From positions 1 through 51,656 of the forward strand of contig JAJYZJ010000008.1 in assembly GCA_021800035.1 (NCBI GenBank): a DNA stretch of 51,656 nt, in the 5' to 3' direction. Of this stretch, positions 1 through 51,656 are shown piece by piece. Positions within the stretch are counted from its first letter, which is position 1. The number at the start of each line of letters is the position of its first letter. The position numbers and the translations under genes are program-made. The stretch comes from an archaeon (lineage in GTDB: Archaea; Thermoproteota; Thermoprotei_A; Marsarchaeales; Marsarchaeaceae). Below the pieces are notes generated by a model. The model was not told where the DNA came from, made no database searches, and worked only from the letters and a program-made list of their open reading frames with translations.

Positions 1-77
1 CATTCCAACTAACAGGACAAGACTCGTTCGCAGGAAAACTGCCGACGACGAGTCGATAATGTCAAGTTCGAAATAAT

Positions 78-164
78 GGGCCCAGAGGGATTCGAACCCT
101 CGACCTCCCGGTATCTGAGATCTGCATATCAGCCGAGCGCTCTACCAAGCTGAGCTACGGGCCC
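78..164 (-). tRNA. tRNA-Ile(GAU) with a 14-nt intron
   Basis: The minus strand folds as a complete cloverleaf: acceptor GGGCCCG/TGGGCCC (one wobble), D-arm GCTC/GAGC, T-arm GAGGG-TTCGAAT-CCCTC. The anticodon stem CTCGG/CCGGG encloses 21 nt instead of 7. The pre-tRNA has a bulge-helix-bulge: a CTGA/TCAG central helix flanked by 3-nt bulges TAT and ATA. Cutting between the second and third base of each bulge removes 14 nt (about 113-126) and leaves loop CTGATAA, anticodon GAU. This is the canonical 37/38 intron position. No CCA is encoded. Confidence 0.93.
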
Positions 165-300
165 TAAAGTTCAATTGCGCCCTTGCATGAATTTAAACGT
201 TCGGCATCATAAAACTACAGAACAGATCTGAAATACCCGTCGGGACCGCCTGAATGAATCCTAATATTATCCCCGATTTAATTTCCTTCGGTGCGCGGTC

Positions 301-603
301 TTGATTAATTCGCTGCGACGTGACGTAATTTATGTCGCCGGCGCACTCGCCGTTGGTGGGGTTCTGCACTTTCTATCAGTATGGGTATATCCACAAACTG
401 TCCTGAATGCTTACACAAGGAGCGAAATAGTCTACTACCCGTTCTATTTTATTCGAGAAACCTATTACGGGAGTAGCTCGGTTCCATTAAGTGGGCCGCC
501 TGAGCTCGATTTTTTGCAGGTCATCGCCGCGATATGCGTAATATATGTTGCTGCAAGAGCGTTGTTAGCTCGACAACGCCGGTCGGCAGCAAAGAGAGTC
601 TAG
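301..603 (+). CDS. Small two-TM hypothetical membrane protein
   Basis: A 100-residue protein I do not recognise. Two hydrophobic segments (about residues 9-30 and 69-88) flank a tyrosine-rich central part with the run YYPFYFIRETYY, and the C-terminus is basic (RQRRSAAKRV). It looks like a small integral membrane protein with an external loop of about 40 residues. The TTG start is supported by the TATA-like GATTTAATTT at about 271-280, some 26 bp upstream, as expected for leaderless transcription. It stands alone between two tRNA genes, so context gives no clue to function. Confidence 0.55.
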   Translation: MINSLRRDVIYVAGALAVGGVLHFLSVWVYPQTVLNAYTRSEIVYYPFYFIRETYYGSSSVPLSGPPELDFLQVIAAICVIYVAARALLARQRRSAAKRV

Positions 604-778
604 TAAATTTCCACTAAGCTGGTTCAATAGACACCGCGCCTAAGCGCGGGTGACCCAGAAATTCGCGCATTTTACCGCTCGATTGCTTGCGTGCTCGGTC
701 CATATTATTGATTTTGCGAAATCGCGTGCCAGGGCTGTGACAGCTTAATAGGTGGCGGATATGACTGCGCATGTCGTC

Positions 779-850
779 GGGCTGGTAGCTCAGTTGGCAG
801 AGCGTCCGCCTCGCACGCGGAAGGTCGCGGGTTCAAATCCCGCCCAGTCC
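779..850 (+). tRNA. tRNA-Ala(CGC)
   Basis: Intronless cloverleaf: acceptor GGGCTGG/CCAGTCC with one G-U pair, D-arm GCTC/GAGC, anticodon stem TCCGC/GCGGA around CTCGCAC (anticodon CGC), T-arm GCGGG-TTCAAAT-CCCGC, discriminator A at 851. No CCA is encoded. The stop codon of the convergent glycosyltransferase gene begins at 852, one base past the discriminator, so the two transcripts end almost back to back. Confidence 0.96.
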
Positions 851-851
851 A

Positions 852-1574
852 CTACCACTCTGGCCGAGTAGACCGCTTAGGCTTCGAGTGTCTCAGATCT
901 AACAGCAAGAGCAAGAAGTTGATGTATTCACGGGGGCTGAGCTTGCTTTTTCCGGACTTTCTCCCTTCAAAAGTATAGGGCACCTCGCACACTGCTGAGT
1001 AGCTCGCTCTAGTTAAGATCTCCACCAAAATCTTGTAGCCTTTTGGCCTAAATTCCACATTTTCTAAGATAGAACGTCGAAACCCAAAATATCCCGACAG
1101 AGGGTCAGAGGTTGATTTCGACGCCGGTAAGACAATGTAGCATAGTTCCTTTGCCCCCCAAGATATGAATTTTCTGAAGACAGACCAGCCCTTTGTCCCC
1201 CCGGGCCGGATATTCCTCGAAGCAACCACTAGATCACAGCCCAGCATTAGCTTTTCCCCTATAGCGGGAAGTACTTCGGGCGGATGCTGTAGGTCCGCAT
1301 CCATAACAATTATGAGGTCAGAAAGTGCTCTGCTTGTTCCCAATAGCACGGCCGAGCCCAATCCAAGTTTGCCTTTTCTGGAGGTCACTCTCACGTTTGA
1401 TGATTCCCTTGCCGCTCTTTCTATCTCTTCTTTTGTTCCATCTGGACTGCCGTCATCTACAAACAACACTTCATAACTCATACTTGAAAGTGCCTTTGCG
1501 ATTCCTGTAACAAGGGGTCGGACGTTCTCCCTCTCGTTGTAAGTTGGAATTACTATTGATATCACGGGGCGCAT
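852..1574 (-). CDS. Polyprenol-phosphate mannosyltransferase-like GT2
   Basis: A 240-residue GT-A fold, family 2 glycosyltransferase resembling dolichol-phosphate mannose synthase (DPM1). It shows the N-terminal nucleotide-binding strand SIVIPTYNE, the DDGSPDGT motif near residue 41, the metal-binding DADLQHPPE near residue 94, and a conserved G/F/K-rich C-terminal part (KGYKILVEIL, GKSKLSP). DPM1 enzymes move mannose from GDP-mannose to a polyprenyl phosphate on the cytoplasmic membrane face, supplying lipid-linked sugar for N-glycans and S-layer glycosylation. There is no C-terminal TM domain, so this is the short soluble type. The exact sugar cannot be told from sequence. ATG start; convergent with tRNA-Ala. 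Confidence 0.85.
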   Translation of the reverse strand: MRPVISIVIPTYNERENVRPLVTGIAKALSSMSYEVLFVDDGSPDGTKEEIERAARESSNVRVTSRKGKLGLGSAVLLGTSRALSDLIIVMDADLQHPPEVLPAIGEKLMLGCDLVVASRNIRPGGTKGWSVFRKFISWGAKELCYIVLPASKSTSDPLSGYFGFRRSILENVEFRPKGYKILVEILTRASYSAVCEVPYTFEGRKSGKSKLSPREYINFLLLLLDLRHSKPKRSTRPEW

Positions 1575-1675
1575 TTCTTGCTCTTTTGTGACGCCTTACT
1601 AACCGCAGTAGATTGGGGCGTGGGGGTCAGCGTGTTTGCAGAAGGAAGAACTAATTAAGCTTCCGGTCTATGACG

Positions 1676-1971
1676 GGGCGTGGCGAGCCACTGGACTGCT
1701 ACCGGACCTTAGGGTCTGAGGACGCTCCGCCCACTGTGTGGGGACGCGGTCCAAGCGGACGCGGGGAGACCTGAGCCTCTGGCACAGAAACGAGACCCCC
1801 GCCGTACAGGATGACGAGGAGCGAGAAGCGAGGACTATGGCGGGGAGATGAAACGGTCAAGTCGCGTGGTGCAAGGGAGAACGCGTCCATGACGCCCACG
1901 GGAGACGCGGGTTTCCCGCTCAGCGAGATGCAGTCTAAAACTCAAGGCGGGCTACCGGTGGCACGCCACAC
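1676..1971 (+). ncRNA. rnpB: RNase P RNA
   Basis: The catalytic RNA of the tRNA 5'-end processing enzyme. A closing P1 helix of about 15 bp pairs 1680-1694 with 1955-1969 (one A/A mismatch and one G-U). The P4 core pairs CCGCC (1727-1731) with GGCGG (1946-1950), and the following GGGCTAC matches the universal 3' conserved region. The signature segments GATGAAACGG (1847-1856) and GGTGCAAGG (1868-1876), and ACAGAAACG (1784-1792), are typical of archaeal type A RNAs. A TATA-like CTAATTAAG at 1651-1659 lies about 25 bp upstream. CR-I reads GAGGACGCTCC instead of the usual GAGGAAAGTCC, which lowers certainty slightly. ORFs read through this region are shadows. Confidence 0.82.
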
Positions 1972-2037
1972 CTGCTTCTCTGAATCGACTCGCTGGTTAA
2001 CTTTATATGCGCTCCTCTCATTTCGCAGGGGATACAG

Positions 2038-2280
2038 TTGACTTCAGCATACGTATTAATAAATACTGAGATAGGCAGCGAGGAAGACGTTCTCAAGGAA
2101 CTCAAACAAATACCGTTGGTCAAGGAGGCACATCTAGTATACGGTGTGTACGACATCGTCGCGCTTGTTGAGGCCCCCGACCTTGATAAGTTAAAAGAGG
2201 CGGTGACCTGGAAGGTCAGGAAGCTCGATAAGGTAAGGTCAACTCTTACAATGATCATAGTTGAGAGAGGGGGTAAGTAA
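2038..2280 (+). CDS. Stand-alone Lrp/AsnC ligand-binding (RAM) protein
   Basis: An 80-residue protein made only of the RAM/AsnC_trans_reg beta-alpha-beta-beta-alpha-beta fold. Visible parts are AYVLINTEIGSEEDVLKEL, the GVYDIVALVE strand-turn-strand, and DKVRSTLTMIIVE. It has no helix-turn-helix. Such SARD/RAM proteins bind amino acids and form oligomers, probably modifying full-length Lrp regulators or acting as a sensor. The start is TTG, with a TATA-like CTTTATATGC at 2001-2010 about 30 bp upstream. Its last 20 nt overlap the TTG start of TiaS, suggesting translational coupling. Confidence 0.85.
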   Translation: MTSAYVLINTEIGSEEDVLKELKQIPLVKEAHLVYGVYDIVALVEAPDLDKLKEAVTWKVRKLDKVRSTLTMIIVERGGK

Positions 2281-3598
2281 GAGCGCCTCCAACCCTGGCC
2301 TTGCACGCGCGCTTTACCACGTAGGCATCGACGACACTGATGATCTGCGCGGAGGATGTACTACATATTCTGCGTATAATGTGATCAAGGAACTGTTCGC
2401 CAACGGTCTGGACGTTGTTGATTTGCCACGTCTTCTGCGACTAGATCCAAACGTTCCCTGGAAGACTCGAGGGAATGCGGCGGTTGGTTTTTCTGTTCTG
2501 GGAGACGGAGAGCAAATTCTTGAGACGGTTAAAACCACCCTAGCCGAGTCCACTAGGGGCCGATATTCGAGCCCCGGCTTGGTTATCGCAAACCGTTGTC
2601 AGCGGGCTAAAATCCGGGGCGTGTTTTCAAGAGCTGAATCTAGACTTCTGGACCCATTTGAATCGTTCGAAATCTTGTCCAGGAGTGGCGCGGTTGTCTG
2701 GGGGAAAAAGCGCAGGGGTTTGATTGGAGCGGCGGCGGCGGCCTGTAATCTTCTTCTTGCGGGGGATTATAGCTATGAGCTCATTGCTTATCGGAGGCCA
2801 GAACTAATTGGCACCCCCAGGAGGGTCTCAGGGTTGAGCGTAGCCAGCATGGATGTAGAATTTCATAGTTCCACCTTTAACAATCTTTCTGGATTTATGC
2901 AATGCGTCGCTCCGCACGGATCCGATCCAGTGCTCTTTGGACTGCGGGGGGAAGACCCGCGCTCGCTGATTCGGGCGATGCCTTTGATCCGGTCGGAAAC
3001 CCCTAGCGGATGGATGATCTTCGTAACCAACCAGGGTACAGATAATCATTATCAGAGCTTGCCCTTGAAGTCTTCCCATCTTGGTGACTCGCTGTCGCTT
3101 TATGGTTCGGTCACTGACTTTCCTCGCATGGTTAAGGGAGGCCATGTGATGATCGAACTGGACTCTGACGGCACGAAAATTACCGCCGTGGCGTTTCGAG
3201 AGACCGGTGTCATGCGTGATGCGGTTGCCGGACTTTCCATAGGAGATAAGGTCATGGTTATGGGGGGAGTTAAGATGCAGCTACCGCCATCACTAAACAT
3301 TGAGAAACTTAAGGTATTAAGAACGGTCCCGAGGGTGATTTTGAGAAACCCCCTTTGCGGCCTTTGCGGTAGGAGGACCAAAAGCGCGGGGAGGGGCCAA
3401 GGCGTTCGGTGCGAGGCCTGCGGCATGGCCTACAAAAACTCCCAGGGCATGATGGTGTTTGTTCCCCAGGGACTCCCCCCCGGACTCTATCTGCCTCCAA
3501 GTTCTTCGATCGGCCACCTAACGAAGCCTCTCGCGCGCTACGGTCGGGAGAAAAGAGGGAGAGAGTTCCGTCTGCGCCGGTTTTCCCTCTTCAATTAG
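2261..3598 (+). CDS. tiaS: tRNA(Ile2) 2-agmatinylcytidine synthetase
   Basis: TiaS joins agmatine to C34 of the CAU-anticodon tRNA-Ile2 using ATP, so that it reads AUA. The N-terminal TCKD kinase-like region carries GIDDTDDLRGGCTTY (about 22-36). The FLD region follows. Then comes an OB-fold (about 290-350, from VTDFPRMVKGG) and a zinc ribbon with Cys pairs near 364 and 383. Length (445) matches the family. No ATG, GTG or TTG occurs between 2261 and the conserved GIDDTD, so the TTG that overlaps the preceding gene is the only reasonable start. The cognate CAU tRNA-Ile is not in this window. Confidence 0.92.
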   Translation: MREGVSKSASNPGLARALYHVGIDDTDDLRGGCTTYSAYNVIKELFANGLDVVDLPRLLRLDPNVPWKTRGNAAVGFSVLGDGEQILETVKTTLAESTRGRYSSPGLVIANRCQRAKIRGVFSRAESRLLDPFESFEILSRSGAVVWGKKRRGLIGAAAAACNLLLAGDYSYELIAYRRPELIGTPRRVSGLSVASMDVEFHSSTFNNLSGFMQCVAPHGSDPVLFGLRGEDPRSLIRAMPLIRSETPSGWMIFVTNQGTDNHYQSLPLKSSHLGDSLSLYGSVTDFPRMVKGGHVMIELDSDGTKITAVAFRETGVMRDAVAGLSIGDKVMVMGGVKMQLPPSLNIEKLKVLRTVPRVILRNPLCGLCGRRTKSAGRGQGVRCEACGMAYKNSQGMMVFVPQGLPPGLYLPPSSSIGHLTKPLARYGREKRGREFRLRRFSLFN

Positions 3599-3605
3599 TC
3601 ATGGG

Positions 3606-4961
3606 TCAGTTACCTCTTCCCCCTTCTATAGATTTCAACTCTTGCCCGAGGAGCTCAATTGCGCAGTCAATATGGCCTTTTTGGACTATTAATGGGGGGG
3701 CGAACCTAAGAACAGACCTACCAGACCCAATTATAGCAAGTCCGCGCTTCCAAGATCTCAAGAGCAATTCAGCGAGCTCTTTGTCTGCCGGCTCTTTGCT
3801 CTTTGGGTCACGGACTAGCTCAACACCAATCATAAGCCCCTTGCCGCGGACATCACCAATTAGCGGGAAGCGATCTTGCAGCTCAACCAGACGTTGCTTA
3901 AGGTAATCGCCGACGTCAGCTACGTGTTTTAGAATCTTAAGCTCCTTGATTTGGCCCAACACCGCGTTTGCCGCTGAGCACGCAACCGGATTTCCCCCAA
4001 AAGTGCTCGCGTGGGACCCGGGTTCGAGGCCCATCAGATCGTCCCGGCCGAGGAGCACTCCCAGAGGCAGTCCGCCAGCAAGCGCCTTGGCCATAGATAT
4101 GTAATCTGGTTTGACGCCATAATGTTCGATTGCGAACCATTTTCCAGTCCTACCTACGCCGGATTGAACCTCGTCAATTCCCAAAGGTATGTCGTTCGCA
4201 TCCAGTAGTCTCTTGAGCTTGCCAAAGTATCCGTCCGGGGCCGGGACATACCCTCCCTCACCTTGAATTGCCTCTGCTAGAAATAGTGCGGTTTCGTCAG
4301 CCGGGAGGTATTTATCAAAAAGCTGCTCTTGGATATAATCAACGCAATACATGCCGCACGATTCGGGTTCCAGAGCAAAGGGACATCGGTAACAGTAAGG
4401 AAACGGCACATGCTCCACCCCAGGCAAAAGGGGGCCAAACCCCCTCCTTTGCACAGGCTTACTAGCGGTTAACGACACTGCCCCCAAGGTCCTACCATGA
4501 AAGGAACCGGTGAAGGCCAGAATATAAGAGCGCTTCGTGCTCCACCGCGCCGCCTTAATCATGGCTTCGTTCGCTTCGGCGCCGCTGTTTCCGAAAAAGG
4601 CTTTTGTATTTCGTCCTTGTGGCGCGATCTCTGAGAGCTTCTCGGCCAACGCAACTGCAGGCTCGTATAGAAAATCAGTAAACGAGTAATGGGTCAATTT
4701 CCTCGTCTGGGAGATAATGGCCTTAGTGACTTGCGGGTTGGAATGACCCAGCGCCATTACGGCTATACCGGCATTAAAGTCAAGATATTTGTTGCCGTCT
4801 TTGTCGTAAACAAACATGCCTTTTCCTTTTTCTGCAACCATTGGATACCAGCGAGCGAACGACTGCATGACATACCTACGGTCCTGAGAAATCACTTTCT
4901 CCGCTGCGGGTCCAGGTGGTTCAACCTTTATTTCGGGCCAAAACTGCTTATTGTTTGACAA
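3606..4961 (-). CDS. Class III PLP aminotransferase (GabT/OAT-like)
   Basis: A 451-residue fold-type I PLP enzyme. GSFHGRT and GIDEVQSGVGRTG mark the cofactor site, with the Schiff-base lysine at about 292 in SMAKALAGG. A cysteine-rich insertion around 190-206 (CxxC, then CxxxC) is typical of the archaeal subgroup, which includes omega-aminotransferases and amino-acid racemases of Thermococcales. 4-Aminobutyrate or ornithine aminotransferase activity is plausible; the substrate cannot be fixed from sequence. The TTG start gives a normal N-terminus. It is convergent with tiaS (7 nt apart) and sits alone, without succinate-semialdehyde or arginine genes nearby. Confidence 0.85.
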   Translation of the reverse strand: MSNNKQFWPEIKVEPPGPAAEKVISQDRRYVMQSFARWYPMVAEKGKGMFVYDKDGNKYLDFNAGIAVMALGHSNPQVTKAIISQTRKLTHYSFTDFLYEPAVALAEKLSEIAPQGRNTKAFFGNSGAEANEAMIKAARWSTKRSYILAFTGSFHGRTLGAVSLTASKPVQRRGFGPLLPGVEHVPFPYCYRCPFALEPESCGMYCVDYIQEQLFDKYLPADETALFLAEAIQGEGGYVPAPDGYFGKLKRLLDANDIPLGIDEVQSGVGRTGKWFAIEHYGVKPDYISMAKALAGGLPLGVLLGRDDLMGLEPGSHASTFGGNPVACSAANAVLGQIKELKILKHVADVGDYLKQRLVELQDRFPLIGDVRGKGLMIGVELVRDPKSKEPADKELAELLLRSWKRGLAIIGSGRSVLRFAPPLIVQKGHIDCAIELLGQELKSIEGGRGN

Positions 4962-5300
4962 TTGGGCTCTAAGGATTTCGTGCCGCTCTCACAAAAGGCT
5001 TCCTTACTGTTACTAAGCTCGCGGGGCGCAGGCTTGCCTTAAGGGCCAGGGAGGTCAGGGGTCATTGCGCTGTTAATTCTCACGCCGATCTTACAGAAAT
5101 CTAGGGGAAAAAGTCGAAACCAGTTTTCGGTGAGCGAGAAGTAGCGGAGTGTGTCCGTCGGGGGAAGTAGAAATGTTATCGGGCGACCCGACAATATATT
5201 CATGCCGCACCGTTCATAATGTCGGGTAGTCGGCCCCTGCCCGACCAACGCTTAAAAAGCGCTGGGCAACGCGTCCTTCAGGTTGGCTCACGGCTAATGC
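4962..5300. other. Intergenic region with inverted repeats before tRNA-iMet
   Basis: No convincing gene in either strand. A compact inverted repeat TCGGGCGACCCGA lies near 5178-5190 and a second pair (GTCGGG near 5220, CCCGAC near 5240) follows. A TATA-like CTTAAAAAGC at 5251-5260 could drive the initiator tRNA, which starts about 45 bp downstream. Whether the repeats are an operator or an RNA hairpin cannot be told. Confidence 0.4.
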
Positions 5301-5374
5301 AGCGGGGTAGGGGAGCCTGGTTACCCCGCCGGGCTCATAACCCGGAGGTCGATGGTTCAAATCCATCCCCCGCT
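5301..5374 (+). tRNA. Initiator tRNA-Met(CAU)
   Basis: Cloverleaf AGCGGGG/CCCCGCT, D-arm GGGG/CCCC, anticodon stem CCGGG/CCCGG around CTCATAA (anticodon CAU), T-arm GATGG-TTCAAAT-CCATC, discriminator A at 5375. The A1-U72 start of the acceptor and the three consecutive G-C pairs at the base of the anticodon stem identify it as the initiator rather than elongator Met or Ile2. No intron; CCA not encoded. Confidence 0.95.
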
Positions 5375-5534
5375 ATCCCCTATGACACTAGTGTTCCCTA
5401 TAGCCCACTGGTCACCGCGTCACCGCAGTCAGGCTCGAAGCGAATCTCATAAAAAGCTGACCCTACTCGACACTAGTCTTGTCGGACACAGAGTGACCGC
5501 CTCTCTCGTTCGTGCTGCAACAAATCCTGGGGTT

Positions 5535-5867
5535 ATGACTTCGTTTATACGGTCCGACCGACAGTCATGTTCAGTAGCCAGTAACAGATTGGTGAACGGA
5601 ACGCAAAGCGCTCGAGGGCTTTTGCATTCGGTAAGTCGGTGGGTAACTATTGTGGGTGCCGTGGTTATGTTCGTTTTTGTCGCCCTCGGCACTTATCTGT
5701 CCTCCACCCCCGCCTACTCCGGATTCATGCCTTCCTGGGCCGTTCCACCTATAGTTTTCGGGCTGATCTTTACGTGTGCCGGCTTCTCTCTTTACTTGAT
5801 TGGACCCACGCCCGAGCCGGCAGGCGAAGAGGACGACCGAACCACTCAAAAAGAGGCAGACGACTAG
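5535..5867 (+). CDS. Small two-TM hypothetical membrane protein
   Basis: A 110-residue protein I do not recognise. After a polar N-terminus come two strong TM segments: about residues 36-56 (ending FVALGTYLSS) and 70-92 (ending SLYLIGP). The tail is acidic and hydrophilic (EEDDRTTQKEAD), probably cytoplasmic. The reading frame is open back to 5352, but that start lies inside the tRNA; the first ATG clear of it is at 5535, so I chose it. A TATA-like CATAAAAAGC near 5446 is too far for a leaderless start at 5535, so a non-ATG start in between is possible. Confidence 0.5.
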   Translation: MTSFIRSDRQSCSVASNRLVNGTQSARGLLHSVSRWVTIVGAVVMFVFVALGTYLSSTPAYSGFMPSWAVPPIVFGLIFTCAGFSLYLIGPTPEPAGEEDDRTTQKEADD

Positions 5868-6288
5868 CTCTCGCCATCACGTAACCTTCCGACCCTGTCA
5901 GGTGAAGCGTTTCATCGTCGGTTGAATCAAATTTCAATACCTTTCTCCGATTTGCCGGCCCCCGCTTGCGAATCGCATTAGCAATTCTGGGCCGGGACCC
6001 CCCTTCTTCCTGTGGAGACCATTCGGAGCCGAGCGAAATCCCTACTCGGGGATTCGTGGCTTATGTACACTCAGAGTTGGAGTTGAAGGGTAGGGGTGGG
6101 CGTGCGGCCTCCAGTAGTTTGTTATCAACAGTTAAATCGGATAACAGTTGAACCCCTCGCCTTCCACTGCAACAACTCGAGAAACAAATAAACTGATAAC
6201 TACAGCCAATCGTCAACTTCTGAGGGATGCGGTTAAACACAATATCTTATAAACAACGCAGAGTAACCTGCAGTTGCGGGGTTAATTC
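5868..6288. promoter_or_regulatory. Intergenic region: repeats and promoter of the wHTH gene
   Basis: No gene is visible. Near its 3' end is the TATA-like ATCTTATAAAC (about 6243-6253), some 40 bp before the TTG at 6289. An inverted repeat GTTATC (6121-6126) and GATAAC (6140-6145) flanks a 13-bp AT-rich spacer, and a related AACTGATAAC occurs at 6191-6200. These could be binding sites for the downstream DNA-binding protein, an inference from position only. Confidence 0.4.
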
Positions 6289-6684
6289 TTGAGACGGTTC
6301 AGAGTGGAGTACGTAGATTCCAGCGGAAACAAAGTGACTGTCTCCCTTGAGGGGCAGTTTACCAGGGAACGCATTCAGAAGCTTGTAGATACGATTACAG
6401 CTGCGGCCGACGGGGCTGAACTTGCCCGCTACGAACCGAGGCTAGACTCTAGCACCGTGTTCGGAAAACTTGCCTTGCTTATTGAGGAATTCTCCTCAGA
6501 GGAGTGGGTCGCGTCGGCGCTTATTCGAGACGCTTTCAGTAAAAGGTACGGGGAGGATATTTCCCAACCCGTGGTTTCCACATACTTGTCCCGCCTAGTG
6601 CGCGCGGGGCTGGTGGAGAGGAAAGGAGGACGCGCGAACGTTACGTACCGACCCGTTAAATCACAGCCAAGACAATCCCCGTGA
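6289..6684 (+). CDS. Winged-helix DNA-binding protein, unknown regulon
   Basis: 131 residues. The N-terminal 40 or so look like a small beta-hairpin plus helix domain (RFRVEYVDSSGNKVTVSLEG, then RERIQKLVDTI). Residues about 60-125 form a winged helix: a first helix with VFGKLALLIEEF, then EEWVASALIRDAF, a recognition helix around SQPVVSTYLSRLVRAGLVERKG and a wing NVTYRPV. The layout suggests a small archaeal transcription factor. TTG start. It overlaps the convergent DUF2070 gene by 29 nt. Ligand and targets are unknown; the inverted repeats upstream may be its own operator. Confidence 0.65.
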   Translation: MRRFRVEYVDSSGNKVTVSLEGQFTRERIQKLVDTITAAADGAELARYEPRLDSSTVFGKLALLIEEFSSEEWVASALIRDAFSKRYGEDISQPVVSTYLSRLVRAGLVERKGGRANVTYRPVKSQPRQSP

Positions 6685-8383
6685 TGGCCGCGACGGCTAC
6701 GACAAGAATCAGGGCTCTTATACCACGGCTTAAGGCCGCCAGCAGTTCGGAAAGAAAGCTCTCCCCCAACACCCTTACGGAGACCTCGACTTCAATTTTA
6801 TCCAGGATTGCAGGCCGGGATGAGGAGGAGGCAATGCGAGCCGCTTCTAGGCAGGCTCGCATTACGGCCCCTCTAGATACAGCGCCGACTGGAAGATAAC
6901 CCAATCCGCGGGACGCGTTGCCGCTGTTCCAATGGTTGTCAGTTGTCAGAACCTCTGCATATGCAAATCCAGCCCCTGCTAAGGCGCTCCTTATTTGCTC
7001 TGCTAGGCCGCAGACCATATTGTTTCCGTCTACGCATACGAACACGACGCTCTTATCCCCCTTCAGCACCACTGCGGACACCCCCCCCGGACCGATGTCG
7101 CGAGCCTGCAGCGTAACACGACTAGAACCCACCGATTTTATTTCGAGGCGTTCTTCAGACACCTCAGAGAGTGTCAGTATCTTTTCTGCGATCTCTTGAC
7201 CCTGTACATCGGTAAAGAGTGCAGTGTGTTCGTCGCAAAGCCCGTTATGCCTGTCCACGAGATCGCGAGTAGAAGAGCGAAGCTGGCAAACCAGGGTGGG
7301 AAAGTCTTCGGTGTTACCAACTTTACTCGCAAACACGATTTCTGAAGACCCAAACGAGTAGGATGTAACGGAGTATTTTGAATCTGAGACATCTTTACGA
7401 GTCACGTAAGTGGCTGGCACGCCTGTTCGAGTCTTACCAAGTTCCGCCTTGAGAGCCGCGACTACGGCAAGGGTAGATTTTCGTGAGGCAAGGTTATGGG
7501 CGTGATTTGAGGCTCCGTGGAGGACTACGGCGCCAAACTCATCGAGTTCCCGACTCAGGACGGATGGCAGGTCACCGCTGCCCATTCCCCTGGCTGGCCC
7601 AGGGTGTATATACGGAATAATCAGGCTCGCAATTCTCTGCGAATCAGACCTAAAGGTCAATGCCGAGACGCTAACGACGGAATCCGAACCGGCAGCTTCA
7701 GAGAGATTATCAAACTCTAGGGATTGCGGTTCCATCCACGACGTTCCAAAGGCGGTCAGAGCCTCGTTTCCTGACACGCCCCCAACTCTTATACCGCGCA
7801 TATGAAGCAGAAATAGCCAAGGAATTATTGAGAACGCAGCAATTGCTAGCAAGGCCTGGTCTAGACTTGGACTCACAGGAGCAGATAGCAGGTTGCCTAC
7901 TCCCAGGAACAGTGAGGAAACCAATGAAGACTTCAGTCGGCTGCCGAATACAGCGATTTGGGTTGCCGCATACAGAAAACTAAATACTAGGACAATTGGA
8001 TACATTACAAACCGAGAGTAGTTTAGCGCAAGAGTCGATGCCGCACCCCAGAAAACGGCCGAAGCAACTGATGGTACAGCAAGAGACGCAGCCAACAAAA
8101 AGGCCGCCCGCCTCGGTGTCATACGGGGGCTCCCAGAATAGCTTTTTACCACGATCAAAGACAGCAAGTAAAGTCCCAGAGCACTAATGCTCAGTAAGAA
8201 GTGGCCAAACAAACCCGACATGACGAAGGGTACGGCCCACTCCAGGGCGAACAAGCAAGCCGATACTCGGAAGTCCGGGACCTTGATCAAGTACCTACGC
8301 CCAGGGACTAGTCGCAACTCTTGCACTCGCCCCGCATGCTCTCGATGGCAGGGAATAAGCTGAGCGAAGCCGGTACCCCCCAT
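6656..8383 (-). CDS. DUF2070 family membrane protein
   Basis: 575 residues. The first 200 or so contain about six hydrophobic segments (for example FLLSISALGLYLLSLIVV and AFLLAASLAVPSVASAVFWG). A long soluble domain of about 330 residues follows, and a C-terminal TM (LILVVAVAAITGIVLAVI) ends it. The soluble part has the DUF2070 signature IPYIHPGPARGMGSG with VLHGASNHAHNLAS and FVCVDGNNM, rich in His, Asp and Gly and suggestive of a metal-dependent catalytic site. DUF2070 is archaeal and has no established function. It is divergent from nothing and convergent with the wHTH gene; Sec61 beta lies upstream on the same strand. Confidence 0.8.
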   Translation of the reverse strand: MGGTGFAQLIPCHREHAGRVQELRLVPGRRYLIKVPDFRVSACLFALEWAVPFVMSGLFGHFLLSISALGLYLLSLIVVKSYSGSPRMTPRRAAFLLAASLAVPSVASAVFWGAASTLALNYSRFVMYPIVLVFSFLYAATQIAVFGSRLKSSLVSSLFLGVGNLLSAPVSPSLDQALLAIAAFSIIPWLFLLHMRGIRVGGVSGNEALTAFGTSWMEPQSLEFDNLSEAAGSDSVVSVSALTFRSDSQRIASLIIPYIHPGPARGMGSGDLPSVLSRELDEFGAVVLHGASNHAHNLASRKSTLAVVAALKAELGKTRTGVPATYVTRKDVSDSKYSVTSYSFGSSEIVFASKVGNTEDFPTLVCQLRSSTRDLVDRHNGLCDEHTALFTDVQGQEIAEKILTLSEVSEERLEIKSVGSSRVTLQARDIGPGGVSAVVLKGDKSVVFVCVDGNNMVCGLAEQIRSALAGAGFAYAEVLTTDNHWNSGNASRGLGYLPVGAVSRGAVMRACLEAARIASSSSRPAILDKIEVEVSVRVLGESFLSELLAALSRGIRALILVVAVAAITGIVLAVI

Positions 8384-8576
8384 TATTAGTTTTAGACCTG
8401 AGCGGCTCGTTTGCTAGGGGAGGGAATTAAGCGATATCTTATGATACTGTGTCTTGGGGCAAACGCTTGGAGGCCTTCAGAAGGCTGAGAGAGCGGACAA
8501 GAGAACTGGAAGACAACAGCCCCAAGCGGTTCTAAGAAAAGAATCACATACCAAGATTCGAACAGTAGCTACGACA

Positions 8577-8741
8577 CTAAAAAACGTGATGAGCAACCGC
8601 TATAACAACGGCAAACACTGCCGAAATCGCCAAGATATAGCCGGGTTTGAGCTTAAGGCCGAGATTCTCCTCTTCGTAGAACCGAACCAGCCCAGCACTA
8701 CTCATTGGTGAGCCTTGCTTCTTTCGCTTACGAGAGCTCAC
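8577..8741 (-). CDS. Preprotein translocase subunit Sec61 beta
   Basis: A 54-residue tail-anchored subunit of the SecYE-beta protein-conducting channel. A basic N-terminus (SSRKRKKQGSP) leads to the family signature SSAGLVRFYEEE, then LGLKLKPGYIL and one C-terminal TM (about 35-53) ending HHVF, exactly the archaeal Sec61 beta plan. The GTG start at 8741 is preceded by GGAGG about 11 nt upstream, and a TATA-like GTTTAAAAGGG (minus strand, 8771-8781) sits at the right distance. An internal ATG at residue 13 is the alternative start. It shares a bidirectional promoter with the CBS-domain gene. Confidence 0.9.
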   Translation of the reverse strand: MSSRKRKKQGSPMSSAGLVRFYEEENLGLKLKPGYILAISAVFAVVIAVAHHVF

Positions 8742-8762
8742 AAAAAAATAATCCTCCGATCA

Positions 8763-8781
8763 GATATAAGCCCTTTTAAAC
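8763..8781. promoter_or_regulatory. Compact bidirectional promoter
   Basis: Two overlapping TATA-like boxes: GATATAAG (8763-8770, plus) lies 25 bp before the GTG of the CBS gene at 8791, ideal for a leaderless transcript. TTTAAAAGGG (minus, about 8771-8780) lies about 35 bp before the Sec61 beta start. The two genes are only 49 bp apart, so they probably share this element. Confidence 0.6.
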
Positions 8782-8790
8782 ATCCCACCA

Positions 8791-9756
8791 GTGACCAGCA
8801 GGCCTAAATCCTCAGCAAGCTCAAGGCCTCACTATGAAATATTTATTACCTCCCCCGACCGTAACCCTCGCAAGAAGCTAGGCGATGCAATGCTAAAGAT
8901 AGAACAAGTGCTAGCAGCAGAAACTCCAAAACTGCAGATTCCGGTAGGTCGGGAAGCTGCTATCGCCGCGCTCTTGGAGTCGGGCCTACCAGCACTTCCA
9001 ATGGTGGATGCGCAGGGGAGCTATATTGGAGGGCTAACCGCCGAAGCCTTACTTCGGAACCCAGAAGAGGAACAAATCGGTGTCCTAGTCAGCAACGATC
9101 AGACCGAACTATTAACCGCCCAACTGGGCAGCGCCCAAATTAACACCCTCCGACAGCGAGGATATATTTTTGTGAGTGACGGTGCAGGCAAACTGTGCGG
9201 CGCAATTTATACAAGGGACGTCCTGAAGAAAGTCTTAGCCCGCAAGGAGTTTGAAAGGGTACCCATTACCCCCAACATTACTAGGAACTTTCCCCTAATT
9301 TGGGGAAAAACACCATCGAACATCGCGTGGAGATCCTTGGGCTTTCTGGAGCAAAACGACGCAATTATTACTGACGACAGCATGAGCAACTTCAGCACGG
9401 TTTCGGCTGTGAATCTCCTGAGGGCGATAACAGAAGAGAAGATTAGCGTACGCGAGGAAGCCGGGGCTGCCGGAGCCGAAGAGGAGTGGGGGGTGGAGGG
9501 AACCCAAATCATTTACATGGATAAACTCGTCCTTATGCTGTCTCCGAAGCCGATTGAGGTGTTTGCGAGCGCAGTCAGGCGCCACATTCTACTTAGCGAC
9601 AGCGTGGCTACGGTCGCTGCAAAAATGTGCATGGAGAACGCCCGCTTATTACCGGTAATCAACTCAGATCGCGCCCTGGTGGGTGCTGTCGCGGCTAATG
9701 ATCTGCTGGACCTTGTTATAACATCAAGCCCTGAGAGCCTTCAGCCCCCGGATTAG
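8791..9756 (+). CDS. CBS-domain protein
   Basis: 321 residues, apparently built of degenerate CBS units: LLESGLPALPMVDAQGSYIGGLTAEALL (about 66-93), RGYIFVSDGAGKLCGAIYTRDVL (about 115-137), a less regular middle part, and a last unit MCMENARLLPVINSDRALVGAVAANDLLDL (about 281-310). CBS pairs bind adenosyl ligands (AMP, ATP, SAM) and often regulate enzymes or transporters; no effector domain is fused here. GTG start fits the leaderless promoter at 8763. The 3' end overlaps the convergent GGGP synthase by 33 nt. Confidence 0.75.
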   Translation: MTSRPKSSASSRPHYEIFITSPDRNPRKKLGDAMLKIEQVLAAETPKLQIPVGREAAIAALLESGLPALPMVDAQGSYIGGLTAEALLRNPEEEQIGVLVSNDQTELLTAQLGSAQINTLRQRGYIFVSDGAGKLCGAIYTRDVLKKVLARKEFERVPITPNITRNFPLIWGKTPSNIAWRSLGFLEQNDAIITDDSMSNFSTVSAVNLLRAITEEKISVREEAGAAGAEEEWGVEGTQIIYMDKLVLMLSPKPIEVFASAVRRHILLSDSVATVAAKMCMENARLLPVINSDRALVGAVAANDLLDLVITSSPESLQPPD

Positions 9757-10461
9757 CTCGGCGGCGTCCGAAGGGTTTTCCAGAACATTTCCTATTACGA
9801 CAATATCAGCGCCATGATCGAAGAGCTCGTGCACCTGGGCCGCGGTCCTTATCCCACCACCTGCCATAACAGGGACAGGTGAAGCCTTCTTAACAGTCTC
9901 TACAAAAGAAGGGCTTATCGGCCTCTTTGCTCCCGACCCGGCCTCAAGGTAAAGCAGGCGGAAGCCCAGATAGCCGGCAGTAAGTGCATAAATCGCGGCT
10001 AATTCCGGCCTATCTTCCGGGATTGGTCTAGCGCGTCCCACAAACCCCGCAGTTGCCCCTTCGCCTACGATAATATACGCAGTTGGAATGGCCTCCAAGC
10101 TCATGCCTTTAACTATGGGGGCTGCGAGAAACTGCTGGTCTATCAAGTAGAACGTGCTGTCCGAGTTTAGTAGGCTGATAAAGAGCACAGCGTCGGCCTT
10201 CGGGCTTAGATTGCTGATTGATCCTGGAAAAATAATTATAGGCTTTGCAGTTTTCTCCCTCATGGCCAGAATTATGTCGTCCACCTTACTTTGCCAAATA
10301 GCCGTACTACCCCCAACCAGAATCGCGTAAAATGGACTGTCATCGAGCGCACTGGCAATGTCACCAGCAGTGTTGGGTGAATACTTCTCCGGATCAATAA
10401 GCGCCATCAAAAGTGGGTTCTTACGACGGGCTTCCATGAGCCCCGCTAAGACCCCTGGCAA
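9724..10461 (-). CDS. Geranylgeranylglyceryl phosphate synthase
   Basis: A PcrB/GGGPS TIM barrel of 245 residues. It transfers geranylgeranyl from GGPP to sn-glycerol-1-phosphate, the first ether bond of archaeal lipids. Visible motifs: ALIDPEKYS at the start of the barrel, ILVGGSTA, IIIFPGS near residue 75, LLYLEAGSGAKRPIS and the phosphate-binding VMAGGGIRT followed by DIVVIGNVLE. TTG start 4 nt after the Elf1 stop, so it is the last gene of lhr-elf1-GGGPS. The G1P dehydrogenase that makes its substrate is 18 kb away, at 28552. Confidence 0.93.
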   Translation of the reverse strand: MPGVLAGLMEARRKNPLLMALIDPEKYSPNTAGDIASALDDSPFYAILVGGSTAIWQSKVDDIILAMREKTAKPIIIFPGSISNLSPKADAVLFISLLNSDSTFYLIDQQFLAAPIVKGMSLEAIPTAYIIVGEGATAGFVGRARPIPEDRPELAAIYALTAGYLGFRLLYLEAGSGAKRPISPSFVETVKKASPVPVMAGGGIRTAAQVHELFDHGADIVVIGNVLENPSDAAELIRGLKALRA

Positions 10462-10465
10462 ACCC

Positions 10466-10699
10466 CTAGTTACCTTCCATTGCTGTCAGCTTAGAGTACA
10501 CGTCAATCGGTTCCGCACCGGCATTGACGTGCACATCCTCGCGAGAGAACCCACAGTACGCACACTGCACCTTTGCGAGCCCATCCTTTGCAATTATAAT
10601 CCGCAGGGGGAAACCTTCGCACACCGGGCATCTGAACACCCTCGGCGGTCCCCTCTTCTTCGGGGATACTATTCTATGCCTGCGTCTCCGGCCGCCCAA
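10466..10699 (-). CDS. Elf1-type transcription elongation factor, zinc ribbon
   Basis: 77 residues. A very basic N-terminus (GGRRRRHRIVSPKKRG) precedes a zinc ribbon with CPVC (about 24-27) and CAYC (about 46-49), followed by an acidic tail with VNAGAEPIDVYSKL. This is the plan of archaeal and eukaryotic Elf1/Spt-associated elongation factors that bind RNA polymerase near the downstream DNA. Elf1 is found mainly in TACK and Asgard archaea, which helps place the organism. TTG start, 6 nt after the lhr stop. Confidence 0.85.
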   Translation of the reverse strand: MGGRRRRHRIVSPKKRGPPRVFRCPVCEGFPLRIIIAKDGLAKVQCAYCGFSREDVHVNAGAEPIDVYSKLTAMEGN

Positions 10700-10705
10700 C
10701 TGACA

Positions 10706-13411
10706 TCACGACCAAAACTCCCTGGTTCTGATAAACTCTTGCTCTGCCTTGAAGATTTCCGTATAGAGCTCCTCCTGAGTGGGTACCCGCTTTCTTAGTA
10801 TTCTCTTCGCCGCAGTAGGTCCAATTCCAAAGCCACTCAAGACCAAGACACCCCTCTTCCCGTAATCAAGGTGTATTTCAGCGCTTCCAACGAGCTCCCT
10901 TGCCACATGGTTAATTCGTTCGTCGTCGTTTCGAGAGCCGAATCTGATAGATTTCAGTGCAGCCTTCGCAACGGCATCATTCTGTTCGACAAATCCGACA
11001 AACCGGGAGCCACAGCGCGGGCATACGACCCACTCAGGCATTGACCCGACAGTGACCACAGAGTGGTATCGAAAGCAGCTCAGGCAGTGCAAGTGGTAGG
11101 ATTTCCTATCTAGCCGCCTGGCAAGCGAAGCGAGAATTGCATCGCGGGTAACCGGTTCGGGATCGTGTGAGAGAAGCGACTCCTTAAAGACAGTACAAAA
11201 CTCAGATAGCGGCCTCGATGGCTTGTCTATCAGTAGAGGTCCTCGGGCAAGTGCTGAAAGAAAAGCTCGGATGTCTAATAAATCACTCATCACCTCATTC
11301 AAAACCTCCTTGCCAGCGAGGGTTGTCTGCAGAATCGCGTGCGTTCTCCTTGCGCCATACCTATCTAGTAATTTTTCAACGTCAAATCCCAACCTACGTG
11401 ATACGGCAAACAATCTGTCGGTGAACGCACCATATCTCGCCACTCCCCTCTCAATCCAAGAGAAAACCGAATCCGGCTCAGCGGAGCTGAGAATGGCATA
11501 AACTCGCTCAGAGCTTAGGCCACGCGACCGCAGGATTATTCCGGCCGAGTTCACTACTATGAGTGGTCTGACTGCGTAGTCAGCAAGCGCCTCACTCAGC
11601 ACGATGGACATCGCTCGGTTTCCCCTAGTACCCAAGGGAGCCAGTACCAAAACGGTGCCTGTCGAATTTGCCGGAGACACAACGCATATCCTCTTATCCG
11701 CGAGTTCTCTAACTGGCGGAATTCTGTCCAGCGCTCTCTGTGCGCCGGGGAGAAGGCGCAGGTCTTTGAGGACAGCTCCACGCCTCCGGGAGCAAACGAT
11801 GTCATACATTCGCTTCGAAACGTAGTTGTCCACAGGTAACGTGTCCCCAGACCAGTTTGGAATCGTAGTTTGACCTTGTAGGCCGGGCCTAACGAGAACG
11901 GACCTAACACCGAAATCGACAGAAACTACTTCCCACACACGGTTCCCTAAAGCTATCTCTTGTCCAGAATCGTGATACTTCTCAACAAAGGAGCTATCCA
12001 AGTATCCAACAATCCCCCTTGTAACTATATCCCGTACCGAAAACTGAGCAGTTCCTGCGATTGTACCTATATGAGTGAGAAAGTAGACTCTGGTCCTACG
12101 TCCGACCCGAACAATGTCTCCATATAGAGAACCATACCCCATCTGAACAAGAAAACTGAGTACCATCTCAAAATCAGCCACACTTAGGTTTCGGAAGCTA
12201 AAACAACTCCTGACGAGCTCAAAGAGCTCCGTTTTCTTGGCTTCCCTTACCATCAGCAGGTGCGCCGCCAGCTGATTAACGAGGACATCAAGAGGGGCTG
12301 AGAATATCTTGGGCGCTTCGATCCACTTGCTCAGTAACAAATCCGCACAAGCAAGCCCCTCAAGTAAATCGATCGGATTTAAAGCAATAAGAACCCCCTT
12401 TGAAATCGCGCCAACAGAGTGTCCAGCCCGTCCGAATCGCTGTGCCAACGCTTCTACTGTTCTCGGAGAACCAACCTGTATAACACGTTCGAGCTCGCCA
12501 ACGTCAATACCAAGCTCAAGGGAGGAGGTGGAGATCACTGAACGATCCTTCTGTTTGCGCAATCTATCTTCGACACTGAGCCGTTCGTCCAGAGACAGCG
12601 AACTGTGGTGAACATCTAGGTTCACTTTGTTATTTCCTTCCCGACCAATTTTAGCAAGGGCCTCAGCGAGGTGGCGGGTGTTGACGAAAATTATTGCTTT
12701 TGAACTCATTTCGGTTAGTAAAAGTGAGTAAACCTCCCCCAGTCGGTTAGGAGCTTGCACGGCGTCTACAGCCAATGCGTAGGCCTTTCGATTCTTCAGA
12801 TAAATTACCTCGCCGTTCTCCATAAAAAATCTACAAACAAAGTGTCCACTCTTCACGGTTGCAGAAAGACAGATTAGCTGTATGTCATGTTTGAGACAGG
12901 CTCTGAAACGAGTCAAGCCAAGAGATAGCTGAACCCCTCTTTTTGACTGAACTAACTCGTTTGCCTCATCGATTACAACATGACGGACATTCTCTAGCGC
13001 CCTCAAACTAGCTTGATCTACCATCAGTGCTTGGAATGTTTCTGGCGTGGTAACAAGGATGTCGGGCGGGTCGAGGCGTTGCCTTATACGCGCACTGCGC
13101 GGCGTATCTCCATGTCTGACTTCAATTCTCAGCCCCACCTCCTTGGCTAAATCTACTAATCGACTATGAACGTCACGATTTAGTGCTTTAAGGGGGGTGA
13201 TGTACAGGACTGACACACCTACCGGCTCACCCTGCTTGACCAGCTGCATTATGGGGAGCATGGCAGCTTCTGTCTTACCCGATCCAGTAGTGCTGCAGAG
13301 CACCACATTTCTACCAGACAAAATCCTCGGAAAGGCCACCTTCTGTATTTCAGTTGGACCGCGAAAGCGGCGGCTTGCCGCCTCCGCAACCTCGCCACTC
13401 AGATGCAACAT
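10706..13411 (-). CDS. Lhr-type superfamily 2 helicase
   Basis: About 901 residues from the ATG at 13411 (an upstream in-frame GTG at 13435 would add 8). Order of motifs: Q-like GPTEIQ, Walker A STTGSGKT, Ia ITPLKALNRD, GDTPRSAR, motif II DEAN, motif III LSATV, motif V STSSLELGIDVG, motif VI QRFGRAGHS. Lhr core and winged-helix regions follow, then a C-terminal zinc ribbon (CLSC and CPRC, about 800-830). aLhr proteins unwind DNA forks and RNA:DNA hybrids in repair or RNA processing. Motif II is usually DEIH or DEVH; here His is replaced by Asn. First gene of an operon with elf1 and GGGPS. Confidence 0.9.
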   Translation of the reverse strand: MLHLSGEVAEAASRRFRGPTEIQKVAFPRILSGRNVVLCSTTGSGKTEAAMLPIMQLVKQGEPVGVSVLYITPLKALNRDVHSRLVDLAKEVGLRIEVRHGDTPRSARIRQRLDPPDILVTTPETFQALMVDQASLRALENVRHVVIDEANELVQSKRGVQLSLGLTRFRACLKHDIQLICLSATVKSGHFVCRFFMENGEVIYLKNRKAYALAVDAVQAPNRLGEVYSLLLTEMSSKAIIFVNTRHLAEALAKIGREGNNKVNLDVHHSSLSLDERLSVEDRLRKQKDRSVISTSSLELGIDVGELERVIQVGSPRTVEALAQRFGRAGHSVGAISKGVLIALNPIDLLEGLACADLLLSKWIEAPKIFSAPLDVLVNQLAAHLLMVREAKKTELFELVRSCFSFRNLSVADFEMVLSFLVQMGYGSLYGDIVRVGRRTRVYFLTHIGTIAGTAQFSVRDIVTRGIVGYLDSSFVEKYHDSGQEIALGNRVWEVVSVDFGVRSVLVRPGLQGQTTIPNWSGDTLPVDNYVSKRMYDIVCSRRRGAVLKDLRLLPGAQRALDRIPPVRELADKRICVVSPANSTGTVLVLAPLGTRGNRAMSIVLSEALADYAVRPLIVVNSAGIILRSRGLSSERVYAILSSAEPDSVFSWIERGVARYGAFTDRLFAVSRRLGFDVEKLLDRYGARRTHAILQTTLAGKEVLNEVMSDLLDIRAFLSALARGPLLIDKPSRPLSEFCTVFKESLLSHDPEPVTRDAILASLARRLDRKSYHLHCLSCFRYHSVVTVGSMPEWVVCPRCGSRFVGFVEQNDAVAKAALKSIRFGSRNDDERINHVARELVGSAEIHLDYGKRGVLVLSGFGIGPTAAKRILRKRVPTQEELYTEIFKAEQEFIRTREFWS

Positions 13412-13606
13412 CGTGGTTACCCCAGAGCACAACACAAAGACTAATTAACTATCGTCCACATGCTAACGACCGTGATAAATTACTCGCTTATGTATTACCT
13501 GGGTACAGCCGTTTCGGTATTAGTTTTCATTTTTGTACTGGCTCTCTCACTGGCTGAGCCAACTGGCCGAGACACCAGCAGGCAAACTAGCTAAAGTGGG
13601 CTGGTC

Positions 13607-13936
13607 TTACCCCCCTCGGCGCATCGAGTCTAAAGCCGCGAGCGCTAGCAAATGTTTACAGGGAGTGCGTCCATTTCTCGCTATATTTCGCATATAAAAA
13701 TCACTGCAGCTGCAATAGAAATATCGATAAATGCAATAATTATTTATTATTCCCTCCAGTACAAGTTTATTCCTCCCAACCTCATAGAAGTCCACAGATT
13801 CAACGGCATCCTTCGGTGACAGAATTTTTGATGAATAAACCGTCGAGTCTTTGCCCCGGACATCATCTAGTGCGCCAGTGCAAGGTTGCCTTTCGGCAAA
13901 TTGGGTGATAGCCCTTTCAATATCCCGATAAGTCAA
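13607..13936 (-). CDS. SWIM zinc-finger protein
   Basis: 109 residues. The C-terminal half holds a SWIM motif: FYCSCSDFYMRN then GRTPCKHLLALAAL, i.e. CxC spaced to CxH. The N-terminal half (YRDIERAITQFAERQ and the IINNYCIYRYFY strands) is not recognisable. Small SWIM proteins in archaea and eukaryotes (Shu2/SWS1 type) partner with recombinases; here it lies between an Lhr helicase and a phosphoesterase, which suggests a role in DNA repair. This function is inferred. TTG start; TATA-like GGTTATAAGTGG (minus, about 13961-13972) lies about 28 bp upstream. Confidence 0.72.
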   Translation of the reverse strand: MTYRDIERAITQFAERQPCTGALDDVRGKDSTVYSSKILSPKDAVESVDFYEVGRNKLVLEGIINNYCIYRYFYCSCSDFYMRNIARNGRTPCKHLLALAALDSMRRGG

Positions 13937-14019
13937 TTTGGCCCTTTATAGGACTGCATCCACTTATAACCGCGTCGGCAGTTCTGCATCCCAAAAGCCG
14001 CTCGTTAGTTGTAGCCGAA

Positions 14020-14649
14020 TTGCATACGGGTTTCGGTCTGGAGTCCGGATCAGAGTTGCTAGCCAGAAATATTTTCGAGTTCTGGTTAAGAAACCTAGTC
14101 AGACTGCTTTCAAATTACGACTTAAGGCGTTTGATAATTTGTGGGGATCTGAAGGAGTCCGTCGGCCAGCCGAGATCCGTCGAGGTCACGCTTCTGAAAG
14201 AGCTGCAGCAGGTTCTTCTCCAGCACTCGGTGGAAGCCATGCTCCTCAAAGGCAACCACGACGGCTCCATCGAATCATATATTGAATTTCAGTGTTTGGA
14301 TTATATATTAATGGAAGTAGGTGGCAGGGACGTTATTGTCGCGCATGGACACAGAAGGCTGCCTGTCGAGAACGCAAAAGGTGCAATTCTGGCTCATATG
14401 CATCCAAGCATTCGGCTGAACGGTTCAACGTCTTTCGTGTGGCTGTTTTTCAAGCGAACAAGTCCAAGATGGGGGGGAGTTGTGGTAATGCCTCCATTTA
14501 ACCCGTTCTTAGGGGGTGGACGAGTAATGGGAAGGGGAAGTCCGGCCCTGGCTCAGCTAGGAATTCCTAGCAAGATTTGGTCCAGCGCGGTGATCGGTGT
14601 CAACGGTGCTTATTACGGGACGCTGGACGATGTTCAGGCGATGGCTTAA
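14020..14649 (+). CDS. Lhr-associated metallophosphoesterase, start uncertain
   Basis: A calcineurin-like phosphoesterase of the small ICC/PdeM type often linked to Lhr helicases. Metal motifs in order: AELHTGFG (usually DLH), IICGDLKES, LLKGNHDGS, VIVAHGHRR and ILAHMHPS (usually GHxH). The coordinates begin at the first standard start codon (TTG 14020), but this would cut into the first motif: in-frame sequence upstream encodes family-like AVLHPKSRSLVVAE, so translation probably starts near 13981-13984 on a non-standard codon (GTT or CTG), or the gene has lost its start. Overlaps convergent TFE by 50 nt. Substrate unknown. Confidence 0.75.
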   Translation: MHTGFGLESGSELLARNIFEFWLRNLVRLLSNYDLRRLIICGDLKESVGQPRSVEVTLLKELQQVLLQHSVEAMLLKGNHDGSIESYIEFQCLDYILMEVGGRDVIVAHGHRRLPVENAKGAILAHMHPSIRLNGSTSFVWLFFKRTSPRWGGVVVMPPFNPFLGGGRVMGRGSPALAQLGIPSKIWSSAVIGVNGAYYGTLDDVQAMA

Positions 14650-15142
14650 GCGCATTGGAGAGAACGTTGCCAAGGAACTCGACGAGTTTGCTGTTATCCT
14701 CCATGCTTAACACCTCATTACAGATTGGACACCTGAAACCAGCATCATAAGCATCGTCGAACGTAATCCTGGTGCACTTATTGGGACAAGTAAAGAAGCC
14801 GTGGCTCTTTTCGTACTCATACCTCTTTCGATTTCTTTCCAATATTTTCGCCCTTTTGTAGTATACATAATTCTTGAAGTAATTCTTATTTGCTCTCCAG
14901 TAAAACGTTACCCAATTTGTCTTAAGATCAATAGTTTTTCGAAATGTCACAAGGTCGTTACGTTCGAGGTTATAGATTATCTGGCGGATTACATTGGGTT
15001 TTACCTTAAAGGTGTCACTCAACTCCTCATCAGTGCACTCGCGCTCCTTTATGATTGTCTCTAGGACGGCGTAGCCTTCTGCGCCAGCAAGCTTGTAGGC
15101 AACAGCCAATAAGTCGAGGTCCACATCAGTAATTCTCCGCAC
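14600..15142 (-). CDS. tfe: Transcription factor E, alpha subunit
   Basis: 180 residues. An extended winged helix (about 1-90, with CTDEELSDTFKVKPNVIRQIIYNLERNDLVTF as turn and recognition helices) is followed by a basic coiled linker (KRAKILERNRKRYEYEK) and a zinc ribbon with CPNKC and CPICN (about 118-146). This is archaeal TFE-alpha, homologue of TFIIE-alpha, which stabilises the open RNA polymerase-promoter complex. The stop of trm56 overlaps its start by 17 nt, so MBF1-trm56-tfe form one minus-strand operon. Confidence 0.92.
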   Translation of the reverse strand: MRRITDVDLDLLAVAYKLAGAEGYAVLETIIKERECTDEELSDTFKVKPNVIRQIIYNLERNDLVTFRKTIDLKTNWVTFYWRANKNYFKNYVYYKRAKILERNRKRYEYEKSHGFFTCPNKCTRITFDDAYDAGFRCPICNEVLSMEDNSKLVEFLGNVLSNALKPSPEHRPASRNKHR

Positions 15143-15701
15143 GAGAGATTATGCCTCCCTTGGTTTTTAAGGCTGACAAAATTTTTATGCGGCTCTCGGG
15201 CTTGCGGCGACCCCACGCCCTATTCCCAAGTAATTTTTCAAGGAAAATCGCGAGAGCTGCCACCTCGGAGTGGGGGGAGTGAGTGACGGCCAGATTGAAA
15301 TCACTTGCTTGGTAGACTTTACCGTCTACCTTGGAAGAACCGACCACCACTAGTAGAGGTTGCCCAAGAGTATAATACACATGGTAGAGTTCACTCATTG
15401 GGGCGCGCATATCTTCGCCGTACATTGAGAGGTTTATAACCCGCCCCCCAGCTTTCTTCCACTCCGATATAATTCGGAGCGGTGAAACCTCCTGTACAAC
15501 CGAGAAGCTGCCGCCCCAAGCACTTCCGAGCGACCTCACAGAACTAATTTGGCTACTGGCGTCACCACCGCACACAATTACCCCAGAGGCACCAAGAGCA
15601 CGTGCAGTCAAACATACATGAGTAGTCAGTCGCTGATCTCGATAGGGCCGATGGTTAAGACGCAGGACCACTATTTTGCCGGGCTCATTCGTCTGCTCCA
15701 A
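15126..15701 (-). CDS. tRNA (cytidine-56-2'-O)-methyltransferase
   Basis: 191 residues of the SPOUT-fold aTrm56 family, which 2'-O-methylates C56 in the T-loop of archaeal tRNAs. The N-terminal VVLRLNHRPYRDQRLTTHVCLTARALGA is a diagnostic signature. LLVVVGSSKVDGKVYQASDFNLAVTHSPHSEVAALAIFL covers the knotted SAM site. It overlaps MBF1 by 17 nt upstream and TFE by 17 nt downstream. ATG start. The C-terminus has a basic extension common in the family. Confidence 0.92.
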   Translation of the reverse strand: MEQTNEPGKIVVLRLNHRPYRDQRLTTHVCLTARALGASGVIVCGGDASSQISSVRSLGSAWGGSFSVVQEVSPLRIISEWKKAGGRVINLSMYGEDMRAPMSELYHVYYTLGQPLLVVVGSSKVDGKVYQASDFNLAVTHSPHSEVAALAIFLEKLLGNRAWGRRKPESRIKILSALKTKGGIISRAENY

Positions 15702-16200
15702 GTGAGTCTTTGAGCTTGACTATATGTCTGAATTCAAGCCTTGCTGCTGCCTCCGTGGGTGAGATGAATGTACCCTCTACCTGTTTAGCTCTGAGAGATA
15801 ATTTGAGATATTTCTCTATTTTTTCAACTGTAGCAACGTCGGGAGTGAGCCTTCCTGCCTCAATTCTACGTAGAACACTCTCTTTGATACCCAACCGTTC
15901 GGCGAGCTCAGAGATTGTAAGTCCGCGCGATTCCCGGGATTGGCGAAGCACAGCAGATATGTCCTCGAGCACCTCGGTTTCAGTTTTAGGGGGGCTTGTA
16001 TCAGCAATTGGCCTGTCGTGAAATCTAGCGGGGGAAATAACCGATGGCGGGGGTCTGCTGACGGGTTCACTCGTCCGCCGGTCTAATCGGTCCTTTGGAG
16101 GCTGGCACAAACTGCAGGCGAGGAGTCGCTCTCCGTGGTAATCTATCGGCTTCAGTGGTTCCTTTGATAATCGGCCGCAAATTTCACAATAACCCGACAT
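15685..16200 (-). CDS. Multiprotein bridging factor 1-like protein
   Basis: 171 residues: N-terminal zinc ribbon (CEIC at 5-8, CSLC near 29-32), a proline-rich linker (about 35-85), and a Cro/cI-type HTH (about 87-145; QSRESRGLTISELAERLGI, then SVLRRIEAGRLTP). This is the archaeal MBF1 layout. Eukaryotic MBF1 bridges activators and TBP and also acts on stalled ribosomes; the archaeal role is less clear. First gene of the MBF1-trm56-tfe operon, divergent from PAN with only 63 bp between starts, so the two promoters must be interleaved. Confidence 0.9.
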   Translation of the reverse strand: MSGYCEICGRLSKEPLKPIDYHGERLLACSLCQPPKDRLDRRTSEPVSRPPPSVISPARFHDRPIADTSPPKTETEVLEDISAVLRQSRESRGLTISELAERLGIKESVLRRIEAGRLTPDVATVEKIEKYLKLSLRAKQVEGTFISPTEAAARLEFRHIVKLKDSLGADE

Positions 16201-16263
16201 TAAATCTGCCTATCCTTTATATTCGCCCCCTCGTTTATATTCTGTTCTCGGAGACTTTGGTGG

Positions 16264-17478
16264 ATGAGTGAATTCGACGAAAAAAGCAATTTTGACGATA
16301 AAAGGGAGCGAACCTCTAATGCGGGTGAAGCAGGTTTCGAAGCCAGAGCACTTGAGCTCGAGGAACGTATCCGTCTGCTTGAGGCAGAACGGGCCTCGCT
16401 TCTGATTGAAAGAGAGCACTATGTGCGTGATTTGGAGTACATGAGGCGCGAGCTTGAGCAAACCAGAAGTACCCCTTTAGTGGAGGCTACAATCGTCGAT
16501 ATACTTCCTGACGGTCGAGCAGTTGTGCATAGCTCTAACGGACCGAATTTAGTCGTATTCTCGTCTCAGAGCATAACATCCTCGGTCCTCAGACCTGGCA
16601 CCCGGGTCGCTCTTAATCAACGGGGCTCCTCAATAGTTGAAGTGCTGCCTAGGGCCCAAGACACATACGTCAAGGCCATGGAAGTCCTTGAGAGACCCAA
16701 CCTGAAATTCAAAGATATAGGTGGTCTCAAAAAACAAATAGACCTGATTAAAGAAATTGTAGTACTCCCGCTATTACACCCGGAACTGTTTGAACAGGTC
16801 GGGATTGAACCCCCGAAGGGAGCTTTACTCTCTGGCCCCCCAGGTACAGGAAAGACATTACTTGCTAAAGCAGTCGCTGGAGAAACCAGTGCAACGTTCA
16901 TAAGCACGGTTGGTTCGGAACTGGTACAGAAATTTATTGGAGAAGGGGCGCGCGTCGTAAGAGAGCTCTTTGAGCTTGCACGGGAAAAAGCACCTTCTAT
17001 AATCTTTATTGATGAAATTGACGCCATCGGAGCGAAGAGAGTGGATATAGGTACAAGCGGAGAGAGGGAGGTCCAGCGAACATTTATGCAACTGATTAGT
17101 GAAATGGACGGATTTGAGCCACTTGGGAACGTCAAAGTACTGGCCGCTACAAACAGAATAGATATACTGGACCCAGCGCTTGTCAGGCCAGGCAGATTCG
17201 ACCGAGTGATTCAGATAGATATTCCTACAACCGAGGAAAGAGAAGAAATCTTCAGGGTGCATACCCGGGGCGTCAATCTAGCTTCAAACGTCAACCTAAA
17301 GATTGCCGCGGAGGAGACAGAAGGGGCCACTGGAGCAGAAATCCGCAACATTGTAATTGAAGCTGGCCTTGCTGCAATTCGACGCGGTTCAACCCAGGTT
17401 CAGAGTTCTGATATGGAGAGCGGGATCAAAGCAGTAATCAGGTCGAGCGGCGCCAAATCAACTGCGATTTATGTCTAA
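16264..17478 (+). CDS. pan: Proteasome-activating nucleotidase (AAA+)
   Basis: 404 residues: N-terminal coiled coil (about 20-65), OB domain (about 75-130), AAA+ module with Walker A GPPGTGKT (about 190-197), Walker B IIFIDEIDA (about 245-253), sensor-1 ATNR and arginine fingers RPGRFDR. It unfolds substrates and feeds them to the 20S core. The C-terminus ends I-Y-V, a proper HbYX motif that docks into the alpha ring and opens its gate. First gene of pan-PUA-NAC; the next gene overlaps by 8 nt. The core beta subunit is encoded at 27827; no alpha subunit is seen here. Confidence 0.95.
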   Translation: MSEFDEKSNFDDKRERTSNAGEAGFEARALELEERIRLLEAERASLLIEREHYVRDLEYMRRELEQTRSTPLVEATIVDILPDGRAVVHSSNGPNLVVFSSQSITSSVLRPGTRVALNQRGSSIVEVLPRAQDTYVKAMEVLERPNLKFKDIGGLKKQIDLIKEIVVLPLLHPELFEQVGIEPPKGALLSGPPGTGKTLLAKAVAGETSATFISTVGSELVQKFIGEGARVVRELFELAREKAPSIIFIDEIDAIGAKRVDIGTSGEREVQRTFMQLISEMDGFEPLGNVKVLAATNRIDILDPALVRPGRFDRVIQIDIPTTEEREEIFRVHTRGVNLASNVNLKIAAEETEGATGAEIRNIVIEAGLAAIRRGSTQVQSSDMESGIKAVIRSSGAKSTAIYV

Positions 17479-17980
17479 TAACTGCATATTTCCACATCGT
17501 GAGGGTTTGGTGGAGCTGGATAGGGTTTCGGCGTTACTAGATTATGCATACGGCCCCCCAACGGGTTCCATATTGAAAAACCTGGGCGTCAAGTTCGTAT
17601 ACTCTCCTCGCTCCCAGCGCCTTCGCGACATCTATGCAGACGGCCTCTTGTACGCGGTTATGCGTGAGGATGGGTACCCGCTCCTTCAGAGGTATGGTCT
17701 GAAGCTGCTGGAGGGCTCCTTTCTTACGAAGTCGGTAACTGTAAAGGCAGAAGCAGTGCAATGCGTTCGCGCTGGCGGTAACGTATTCTGCCGTCATATA
17801 GCCGGTTTCAACGGAAGGTTTGCAATAGACGAAGACTGTGTAGTGGTTTCACCCGATGATCGGCCGATTGCGTGCGGGAGGCTCCTAATTCATCAGGATG
17901 AGATAAGGTTTTTTAAGAAGGGCGTCGCCGTGAAAACCCGATTCGGAGTGGCTGACCCTGCAGATGAAATTGAACAATAA
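17471..17980 (+). CDS. PUA-domain RNA-binding protein
   Basis: 169 residues. The N-terminal half resembles a pre-PUA domain (YSPRSQRLRDIYADGLLYAVMREDGYPLL). The C-terminal half (about 85-160) is a PUA domain: FAIDEDCVVVSPDDRPIACGRLLIHQDEI. It resembles the C-terminal PUA part of archaeosine TGT and similar RNA-modification proteins, but has no catalytic domain. ATG start inside the end of pan, and its own 3' end overlaps NAC by 17 nt, so the three proteins are made from one mRNA. A role in tRNA or rRNA binding is likely; the target is unknown. Confidence 0.8.
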   Translation: MSNNCIFPHREGLVELDRVSALLDYAYGPPTGSILKNLGVKFVYSPRSQRLRDIYADGLLYAVMREDGYPLLQRYGLKLLEGSFLTKSVTVKAEAVQCVRAGGNVFCRHIAGFNGRFAIDEDCVVVSPDDRPIACGRLLIHQDEIRFFKKGVAVKTRFGVADPADEIEQ

Positions 17981-18347
17981 CGATATGCGAAGATTGATGA
18001 GACAGATGGGTCTTAGTGCCCAGGAATTAGTTGAGGCCGACAAAGTAATAATAACCTCTAAGGGGAGAAAAATTGTTATTGACTCCCCGCAAGTCATCAG
18101 GATGATAGTTCAGGGGCAGACTCTTTACCAGGTGATGGGTGGTAAAGAAGTTGCAAGCGATAAAGACGCGGAGATGCCGGAGGCAGGCGGCGTTGCCAGC
18201 TCCTCCTTGTTATCGGCGCAAGTCAATGAGGACGACGTGCGTTTTGTGATGCAGCAGGCCAAGGTGCCTGAAGGCGTGGCTCGCCAGACTCTCATCTCAT
18301 GCGGTGGGGACGTCGCCAAAACCCTCATCGCCCTTTCGAATAAATAA
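17964..18347 (+). CDS. nac: Nascent polypeptide-associated complex, alpha
   Basis: 127 residues. NAC beta-barrel (about 25-70; VIITSKGRKIVIDSPQVIRMIVQGQTLYQV) with a basic N-terminal ribosome-binding helix, an acidic linker and a C-terminal UBA domain (about 88-125; VNEDDVRFVMQQAKVPEGVARQTLISCGGDVAKTLIAL). Archaeal NAC is a homodimer that binds near the ribosomal exit tunnel. Its last 51 nt overlap the convergent TFB gene, an unusually long overlap for two essential factors. Confidence 0.95.
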   Translation: MKLNNNDMRRLMRQMGLSAQELVEADKVIITSKGRKIVIDSPQVIRMIVQGQTLYQVMGGKEVASDKDAEMPEAGGVASSSLLSAQVNEDDVRFVMQQAKVPEGVARQTLISCGGDVAKTLIALSNK

Positions 18348-19241
18348 ATGCCGCGCATGTTCGTTTAGTATCTTATAATGTTCGTTCAGGCTATATTCTG
18401 TGACTGAACTGAGCCTTGCGAAATCTCTAGCATTCTTTATAGTTGTATACCGCATAAGTTTGGCGTTTACCATGCAATAGTAGACTGAACAGGCGGCGAA
18501 AACGTATGGATTCTTTCCAACTTTTATCTCTGAAGGTATCGTATCAAGCACTCTTTGAGTCAGGTCAAATAACTTCTTCAGAAGCATTTCTCTATCTATT
18601 TGTTTTGCTACTACAGTGTTGGATATGGCATTGACTATACGCTGGGCAAAATCTTGAGTGGTGCTTTTTGACGGTTCAACGCCAGTTACCTCAATCAAAA
18701 ACCGATAAGCTTTCATCATTTTTGCTGTCGTGGCTCTTTTTTTTCTTAATTTGAGCGAGTCATAGATTTCCTTTGAGGTAACAGGTATTGTTGCCTCCCT
18801 TACCGCATACAGAACGCACGCACCAACCATCGAACTAACCGTCAGGTTGAGTCTTTTCTTAACTTCCTGTAAGCCGATGCTGAGTAAATATATAGCCTGC
18901 CGTTCTATATTCTTGCCAAGTTTCAAACTTACGCAGACTTGCTTTATCAATTCCACACCGCGAATAAAGGTACTATTTTTACCAAGCGACTTGGCATTGG
19001 TCTTGGCTAACGCTCTGTTTGGGCCGTCAGCATCGATGAATGAACCAGCTACGACTGTGCTTCTAAGATTACCAAAAACTCTTTCGTCAAAGGTGATATA
19101 CTTTTCACCAAACCGTTCCTCATTTTGTAGAGGCGTCTGTTCTATCACCAGCCCGCACGAAGAGCACACCAGCTCACCAACATAACTAACTACAATGGCA
19201 CAGCCACATTCTGGGCAAGCCGATTTTATATTGTCTTTCAT
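18297..19241 (-). CDS. tfb: Transcription initiation factor B
   Basis: About 314 residues: zinc ribbon (CPEC and CSSC near 9 and 26), B-reader/linker, then two cyclin folds (about 120-205 and 215-305). TFB recruits RNA polymerase to TBP-bound TATA boxes. I start at ATG 19241 rather than the longer frame from 19316, because a strong AT-rich TATA element (around 19262-19280) lies just upstream of this ATG and the ribbon begins normally. The protein is rather divergent (the cyclin repeats start IERQAIYLLSIGLQE), so it could be one of several TFB paralogues. Confidence 0.92.
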   Translation of the reverse strand: MKDNIKSACPECGCAIVVSYVGELVCSSCGLVIEQTPLQNEERFGEKYITFDERVFGNLRSTVVAGSFIDADGPNRALAKTNAKSLGKNSTFIRGVELIKQVCVSLKLGKNIERQAIYLLSIGLQEVKKRLNLTVSSMVGACVLYAVREATIPVTSKEIYDSLKLRKKRATTAKMMKAYRFLIEVTGVEPSKSTTQDFAQRIVNAISNTVVAKQIDREMLLKKLFDLTQRVLDTIPSEIKVGKNPYVFAACSVYYCMVNAKLMRYTTIKNARDFARLSSVTEYSLNEHYKILNEHARHLFIRKGDEGFGDVPTA

Positions 19242-19528
19242 GGCCCAAGAGAAGACGTTTTCTTTTTTAAATAAATTATTAACGTACCGAACGGGTCTAA
19301 GCCAAGGCGTTAGCACGTAGGCGTGCGAGCAATCTTACTGCCCGGAAATACAAAGCGCCACATGAGCAGGCTCGGCTTCGCCAGCCTCACATGCGGCAAG
19401 AACGGTGGTCAATACGATTTGGTAAGTTATAGACAAGGCAAACACCCCCCCTCAAGAAATCTTCCTACATCAGACTCGCTTTACGACAAACTTAATAATT
19501 GTATTAAACAAATCCATCCGACGTTGAG

Positions 19529-19957
19529 ATGAGCATTGGCCTACGCACAATTGCATCCGAAACCAGAACAATGTTGAATAAACAAGTGGTAGTGTGGCTC
19601 TCTAGTGGCAGAAAATATCGAGGCACTCTGGCCTCCTTGGACCCAGAAACTCTTCACGTGTGCTTAGTCGATGCCAAAGAGCTCAATTCGGAAGCAAAGA
19701 AAATTCCTAGGCTTGTGATTAATGGCTCTACTGTAGCTGAGGTGGCAGCGGAGGAGAGCGGCGTACCTATGCAGGCTCTTGCGGACCAACTAAACAGAGT
19801 TTATCCTAATAACGTCAGGCTCATCGAAGATACGGAGACAATAATTATAGCAGACAGGGTCAAGATTACCAGCGACGGACGCGTTGAGGGTGTAGGGCCA
19901 ATCGCCGACCGCGTAAGACAAATCGTTGACCGAGTGCAAAAAGACTCAAAACAATAG
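19529..19957 (+). CDS. Sm-like protein with C-terminal extension (SmAP3-type)
   Basis: 142 residues. The Sm1/Sm2 fold occupies about 8-95 (MLNKQVVVWLSSGRKYRGTLASLDPETLHVCLVDA for Sm1; the second strand set continues through TIIIADRVKI). A C-terminal extension of about 40 residues follows. This two-part plan resembles archaeal SmAP3, distinct from the compact 76-residue SmAP encoded at 25401. SmAPs form heptameric RNA-binding rings. ATG start; it lies 20 nt before archaeosine TGT on the same strand, a pairing that suggests an RNA-metabolism operon. Confidence 0.8.
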   Translation: MSIGLRTIASETRTMLNKQVVVWLSSGRKYRGTLASLDPETLHVCLVDAKELNSEAKKIPRLVINGSTVAEVAAEESGVPMQALADQLNRVYPNNVRLIEDTETIIIADRVKITSDGRVEGVGPIADRVRQIVDRVQKDSKQ

Positions 19958-19977
19958 CGCACTCTCATAAGTCGAGA

Positions 19978-21486
19978 GTGCCTATGCGACTACATCCGGA
20001 CGAAGTATTCGAAGTAAGACACTATTCAATGAGGGGAAGGACGGGAAGGCTAAGAACGAAGCGAGGGTATCTTGATACACCGGCACTTCTTCCAGTTATC
20101 GATATAGACAAGCAACCAGTGCCCGCCGGAGACATTCAGAAGCTAGGATTCCGCGCCGTCATAACAAACTCTTACTTATTGCTTCAAAGGGGCTATAGCA
20201 CAGCCGATGTCCACGAGCTTCTTGGTTTCCAAAACACAGTCATGACTGATTCGGGGGCGTATCAACTTCTTGAATTTGGCCGCATCCGGTCGTCCCAGAC
20301 AGAGATTGTCCGCTTTCAGGAAGACCTGAATGTCGACATAGGTGTCATGCTGGACACTCCCACTGGCGCCACCGCCTCATGGGAGACTGCACTCAAGACA
20401 GTAGAGTTAACGACCTCAAACGCCGCTAGCTCCATCGCTGAACGCGCGAGGGAGGACGTGCTATGGGTTGGACCAGTGCAGGGAGGGAGATTCCTCGATT
20501 TGATAAGAAAATCTGCTCTCGAAATGTCTTCACTGCCTTTTCATATTCATGCCCTCGGAAGCCCCACATTGTTCCTGACTAATTATGACTACACTACAAT
20601 ATTTGACATGATTCAGACGGCCAAGCAGCAATTGCCCCCGGCACGGCCACTGCACCTTTTCGGGGCAGGGCATCCTTCTATACTGCCGTTTTTTGTGGCT
20701 CTGGGAGTAGACCTCTTCGACTCGGCCTCTTACGCTCTATTCGCTAGGCGCGGCAAGTATATGACGCCACGCAGGAGCATCGAGTTGTCTAGGCTAGAAG
20801 ACTTTCCCTGTGCATGTGAAGTTTGCAGAAAATATAATCCGCGCGAGGTTCGTAGGGCTGAACACGGAGAAAGGGAGTATTTCCTGGCAAAGCACAACCT
20901 CGCCGCTCTTGCGGCGGAGGTTTCCGCAACGCGAAATGCGATAGCACACGATACACTCTGGGACCTGCTTCTATCAAGGCGGTACTCCCATCCCGCTCTT
21001 TTCCAAGCGTTTGAGTGGTTTCGGAGGAGACGGACTTACTTCTCGAAGTATGTGTCAGCGACCGGCGTCAGGGCTCAAAGCATATTTTACTATAATGAGG
21101 ACAGACCTGAGACAATTGCATTCAGAGAAAGAATTTTCAACTATCTTGCGCTGGAGAAAAATCCGAATCTAGTAATTCTTACAATTAAGGAGAAGCCATA
21201 CTCGTCCAGCAAACTCGTGCAAGCAGCAGTCAAAGCTGACCTTGGAAGAGTAGTGGTAAATGACGACACGTATGGGCTCGTTCCCATTGAACTTGACCAG
21301 ATGTTTCCTATCCTGCAGACAGAGAGAGTCAAGGGAATAAAGCCTGGCATTCGACGGCTCATTAGGGGGATCGAGCGTTTGCAGCCGACAAAAATCATCA
21401 TCGTAGAGAACCAGTATCTGTGGCAAGAGTTAAAACGGCATGGGTACAGAGCCAAACACGTTAGCGCAACCAGTCTGCAACATTGA
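19978..21486 (+). CDS. tgtA: Archaeosine tRNA-guanine transglycosylase
   Basis: 502 residues. It replaces G15 in the D-loop of archaeal tRNAs with preQ0, the first step to archaeosine. Catalytic TIM barrel: PALLPVIDID, VMTDSGAYQLL with the general Asp, VGPVQGG and LHLFGAGHPSILPFFVALGVDLFDSASY, followed by the zinc site CACEVC plus downstream His. C-terminal extension (about 360-500) includes the C1/C2 region but seems to end before a full PUA domain; the neighbouring PUA genes may supply one, as in split arcTGT systems. GTG start at 19978, or ATG two codons later. Confidence 0.92.
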   Translation: MPMRLHPDEVFEVRHYSMRGRTGRLRTKRGYLDTPALLPVIDIDKQPVPAGDIQKLGFRAVITNSYLLLQRGYSTADVHELLGFQNTVMTDSGAYQLLEFGRIRSSQTEIVRFQEDLNVDIGVMLDTPTGATASWETALKTVELTTSNAASSIAERAREDVLWVGPVQGGRFLDLIRKSALEMSSLPFHIHALGSPTLFLTNYDYTTIFDMIQTAKQQLPPARPLHLFGAGHPSILPFFVALGVDLFDSASYALFARRGKYMTPRRSIELSRLEDFPCACEVCRKYNPREVRRAEHGEREYFLAKHNLAALAAEVSATRNAIAHDTLWDLLLSRRYSHPALFQAFEWFRRRRTYFSKYVSATGVRAQSIFYYNEDRPETIAFRERIFNYLALEKNPNLVILTIKEKPYSSSKLVQAAVKADLGRVVVNDDTYGLVPIELDQMFPILQTERVKGIKPGIRRLIRGIERLQPTKIIIVENQYLWQELKRHGYRAKHVSATSLQH

Positions 21487-21587
21487 AACGAGCGCCTTGG
21501 ATGCGAGGAGTGCGGAGCGCTCGCTCACGCGCCAACCGACGCAATATATCACTGACCCAACGGCCTTTAATACTACCAAATACTTAC

Positions 21588-21689
21588 GCCGGGGACGGGA
21601 TTCGAACCCGCGAGGCAATTTAGCCAGCAGATTTCCGGCCTGATTCATATATCTCGAGTCTGCCGCCTTGACCGCTCGGCCACCCCGGC
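21588..21689 (-). tRNA. tRNA-Ser(CGA) with an intron of about 20 nt
   Basis: Minus strand: acceptor GCCGGGG/CCCCGGC, D-arm GCC/GGC, anticodon stem GCAGA/TCTGC, variable arm GGC-TAAATT-GCC, T-arm GCGGG-TTCGAAT-CCCGT, discriminator G, all serine-like. The stem encloses 27 nt, so about 20 nt (within 21633-21655) must be spliced. Cutting at 34/35, 35/36 or 36/37 gives the normal serine loop CTCGAAA; the canonical 37/38 cut gives CTCGAGA. All of these read anticodon CGA. A cut at 33/34 would give GGA. The bulge-helix-bulge is imperfect for each, so the exact site is open. Confidence 0.88.
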
Positions 21690-21724
21690 CATGAGGGACT
21701 AATTTTATCGATGTATAAGCCTTA

Positions 21725-22528
21725 TCAAGTCACACCTTTTCTCTCATATCCCGATTTTATTATGACGTCTTCAACCTTCTCTGCGCTGTCGCGATTATTC
21801 GTTGCCACGTAGAACCCCCATCGAGAACCGAACGAAGTTACGAGCACCTCATATGGTCTTACGAACTCAAAAGACGACGAGATTTTCTCGCCTACCCCCT
21901 CAAAAACCCTCCGTCTATACCAAGCCGACCCCGCCTGTGTGACGAACACACCTGACTCGGTCAGTGCTCGTTTTGCATGATGATAGAACATTTCGGAGTA
22001 CAACGAATTCGACACGCCTGATCTTTCGGGGTCAGTAGCGTCGACTATAATCATGTCGAACTTCTTCTCACACCGAGCCAGGTATTCCAGCCCATCAGAA
22101 TATACTAGTTTCAGTTGTGGACTCGACAGCGCCCCACCATGAAATTCCGGAAGATATCGCTTGCACGCCTCAACTACTTCGGGGTCAATATCCACCATAA
22201 TAACTTCGGGTATATTCGCCCTTAAAGCGTTCCTAGCAGCCACTCCTTCCCCACTTCCGATGATTAGGAGACTCCTTGCGTCTGGCTTTGCGCCAAGCAC
22301 AGGTCCCGTAAGAGCAGAGTGGAAGATTTCATGGTCTGCCTCAGTGCTTTGTAGTTCTTGGTCGAGAAAGAGACTTTTGCCAAAATCTTCGAGCACGCAA
22401 ATCCATATGTCCTGGAACTTACTCCTTGAGCCGAAGACTGCCTTCTTGACAGTAAAAAACTGATAAGTGCCCTCGCCTAATTTGTTGACGGCATACATCT
22501 CAGGAGTCACTCGCTTGTAGAGCGTCAA
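21725..22528 (-). CDS. speE: Spermidine synthase-type aminopropyltransferase
   Basis: 267 residues. An N-terminal beta-hairpin domain leads to a Rossmann domain with LLIIGSGEGVAARNAL (SAM/dcSAM site), VDIDPEVVEACKRYLPEFHGG and IIVDATDP. The conserved QSTEADHEIFHSAL substrate region is present. It moves an aminopropyl group from decarboxylated SAM to putrescine or agmatine. The gatekeeper region YRRRVFEGV resembles aminopropyltransferases of archaea that use agmatine or cadaverine, so the acceptor is uncertain. Its start overlaps the stop of speD by 4 nt (ATGA), so they are translationally coupled. Confidence 0.9.
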   Translation of the reverse strand: MTLYKRVTPEMYAVNKLGEGTYQFFTVKKAVFGSRSKFQDIWICVLEDFGKSLFLDQELQSTEADHEIFHSALTGPVLGAKPDARSLLIIGSGEGVAARNALRANIPEVIMVDIDPEVVEACKRYLPEFHGGALSSPQLKLVYSDGLEYLARCEKKFDMIIVDATDPERSGVSNSLYSEMFYHHAKRALTESGVFVTQAGSAWYRRRVFEGVGEKISSSFEFVRPYEVLVTSFGSRWGFYVATNNRDSAEKVEDVIIKSGYERKGVT

Positions 22529-22950
22529 GCCATGGGCCGCGTCCGCTTGTGTGGATTCTTACGTCGACTTAACTTGAATGGAATGAGATCCAAAATATGC
22601 GGGCCGTCAGGACCGCCTCTCTCAATAATTAGGACATTATTCTTACGCGGTTTGAGAACTCCTGTGATTGCATTCAAAGCTAGTTCCAGATTGCTTCCTT
22701 GATTACAGCTGTAAAGGTCCACTGAGGCATAGCCGTGTTCTGGCCACGTGTGAATCGACAGGTGGGATTCACCAATTATTACAACCCCACTTACTCCTTC
22801 TCCTATGCGGACAAATTTTTGGGCAATAACAGCGGAGTGACTGATTTTCGCCGCGTCCAACATCATCCTTCTGATCACGTCTACTTGAGATAAGTGCGTG
22901 CAGTCGCACTGTGTCATTTCAGCTATGATGTGCAATCCAGCCGGATTCAT
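22525..22950 (-). CDS. speD: S-adenosylmethionine decarboxylase proenzyme
   Basis: 141 residues of the prokaryotic class 1B pyruvoyl enzyme. The autocleavage site is Glu61-Ser62 in GESHLSIHTWPE; Ser62 becomes the pyruvoyl group. His67 and Cys82 (VDLYSC) are the usual helpers. The product, decarboxylated SAM, feeds the speE enzyme encoded next. In several archaeal lineages a near-identical paralogue became an arginine decarboxylase, and motif reading alone cannot exclude that. The tail is strongly basic (RRKNPHKRTRP). ATG start 21 nt after cdc6, probably one operon with it. Confidence 0.9.
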   Translation of the reverse strand: MNPAGLHIIAEMTQCDCTHLSQVDVIRRMMLDAAKISHSAVIAQKFVRIGEGVSGVVIIGESHLSIHTWPEHGYASVDLYSCNQGSNLELALNAITGVLKPRKNNVLIIERGGPDGPHILDLIPFKLSRRKNPHKRTRPMA

Positions 22951-22971
22951 GTGGTTTCAGTTACAAAGGTA

Positions 22972-24156
22972 TCAGGTAGTCTTCAGGATGTCGTCCTTGC
23001 TGATCGCCGCTCGAACGTGTTCAGGGTCTACGTTCAGTGCGATCCGCTTTGTGCGTCCGAATCTGCCCCTATTTAGGATCCGAGTAGAAATGACGCCGAC
23101 CATATCCAGTTCATTTATTATCTCGCTTACTCTCCTTGAGGTTAGGACCTCGAGCCCCATGCGTTTACAGGTATGAAGATATAGCGCAAATACATCCCCC
23201 GTTATTACAGTTTGTTTCTTTACATAGAGATCGGCGATGCAAGCGAGGATAATCTTCGAATGCAGTGGCAGCTTGGTGACCACTTCCAATGCGGTGTCAA
23301 CTTCTATCTCACTTAGGGCCTGCTGTACGTGCTCAGTGCGGACCCGCTCAGAACCGAGCCTCTCTGCGACTTCCCCAGCTTTGCGCAATAGATCCACCGC
23401 CTTTCTTGCGTCGCCATGGTCCTTTGCTGCCAGCGCGGCCACATATGGAATAACGTCCGCTCCCAGAGCATTATCTTGAAACGCGTCTGAAGAACGAGCA
23501 TGTAGGATATCTCTCAACTGTTCGGCATCATACGGTCCGAATATTAGCTCTTCCTCCCCAAGACTACTCCGTACTCGGGGGTCGAGGGCATCCAAAACCT
23601 TTGAATCGTTTGTAATGCCAATAAGGGATACCCGAGACTTCGACAGGTCACTGTTCATTCTCGTAAGTTTATAAAGGAGGTTTCCGTTTGGCTCTCTGAC
23701 TAGAGAGTCAATTTCATCAATAGAAATTATTACCGTACAGCTCAGCTTCTCGACGTGCGCCGTGACACGTGAATAGACTTCAGCAACAGAAAGGCCAGTG
23801 AAAGGGAGGTGGAGGTTCAGCTGCTTTCCAACCTGAGCGAGGACTCTATAACTGGTATCATCCTTCCGTGCGTTTACGTAAACCAGTCCGACTGCCGCTC
23901 CTCGGCTAAGTGCCTCCTTGCTGAGCTGATTGGATACGTAACGAACGACAGCTGTTTTTCCAGTCCCAGTCAGGCCGTACATGAACGCGTTATTCGGACG
24001 CGTACCCTCGAGACTGGGTGACAATATTTGCGCGAGCCGGCGAATCTCGCTCTCCCTATGCGGTAGAGAAAGGGGAATGAAATCTGAAACGAGCACGCTT
24101 CTGTTTCTGAATATCCGATTTTGACCTACACTGGAAAAAAGATTCTGCGCACTCAT
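22972..24156 (-). CDS. cdc6: Cdc6/Orc1 replication initiator
   Basis: 394 residues. AAA+ domain with Walker A GLTGTGKT (61-68), Walker B ISIDEID (about 144-150), sensor-1 IGITND and lid, then a C-terminal winged helix (about 310-390; VSEIINELDMVGVISTRILNRGRFGRTKRI) that binds ORB elements. It marks origins and loads MCM. A leaderless promoter is visible: ATG at 24156 lies about 28 bp from AGTTAAATAAG (24181-24191). ORB-like sites lie just beyond, suggesting both origin function and autoregulation. First gene of cdc6-speD-speE. Confidence 0.95.
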   Translation of the reverse strand: MSAQNLFSSVGQNRIFRNRSVLVSDFIPLSLPHRESEIRRLAQILSPSLEGTRPNNAFMYGLTGTGKTAVVRYVSNQLSKEALSRGAAVGLVYVNARKDDTSYRVLAQVGKQLNLHLPFTGLSVAEVYSRVTAHVEKLSCTVIISIDEIDSLVREPNGNLLYKLTRMNSDLSKSRVSLIGITNDSKVLDALDPRVRSSLGEEELIFGPYDAEQLRDILHARSSDAFQDNALGADVIPYVAALAAKDHGDARKAVDLLRKAGEVAERLGSERVRTEHVQQALSEIEVDTALEVVTKLPLHSKIILACIADLYVKKQTVITGDVFALYLHTCKRMGLEVLTSRRVSEIINELDMVGVISTRILNRGRFGRTKRIALNVDPEHVRAAISKDDILKTT

Positions 24157-24709
24157 AACAGCCCACCCCGAGATTCAGACAGTTAAATAAGTCTTCTAGT
24201 GGAATTGACGCCTCCTCGATTTAATACTGCAAAGGCCATCAAACGCACGACCCCTATCCAACAACCGAATCCGGGCGGTACGATCGTAGTTCGTGAGTGC
24301 AGAACATTTGCAGTACGGAATCATACCTACAAAGCTTCCACTGGTTCCAATGAAGGGCTTGGATTATTCTTACCAAGAAATACGGAGCGCCAAACGTGGC
24401 CTTTGTTGAGCTAGTCAACGGGAATCTCCTGCGACCACGACAAAGCCATTACTGACATACTTCCGGACAATTATGTCGACCCATAATTTTGTATTATTTG
24501 AGTTGGCCCACGTGCAGCCTGTCGAAGCACAGAACCTGCTGGAAAATCTCGGGCGGGCATCTGCGGTTACAACGCTAGAGTACCAGCGCCTGAAGCCGCG
24601 CCATCCAAGAGCTTCTGTATCACTCGCCCCAGCAAGCGCTCAACGACAGTAAGCTAGGACCCACTTGACCTCCTCTATTCCTTGTGTACTTGGACCCCCA
24701 TAAGGGTAT
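24157..24709. other. Candidate replication origin upstream of cdc6
   Basis: A 553-bp gene-free stretch. Two sites resemble the ORB/mini-ORB core TTCCANTGGAA: TTCTAGTGGAATTGACG (from 24194) and CTTCCACTGGTTCC (from 24335), the second followed by AATGAAGGG in the way ORBs are followed by a G-run. An AT-rich segment, CATAATTTTGTATTATTTGAG (within 24482-24502), could be the unwinding element. Archaeal origins usually abut cdc6. The evidence is two imperfect motifs plus position. An ORF of 71 codons (24199-24414) runs through it but has no family resemblance. Confidence 0.5.
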
Positions 24710-24780
24710 GGAGCCACCGGGACTTGAACCCGGAACCTTTCCCACGCCAAGGGAACGCTCTGCCATTGAGCTATGGCCCC
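24710..24780 (-). tRNA. tRNA-Ala(GGC)
   Basis: Minus strand cloverleaf without intron: acceptor GGGGCCA/TGGCTCC (one G-U), D-arm GCTC/GAGC, anticodon stem TTCCC/GGGAA around TTGGCGT (anticodon GGC), T-arm CCGGG-TTCAAGT-CCCGG, discriminator A. CCA is not encoded. Second alanine isoacceptor in the window, after Ala(CGC) at 779. It flanks the candidate origin. Confidence 0.95.
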
Positions 24781-24817
24781 ATCACGGACTGCGTCATGAT
24801 TTTAGACAATTTAAGGG

Positions 24818-25300
24818 TTAACCAGTGACTTCAGCGACCGCCCTGTGAATCCAGTCTCCTCTGTGGTGTAGATTGAATAATACCTTCCCGTGTCGCTGTT
24901 GCAGTTTTGAGTCTACATCGGCATCCAATTTCCCGACAGCAATGGCATCTTTAACCGGCGAATACACGACGCCTAGCTTGGTTTTGAAATTTAACTCATA
25001 TCGTGTGACACCAGGCGACATCAAATCTGCTCCTTCGATGACTCTATCCGCGGCCCCCTGATCCACAAAAAACTTTGAGAGCATCGCTTCAAAATGTGGA
25101 GCCGAATTGATGAAGGGGACAACATCTCCGTGGACTTCCACTAGAAACGGAGTTTTTTTATCTATTAAAAAGGCCGAAGTATGCCTGTCAAGTCTGAAAG
25201 CCCAGATTGTATTTTTGTGCCTATCGTAGGAAGTGGTTGAGAGTAAAGGAACCAGGCGTTCTACATCGCGTTTGGAGAGCTGATGAAGGAGATAATTCAT
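24818..25300 (-). CDS. MCT1/Tma20-like PUA protein (DUF1947 type)
   Basis: 160 residues. N-terminal DUF1947-like alpha/beta domain with LSKRDVERLVPLL and FLIDKKTPFLVEVHGDVVPFINSA. C-terminal PUA domain (about 75-155): FVDQGAADRVIEGADLMSPGVTRYE, DAIAVGKLDAD and VLFNLHHRGDWIHR. It matches archaeal relatives of MCT-1/Tma20, which bind ribosomes and tRNA during initiation or recycling. ATG start. It stands between tRNA-Ala and the Sm-L37e operon, in divergent orientation to the latter. Confidence 0.82.
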   Translation of the reverse strand: MNYLLHQLSKRDVERLVPLLSTTSYDRHKNTIWAFRLDRHTSAFLIDKKTPFLVEVHGDVVPFINSAPHFEAMLSKFFVDQGAADRVIEGADLMSPGVTRYELNFKTKLGVVYSPVKDAIAVGKLDADVDSKLQQRHGKVLFNLHHRGDWIHRAVAEVTG

Positions 25301-25400
25301 TCGCTGTAACCCGTTCAGGCCGCACCTATAAATTCAAAGAAATAATTTGCTTCCACTTTCACGACTAAGCTTAAATGGTTTAGGGTGGGGTGAGTAATGC

Positions 25401-25631
25401 ATGGCCGAGGCAAACACCCAATCACTGCTTGGAGAGGCCCTAGAGTCAGTGGTTCTTGTCAAGCTTCGAGGAGGAATCTACGTAAGAGGAAAAATGAAGA
25501 GCTTTGATCAGCACTTAAACCTCTTAATTGAAGACGCGCAGGAGATGGTGGAGGATGGGACTATGAAGAGTCTCGGCACCATAATTGTCCGAGGAGATAA
25601 CGTCATCCTTATTTCTCCAACACCCAAATAA
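25401..25631 (+). CDS. Sm-like archaeal protein (SmAP1/Lsm)
   Basis: A 76-residue single Sm fold: SVVLVKLRGGIYVRGKMKSFDQHLNLLIEDA is Sm1 (with the Asp-x-His-x-Asn-type RNA-binding loop FDQHLNL), and GTIIVRGDNVILISP is Sm2. It forms a heptameric ring that binds U-rich RNA. ATG start with TATA-like CTTAAATGG about 30 bp upstream. L37e follows 12 nt after its stop; this Sm-L37e pair is a conserved archaeal arrangement. Confidence 0.93.
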   Translation: MAEANTQSLLGEALESVVLVKLRGGIYVRGKMKSFDQHLNLLIEDAQEMVEDGTMKSLGTIIVRGDNVILISPTPK

Positions 25632-25643
25632 CCTCGTTGACAT

Positions 25644-25811
25644 TTGAAGGGAACTTCGTCGCAAGGGAAGCGGGGTCGCTCAAAGACACACATCAGATGC
25701 AGAAGGTGTGGGAATCATTCCTATCATATACGGAGGAAACGCTGCTCGAGCTGTGGCTTCGGTCCTTCCGCCAAGATTAGGCATTATGCTTGGATAATTA
25801 AGAAACCATAG
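25644..25811 (+). CDS. rpl37e: Ribosomal protein L37e (eL37)
   Basis: A 55-residue zinc-ribbon protein of the large subunit. It reads [20 protein letters not shown] at the start, then [17 protein letters not shown] and FGPSAKIR, with the CxxC and CxxC pairs (residues 19/22 and 34/37) of eL37. The C-terminus has an extra ten residues (HYAWIIKKP region) beyond the usual end. TTG start at 25644; no ATG is available. Second gene of the Sm-L37e operon, 59 bp from the convergent aCPSF1 stop. Easily missed because of length and start codon. Confidence 0.93.
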
Positions 25812-25870
25812 CTACCTGTGTGCGACACCGTAAGTACTTTGGAGAGCCGCTCATCCTCTTTATACCCAGT

Positions 25871-27817
25871 CTATGCCAACCTAATGCCGTCGAGATTCTC
25901 GGGGGTAAAGACTTCCGGTCTGTCATGCCCATATGAAAAGTATCGTCTGAGCTCACGGGCCAGCTCCGCGGAGCGAGAGGGCTCACCATGGTTGATAAGA
26001 ATTTTTCTGGTAGGGCGAACCACCGACGCATATCTTACAAGCTCCATCCGGTCGGAATGCCCGCTGAACCCATCTATATTATGGATTTCCATCTTAATAT
26101 GGTAAGTCTTCGGTGCGACACTTGGTTCACCGGGGATGGTTACCTCTTTCGCACCTCGCAAAATAGCTCGCCCCAGAGTCCCCTCCGCTTGATAGTTGAC
26201 GAAAATTAGGGCGTTACGCTCGTCTTGCGCCATTTCCTTAAAATATTCTATGACTGGCCCACCCGTCATCATGCCGCTAGTAGACATAATGATGCTTGGG
26301 CCGCCTAGAATTGCTTCTTCCCTTTTTGAGGAGTCATCCACTCTAACGAACTCCTCATGGAGAAACGGATTGTCGCCCTGGTAGATTTTTCGTTTTACTG
26401 CGAGGGACAAAAATTCTGGATAGGCGGTGTGGATAGCGGTACTCTCAAGAATCATTCCGTCTGTATAAACGGGCACCCTCGGCACGTCGTTGGATTGAAT
26501 CCTCTCGGCGATTATCATCATTATCTCCTGTGCCCGGCCCACTGCTAGGGTGGGGATGAGTACTTTCCCACCCGCACTGAAGGTTTTTCGGATGATTTGC
26601 ACGAACTTGTCTTCTGCCTCTCTTCTCCCCGGCATCAAGTTTGTTCTACCACCATAAGTCGATTCCGTAATCAAGCAATCGACCCGAGGGAAGTTTGTGG
26701 ACGCCTTGTCAAGGAGCCTCGTCTGGCCGTACTTTAAATCGCTGGTATATAGTATATTGTACCTGCCCTCGCCTATGTTTAGGTGAGCTACCGATGATCC
26801 GAGGATGTGCCCAGCCCCGTTCAGACTAAGTTTGACATCAGGAGAAATATCCGTAACGTCTCCCCAGTCAATGGGTACCGTATGTTGCACCGCCTTCCTG
26901 ATATGTTCAAGCCCATAGGGCGGCGTGTCTCCAAGTTTCTGTCTAAGCTCAACATAGTCTTTTTGAGTTAGAACCATGAGGTCACGAGTGGGCGTAGTCA
27001 TGTAGACTGGACCCCGATAGCCGTACTTGAAGAGGTACGGGAGCGCACCTTGATGATCCATATGAGCGTGACAGATTATCACCGCATCCAATTCTTCTAA
27101 CGGGAAGTCTAGGGCATCAAAAGCTGGAAATTCGTCAGCAAGCCTAGAGGCCTCTGGTTTGACACCACAATCTAGAAGCAGCTTCGTTTCTCCAGTATCT
27201 AAAAGCACGCACGATCTACCTACCTCTCCGAAAGCCCCTAGAGGCACAAGCCTCAGCGCGCTATTGGTAAAAACGGGTGGCCTGTGGATTCGCTCACCGA
27301 CGTCGCGTAGAAACCTCTGTCTGTACTCCTTACCAGTCGTTAGTACTCTGAGCATAGAGGACACAATTCCTGAACGGATTTCAGGAACCCGTACAACTAC
27401 CGGCCTCCAGCCAGTTTTGATGAGCACTTCTCGTAGCATCGAGCCGCCGGTTCCTATTACAATGCCTGGCCTGAGCGCCTCTACAATTACATCTCCAGTA
27501 TCCTCGTTGAAATTGTAGTTCTTAACCTCTGCCTCTTTTGGTATGAGTTCGCTTAGGATGGAAATAGTATCATCTTGAGATTTTCTGATAGTGGGATCGG
27601 AGCGTATCACCACTCTCTTCTTCAAAACTTTGGCAAGCTTCCTTACTGTCTCGTCACTTGAAAATACAGCGACAGGGTTCTTACAGTAGAGCGCAATCTC
27701 GGGTCCTTCGAACTCTATTCTGTTGATCTCACCTTCAGGTGGAAAATTTGCGAAAATTGTATTACGTATATTCATCAAGTGCTCCCTGATTGTGGCAGGT
27801 CTATTCTGGTGTCTCAA
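25871..27817 (-). CDS. aCPSF1/FttA transcription-termination ribonuclease
   Basis: 648 residues. Two N-terminal KH domains (about 1-180; GPEIALYCKNP and ALRPGIVIGTGGSMLREV with GxxG). A metallo-beta-lactamase domain with HAHMDHQGALPYL (about 248-260) and GAGHILGSS. A beta-CASP domain, and a C-terminal GFSGHSDRMELVRY and ILINHGEPS. FttA, kin of eukaryotic CPSF73, cleaves nascent RNA after U-rich tracts and ends transcription. TTG start at 27817, 9 nt after psmB, so psmB-fttA is an operon. An ATG at residue 15 would trim the first helix. Confidence 0.95.
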   Translation of the reverse strand: MRHQNRPATIREHLMNIRNTIFANFPPEGEINRIEFEGPEIALYCKNPVAVFSSDETVRKLAKVLKKRVVIRSDPTIRKSQDDTISILSELIPKEAEVKNYNFNEDTGDVIVEALRPGIVIGTGGSMLREVLIKTGWRPVVVRVPEIRSGIVSSMLRVLTTGKEYRQRFLRDVGERIHRPPVFTNSALRLVPLGAFGEVGRSCVLLDTGETKLLLDCGVKPEASRLADEFPAFDALDFPLEELDAVIICHAHMDHQGALPYLFKYGYRGPVYMTTPTRDLMVLTQKDYVELRQKLGDTPPYGLEHIRKAVQHTVPIDWGDVTDISPDVKLSLNGAGHILGSSVAHLNIGEGRYNILYTSDLKYGQTRLLDKASTNFPRVDCLITESTYGGRTNLMPGRREAEDKFVQIIRKTFSAGGKVLIPTLAVGRAQEIMMIIAERIQSNDVPRVPVYTDGMILESTAIHTAYPEFLSLAVKRKIYQGDNPFLHEEFVRVDDSSKREEAILGGPSIIMSTSGMMTGGPVIEYFKEMAQDERNALIFVNYQAEGTLGRAILRGAKEVTIPGEPSVAPKTYHIKMEIHNIDGFSGHSDRMELVRYASVVRPTRKILINHGEPSRSAELARELRRYFSYGHDRPEVFTPENLDGIRLA

Positions 27818-27826
27818 GCGTCATCC

Positions 27827-28438
27827 TCATGAGCGGTGCAACGTAACAGTCCTAAATGCCATGCCCGACTTGCTGATGGTTGCTAGGTCGATGCCCTCTC
27901 CGGTCGCAGTATCCCACTCTATAGCTGACCTGAGGGCTGCCACTGCGGCTTCTTCAGTTTCGGCGAGCGAGAGCTCGGTCACGCGCTTGCCTATGAGCGA
28001 CCCGAGGGCAATTCTAGAGCCCGAGCCAGTTGAAATATACTCTTCCTCGCTCAGAGACCCGAAGAAGTCAATCATGTACAAACGTGGTGAGTCGTCGTAA
28101 CCAGCGAGGAGAAGCTGGACCGGCATTGAGATGAATTTTTTGGTGTTAATCATGAGGGCAGTGAAGTTTGCTAGGGTGTGGATTTTTGGTATTCTGCCAT
28201 GCGATAATTCGTAGAGCGAAGCTTCCGCCTTTAGCCTGTCCACAAGTTGAAATGCCTCAGCAACACTGCCAGCTACGGTAAGAGCACAACGTTCGTTTAT
28301 TTTTGCAATTTTTTGTACTGTCTTGCCTGCTATATACTGGCCAGCAGTTGCCCGCTTGTCTGCTGCTAGTACAACCCCATCGCGGCTCTTGATTCCTAAA
28401 GTGGTTGTGCCTTTCAACGTTTCATATTCTGGGCGCAT
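27827..28438 (-). CDS. psmB: Proteasome beta subunit
   Basis: 203 residues from the ATG at 28438. A ten-residue propeptide ends LKG before the nucleophile Thr; in mature numbering Thr1, Asp17 and Lys33 are all present (TTTLGI, DKRATAG, KTVQK), so the site is intact. The Ntn-hydrolase strands continue with CALTVAGSVAEAFQLVDRL and TGSGSRIALG. The frame is open back to 28549, but that extension would give an implausible 47-residue leader. Followed by fttA. The 113-bp gap to the divergent G1P dehydrogenase holds both promoters. Confidence 0.94.
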   Translation of the reverse strand: MRPEYETLKGTTTLGIKSRDGVVLAADKRATAGQYIAGKTVQKIAKINERCALTVAGSVAEAFQLVDRLKAEASLYELSHGRIPKIHTLANFTALMINTKKFISMPVQLLLAGYDDSPRLYMIDFFGSLSEEEYISTGSGSRIALGSLIGKRVTELSLAETEEAAVAALRSAIEWDTATGEGIDLATISKSGMAFRTVTLHRS

Positions 28439-28551
28439 AACAAGCACGGCTAAGAGTTCAACCGCAAAACGGAAAGAACGAAGGACTATAGCCGTCAGTA
28501 ACTTAAGGCTTTTGAGCTCCTGCGAGCTGGAGTCTGCGGTCAATCCCACAT

Positions 28552-29604
28552 TTGAGCTCTGTCAGGCAATCGCACACAATCAGTTTACCCGTGAGGGTAG
28601 AGGTAGGGAGGGACATAATAGAGAACACAGGCAGCATACTCTCCAAGCATCTTTTTTGTGGCGACATCGCAGTTCTCACGGGGCCAACCGTCGGTAAGCG
28701 ATACATTTCCAGACTTGAGGAGTCGCTACGAGAGGGGGGTTTCACACCCGCCGTATTTACCGTAGGCGACTCCAGCCTACGCGAATCTGCGCGAATAGTC
28801 GTTGTCCTTCCTCGCAACACTTGCGCTATCGTAGGGTTCGGCGGCGGAAGGATTCTGGACACCGCCAAAATGGTTGCACATTCTACCAATTTGAATTTCA
28901 TAAGTATACCTACAAGCGCAGCTCACGATGGTATAGCCTCGCCACAGGCCTCTTTGAAAGGGCTCAACGGTGCGCACTCCGTTAGAGTCAAGACGCCGTT
29001 TATTATTATCGCTGACTCCGCTCTGATTGCGCAATCGCCTAAGGCGCTAACGCTGAGTGGAATAGGAGACGTGCTTGCAAAATTTTCTTCAGTGCTCGAT
29101 AGTAGGCTCGCCCAGGAAAGGGGAGAGTACGTGGGAGACTATGCAATTTCGCTCGCCGAAATGTCCGCGAAACTAGTTTTTGATAATATGGATCGCATAG
29201 TTTCACTTGAAGAATCTGGTATCAGGACCCTGCTTGAGGCATTGATCAGTAACGGCATTGCTATGGCAATTGCCGGTAGTAGTAGACCGTGTAGCGGTAG
29301 TGAACATATGTTTGGACACGCGTTCGATTATCTCACATCCCATCGCATACTCCACGGTTATACGGTTCTTCTTGGGTGTCGGCTCTCGTTGGCGCTGCAT
29401 GGCCAAGATTGGGAGAGGATTTTGATTCCAGCTGAGGTAGCAGGAATCCCATGTCGCGGACGGGACTTCGAAGTACCTTCAGTTTACGTCGAGAGGGCGC
29501 TCGCCTTCGCCTCGAAGATAAGGCCAGAGAGGTACACAATTCTTGCCAGCGGAATTTCACTCTCACGAGCCTCTGAGGTGGTTAGGAAAACAGGTGCTAT
29601 CTAA
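28552..29604 (+). CDS. egsA: sn-Glycerol-1-phosphate dehydrogenase
   Basis: 350 residues. It reduces DHAP to sn-glycerol-1-phosphate with NAD(P)H and zinc, setting the archaeal lipid stereochemistry. Motifs: VEVGRDIIENTGSIL at the N-terminus, VGFGGGRILDTAK for the cofactor, ISIPTSAAHDGIASPQASL, LSGIGDVLAKFSSVLD, and the metal residues in GSEHMFGHAFDYL and ILHGYTVLLG. TTG start. It supplies the GGGP synthase at 9724, which is not linked to it. Divergent from psmB. Confidence 0.95.
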   Translation: MSSVRQSHTISLPVRVEVGRDIIENTGSILSKHLFCGDIAVLTGPTVGKRYISRLEESLREGGFTPAVFTVGDSSLRESARIVVVLPRNTCAIVGFGGGRILDTAKMVAHSTNLNFISIPTSAAHDGIASPQASLKGLNGAHSVRVKTPFIIIADSALIAQSPKALTLSGIGDVLAKFSSVLDSRLAQERGEYVGDYAISLAEMSAKLVFDNMDRIVSLEESGIRTLLEALISNGIAMAIAGSSRPCSGSEHMFGHAFDYLTSHRILHGYTVLLGCRLSLALHGQDWERILIPAEVAGIPCRGRDFEVPSVYVERALAFASKIRPERYTILASGISLSRASEVVRKTGAI

Positions 29605-29675
29605 AATCTGCTGCGCTGTGATGTAGGTGTGCAGGTGTCACGGGTTTAATAAGTGGCAATAAAAACAAGAACTTC

Positions 29676-30164
29676 ATGAATCATGAGACGAGGGCCAAGG
29701 CAGCGCCTGCCTCACAGGGAACCACTGGTAAGAAGATGATCACTGTAATACCCACCGTTATAGCCAAAGAGGGCTATAGCTTCTCATTTAGGCGTGACCC
29801 AGGACCAGAATGTACGGGATGTAAGGTACGGAGTCCATGTCTGGACAACTTGGACGTTGGTCATTTATACGTGATAAAGGAAGTTCGTTCGGCTGAGCAT
29901 TACTGTGCGCTAACTGGGCTGAAGGCAAAAGTCGCAGAGGTACAGAAGATCCAGACACGAATTTCTCTCGAGAAGCAGCGCATCATGGTCGGTGCGACCA
30001 CAACCTATTCTAAGGTTAGGTGCAACTGGAAGTTCTGTCCCAATTATACGTCCTGTGTTGCGAATGGGTTGGAAGACGGACTAAAGATAAAGGTCAAAGA
30101 GAAGCAGGAGGAAGTGTCGTGCCCGAGAGGTTTCAAGCTGGTGTATGCTGTTGTAAATCATTAG
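29676..30164 (+). CDS. UPF0179 cysteine-rich protein
   Basis: 162 residues. Several cysteine clusters (CTGCKVRSPC about 46-55, HYC near 77, CNWKFCPNYTSC about 116-127, SCPRGF near 149) could bind a metal or an iron-sulfur cluster. ITVIPTVIAKEGYSFSFR begins the conserved UPF0179 region. The function is unknown. A TATA-like TTTAATAAG (29644-29652) lies about 28 bp before the ATG at 29676, supporting a leaderless start and a 20-residue N-terminal extension ahead of the usual family start (Met21). Overlaps the convergent FKBP gene by 32 nt. Confidence 0.85.
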   Translation: MNHETRAKAAPASQGTTGKKMITVIPTVIAKEGYSFSFRRDPGPECTGCKVRSPCLDNLDVGHLYVIKEVRSAEHYCALTGLKAKVAEVQKIQTRISLEKQRIMVGATTTYSKVRCNWKFCPNYTSCVANGLEDGLKIKVKEKQEEVSCPRGFKLVYAVVNH

Positions 30165-30960
30165 TTTGTGTTTCTGTCTTTAGACTCGATTCGATGGTGG
30201 CGGGCGAGACGGGCGCCTCTGCCGGCGAAGAAGGGATTTTGGACTCTGCTTCCTTACTCTCCTCGGTCTCCTTATCTTTATAGGTAAAGCGCTCCGTGAA
30301 CTCTACGGTCTCGATTTCATCGAGATACCTTATCAGGTCTCGGACCACCCTGATTTTGAAGCTTTGCAACGCATCCCAGTAGAGCAGGTCTTCAGGAATC
30401 TCGATTCTGACGGTGGTGTCGTCCAAGGAAATCCTGAATTTTTCTCGAGGAAGACTTTGTACGAACCGGTGAATGATTTCTGAGGCTTTCTGCAACTTAT
30501 CATTGATAACCGCCTTTACTTGATAATCGTAAATTATCGTTTTTCCCGCAAAGGGTCCATTGAAATCAAGCTGAACGCGTCCCGCGTTGATGCTGCGGAT
30601 AACTGCAAGCTGGCCGTTTACTTCTATACTCAGGCCAACTTCGGGTCTGATTTTCTGTTTGAGCAGTTCTCGTTCTGCGACTATTTTAACCTTGGTCTGA
30701 TCGCGCTCTCCGAATGCTACCTTTGGCGGCAGCTCAACTCGTCTGGTCTCGCCCAGCTCAGCCTTGAGAATGTCGGCATCCAGACCAGGGACTACCCAGT
30801 TCTCTCCAGCTATAACCAGTTGCGGCTCGAAGACCTTCTGGCTCTTCAGGATTTCGTGCTCCTTCGCTATATCTGCAAGAGTGGTGTCGAAAACCTCTCC
30901 CGTTTCTTTGATTGTCGAAGTATAATCCAGAAGAACGAAATCGCCTTTCTTGATTGTCAA
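30133..30960 (-). CDS. FKBP-type (SlyD-like) peptidyl-prolyl isomerase
   Basis: About 275 residues from TTG 30960 (TTG 30993 would add 11). FKBP fold begins TIKKGDFVLLDYTSTIKETGEVFDTT. A flap insert follows (LVIAGENWVVPGLDADIL, FGERDQTKVKIV, and the IF-domain region VGLSIEVNGQLAVIRSI) and the fold closes with GPFAGKTIIYDYQV. A C-terminal alpha/beta domain of about 110 residues, ending in a Glu/Ser/Pro/Thr-rich tail, is typical of long archaeal FKBPs of the trigger-factor type. It likely acts as chaperone and proline isomerase in the cytoplasm. First of a run toward Nip7-like and NSUN genes on the same strand (it is the last transcribed). Confidence 0.9.
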   Translation of the reverse strand: MTIKKGDFVLLDYTSTIKETGEVFDTTLADIAKEHEILKSQKVFEPQLVIAGENWVVPGLDADILKAELGETRRVELPPKVAFGERDQTKVKIVAERELLKQKIRPEVGLSIEVNGQLAVIRSINAGRVQLDFNGPFAGKTIIYDYQVKAVINDKLQKASEIIHRFVQSLPREKFRISLDDTTVRIEIPEDLLYWDALQSFKIRVVRDLIRYLDEIETVEFTERFTYKDKETEESKEAESKIPSSPAEAPVSPATIESSLKTETQTNDLQQHTPA

Positions 30961-31002
30961 GGTTGCTCGATTTTTGGGGCATGGCCATAGCAATAAGCGT
31001 GT

Positions 31003-31524
31003 TCAATGTCCGCGCCGAAGGTACCACCCCTTATCGATGAGATTGAGTAACCTCATTCTCTTGGGATCGATGCGAGCCAACCCCAGCACATCTGCGGAGG
31101 GTCCCAACACGAGATAGGTTCTCCTGGCCTCAAGCGCTGAGCTTGGCAGCGAAATATCTCTTCCATACAAAAACGCTCGTTCATCAACCTCGTCCACTTT
31201 TAGAACGCTTGTCCAGTGCCCCCCCAGATAAAGATACTCGGCGAAATCCATCGAAATATGGAATTTCTGTCCTCTAAAACTTCCACCGTATAAGCCGGAG
31301 AAGTAAACGTTGTGCAGCCGCGATAGTTGCACCGAGAGCCCTTCCACCTTGGATGAGGTTGGTGGATATATCAGCAGCTCCTTGTAGCGTAGGTCATGAA
31401 TAAGCATTGGGTAGGTCGGAAGAACTGGAGACCCATTTCTTGCCAGCTCCTCTACAACCGCTGCCCGCTCCTTCGGGTCTAGGCGTCTTAGCTTGGAAAT
31501 TCTATGGGTTTCCTGATCTTGCAT
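31003..31524 (-). CDS. Nip7/UPF0113-like PUA protein
   Basis: 173 residues. The N-terminal domain contains LHNVYFSGLYGGSFRGQKFHISMDFAEYL. The C-terminal PUA domain (about 100-170) starts RAFLYGRDISLPSSALEARRTYLVLGPSADVLGLARI, the pattern of Nip7/UPF0113 ribosome-biogenesis proteins (FLYGNDV, then VVVVGPGGEVLGLGR). It overlaps the end of the NSUN methyltransferase gene by 37 nt; NSUN enzymes with a PUA partner are common in archaea, so this may supply RNA binding to it. ATG start. Confidence 0.82.
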   Translation of the reverse strand: MQDQETHRISKLRRLDPKERAAVVEELARNGSPVLPTYPMLIHDLRYKELLIYPPTSSKVEGLSVQLSRLHNVYFSGLYGGSFRGQKFHISMDFAEYLYLGGHWTSVLKVDEVDERAFLYGRDISLPSSALEARRTYLVLGPSADVLGLARIDPKRMRLLNLIDKGWYLRRGH

Positions 31525-32480
31525 ACGAAGAACCCCTCAAGATTGTGCAGGTGCCTGTAGAATCTTACAGAGTTTTTGATTCTACCAGGCACGTGTGGGA
31601 ACCCGATTCCTGCCTTGATTATCGGCAAAGTCTCTGTCTTTCCCCCAAGCTCTACTGCTCTACTGATCACTTCCTCACCCTCATCCTTTAGAAGACTGCA
31701 AGTTGAGTAAACAAGCGCCCCTCCGGGGGCGAGCACTTCCCACGCTCGCTCGAGGAGCGAAGCCTGCAGTCTTTGCAACTGTGTCAAGTCGTCTTCAGTA
31801 GTTCTCTGCTTTAGTCGGGGGTATATGCCAAGCAGTCCAGTTGCGGTACATGGGGCGTCGAGGAGAACGGCATCAAATTTTATCCCCAAATTCGACACAC
31901 TTCTACCATCCATTTGGAGTACTACGGCATTTGTACAACCCATTCGAGAAAGGTTCGACCTGAGAGCCGAGACTCGCTCTCGCCGGGGCTCAACTGCTAC
32001 CAGGGCTCCGGCGTTCATCATAATTTGACAGAGATGAGTAGATTTGCCTCCCACTCCCGCCGCAAGATCTAGGATAGTCCCACCCGCTGGCGGCTCGACG
32101 CTTTCTGCAATCAGCATAGACACTGGGCTCTGAAGAAAGTAATGGCCAAACAAGTACTCGTGCGTTGCACCGGCGCTGGGACGATTCGGCGAGGATTCGA
32201 TCCAGTAACCATGTTTAACCCAATCAATTTTACTCAGTTCGAAACCCCGCACCCTCAAGCGTGAAAGGAGCCGCTCATCTGTGGTCTTTAGCGTGTTTAC
32301 CCTCAGGCTCTTCTTCGGGGGCTCTCCTTCAGCTTTTGCCAGCCGGATACTCTCCGAGCCAAGCTGAGTTGCTAGCTTCCGAGCTAGAAACTCATTGAAT
32401 CCGAAATCTCTGATCAATGTTGTTTCGATGTCCATTATTGAGTCTGTCGGTCTTGGGTGGTTATCGAGATTTGCCATCAC
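31488..32480 (-). CDS. NSUN/RsmB-type RNA m5C methyltransferase
   Basis: 330 residues. Rossmann SAM domain with ILDLAAGVGGKSTHLCQIM (motif I), LLDAPCTATGLLGIYPRLK (motif IV; the Pro-Cys) and LVYSTCSLLKDEGEEVI (motif VI; the catalytic Thr-Cys-Ser). The N-terminal RRM-like part has SLRVNTLKTTDERLLSRL. It methylates cytosine C5 in tRNA or rRNA; the target cannot be assigned. GTG at 32480, with ATG next codon. Operon order NSUN, Nip7-like, FKBP. Confidence 0.93.
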   Translation of the reverse strand: MMANLDNHPRPTDSIMDIETTLIRDFGFNEFLARKLATQLGSESIRLAKAEGEPPKKSLRVNTLKTTDERLLSRLRVRGFELSKIDWVKHGYWIESSPNRPSAGATHEYLFGHYFLQSPVSMLIAESVEPPAGGTILDLAAGVGGKSTHLCQIMMNAGALVAVEPRRERVSALRSNLSRMGCTNAVVLQMDGRSVSNLGIKFDAVLLDAPCTATGLLGIYPRLKQRTTEDDLTQLQRLQASLLERAWEVLAPGGALVYSTCSLLKDEGEEVISRAVELGGKTETLPIIKAGIGFPHVPGRIKNSVRFYRHLHNLEGFFVCKIRKPIEFPS

Positions 32481-32543
32481 GGCGGTCGCAGGCGTTCAGA
32501 GTGGGTGAAACTTTTAGAGCTTCGGTATTTTGTTTGACACGGT

Positions 32544-33332
32544 GTGACTATAGACAAGATACTGTTTACGACGGACTTCGGACTGAGTGACCATTACGTG
32601 GCAGTCACCAAATGTTCGCTACTGAATTCCCTCATACATACGCCCCCATCACGGGTGCAATTTGTTGATGTGAGCCATTCTGTCAGAAGACACAACCTCA
32701 GGAAAGCAGCCTATATAGCGGCCGTGGCTGCCAAACACGGTGGAGAAAACAGCCTTAGCCTAGTTGTGGTGGACCCGGGAGTTGGCACAGAACGGAAAGT
32801 GGTGGTATATCGGACACGGTCAGATGGGATTTTTGTGGCCCCCGATAACGGCGTACTCTCCCTCGCGTATGACTGGTTTCCGGGCGAGTGTTTTACTGCG
32901 GAAGTGCAACAGGGAGCGGCTTCCACTACGTTCCATGCGAGAGACGTCTTTGCTCCACTAGCAGCTAAATTGATTGACGGCTACGACCTCCAGCCGGATT
33001 TCAATCCCACACCCATCGATGAGGTGGTGAACCTTGAGCTAAAGCAGACTGAGAAAACTAGGGGCGGCATTCGCGCGGTAGTGCTTTACGTAGATGTCTT
33101 TGGTAACGTAATCACGAATCTGCCAAATGGCGCGCTTTCAGACGCCTCACTTACAATTTCAGCCCACGGCCATAAATATCACGCGTCGCTCGCACGTAGT
33201 TACGGCCACGGCGGGAGTGGCAAGCTTCTAGTTATCGCAGGTAGTGAAGGTTTTTATGAGCTGGCTGTGAATAGAGGGAGTGCCTCCCGGATGCTACACG
33301 TGCGAGAAGGAGAAGTAATCGAGTTTGCATGA
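32544..33332 (+). CDS. SAM hydroxide adenosyltransferase (DUF62)
   Basis: 262 residues. The signature TDFGLSDHYVA, a following VVDPGVGTERKVVVY, VAPDNGVLSLAYDWF and FHARDVFAPLAAKL mark the SAM hydrolase/halogenase-like family; C-terminal barrel with VDVFGNVITNLPNG. It splits SAM to adenosine and methionine with water and may clear excess or (R,S)-SAM. GTG start. NadM overlaps its end by 8 nt, an operon seen in other archaea too. Confidence 0.92.
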   Translation: MTIDKILFTTDFGLSDHYVAVTKCSLLNSLIHTPPSRVQFVDVSHSVRRHNLRKAAYIAAVAAKHGGENSLSLVVVDPGVGTERKVVVYRTRSDGIFVAPDNGVLSLAYDWFPGECFTAEVQQGAASTTFHARDVFAPLAAKLIDGYDLQPDFNPTPIDEVVNLELKQTEKTRGGIRAVVLYVDVFGNVITNLPNGALSDASLTISAHGHKYHASLARSYGHGGSGKLLVIAGSEGFYELAVNRGSASRMLHVREGEVIEFA

Positions 33333-33885
33333 AAGACAGCCAGATCGCGCAATATTGGTTGGAAGATTTCAGCCCATTCACAATGGTCACATACAAGCCA
33401 TAAAGCAAATCCTGTCTGAAACCATGGAATTGGTCGTAGTTGTCGGGAGTGCACAACTGAGTCACACTCTTGAAAATCCACTGACAGCAGGCGAACGAGT
33501 GTATATGTTGCACGAGGCCATATCCTCCGAAGGGCTTGACCTTTCGAGGACCTTTATCATTACAATCCCAGACATTCAGTTCAACTCGGTCTGGCCCGCT
33601 CACGTGAGGTCATATGCACCCCCGTTCGATGTGGTCTATACGAGCAATCCGCTTGTAACAACGCTGTTCGAAGAGGTAGGAGTAAAGGTGCGGCATCCTA
33701 CGATGTACGACAGGGAAGAGTGCTCAGGCACAAACATACGAAGGTTGATGCTTGCAGGCGATTCCCGCTGGACGAAACTAGTTCCAGCATCGGTAGCAGC
33801 AGTTCTAGAAGAGTTACAAGTAACCCAGCGGCTCCGCTCTATCTCGAAAAGCTATGAGCACAGCAACTTTCAACCAAGGAACTGA
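33325..33885 (+). CDS. nadM: Nicotinamide-nucleotide adenylyltransferase
   Basis: 186 residues. Nucleotidyltransferase motif GRFQPIHNGHIQAIKQIL (HxGH, about 14-31), PLTAGERVYML, and the C-terminal ECSGTNIRRLM, the archaeal SGT-type motif (usually ISGTxIR). It forms NAD from NMN and ATP. TTG start at 33325 overlaps the SAM hydrolase gene; translation coupling likely. Followed by tRNA-Glu 60 bp downstream, after which gene density drops. Confidence 0.93.
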   Translation: MHERQPDRAILVGRFQPIHNGHIQAIKQILSETMELVVVVGSAQLSHTLENPLTAGERVYMLHEAISSEGLDLSRTFIITIPDIQFNSVWPAHVRSYAPPFDVVYTSNPLVTTLFEEVGVKVRHPTMYDREECSGTNIRRLMLAGDSRWTKLVPASVAAVLEELQVTQRLRSISKSYEHSNFQPRN

Positions 33886-33945
33886 TTAACGTAGCAATCG
33901 TTCCGCAAAAGGGCTTAATAGTGGTTTCCACTGATGAATCACGAC

Positions 33946-34039
33946 GCCTCAGTCGTATAGCCAGGTCAAGTATCCCGGCCTCTCGAGCTAGAAACTTTCG
34001 GAGAAAGCCGGGGACCGGGGTTCAAATCCCCGCTGAGGC
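33946..34039 (+). tRNA. tRNA-Glu(CUC) with a 20-nt intron
   Basis: Acceptor GCCTCAG/CTGAGGC, anticodon stem CCGGC/GCCGG, T-arm CGGGG-TTCAAAT-CCCCG, discriminator A. The anticodon stem encloses 27 nt. A bulge-helix-bulge is visible: CTCT pairs with GGAG (one wobble), with bulges CGA and AAA. Cutting gives intron 33986-34005 and loop CTCTCGA, anticodon CUC, the canonical 37/38 site. D-arm is weak (GTAT/GTAT with two G-U pairs), as in other archaeal tRNA-Glu. Confidence 0.93.
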
Positions 34040-35260
34040 ATCAAACCTCAAGTAACAAAGCGCTCTGGTACATTAGGTATATGATCTCGAGAAAAAAGGG
34101 TTCCCACGGGCACGGGTTGTAGCATAAGCTGACTATAGGAGTAAGCCAAGAGGCTCGCAGTTCAACACAAGATTGTTAGGTCCGTTCGTGATGGCGCTTT
34201 TTCGAAGGATTAAACTCAGGACTGTGCCGCCGGGTATCGTGCGAACTTGAAGACTCTTACGGTGTACGCATGTAAAGATTTTTGGTGGTCAGCAAAGAGG
34301 GACGGCTAGAGTACGGTACTGCATGATAGAGAGCGCAGGGCGCTCCTGCAGTACGCAATATGACTGGCTGATGGCTCGAAGGTTTTGCAGATAGCTAGGG
34401 AGAGGGTAACAAGGAACTTTCCTATGAAATGAGATGGCCAAAATCACATTCAAGGGGAAAGAAAGCCCTGTTGCCCGAGGATTTCATCACGGAGAGCGGA
34501 CCCAATAGTATGGTGGGGTCGTTTGAAATACGAGGTTTGCGTTCCTAGCCCAGCTTTCCGAGTTGAGTGCGATGGGAGGGAGACTGACCCTTTGAATCTG
34601 GGAAGCCCTTTAACCCAATCCGAAGAAAGCTGTTGCGAATGGGCTGAAGGACGGGACGAGTTCCGATGCGAGGTTCGTGGCCTTATCACCTTTATATCCA
34701 GCTTGGTATCTCTCTATTCCTCGCGAGAAGACGCAACCCCCCTGACATGAGCCGCATTACTTTCCTTAGAAAGTGCTCCGCATTAGCAAAATAAGCCTGT
34801 TGAGCGCGAATTCGCCCTGACCTGATAGACCTGATTTCTGATAAACCATCATGGGCGTTAACCCGAAGAGCTTCGACATCATTCGGGTAGTTATCAGTTT
34901 TTGACAAGCTAGGACCCCCAAATCAGATTCGACGCCAATAGCCAAAACCCCCCGGGAGCCGGTCTGTAACGTCCCTCGTGTGCTCGGTACGGCCAAATTT
35001 TTGTTATTTTTATTCGCAGCTGAGGCCGCGCTCCGCTTTCTTGGGTTTGTACGCTCGTGCCTAGAGCCGCGGCCAGAAGCCCTCAGTGTGGTCGTTTGGC
35101 CTTTTCTTATAGTAGGCAGGTTGGTTGAATTCCTTAGCCATCTTAATATTTATAACTGAAATTTCGGCCTCTGCCCGAGTGGCAAGATATAGTTGCTTTC
35201 TTCATCTTCTCGGGTATTGATAGGCGTTAACATTAGCAAGATTTTTAGCATGCAAGATAT
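34040..35260. other. 1.2-kb stretch without a recognisable gene
   Basis: Only short open frames with no family resemblance and no good start context. A minus frame at 34692-34907 (71 codons, with the run SEIRSIRSGRIRAQQAYFANAEHFL) has a protein-like helix pattern but no supporting promoter or homologue I know. There is no tRNA, array or insertion sequence. It could hold a decayed gene or an unknown structured RNA. It marks the change from the dense left part to the looser right part. Confidence 0.4.
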
Positions 35261-35270
35261 TAACGCGTTA
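35261..35270. promoter_or_regulatory. Candidate MarR operator before MFS exporter
   Basis: The perfect 10-bp palindrome TAACGCGTTA sits 11 bp before the ATG of the exporter gene. A TATA-like GATTTTTAGC (35240-35249) predicts the transcription start near 35270, so a protein bound here would block initiation. The overlapping downstream gene is a MarR-family repressor, the natural candidate. A looser related half site GCGTTAAC occurs at 35224-35231. Confidence 0.5.
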
Positions 35271-35281
35271 GTTGTTCTGCA

Positions 35282-37051
35282 ATGGTACAATACAAATGGG
35301 TCGCGTTGTCCAACACAACTCTTGGAGTTCTTATGGCTTCCATCAATGTAACGATCACACTCATCTCTCTTCCCGCGATTTTCAGAGGCATACAGATTAA
35401 TCCGCTCACTTCCTTTCAATATTTATTATGGATCCTTTTTGGTTACAGTGTTGTAACCGCTACGCTTCTTGTGACATTCGGAAGAATATCCGACATGTAT
35501 GGAAGGGTGAGATTTTACAATATCGGCTTTGTGATATTTACCGTGGGCTCAGTGCTGCTGTATCTGACCCCGGGCAGGGGAGACTTTGCGGCCGATTACC
35601 TGATAGTCTTCAGAATAGTTCAGGGAATTGGCGGCGCATTCCTGTTTTCGAACAGTGCAGCCATACTTACTGATGCGTTTCCATACAATGAACGAGGGAA
35701 GGCTCTCGGGTTAAATCAAGTAGCCGCACTCGTGGGTTCACTGGCGGGTTTGATACTTGGAGGAGTGCTTTCGGCGCTGAACTGGAGATACGTGTTCCTC
35801 GTGAGCGTACCAGTGGGAATTGTTGGAACCGCTTGGTCATATGCTAAGTTAAAGGAACTCGCGACAATAAGGCGAAACCAGAAGATAGACGTGTATGGGA
35901 ACGCAACGTTCGCAGCTGGCCTCACGCTCGTTCTTATCGCGGTAACTTACGGCCTACTGCCGTACGGGCCATCGAGCACGGGTTGGGAAAATCCGTGGGT
36001 CATAGCCGGTCTGGCCGTTGGCTTGGCAATGCTTGTGGTTTTTCCGTTTATAGAGTCGCGAGTTGAAGACCCCATGTTCAGGTTGGAGCTCCTCAAACGC
36101 AGGATTTTCACTGCGGCGAACTTTGCGGGACTCTTGGGGTCCATCGGCAGAGGCGGGGTCATGCTGATGCTTATTATCATGCTGCAGGGCATATGGCTTC
36201 CGCTTCATGGTTACAGTTATGCTTCAACCCCGTTTTGGGCCGGGGTATACATGATTCCCATGATGATGGGATTCGTGGTCATGGGTCCGCTTAGCGGCTA
36301 TCTGTCAGACAGATATGGTGCGAGGCTTCTTGCGACGGTGGGAATGGTGATAGTGGGCTCTGCATTCCTTGCTCTTTCGACGCTTCCCTACGATTTCTAT
36401 TACCCCACGTTCGCTTTGATACTTTTCGTTATGGGTGTGGGGAGCGGCATGTTCGCATCGCCGAATACAGCGTCTATCATGAACTCGGTTCCGCCAGAGC
36501 ACAGAGGGGCGGCCTCGGGTATGCGTGCAACCCTGCAAAACACGGGGCAGACAATTAGTCTTGCAGTATTCTTTACGATAGTGTTGGAAGGACTCGCAGG
36601 CTCCCTGCCAAGCGCGCTTTCAGAGGCAGCGACGGGTGCCGGGGCACCAATCGCGATAGCCAACTTGTTTTCGAAGATTCCTCCTACTGGAGCGCTTTTT
36701 GCAGCGTTCTTGGGCTACAACCCGGTTTCGTCACTACTATCTCAGCTGCAGGCATCAGAGGTGAACCACCTAAGTTCAGCTACTCTGGCAACGATTACCA
36801 GCACCCACTGGTTCCCGACTGTGATAGCTACGCCGTTTATGAACGCGTTGGGGGTATCCTTTTACATTGGGGCGGGGATATCGCTTGTGGCTGCGGTTTC
36901 GTCGGCTCTCAGGGGCAGGGTGTACATCTATGACACAGAAAAGGAGAGCATTCCTCAGGCTCGTGAATCGAATGTGAAGATGTCGCAGATAGCTCCAGTT
37001 GGCGGTGCGGCACAAGAGCAAAAACAAGCAAACAACGGTGAAGGGAGTTGA
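35282..37051 (+). CDS. MFS drug exporter, DHA2 (14-TM) type
   Basis: 589 residues with about 14 hydrophobic segments. Motif A-like [17 protein letters not shown] after TM2, motif B-like [19 protein letters not shown], motif C-like [31 protein letters not shown], and [12 protein letters not shown] in the second half. This matches the EmrB/QacA family of proton-driven multidrug exporters. A 60-residue external loop occurs near 440-520 (with [25 protein letters not shown]), typical of extended DHA2. C-terminal hydrophilic tail ends [14 protein letters not shown] start; the MarR gene overlaps its stop by 4 nt (TTGA). Confidence 0.92.
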
Positions 37052-37485
37052 CCGAGAAAATCTTGGGCGCAACAGACGCTTGGAAGTCTCTCTCGGACAC
37101 CACTAGAAAACTGATTAAGGCAGTTGGCCTAGAGGTCTCGAAGGCCGGCGTGTCGCTGGTGGAGGTCAAGACGATGCATCTGCTTCAGAGAGAAGGTAAG
37201 ATGCCCATGACGCGCGTGGCTTACGAGCTAATGCTAACACCGGCTGGCGCCACCATGGTAGCCGACAGGCTGGAAAGGCGAGGCTTTATCAGGCGTGCGC
37301 GAAGCCCCGATGATAGGAGAATCGTATACGTGGAGCTCACTCGAAGAGGGTCAGACAAGCTTCGGCTTGCCATGAACCTTCACAACTCGTACATGGAGCG
37401 ACTTTTCAGTGGACTCACCCATTCGGAAATCAAGTCGCTTATCATGATTCTTTCGAAGATTGATTCGCTGATGGGACCAGTTTAG
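37048..37485 (+). CDS. MarR-family transcriptional regulator
   Basis: 145 residues. Helix 1 and 2 form the dimer region ([21 protein letters not shown]), then the winged helix: [50 protein letters not shown], with the wing DDRR typical of MarR. C-terminal helix closes the dimer. TTG start overlapping the exporter stop by 4 nt, so it is made from the same mRNA as the pump it probably represses; a ligand would release it from the palindrome at 35261. Confidence 0.93.
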
Positions 37486-37637
37486 CTGGCCCAGTCCAGG
37501 CGAAAAATTCGAGTCTGGGCCGACGTAGGTACACCAAATCTGCGTTACTGGCTTTCTTGTCTCGGTAAACGGGGATTGTACGGAGACCCTCTATTTTTTC
37601 CGGAGTGTTGGGTTATCGATATTCTCTCTCGGGGCCG

Positions 37638-37660
37638 CCCTCCTCTAGCAGGAGGGTTTT
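37638..37660 (+). terminator. Hairpin plus T-run after MarR
   Basis: CCCTCCT-CTAGC-AGGAGGG forms a perfect 7-bp, GC-rich hairpin and is followed directly by TTTT. This resembles an intrinsic terminator. It lies 150 bp after the MarR stop. Archaeal termination mostly depends on T-tracts, so the hairpin may instead protect the 3' end or belong to an unseen RNA. Confidence 0.45.
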
Positions 37661-37726
37661 CGCAGATTGAGACCCAAAAAGGTCTATGTCACGCGTTCAC
37701 TATCCTTTGCTGAGCGCGTGTAGCAC

Positions 37727-37969
37727 TTGGCAGAGGCAGAGGCGCTCGGAACAGTTTTTAAGGCGATTGATGAGACCCTTGGTGAGCACGTCGAGAATGT
37801 TCTCAAGCTGACTAGCTGGTCTAGTGTGGTGGCCGGGAATAAGAAGATGGAAGACTGTGCGAGGCCAGTAGAGAAGTTTTTCGAGTGGGCAGGCGGTAAA
37901 GCAATTCGCTCTACAGAACACAAGGGGAGAGCTAGTATTTTTATCTCGATTGTAAGGTGGGCTATATGA
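37727..37969 (+). CDS. Doubtful small ORF, 80 codons
   Basis: I do not recognise it. It starts TTG and reads an amphipathic, charged sequence (AIDETLGEHVENVLKLTSW, then RPVEKFFEWAGGKAI) and ends ISIVRWAI, with plausible third-position composition. There is no clear promoter. The opposite strand is also open over this region, which weakens the case. It could be a fragment of a decayed gene in the gap (37486-38507) between MarR and the FAD enzyme. Confidence 0.25.
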   Translation: MAEAEALGTVFKAIDETLGEHVENVLKLTSWSSVVAGNKKMEDCARPVEKFFEWAGGKAIRSTEHKGRASIFISIVRWAI

Positions 37970-38113
37970 ACCGGAGATGGAATGCTATGGCGAGGCTTGG
38001 GGAGGAGACCCGCCAATAGAAGAGATACGCAGTAGCTATACCCACTCGCTAAGACCTCAGTTTGGAGGCTGGTAAGGGCCCTCTCTACAACACAATAAAT
38101 CTGAATCTCAAAG

Positions 38114-38416
38114 ATGATAAAGCAAGTCACAATGGCCGAACTTTACGAGAAAGTCAGGCGAGCTGCCATGGAAGAGAAGAAGCTTCTTGCGGAGCTTGCT
38201 AAGAAGGCAGATTCGGAATTTTTGAAATCATCATTTAAAGAGGTAAAGGATTTCTTTCGCGGATCGACTGGGTCTAGGCCCGCGTGTTGCAGAGCCGAAA
38301 TCTTGTACCAGAGCGCGACATCAGTCTTATGTACAGTTCGCCGGCACGATTCTTCACTCCCCTTAGAAACGGCCCACTATGTCTCTTGGAATCGCCTTAA
38401 ATCACGCCCATCGTAG
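38114..38416 (+). CDS. Doubtful small ORF, 100 codons, possible gene remnant
   Basis: The first 53 codons read a clean, Lys/Glu/Ala-rich coiled-coil-like sequence (MAELYEKVRRAAMEEKKLL, then KKADSEFLKSSFKEVKDFF) with a good ATG. After codon 53 the sequence becomes irregular (Ser/Arg/Cys-rich), as if the frame had been broken there by a frameshift or rearrangement. It may be a truncated gene. No family recognised; the whole 37.5-38.5 kb gap may be decayed DNA. Confidence 0.3.
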   Translation: MIKQVTMAELYEKVRRAAMEEKKLLAELAKKADSEFLKSSFKEVKDFFRGSTGSRPACCRAEILYQSATSVLCTVRRHDSSLPLETAHYVSWNRLKSRPS

Positions 38417-38507
38417 AGCCAACGCGGATAGATCTGCACAACCAGTTTTGCAGCCAGCATCGAAACGCAAACATGTCAATCTTAAATCCAGTGTCATTAC
38501 GATTTGA

Positions 38508-39656
38508 TTGTTCAGCTTGAATGCCGCAATTCTTGGTGGAGGAATCACCGGGCTCTTTGTGGCAAAGTATCTAATTTCTGAGGGTGTTGACGTAACGCTG
38601 TTTGAGAAGCGAAGTGTCGGCGAGGCATCTTCTCACGCCGCGGGGCTAATAGTGCCGCACAGTATTCGAAGGACGAATACATGGGGTTACCTTGCTGAAG
38701 CGCTCAACTTTGCGCGGAAAGGAGTGTTGAGAATTAGGGAGGTGGACCGACGTTGGTGGCTCTCGCTAATAACCGAATTTGGACAAGATGCGCCTCCTGA
38801 GGCATGGGACTTTGTAAGAAAGGCGGGCGATTTTGCGCTGCAGGAGTACAGGAAGATGGCCGAAGCGCACAATGATTTCGAATTTTCGGAAGACGGCGTA
38901 CTCGAAATATATGAATCCAAAAAGAGGTTTTCAAGAGCCGTTGAGTCAACTGAACGAGAAAAGCAACTCAAGGTTGAATCACTTGATGTTGCGGGCTACG
39001 CCGGTGGCATATTCTACCCAAATTGTGCGAGAGTATGTACTGAGTCCTTTACACGGCGTATTGCGGACGAAATAGGTAGAGTAAGGGTAGTATATGACAA
39101 GGTGACATTCGCGGGGCTTGATGGAACCGTCGGTATCGGAAACGACGCACAGAAGTTTGACGCTGTAATAGCTGCGCTCGGGGTAGACTGCCGGAAGCTA
39201 GGGATTCCTGTTACAGCAATAAAGGGCTACGGGCAAAGGTTGGAAAATACCCAGTCCCTGAACAGTCTTCCGCATCGGGCCATTGAATTACCAGAGTATG
39301 GGAATGCGATAGTGGCATTTGAGAATTGGGTAAAGGTTACGGGAGGGCTCGAATTTGATTTTTCGCCATCTGGAGAAAACGCTCTGGCGGAATTGGAGCC
39401 AGGCTTACGAGTGCTTGGCGCGACCAATACCATTCCTATGGCTACGGTCGCAGGCTTCCGACCGTGCTCCCCAGATGGGTTTCCCATAGTCGGGCGAAAG
39501 GAGAATCTCGTTGTAGCGACAGGAGCGGGCAGGCTAGGGTGGAGTTTCGCTCCAGCCTTGGGACGGCTTGCTGCTGACCTAGCTCTTGGAAGAAGTCGGG
39601 ACTTCCCTCACCTCTCGCGTTATGCCCGAAAGATTCGGTCGGGCACCTTAGTATGA
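38508..39656 (+). CDS. FAD-dependent oxidoreductase (DAO family)
   Basis: 382 residues. The N-terminal FAD-binding Rossmann motif is ILGGGITGLFVAKYLISEGVDVTLFEKR, followed by SSHAAGLIVPHS. The substrate domain lies in the middle, and the C-terminal FAD contact is TVAGFRPCSPDGFPIVG with ATGAGRLGWSFAPALGRLAADLALG. This resembles D-amino-acid dehydrogenase, glycine oxidase and sarcosine oxidase relatives. The substrate is unknown; length fits DadA/ThiO-like members. TTG start at 38508, or TTG at 38517, the latter just before NAAILGGG. It has no operon partner. Confidence 0.85.
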   Translation: MFSLNAAILGGGITGLFVAKYLISEGVDVTLFEKRSVGEASSHAAGLIVPHSIRRTNTWGYLAEALNFARKGVLRIREVDRRWWLSLITEFGQDAPPEAWDFVRKAGDFALQEYRKMAEAHNDFEFSEDGVLEIYESKKRFSRAVESTEREKQLKVESLDVAGYAGGIFYPNCARVCTESFTRRIADEIGRVRVVYDKVTFAGLDGTVGIGNDAQKFDAVIAALGVDCRKLGIPVTAIKGYGQRLENTQSLNSLPHRAIELPEYGNAIVAFENWVKVTGGLEFDFSPSGENALAELEPGLRVLGATNTIPMATVAGFRPCSPDGFPIVGRKENLVVATGAGRLGWSFAPALGRLAADLALGRSRDFPHLSRYARKIRSGTLV

Positions 39657-39890
39657 GGTATTGCGAAAGTTTGAGTGGTCTAGAGCAGATGATGGACCAA
39701 ATGAATCTGTATTTCCTCAATTACTAAATTATTGATTGCCCGAGGAACCAGGTATATGATATTAATCAAAATTTGTCAGTCACTAAACCACTTTTAATCG
39801 TGCCTCATGTACAAGGCTGCAAAGGATTTTACAAGCGCTCTAGAAACTTGCGACTTATTGTCAGAACTAGACTTGTAATATTCGACCTAT

Positions 39891-40859
39891 ATGACAAACG
39901 CGCGGAACACGTCTAACCGCTATGCCCTGCTAGCAGTGGGCGCGGTAATTGTCGCAGTGGTACTTGGTGGTGTGCTGGCTTACACCACAGGGATCTTTGA
40001 CAGAGGAAACACGGGGTATCTCGTTGTTGCAGCGCAAGACCCAGGACAGGTTGCTGGTGTGCAAGCGATTTTTGTACAGATGAGCGAAATACAAGTTCAC
40101 GGTACGAATGGGACGTGGATCACCCTCTACACAAACCCAGTTTGGGTTAAACTGGATTATGTTCTGAACACCTCTACCAGCGTAGTGGCATCGAAGCTGA
40201 AGACTGGCACGTATGATGAGTTACGAGTGATAATTCCACAGAACGGCGTCAAGGTGCTCGTAAATGCGTCGCTGGCTTCAGTTGTCGGCCTGACAGGCCT
40301 TGTTAACATCAGTGCTGTTGTTCCGAGCGGCTCGGAGACCGGCATCAAGATATATCAGCAGTTTACAATCCGGGCGGCAACCACGAGTACAGTGGTTATT
40401 CATTTTCACCTCATCCAAACTGGCTCAGGTTCGTATATGCTCACTCCGCAGACGAACTCGGAGTCTTCAGGCACGGGGCAAGGAAACTTTTCGGAGACGT
40501 TCATGTCGCATCTCATCGCAATTGCTAAAGCCGAGGTGAGTAATCTTTCATTGAGTTATGCCACAAACGCGAGTATAAAGTGGGACATCAATCAGAGCGG
40601 CATCATCTTGATTGAGCGTGCGAACGCAACGCTTGCAGGCTCCAGCTGGTCGAAATTGTTCTCGGAGTACAACGTTTCGAGCTATTCGATGAGCTCCATT
40701 TCGACAAGTGTCAGGGGAAACACCGCAACCTCGTCCGGGATCCTGACCCTCAATATTACTGTTGGCAAGACATCGGCTCAACTTGTTCTGGATGACACCG
40801 CATCCTACTACTTCAACGGTCAAACTTGGGCGATCACCACGGAGCAAATTGGCAGCTGA
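39891..40859 (+). CDS. DUF4382 membrane-anchored extracellular protein
   Basis: 322 residues. N-terminal uncleaved signal/TM (about 12-32: LLAVGAVIVAVVLGGVLAY), then a DUF4382 beta-sandwich (about 43-180: GYLVVAAQDPGQVAGVQAIFVQMSEIQVHG, TWITLY, LKTGTYDELRVIIPQNG). A second Ser/Thr/Asn-rich region (about 200-322) follows, with many possible N-glycosylation sequons such as NVSS and NLSL. It is probably tethered outside the cell. Function of the domain is unknown. ATG start. A T-rich tract at 40915-40927 follows the stop as a likely terminator. Confidence 0.8.
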   Translation: MTNARNTSNRYALLAVGAVIVAVVLGGVLAYTTGIFDRGNTGYLVVAAQDPGQVAGVQAIFVQMSEIQVHGTNGTWITLYTNPVWVKLDYVLNTSTSVVASKLKTGTYDELRVIIPQNGVKVLVNASLASVVGLTGLVNISAVVPSGSETGIKIYQQFTIRAATTSTVVIHFHLIQTGSGSYMLTPQTNSESSGTGQGNFSETFMSHLIAIAKAEVSNLSLSYATNASIKWDINQSGIILIERANATLAGSSWSKLFSEYNVSSYSMSSISTSVRGNTATSSGILTLNITVGKTSAQLVLDDTASYYFNGQTWAITTEQIGS

Positions 40860-40914
40860 GTTACTATCGCCACAGCTCCTCCGGGGATTGTGGCAAGCGT
40901 TTCCGTCCAAAATC

Positions 40915-40927
40915 TCCTTTTTTGTTT
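40915..40927 (+). terminator. Poly-T terminator after DUF4382 gene
   Basis: TCCTTTTTTGTTT, about 55 bp after the stop of the DUF4382 gene, fits the U-tract that aCPSF1/FttA and archaeal RNA polymerase use for termination. An AT-rich TATA-like element (GATTTTAATATACC, from 40944) for the KaiC-like gene follows at once. Confidence 0.5.
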
Positions 40928-41021
40928 GATTAATTATAATGAGGATTTTAATATACCACTTGTGACTATTGAGCAGTAAATTCTTTTAGGCATCCGAGAC
41001 TACAGCCATGCGAAAGTCGGC

Positions 41022-42440
41022 GTGGGCTCGCGCGTTCAGCTCCTGAGTTCAGGTGTGACAAGACTGGATGAAGAGCTCTGCGGCGGGATTCCCGAACAGT
41101 CTCTCGTCGCCTTGAAAGGATTGCCAGGAACCGGTAAAACCACGCTCGCTTACAGATTTTTGGAGGAGGGACTGCTAGATGGTGAAGTGGCTGTTTGGTT
41201 CTCGCTTAACGAGAGCAAACTTCAAACATTGTCGAACGCCTATCCGTTTACGAAATTCAGTGTCACAAGCTTTGACGGATATCTAGCGAAAATTCGACAA
41301 TTGGAAGATGCTGGGAAATTGAAAATAATAGATGTTGTGGCCGCGACCCCCAAGGGCCAACCCGCATTTACTCAGGAGCTGATTGAAGCTGTACAGAGAC
41401 TTACTCCTAGGAGGCTTGTCGTTGACAGCTACTCAACGCTGTTCACCGGGCGTGTTGCGAAATCCGAGGAACGAACGGCCCTACAGGTAACGTTCTCGAA
41501 GGTGATACCATCTAGGGGCTGTACCACGATGCTCACAGTTGAGAGCGACAGCGAACAGCAGATTGATTATGCGGCTGATATTGTTATCAGTCTTGAGAGA
41601 CAGCTCATAGACGGAAGGTCCAGAAGACTTCTCACAATCAATAAGAGGAGAGGAGCGAAGACCATCAGACCCACCTCCCTGTTCACGCTCTCCGATGGCC
41701 TCAAGGTATTTGGACCGTACCGCGAGCCAGAAGCGAATTCCAATAAATTCAAACCCATACGGTTGGATGGGGGATTATATTCGACCGGAGTCGCCCAGCT
41801 TGACGATTTACTTGGCGGCGTCTCACTGGGGACGATTATCTTTTTGGAAATTGGTCCAGACATCCGCGTAGAGACCATGCAACTGATTCCTCTCACCATG
41901 AAGCTGAACTTTCTTGCCGTGGGAGGGAGGCTGGCTTTCTGGCCACTTGCGGGGGCGAACGCGGCCGCGTTTCGGGCATTTGCTGGACAGAGTTTGGATG
42001 TAGAACTCCCCCGCGTCGCCAGAGTGATGGAATACGGAAAAGTGACGGACGAGATTGGTGTTAAAGTAAACGGCATCTTCGAAGCAGACAATACCGCTTG
42101 GTGTTCAACGGTTTCAGGGCTCGGCGAGGACGGCTCACCCGTTCTTAAGGCTTATAACGTCGAAAACTTCGAGTATAGATATAGTTCGGAGGATACGCTC
42201 AGGTTCATTGCAAACGATATGATCGACACGATTTCTTCTCCCAGAATCTGTATCGTCGTCGGTAAGCCTTGGCTCAGATTGAACGCAGCGTTTGCAAACC
42301 ATGCTTACATACACCTCGAACTGTTCTCGGTTCACGGCACCCCGGTCCTGAGAGGGCGAAGACCATGGACCCCCGAATTCGTTGTCGAAGCAGACTATTC
42401 TGTGAATCCCATAGGGGTCAGACTTACCGAGCTAAGTTGA
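41022..42440 (+). CDS. KaiC-like ATPase with degenerate second domain
   Basis: 472 residues. The N-terminal RecA-fold domain (about 1-235) has SSGVTRLDEELCGGIPEQSLVALKG, Walker A GLPGTGKTT, Walker B LVVDSYS and a KaiC-type EEGLLDGEVAVWFSLNES. The second domain (about 245-472) begins the same way (YSTGVAQLDDLLGGVSLGTIIFLEIG) but the P-loop position reads EIGPDIRVET, without GKT, so it cannot bind ATP in the usual way. It likely serves as a regulatory or partner-binding unit. KaiC-like proteins in archaea act in signalling and motility. GTG start. The LLM enzyme follows 69 bp downstream. Confidence 0.88.
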   Translation: MGSRVQLLSSGVTRLDEELCGGIPEQSLVALKGLPGTGKTTLAYRFLEEGLLDGEVAVWFSLNESKLQTLSNAYPFTKFSVTSFDGYLAKIRQLEDAGKLKIIDVVAATPKGQPAFTQELIEAVQRLTPRRLVVDSYSTLFTGRVAKSEERTALQVTFSKVIPSRGCTTMLTVESDSEQQIDYAADIVISLERQLIDGRSRRLLTINKRRGAKTIRPTSLFTLSDGLKVFGPYREPEANSNKFKPIRLDGGLYSTGVAQLDDLLGGVSLGTIIFLEIGPDIRVETMQLIPLTMKLNFLAVGGRLAFWPLAGANAAAFRAFAGQSLDVELPRVARVMEYGKVTDEIGVKVNGIFEADNTAWCSTVSGLGEDGSPVLKAYNVENFEYRYSSEDTLRFIANDMIDTISSPRICIVVGKPWLRLNAAFANHAYIHLELFSVHGTPVLRGRRPWTPEFVVEADYSVNPIGVRLTELS

Positions 42441-42509
42441 ATCGTAGCACCAATTTCAGTTTGCTGTCAACGGCAAAGCTAAGGTTGTGCCTGACCGTCT
42501 CCGTATTCT

Positions 42510-43313
42510 ATGCGTACTGGTGTCGTCGTTGCAAGTAGCTGGAAGGCAGAAGATATAATCAACGCGGGTGAACTTGCCGACTCGGCCGGACTGGATTATT
42601 TCTTTGTCACTGACCACTATCTCACTCCCTCCTCAAACTCTACTGTGGACGCCTGGACTCTCTTGGCAGCGCTTGCCGTTCGCACTGAGAGGGTGAAACT
42701 CGGAACCTGTGTCACACCAATTCCGTTTCGGCATCCCGCAATACTCGCGAAGATTGTCGCTACAGTAGACAGGCTTTCGAAGGGGAGGGTTACGCTGGGC
42801 GTGGGGGCCGGGTGGCACGAGCCCGAATTCTTGGCATACACGGGAGAGTGGGAGTGTACGCCCGCCATCCGGGTTTCCAAGGCTCTCGAGGGTCTGAACT
42901 TGATGCAGCGATTATGGGCAGAGGACAAACCTTTCGATTTTCAAGGCAAATTCTATAGCCTGAAAGGAGCCCTGCTCGAGCCAAAGCCTGCACAAGGACC
43001 CAGCGTCCCACTCTGGTTCGGCGGAGTTGGGAAAAGGATGCTGAAATGTGCAGCCCGTGTCGCACAGGGCTGGCTACCCCCCGTTCCGGGGATGACGGAC
43101 ACCGAGTACCGGAAGGTCGCTAGCACGCTGCGGAGCGAGGAAAGCCGGATTGGTCGCACTGAGCCAGTTGTACTAGGTTTCAACGGCACAATTGAAGAGC
43201 TCGAGGCGAACTTTAACAATTTTTCAAGGTATGGTTTCGGGTGTGCACTTCTTACAAAAACAAAGATTAATGAACTCTCCTCGGCGATCCGGCGACTTGA
43301 GGCTTCGCTCTAG
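42510..43313 (+). CDS. Luciferase-like (LLM) F420-type oxidoreductase
   Basis: 267 residues, a TIM-barrel bacterial luciferase-like monooxygenase domain: AGELADSAGLDYFFVTDHYLTPS, TERVKLGTCVTPIPFRHPAILAKIVATVDRLSKGRVTLGVGAGWHEPEFLAYT, and PVPLWFGGVGKRML-like sequence near 165-180 (VPLWFGGVG). The GAGWxxxEF motif and length fit F420-dependent LLM-class enzymes of archaea and actinobacteria. Substrate unknown. ATG start. Confidence 0.88.
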   Translation: MRTGVVVASSWKAEDIINAGELADSAGLDYFFVTDHYLTPSSNSTVDAWTLLAALAVRTERVKLGTCVTPIPFRHPAILAKIVATVDRLSKGRVTLGVGAGWHEPEFLAYTGEWECTPAIRVSKALEGLNLMQRLWAEDKPFDFQGKFYSLKGALLEPKPAQGPSVPLWFGGVGKRMLKCAARVAQGWLPPVPGMTDTEYRKVASTLRSEESRIGRTEPVVLGFNGTIEELEANFNNFSRYGFGCALLTKTKINELSSAIRRLEASL

Positions 43314-43405
43314 ACAATCTGGGTGTTTGCCCATGACACAGAAGGCTTTGGCACAGGGAAAAAACTTCAACCCCTCCTCTTACGTTGGGGATATGGGTGG
43401 TAAGC

Positions 43406-43750
43406 ATGAAATCTGAGTCCTCGGGGGTGCGCCCAACCTCGCACAATAACCTGCGAGACATCGCAATTAAGGAGCTCGTGAGGGAAGGCTATGACAGAGC
43501 GAAGATACAATCCGAGATACTGCTGGGCAAGACGAGAATCGACGTACTCGCGAACGGAAAGAAGACAACCGCCATAGAGTGCAAAAGCTTCAAACACACG
43601 TTCGAATACTCAAGAGAGCACATAAAGTTGGAAGGGGTGCAGCGCTCTATAATCTGTCAACCCTACTTCGATGTGGACGAAATGTGGCTAGTGTACAGGA
43701 CGCGGAAGAACAAGTATATAGTGATAAAGGTGCCGAGACCTGAGGACTGA
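43406..43750 (+). CDS. Small PD-(D/E)XK nuclease-like protein
   Basis: 114 residues from the ATG at 43406 (a TTG at 43385 would add 7). N-terminal helix NNLRDIAIKELVREGYD is followed by the core: EILLGKTRIDVLANGKKTTAIECKS, where Asp46 and Glu58-x-Lys60 are the PD-(D/E)XK catalytic set, and Glu23 or Glu37 can complete it. The fold resembles archaeal restriction-endonuclease-like and resolvase-like proteins. No methyltransferase or helicase partner is adjacent, so it may be a stand-alone repair or defence nuclease. It precedes tRNA-Leu by 112 bp. Confidence 0.7.
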   Translation: MKSESSGVRPTSHNNLRDIAIKELVREGYDRAKIQSEILLGKTRIDVLANGKKTTAIECKSFKHTFEYSREHIKLEGVQRSIICQPYFDVDEMWLVYRTRKNKYIVIKVPRPED

Positions 43751-43862
43751 CATTCTACGTGGTTTCAAAATTGAGCCACACGCCCCCTTCTTGCCACGTT
43801 TCGGAGATTGGTGCATTGGCTCGCGTCAAGTTAATAGCTGGTAGCTTACTCCACGCGTCTGT

Positions 43863-43959
43863 GCGGGGATGGCCGAGCCTGGTCAAAGGCGCGAGTGTTT
43901 ACCGCGAAGCTTAGGACCTCGTGCGGCAGCGCTGCGTGGGTTCGAATCCCACTCCCCGC
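43863..43959 (+). tRNA. tRNA-Leu(UAG) with a 13-nt intron at 30/31
   Basis: Acceptor GCGGGGA/TCCCCGC, D-arm GCC/GGC, variable arm GCGGC-AGC-GCTGC, T-arm GTGGG-TTCGAAT-CCCAC, discriminator A. Direct reading of the anticodon region gives a mismatched stem and no valid anticodon. Removing 43896-43908 restores stem CGAGG/CCTCG and loop CTTAGGA (anticodon UAG). The pre-tRNA forms an exact bulge-helix-bulge: CGCG (43890-43893) with CGCG (43903-43906), bulges AGT and AAG, cut after their second base. The intron is therefore in the anticodon stem, a non-canonical site. Confidence 0.93.
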
Positions 43960-44589
43960 ACTGCGTGACAACCTTGCCCTGAACCTGAAAGAACCACGTG
44001 TCTTAGACTCTGTGGTTACAATGCTTCGGAAGCGGTTCTCAACCTTTGTCTGTATGTCAGTTATCAGTGATACTTTGGCTGGTGTTCTGGCGGGGGGTGC
44101 ATACCCGAGCCGTTATGACGAAAATATGTCTCCTCGGAGAACGCAATCGAGTTCGGTCAACCTGACCAGAGCATGCAGTCGCCGGGTCTCACAGCTACAG
44201 TATCAGGCAAAACAATGCGGGCGCTCTATATAGCACACTGACATATCCCACACGCGTCTCACACGTGCGGCTCCTCTTATCCAGTAGCAGATTCTAATTC
44301 AGCATCATCTACGAAATCGTCTTCAGAGTGTTTATAATCTTCTGGTACGGCACTCACCCTGCGCTCGGCCCTCGAACTGAACAACCAAAGAGCGGCATTC
44401 ACTATATCGAACAAATTGAGCAACGGTTTGGCAAAAGTTCCGCGCTTGGCTGGTTCGTTGCAAGCGGGGATACGTCAAATTGGGTGGCTTTTGCCGATTA
44501 GCTAGCTCCAAAGCGACTGCACACACTCAAGAATCACGCACGTAGCTCAGGTCGCCCCTATTATAACCATTCGGGGTCCCTTTCCTGAG
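43960..44589. other. 630-bp gene-free stretch after tRNA-Leu
   Basis: Only short, unconvincing frames (for example 43895-44233, which starts inside the tRNA). There is no integrase, repeat of the tRNA 3' end or clear hairpin. Nothing that I can identify. Confidence 0.4.
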
Positions 44590-45363
44590 TTAAGTTGGAG
44601 ATAATTCACGATACCTAAAGCAGTATGTGAGGTGGTCGTTTACTAGACCAGTCGCTTGCATGAATGCATAGCAGATTGTTGAACCAACAAACTTGAAGCC
44701 ACGTTGACGTAGGTCCTTGCTAAGCGCCTCTGACTCCGCAGAGATAACGGGTATCTCCTCAAGCCTCCTCCAGCTATTTATCTTTGGCCTATTATCAACA
44801 AAGCTCCAAACATAGGCGTCGAAGCTGTCAAAATCCCTTTGCACTTGAAGAAAGGCCCTTGCGTTTTGGATTGCTGCGCGGATCTTGATTCCATTGCGAA
44901 TTATGCCAGCATCTGAGAGAAGGCGCCTGAATTTCTTCTCGTCGTAAACCGCGATACCTTGAGGGTCAAAGCCATCAAATGCCATTCTGTAGTTCTCCCT
45001 TCTGTTTAGGATGGCCCTCCAGCTCAATCCAGCTTGGGCCCCTTCAAGCAAGAGAAACTCGAAGAACTTTTGGTCGCTGTGTACTGGGACTCCCCACTCC
45101 TCGTCATGATATCTCGCGTATGTTGGGTCATCCACAGGAACCCACTCGCAACGCCTGAGATTATGCTGAGGAAGCCTACTGCTGCGGTCTACTTGCCAAT
45201 GGTACACGCAATCATCTGGATCATATGCGGCCGGCTTGAGGAGACTGTACTGCCTATCTGCCAATTTACACCGAGTTTCTCCTGAACCCGTATAAGTGAT
45301 TTTCATGGGCTCCGGTATAGGGAGCGTCCGAGCGTTCACTGGACGGGGCTCACCTGCGGCCAC
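44590..45363 (-). CDS. tag: DNA-3-methyladenine glycosylase I
   Basis: Residues about 68-257 form a complete Tag protein of the usual length: RRCEWVPVDDPTYARYHDEEWGVPV with the active-site Glu, FEFLLLEGAQAGLSWRAILNRRENYRMAF, and the zinc residues Cys70 plus the HxxxC of NDHLTYC. Tag excises 3-methyladenine in base-excision repair and is chiefly bacterial. Before it the frame continues with about 67 residues of no recognised domain (KITYTGSGETRCKLADRQY region). The true start may be GTG/TTG near RRCEW; ATG at 45306 is another option. A transferred gene is likely. Confidence 0.88.
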   Translation of the reverse strand: MAAGEPRPVNARTLPIPEPMKITYTGSGETRCKLADRQYSLLKPAAYDPDDCVYHWQVDRSSRLPQHNLRRCEWVPVDDPTYARYHDEEWGVPVHSDQKFFEFLLLEGAQAGLSWRAILNRRENYRMAFDGFDPQGIAVYDEKKFRRLLSDAGIIRNGIKIRAAIQNARAFLQVQRDFDSFDAYVWSFVDNRPKINSWRRLEEIPVISAESEALSKDLRQRGFKFVGSTICYAFMQATGLVNDHLTYCFRYRELSPT

Positions 45364-45645
45364 ATATCTGGTAACCGCAATGTTCCTTAGACGCTAAGAA
45401 ACGAGCCCATCCCTGATAAGGAACTCCGCTTAAGAGTATATTCTAAGGTTCAAAGGCCCGTCTGAGCCTCATCCCATGGGCGAAAAGAGGGAGCAGATTA
45501 CATAGCTGCCGCCGCAGAACACGAGCCTGCCAAAATTCTACGTGCCGAGAAACAGGTTGACGGCTCTGTCCGTATGTACAGAGAAAGCTGGGTGTGGCGC
45601 AGGAACGCCCATAAGCAAATCAATTTTAGACCCGAGAAGTTAAAT

Positions 45646-47064
45646 TCAGACGAAGCCGCTCTCTACGAGTTTTGCTAGTGCGCGCTCACATACGGATTCG
45701 CTGTAGACAAGATAAGTGGACACCCCCATCATGAGTACAGCCGACACTAATGCTGCGGCAAGCAGAGCTGTGGATATTACTATGAGAACGAGTGAGATGA
45801 TTAGGGGAAGCACCATTGCCATCTGGCCCAGACTGAACTGCGCGGGCATGGTTATTTCTTCCCTGATCTGCACTGGTCTAGTCAGCGCGGATGTGTATAT
45901 CGTCAGGATGTACGACGTGGGAAGGATAAACCCTAGGGCCACTGCTGAATTTAACGCATCTGGCACGTTCATGGTTGTGAGAACCGCGTCCGCTGCCACG
46001 AACGGCGAAAAGAGAGCGAAAAACGAAAGCGCTTTGGACACTACTAACTCCCTCATGTAAAGCCTGGGGTCCATCGCGCTGAAACCGAGCCAGAGCCTCT
46101 CATTGCCGAGAGTACCCATTGACATGAACGTGCTTGAAATCGCCAAGTAGATTGGTACAACCGTGATTACGATGTCTGTTGGTGCGCTGCTAGGCGTCGG
46201 TCTCACGGCGTAAGCGGCATAGGCGTAGAGCGCGGCAGCGAGTGTCGTTACGAGCATGGCCTTCGGCAAGGAGACGCGCCCCGAGCGGTAACCGCCACCG
46301 CCTCCGGGCACGTTCATTCGTCCGGCAATCTCAAGGACTGAGAAGTTGTGTGACAACACCGCCCGGAAAGGGCTCAACCCTATGAAGTTCTTCTGCTTCT
46401 TTACTTCTCCTGATGTACCCCTCACGAGGGTGCGCATCAGTCCCAGCTCCACCTGGGTCAGCTGATAGAACGCGATTGGGGTAGTTACGACGCCCAGCGC
46501 CACAGCCGCTACCATGCCATCCAGACCGTGAGTTACGAACATGGCTGAAGGGGCGTAGCTGAACCCGAAGATAGGAGATATCGCCCAGAAGACAAGTAAG
46601 ACTGCTACAAGTCCCCGCACTTTCCCCGGAAGGGAGTAGCACGCAGGGCCGAGCGACGTGACTGCGAGTGCGAGTGCAACCATACCGATTATGGCGCCGG
46701 AAAGCCCGATTGAGCCAGCAACAGAACGTAGTTCATAACCAAGGAGATAAAGTATCATCAGTCCGTAGCCGATAAGCTGAGAAATGTACAGGCCGACCGC
46801 GAGCTCCCATCTGGGTATGGGCAGGACAAAGAGATAATCTCTGTCGGATTTCAGGGTGACCAGTCCTCCAGCGATTACAGACATCCCGAAGACGACCGCG
46901 GTGAACCCCACGCCAAGATACTCTAGGCTGATGGAACCTGTCGCCGAGCCGTATATGCCAGCTCTTGCAGCAAGGACGTAATAGGCGGTGAGGAGTGTAA
47001 ACAGAATGATTAGTGGTTTCGAAAATCTCGTGAAAATTATGAATTTTAGTAGTTTAGCTAGCAC
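45646..47064 (-). CDS. ABC transporter permease, about 11-12 TM
   Basis: 472 residues with about 11-12 hydrophobic segments in two groups, and a polar middle loop (about 225-265; [23 protein letters not shown]). It has the plan of archaeal ABC-2 type exporter permeases (GldG/NatB style): a long N-terminal TM and charged loop [22 protein letters not shown], a typical family feature. GTG start overlaps the ATPase gene by 11 nt. Exported substrate unknown. Confidence 0.82.
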
Positions 47065-47827
47065 TGACCATCATTCTCGCAACGATGCTCTCGACCGGCT
47101 CGTCTTCCTTTCCGAGGTGTTTGAGTTCAGATATCGAGCCGTTCCAGATAACTGCACCCCTTGCAATAATGACGACTCTGTCGGTTAGCCTCCCGGCTAC
47201 TGACATTATGTGTGTGCTGACCAGCTGGGTGGCCTGCAGGCCATTTAATAGCTCGATTACCCGTTCCTGTGTTGGTATATCAAGATAGTTTAGAGGCTCG
47301 TCCAAGAGAAGTATATTCGGCTCGTGAATGATTGCGAGCGCAAGCGCGAGCTTCTGAGAGTTTCCGCGGGAGAGTCTACCAACCTTCGCTCTCTCATACT
47401 CTCTCAGCGCGAGCACATCGAGGAGGCGGTCTATCCTTTCCCCTAGATTGCTCACTCCGCGCAGAGCACCGACATACTCCAGATTCTCCCGAACGCTGAG
47501 CGTCCGGTAGGGCGAGGCATCCTCAGGGAGATAGCCCACGACACGTCTTGCCTCGGCGGAGTTCGGGTCGAATCCACCCACCTTCGCTTCGCCGGAATCC
47601 GGTTTGAGTAGACCGACAAGCACCTTTAGAGTAGTCGACTTGCCGGCACCATTGGGGCCTAGAAGGGCACATCTTTCGCCCGTCTGAAGGTTGAAGCTAA
47701 GCCCCTTCAGTGCTTCCACTTCGCCGTATTTTTTGCATACCTGGATTACTTCGATAGCAGAACCGCTTAAGGAGCTGTCGCTATTCTGAGGAATCACGCC
47801 GGAGACCATTGGTTTGTTATGAATCAT
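47054..47827 (-). CDS. ABC transporter ATP-binding protein
   Basis: 257 residues. Walker [10 protein letters not shown] (about 56-64), Q-loop near [13 protein letters not shown], signature [19 protein letters not shown] (the usual GQ becomes GN), Walker [13 protein letters not shown] and H-loop VSTHIMS. NatA/CcmA-like exporter ATPase. A 25-residue leader precedes the core. ATG start; the permease gene overlaps its end, so the two form a simple exporter. Confidence 0.93.
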
Positions 47828-48166
47828 GTTGTGCAGTCAATATCAGCGCTACGCGAGAATATGCACACAACCATGGGCCAGGCTACAGGGAGAAACCCCG
47901 GTTGTAGTTATCCCGAAAGGATTGTTCGAATACTTTGGGTCCTGCATCTGACAACGGGCAGCTTTGTTTGGCCTCGCCTGTTCTCTCGAGTGGTCGGAAA
48001 CCGAATAGGAGATGTGCAGGCGCTCGAATATTGTTATACTGAACTCCATTGCGAAGGCGGGGAGTCGGTTGAGGCATTACTCGGTCGATTATCGGTCACT
48101 TTTTTGAAGTACTTGGCTGGCTGTTGACCCGGCCTAGGCGATTATTCTCGAATGACTAGTGTAATC
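47828..48166. other. Intergenic region, 339 bp
   Basis: A 102-codon plus-strand frame (47819-48127) crosses it but begins inside the ABC gene start and shows no family resemblance. No hairpin, tRNA or repeat seen; it should hold the ABC operon promoter near its left edge. Confidence 0.35.
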
Positions 48167-48757
48167 TCAAGCGACGCTGCTGAAAGTCGAGTCCACGCCA
48201 ACCCCCACGGCCATTCTGCCTATGCCGTTATGTGACGGTGAGACAGGGGAAAACCATGACAGCGTGAACATCACCGTCACTTGCGAACTGAAGCCTGTGG
48301 TCGTGATTCGAGTGGGAAGATAAAGACCGAGCGCAGTCACATTGGAGGCACCTGTCGACATAGCGCAGTCTCCTCCTGGGAGAGATGATACACCTTGGGC
48401 AAACATGACTTCAAACGTCGAATTTTCTATGTAACCAGAAAAATTCTTCTCGGGCTCTGTTGTCTGGGCGTAGCAGGATGTCACAAGGGAGGGATACCCA
48501 TCAGCTGAGACGTTCGTGAAGGTATACCAGTAGCTTCTGTTCATAACAAGGTTAATCGAACAGAAGTCACTAGAGCAGTAGGACTGACTGAGGATAGGGA
48601 AGACGAAGCTCCTTGAAAAAGGAATGCTGGGTATCACCTCTCCAGAGGAGGGAGAACGTAAATGTTCCGTGAAAGCTCCCGTCGCTCCAAACATGGATAT
48701 GACAATCAGCGCGAGCGCACAGCCCGATCCAATATGTATGTTTGTTGTTCGGTTCAT
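48167..48757 (-). CDS. Secreted or membrane-tethered hypothetical protein
   Basis: 196 residues that I do not recognise. N-terminal signal or anchor (GSGCALALIVISMFGATGAF, about 10-29), then a Ser/Thr/Tyr-rich extracellular domain with Cys pairs (YCSSDFC near 60, and CYAQ, GDC further on) that may form disulfides. Sequons (NRS, NVS, NFS, NST, NVT) suggest N-glycosylation. C-terminal part is beta-rich (VTVMFTLSWFSPVSPS). ATG start. It lies beyond the ABC exporter on the same strand but transcribed separately. Confidence 0.6.
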   Translation of the reverse strand: MNRTTNIHIGSGCALALIVISMFGATGAFTEHLRSPSSGEVIPSIPFSRSFVFPILSQSYCSSDFCSINLVMNRSYWYTFTNVSADGYPSLVTSCYAQTTEPEKNFSGYIENSTFEVMFAQGVSSLPGGDCAMSTGASNVTALGLYLPTRITTTGFSSQVTVMFTLSWFSPVSPSHNGIGRMAVGVGVDSTFSSVA

Positions 48758-49156
48758 TTTCGGTGCACGGTTCTTGGGCTGGTGTTAACAGTTTAGTCGC
48801 AGCCTCTAAAGCCTCCCGCTTTCCTGTCCATTTATCTAGTGCCAAAATTGCGCACCATCTATATGCGTAAAGGGGCTCTTGCCCTAGTGGTTTGAAGAGG
48901 GTTCCTTTACCAGTGCACTGTTATCGGAAGCTTGCCGGGACCAATTGAGCCGGCTAGGGCCGATGTCAAAGCATGAGGAAATCCAAACCATACCAAAAGT
49001 AAATATATACCCCCTTGCTATATGATTTTGTGAAAGTTTCTACACATTTTTCCAGAAGATATTATGTTTTCGCGAATAATCCGTGTCATTTTCCGTTTAG
49101 AGCGAGTTTGGACCATCAGGTTAAGATGGAAGTGAGCTAATCTGGAAGACCCAGTA
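48758..49156. other. Intergenic region, 399 bp
   Basis: No gene recognised. AT-rich segments at about 48992-49030 (AAGTAAATATATACCCCC, CTTGCTATATG) may be promoter elements. A 23-bp match to other parts of the window was not seen. Confidence 0.3.
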
Positions 49157-49930
49157 ATGCGGAGAGTCAGGACATCAAAGATCGGACGACTGGCGACAAT
49201 TTCGATTGAAAACCCTCCAATGAATTTGCTCGACGAACACCTCCTGAACGACCTGTATTCCGCTGCCAGCCAGGCCGAACGGTCTCCGGATGTTGCTGCG
49301 CTTGTTATTTCCGGTGGTTCAGGCGCATATTTCTCGGCGGGCATAGCGTGGGATAGCGTCAAAAACTCCGAATCATTCGTACGAAAATCTCAGACCCTCT
49401 CTTCTCTGATTCTTTCCTTCCCGAAGCCGGTGATTGCGTTTGTCAACGGCTCTGCTCTCGGAGCCGGGCTTGAGCTTGCATTGCTGGCAGACTTCAGATT
49501 GGCGCGTGAAGGTTGTTCGCACGGAGTACCCGAAACGAGGTATGGCTACCCCTCTGTTTTTGGGGGGCCGTTGATACTAGAGCAACTGGTTGGTGTTACC
49601 GCTGCGCGCCGGGTGTTCGTGCTTGGCGAGATGTTCAGTTCTGCGGACGCAGTTACGGTAGGGCTAATGGATGCTGTGGTGTCTGAAGCGGCAATGGGCC
49701 AGGAACTCTTGGGTTGGGTCCAGAGGGTCACGAACAACTCCGATCTCACTCAGCTCCTGCGGCAGGTGAGCGTCGGGCCGGATATTCTCAGGCACTCATA
49801 CGAACTCGAGCATAACGCACTTCGGAAGATGGCCACCAAGACTGATTATCTCAGGTCCCTATCTGAACTCGCTCGATTTCGAGAATCTGTTCGGGGTGGC
49901 GCTTCGAATCTGGAACCGAGCCGCGTATAG
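49157..49930 (+). CDS. Enoyl-CoA hydratase/isomerase (crotonase) family
   Basis: 257 residues. The first oxyanion loop is VISGGSGAYFSAGIAWDSV, the second NGSALGAGLELALLADFRLA, and VPETRYGYPSVFGGPLILEQLVG carries the first catalytic-Glu region. The second catalytic Glu position is LEQLVG, so activity is possible. The C-terminal helices differ from classic hydratases. Reaction (hydratase, isomerase or another crotonase chemistry) cannot be assigned. ATG start; single gene. Confidence 0.85.
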   Translation: MRRVRTSKIGRLATISIENPPMNLLDEHLLNDLYSAASQAERSPDVAALVISGGSGAYFSAGIAWDSVKNSESFVRKSQTLSSLILSFPKPVIAFVNGSALGAGLELALLADFRLAREGCSHGVPETRYGYPSVFGGPLILEQLVGVTAARRVFVLGEMFSSADAVTVGLMDAVVSEAAMGQELLGWVQRVTNNSDLTQLLRQVSVGPDILRHSYELEHNALRKMATKTDYLRSLSELARFRESVRGGASNLEPSRV

Positions 49931-50348
49931 AGGGCAGGAGACGAAAGGAACTCAAAACGCCATTCAACAGGAAAGTAAAACCACCGGTCAAAATTTCCTA
50001 CAGCCGGCTTTGAGGAGGCTGAAAGTCCACCAGCCTCAAAAACATTAGGCGTGCCGCTTAGTTGAAAAACCATATATTTTTCGGTTTGCCACCCGCTTTT
50101 GCTCTTAAAGCGCGGAATGTTGTGCGCGAGTAAAGATTCATTTTTTACTCTGCGTAGCTGACCCCAATGACGTCCTTAGATTGCCGCAAAGATTTCGCGA
50201 GCATTGCTAACGAGGATATTTCTCAGAGCTGCGTTGCGATTGTGAAACCAGAACTGTGTGTTTGCAGCGGGCCGGTAGCTATACACAACCTGAGAAATAT
50301 AGAAAAACTTAAGACGGCGCTGGTCACTATACGCTCTGAAACTTTAAA
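49931..50348. promoter_or_regulatory. Upstream region of the first pilin gene
   Basis: Contains a strong AT-rich TATA-like CCATATATTTTTCGG (50069-50083) and a further AT-rich segment CATTTTTTACTC (about 50139-50150). From 50295 on the sequence is identical to the upstream of the second pilin. A frame from 50167 runs to overlap the pilin start, but it is not conserved in the second copy, so I do not count it as a gene. Confidence 0.45.
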
Positions 50349-50506
50349 ATGAAGTCTCTTAGAGTAAACAACACTGGTAAAAAGCGCAAGGCAGGTCTGT
50401 CGAACGTAGTAGGTTCACTACTACTAATCATCCTTACCATCATCGCCGCTCTCCTTCTGGGCCACTTCGTCTTCGGCCTGTTCGCCTCGAACAGCCACAA
50501 CGCCGG
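50295..50506 (+). repeat. 212-nt direct repeat, copy 1
   Basis: By eye identical to 51407-51618, offset 1112 bp. It covers 54 nt before the pilin ATG and the first 52 or so codons (leader, signal peptide, hydrophobic helix and start of the head). Identity ends sharply within the Ala-Gly-Leu segment. Confidence 0.95.
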
Positions 50507-50852
50507 CCTCGAAGTCTCGGATGTGAGCGTGATTCTGCCGGGCGGAAACACCGTAAGCTCACCGACTTACGTGACCTTGACTATTACGGACAACGGCAAC
50601 GACCCGATCAGCATCGCGACAGGGGGCATTACAATGTTTAAAGGGAACACTGCTGGCTCCTTCGCAATCTCTCCAGCGGTCCCCTCCACTACAACCACTC
50701 TGCAGCCTGGTCAGAGCGTTACATTTACAACGACCGTTCCGGCAAATAATGGAGTCCAGGTGGGCCAGACCGTAGTCTTTACCGTCACCGCAACAGATAC
50801 GAACACGGGTCAGTCGCTCTCAACGCAGACTTCAACAGTTGTCGCTGACTGA
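50349..50852 (+). CDS. Type IV pilin-like protein (archaellin/adhesion type)
   Basis: 167 residues. Basic leader KKRKAG followed by LSNVVGSLLLIILTIIAALLLG: the class III signal peptide cut by FlaK/PibD-like prepilin peptidase, probably after Gly17, leaving a hydrophobic assembly helix. The mature head is a Thr/Val/Gly-rich beta-sandwich (DVSVILPGG, TYVTLTITDNGNDPISIATGG, TVVFTVTATD) with no cysteine. Archaeal adhesion pilins have this form; archaellin is possible but no fla genes are near. ATG start. First of at least two tandem genes. Confidence 0.9.
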   Translation: MKSLRVNNTGKKRKAGLSNVVGSLLLIILTIIAALLLGHFVFGLFASNSHNAGLEVSDVSVILPGGNTVSSPTYVTLTITDNGNDPISIATGGITMFKGNTAGSFAISPAVPSTTTTLQPGQSVTFTTTVPANNGVQVGQTVVFTVTATDTNTGQSLSTQTSTVVAD

Positions 50853-51406
50853 AAGCCCACTTTTCTTTCTTTTTTCTTTTTAACTTATTTTCTTTGTTTT
50901 CCGATAGACTCGCACGGTCAGGTTCGTGTGCAGTTTTTTCTTGTAGTGCGTTGAGGATGATCCGGAGGATTCGTTGCTCTCGGCCGGTAGAATGTCGACT
51001 CGAACAATAGTGCGCAAAGCCTAGCCAATTGGTTCCCTCATCGACACCTAAGGGTTTGGCTCGCCCCTTCTTTAGGGATCTTCAACCTCAGCCGCGAGCA
51101 AGATTCAGGCTATTAAGAGCGAAGAGGCACTTGCCCACTTTCTCATGCGGGCCAGTGCCGAGCTTATCTCTGAGTCCTGCGCACTTTCTGCTTTTCGCAA
51201 TCGTGTAATTTAATGTCGCGTCTTGTGGGCGAGGTTTGGTCGTTTTTTGGTGGATCCTTATCCGTGACGCAATCTGTTTGTGCTTTGCGTTTTGGATCAC
51301 AGCTGCGATGGGCCAGTGTTGGCGCTTGATTGCCCGAGGGGCTCTGAATTTTCGTAGCGATTTATAGGACTAAAACAGTAGCTCAATATCTAGTTCTTGA
51401 TGCGGC
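50853..51406. terminator. Poly-T terminator and spacer between pilins
   Basis: Right after the first pilin stop comes a long pyrimidine/T tract (50859-50899: repeated TTTCTTTTT and TTATTTTC), a good archaeal terminator. The rest (to 51406) has no gene I can support; a minus frame at 51088-51300 is probably spurious. Confidence 0.55.
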
Positions 51407-51618
51407 AAATATAGAAAAACTTAAGACGGCGCTGGTCACTATACGCTCTGAAACTTTAAAATGAAGTCTCTTAGAGTAAACAACACTGGTAAAAAGCGCA
51501 AGGCAGGTCTGTCGAACGTAGTAGGTTCACTACTACTAATCATCCTTACCATCATCGCCGCTCTCCTTCTGGGCCACTTCGTCTTCGGCCTGTTCGCCTC
51601 GAACAGCCACAACGCCGG
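51407..51618 (+). repeat. 212-nt direct repeat, copy 2
   Basis: Second copy of the block at 50295-50506, identical by eye. Sequence before 51407 is unrelated to that before 50295, so the duplicated unit begins there. After 51618 the two pilin genes differ in codons but keep a similar protein start (SDVSVI). Confidence 0.95.
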
Positions 51619-51656
51619 GCTCAGGATAAGCGACGTGAGCGTGATCCAGCCGGGTG
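51461..51656 (+). CDS. Second type IV pilin-like gene, cut by window end
   Basis: The first 65 codons are present. The leader and hydrophobic helix are identical to the gene at 50349 (KKRKAG, LSNVVGSLLLIILTIIAALLLG), then the head begins LRISDVSVIQPG where the first copy has LEVSDVSVILPG. ATG at 51461. The 3' end lies outside the window. It belongs to a tandem pilin array that may extend further. Confidence 0.9.
   Translation, partial: MKSLRVNNTGKKRKAGLSNVVGSLLLIILTIIAALLLGHFVFGLFASNSHNAGLRISDVSVIQPG

Follow-up and report, generated by a model that had tools for sequence, protein, structure and literature searches.

Probable gene conversion between paralogous major pilin genes at the head of an archaeal pilus operon

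In Neisseria, the one expressed pilin gene, pilE, takes sequence from silent partial copies, pilS. The constant N-terminal part, the variable C-terminal part and the gene conversion that are outlined for this system (PMC4877100) have counterparts, as far as can be judged from sequence, at the archaeal locus described here, although here every pilin copy appears intact and capable of expression. The tandem arrangement of pilin genes is in itself well known from archaea (PMC4858521). The adhesion pilins PilA1-PilA6 of Haloferax volcanii are described in a review as having an almost identical H-domain and a different remainder, and each can form a pilus (PMC4371748). Several major pilins with a near-identical helix domain and a different remainder are also found at our locus; however, the H-domain conservation in Haloferax is presented there at the protein level, for genes whose regulation is separate from that of the assembly genes (PMC4371748), whereas the identity here reaches into silent sites and into the non-coding DNA before the start codon, with the pilin genes located at the assembly operon. 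In the Ups pili of Sulfolobales, partner recognition depends on a variable region of UpsA, and two pilin genes (UpsA/UpsB) lie next to ATPase and membrane-protein genes (PMC7064770), as would be the case here. Our system differs from Ups in gene order and in three extra minor pilins, and it scores far below the cut-offs of the UpsA equivalog of NCBIfam (41.5 bits versus 130) and of the UpsF model (140.5 bits versus 400 for the TadC/UpsF-like protein). The tandem filament genes flaB1 and flaB2 of Halorubrum lacusprofundi offer another parallel, the loss of flaB1 in one strain being attributed to recombination and deletion; unlike the genes considered here, they encode archaellins, which are 36% identical, and no long identical 5' block is reported for them in the part of that paper dealing with the two genes (PMC7349177). 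How archaeal pilin heads diversify is little studied. By title and abstract, no on-point paper on archaeal pilin gene conversion was found in the open-licence literature, nor is a DNA-level mosaic mentioned in the parts of the cited papers that deal with such genes.

The DNA stretch analyzed here (the window, 51,656 nt) is the entire contig C103 (51656/51656) of the metagenome-assembled genome (MAG) G000, which comprises 130 contigs and is 85% complete. Near its end it contains an exact direct repeat of 212 nt on the forward strand (50295-50506 and 51407-51618, spacing 1112), the sole repeat of at least 40 nt within the 51.7-kb window. Exact repeat comparison bore out to the base the observation of the first-pass annotation that the upstream 54 nt, the start codon, the leader and the helix are identical between two tandem pilin genes. 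Each copy is made up of 54 nt before the ATG (at 50349 in pilin-1 and 51461 in pilin-2) and 158 coding nt, which extend from codon 1 two bases into codon 53; the repeat is scored as 216 nt if one mismatch (51619) is tolerated. The abrupt end of identity, also noted earlier, holds for both borders, with 26/100 matching positions to the left, which is the chance level, and 22/34 to the right. The promoter-like box AACTTAAG (50306-50313 on the forward strand, ~36-43 nt before the ATG), which lies within the block and so is carried by both copies, is a putative TATA-like element; a TTAAG box ~40 nt before the ATG, a start codon and a leader are present in every pilin copy.

Both genes encode archaeal type IV pilins. 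Pilin-1 (50349-50852, forward strand, 167 aa, head A) and the fragment of pilin-2 (51461-51656, forward strand, head B from 51619), which is truncated because the contig ends there, match Pilin_N (PF07790) with 27.1 and 26.7 bits, respectively, above the curated cut-off of 25.2, and the starts of both score above the cut-off of the archaeal leader model TIGR02537. A charged leader (KKRKAGLS..) with a predicted class III processing site precedes a hydrophobic helix, followed by a beta head. The AlphaFold model of pilin-1, which has a mean pLDDT of 76 and is built on a shallow alignment, has a single helix (residues 16-47), with the beta strands starting at residue 54, so that the end of the block coincides with the helix/head border of the model. 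Heads A and B are divergent but, by their sequences, homologous, with 61/111 identical amino acids when head B is taken from a sister genome, the head of pilin-2 itself being known from 38 nt and an inferred 40-codon tail on contig C78. A sequence search of PDB with the pilin returned nothing at E 0.01, and the second match in a fold search of PDB was the AAP filament of S. acidocaldarius (E 1.3e-4, TM-score 0.44-0.50), which indicates a general pilin resemblance only. Because pilin-1 is followed by a T-rich tract (50860-50905, forward strand), a probable terminator, it probably forms its own transcription unit. The intergenic stretch up to the second block (50853-51406) yielded no match when compared with pilins and with two contigs of the sister genome.

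The window ends 38 nt past the second block. Contig C78 of the same genome opens inside the last 40 codons of a pilin (C78 3-125), followed after 15 nt by three small pilin-like genes and then by genes for a T2SSE-family ATPase and a TadC-type protein, the latter present as its start; both are also found on contig C24 of the sister MAG G001 (YP4.bin50, JAKAWJ01). C78 apparently continues pilin-2, since the sister genome and synteny support this join. The predicted operon would thus consist of a pilin, three minor pilins, a T2SSE/VirB11-type ATPase and a TadC/UpsF-like protein, with paralogous major pilins at its head. Seven Sulfolobaceae genomes, including Sulfolobales archaeon HS-7 (AP024596), have the same gene order of a major pilin, minor pilins 1-3, ATPase and TadC, the third minor pilin being undetected in place at the threshold used in two of the seven. 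In contrast to the locus described here, each of these operons has a single major pilin, and the long repeats around them lie outside the pilin genes, with none within. Because the operon order in Sulfolobaceae has one major pilin, pilin-2 seems to occupy the conserved place and to lead the operon, pilin-1 being an extra upstream gene. A close same-strand pair of strong Pilin_N matches occurs only in this genome among 226 of the class.

The suggestion that the array continues beyond the window is not supported. The window end is the contig end, C78 holds minor pilins and pilus machinery, and a search of the bin (130 contigs, 85% complete) yielded the two block copies and no third one, a count bounded by the fact that identical 1112-nt units in a tandem array would collapse in short-read assembly. 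In addition, the helix DNA of the block gave no match in IMG/VR.

The sister genome G001 has the same flank, with its contig C36 ending within pilin-1; the last five bases of this contig (AGATC) misfit the pilin and are possibly a sequencing-adapter remnant. Its contig C24 begins with a pilin tail and the same operon, followed by trxB and then, ~6 kb downstream, by a further pilin gene, pilin-3 (C24 6205-6702), with its own leader and its own upstream region, including a TTTAAG box at a similar distance before the gene. The front of pilin-3 differs from those of pilin-1 and pilin-2, and its head is of the pilin-2 type: pilin-2 is identical to the sister pilin-3 over window positions 51539-51654 and to pilin-1 before that. 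Thus pilin-2 looks like a mosaic of the front of pilin-1 and the head of pilin-3. In the pilin tree, pilin-1 and pilin-3 form a clade (99/97). Moreover, the last 127 nt of pilin-3 in G001 are identical to the end of its operon pilin, and 5/128 positions of the same 3' end differ between the two species. An identical run of precisely this length is what an assembler word length typically produces, and we infer a word length of 127 for these assemblies. The terminal 127 nt of the window (51530-51656, forward strand) begin one base after 51529, where the sister pilin-3 differs. As the break thus matches the assembly word, the simplest reading suggests that G000 also has a pilin-3 with a pilin-2 head and that the assembly graph broke there; contig C40 of G000 starts downstream of the expected place of pilin-3.

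Silent divergence (dS by Nei-Gojobori) is patchy along these genes. For pilin-1 and pilin-2, dS rises from 0.02 within the block to 1.7 where the head starts. The corresponding values for pilin-1 and the sister pilin-3 are 0.09 (codons 26-54) and 1.56 (head), with orthologues of G000 and G001 (ECH, minor pilins 1 and 2, ATPase) at 0.08-0.2. In the 126 nt of the block that can be compared with the sister genome, seven sites, of which five are non-coding, separate the orthologues and none separates the paralogues; in this comparison of two genomes, the Fisher test gives 0.014 for the same stretch and 0.0009 against the whole 212 nt. For the 3' end alone, the Fisher test gives a borderline 0.06. 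Run tests on silent sites yield p ~5e-4 for pilin-1/pilin-2, 5e-5 for pilin-1/pilin-3 and <=1e-3 for a second tandem pilin pair of the same genome (C7:28240-28692 and 29392-29817). The latter pair is itself a patchwork: it shares two exact tracts, one of 105 nt within the helix part and another of 164 nt at the 3' end, and has diverged in the middle and in the leaders; the same place in the sister genome holds one pilin, with a different head.

Patchy silent divergence together with paralogue identity above orthologue identity is the pattern of gene-converted tandem paralogues. Because the block shows almost no silent divergence, the heads are saturated and orthologues lie at a dS of 0.08-0.2, recent ectopic gene conversion between the pilin genes can be inferred, and the earlier proposal that a conserved cassette with variable surface domains was converted is strengthened further by the mosaic pilin-2 and the C7 patchwork. 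Judged by these distances, homogenization of the block is younger than the species split, since paralogues are closer there than orthologues, and the head types are older. Purifying selection at the DNA level was ruled out as the cause of block identity, the upstream 54 nt differing at five sites between the sister species; constraint on the helix at the protein level contributes to helix conservation, which counts against conversion alone. A plain one-off duplication, in which the front of pilin-1 was placed before the head-B gene, or the reverse, with no continuing conversion, would suffice for the block itself, as this needs one event and zero differences in 212 nt fit it. However, it leaves the identity of pilin-2 with the sister pilin-3 and the patchwork C7 pair unexplained, so that further events are needed, and we regard it as unlikely.

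We consider it likely that paralogous major pilins exchange DNA by gene conversion, with a homogenized assembly module and diversifying heads, that they co-assemble, and that the reshuffling of these expressed genes is slow, on an evolutionary scale, and involves no dedicated switch. The ectopic conversion would be driven by ordinary homologous recombination with the helix-coding DNA as its anchor. It would keep the assembly module of pilin-1 the same as that of pilin-2 and would likewise homogenize the heads of pilin-2 and pilin-3, making pilin-2 a mosaic. Since the core helices are identical, the subunits would fit the same filament core, which agrees with Haloferax PilA1-6, and probably form mixed filaments that carry different heads. 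By analogy with UpsA, the different heads may serve surface or partner recognition. Pilin-1 could also be lost through recombination between the direct repeats.

The first-pass annotation had raised phase or antigenic variation, in which recombination between the blocks would frequently swap or delete heads within a population. The long direct repeats 1112 nt apart would permit this, the heads are mosaic, and, as in pilE/pilS, a conserved 5' region is joined to a variable 3' region in recombining copies; moreover, the two species have strongly different heads in minor pilin 3, with flanks ~95% identical. On the other hand, silent promoterless head cassettes of the pilE/pilS type were absent from the 85% complete bin, only one extra head type is visible, and the events are seen on the scale of species divergence. 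The idea that heads would be swapped behind a single promoter holds only in part, since the promoter-like block is present in both copies and pilin-3 comes with its own; each gene, having a start, a leader and a promoter-like box, looks expressible. With an array that does not visibly extend, phase variation has no direct support and is, in our estimate, quite improbable, and so is a form of archaeal head switching in which expressed paralogues sharing a promoter/helix module exchange or lose their heads within populations, with those of minor pilins replaced in the same manner. Programmed variation is unproven here; the recombination reading is largely supported. An assembly artefact, with the second block made at the contig end by a wrong repeat path or strain mixing, might be suspected from two fragmented MAGs with a contig ending 38 nt past the block and both sister contigs ending in these genes, but it is very improbable, because unique sequence adjoins the block on its left and head B on its right, so that it would be spanned by overlapping 128-nt words anchored at both flanks, given the inferred word length of 127, and because head B and the operon position recur in an independent bin.

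If paralogous pilins do exchange DNA by conversion, the route of head diversification would be a simple one, with the DNA of the assembly helix as a fixed anchor and heads moving between paralogues. Pilin repertoires are probably undercounted, because short-read MAGs break in exactly these genes.

Several further observations were made in the two genomes. The head of minor pilin 3 (C78 1162-1725 in G000, compared with C24 in G001) is 53-73% identical between the species in most 60-nt bins, and the genes flanking it are ~95% identical; rapid divergence and replacement fit this pattern equally well. On the reverse strand of the window, 48167-48757 encodes a 196-aa protein with an N-terminal hydrophobic stretch, which has no Pfam or NCBIfam match and is kept in the sister genome. 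Finally, in G001 (C24 6205-8701) pilin-3 lies beyond trxB and is closely followed by a gene for a tetraether lipid synthase (Tes), and in G000 contig C40 starts between the expected pilin-3 and Tes.
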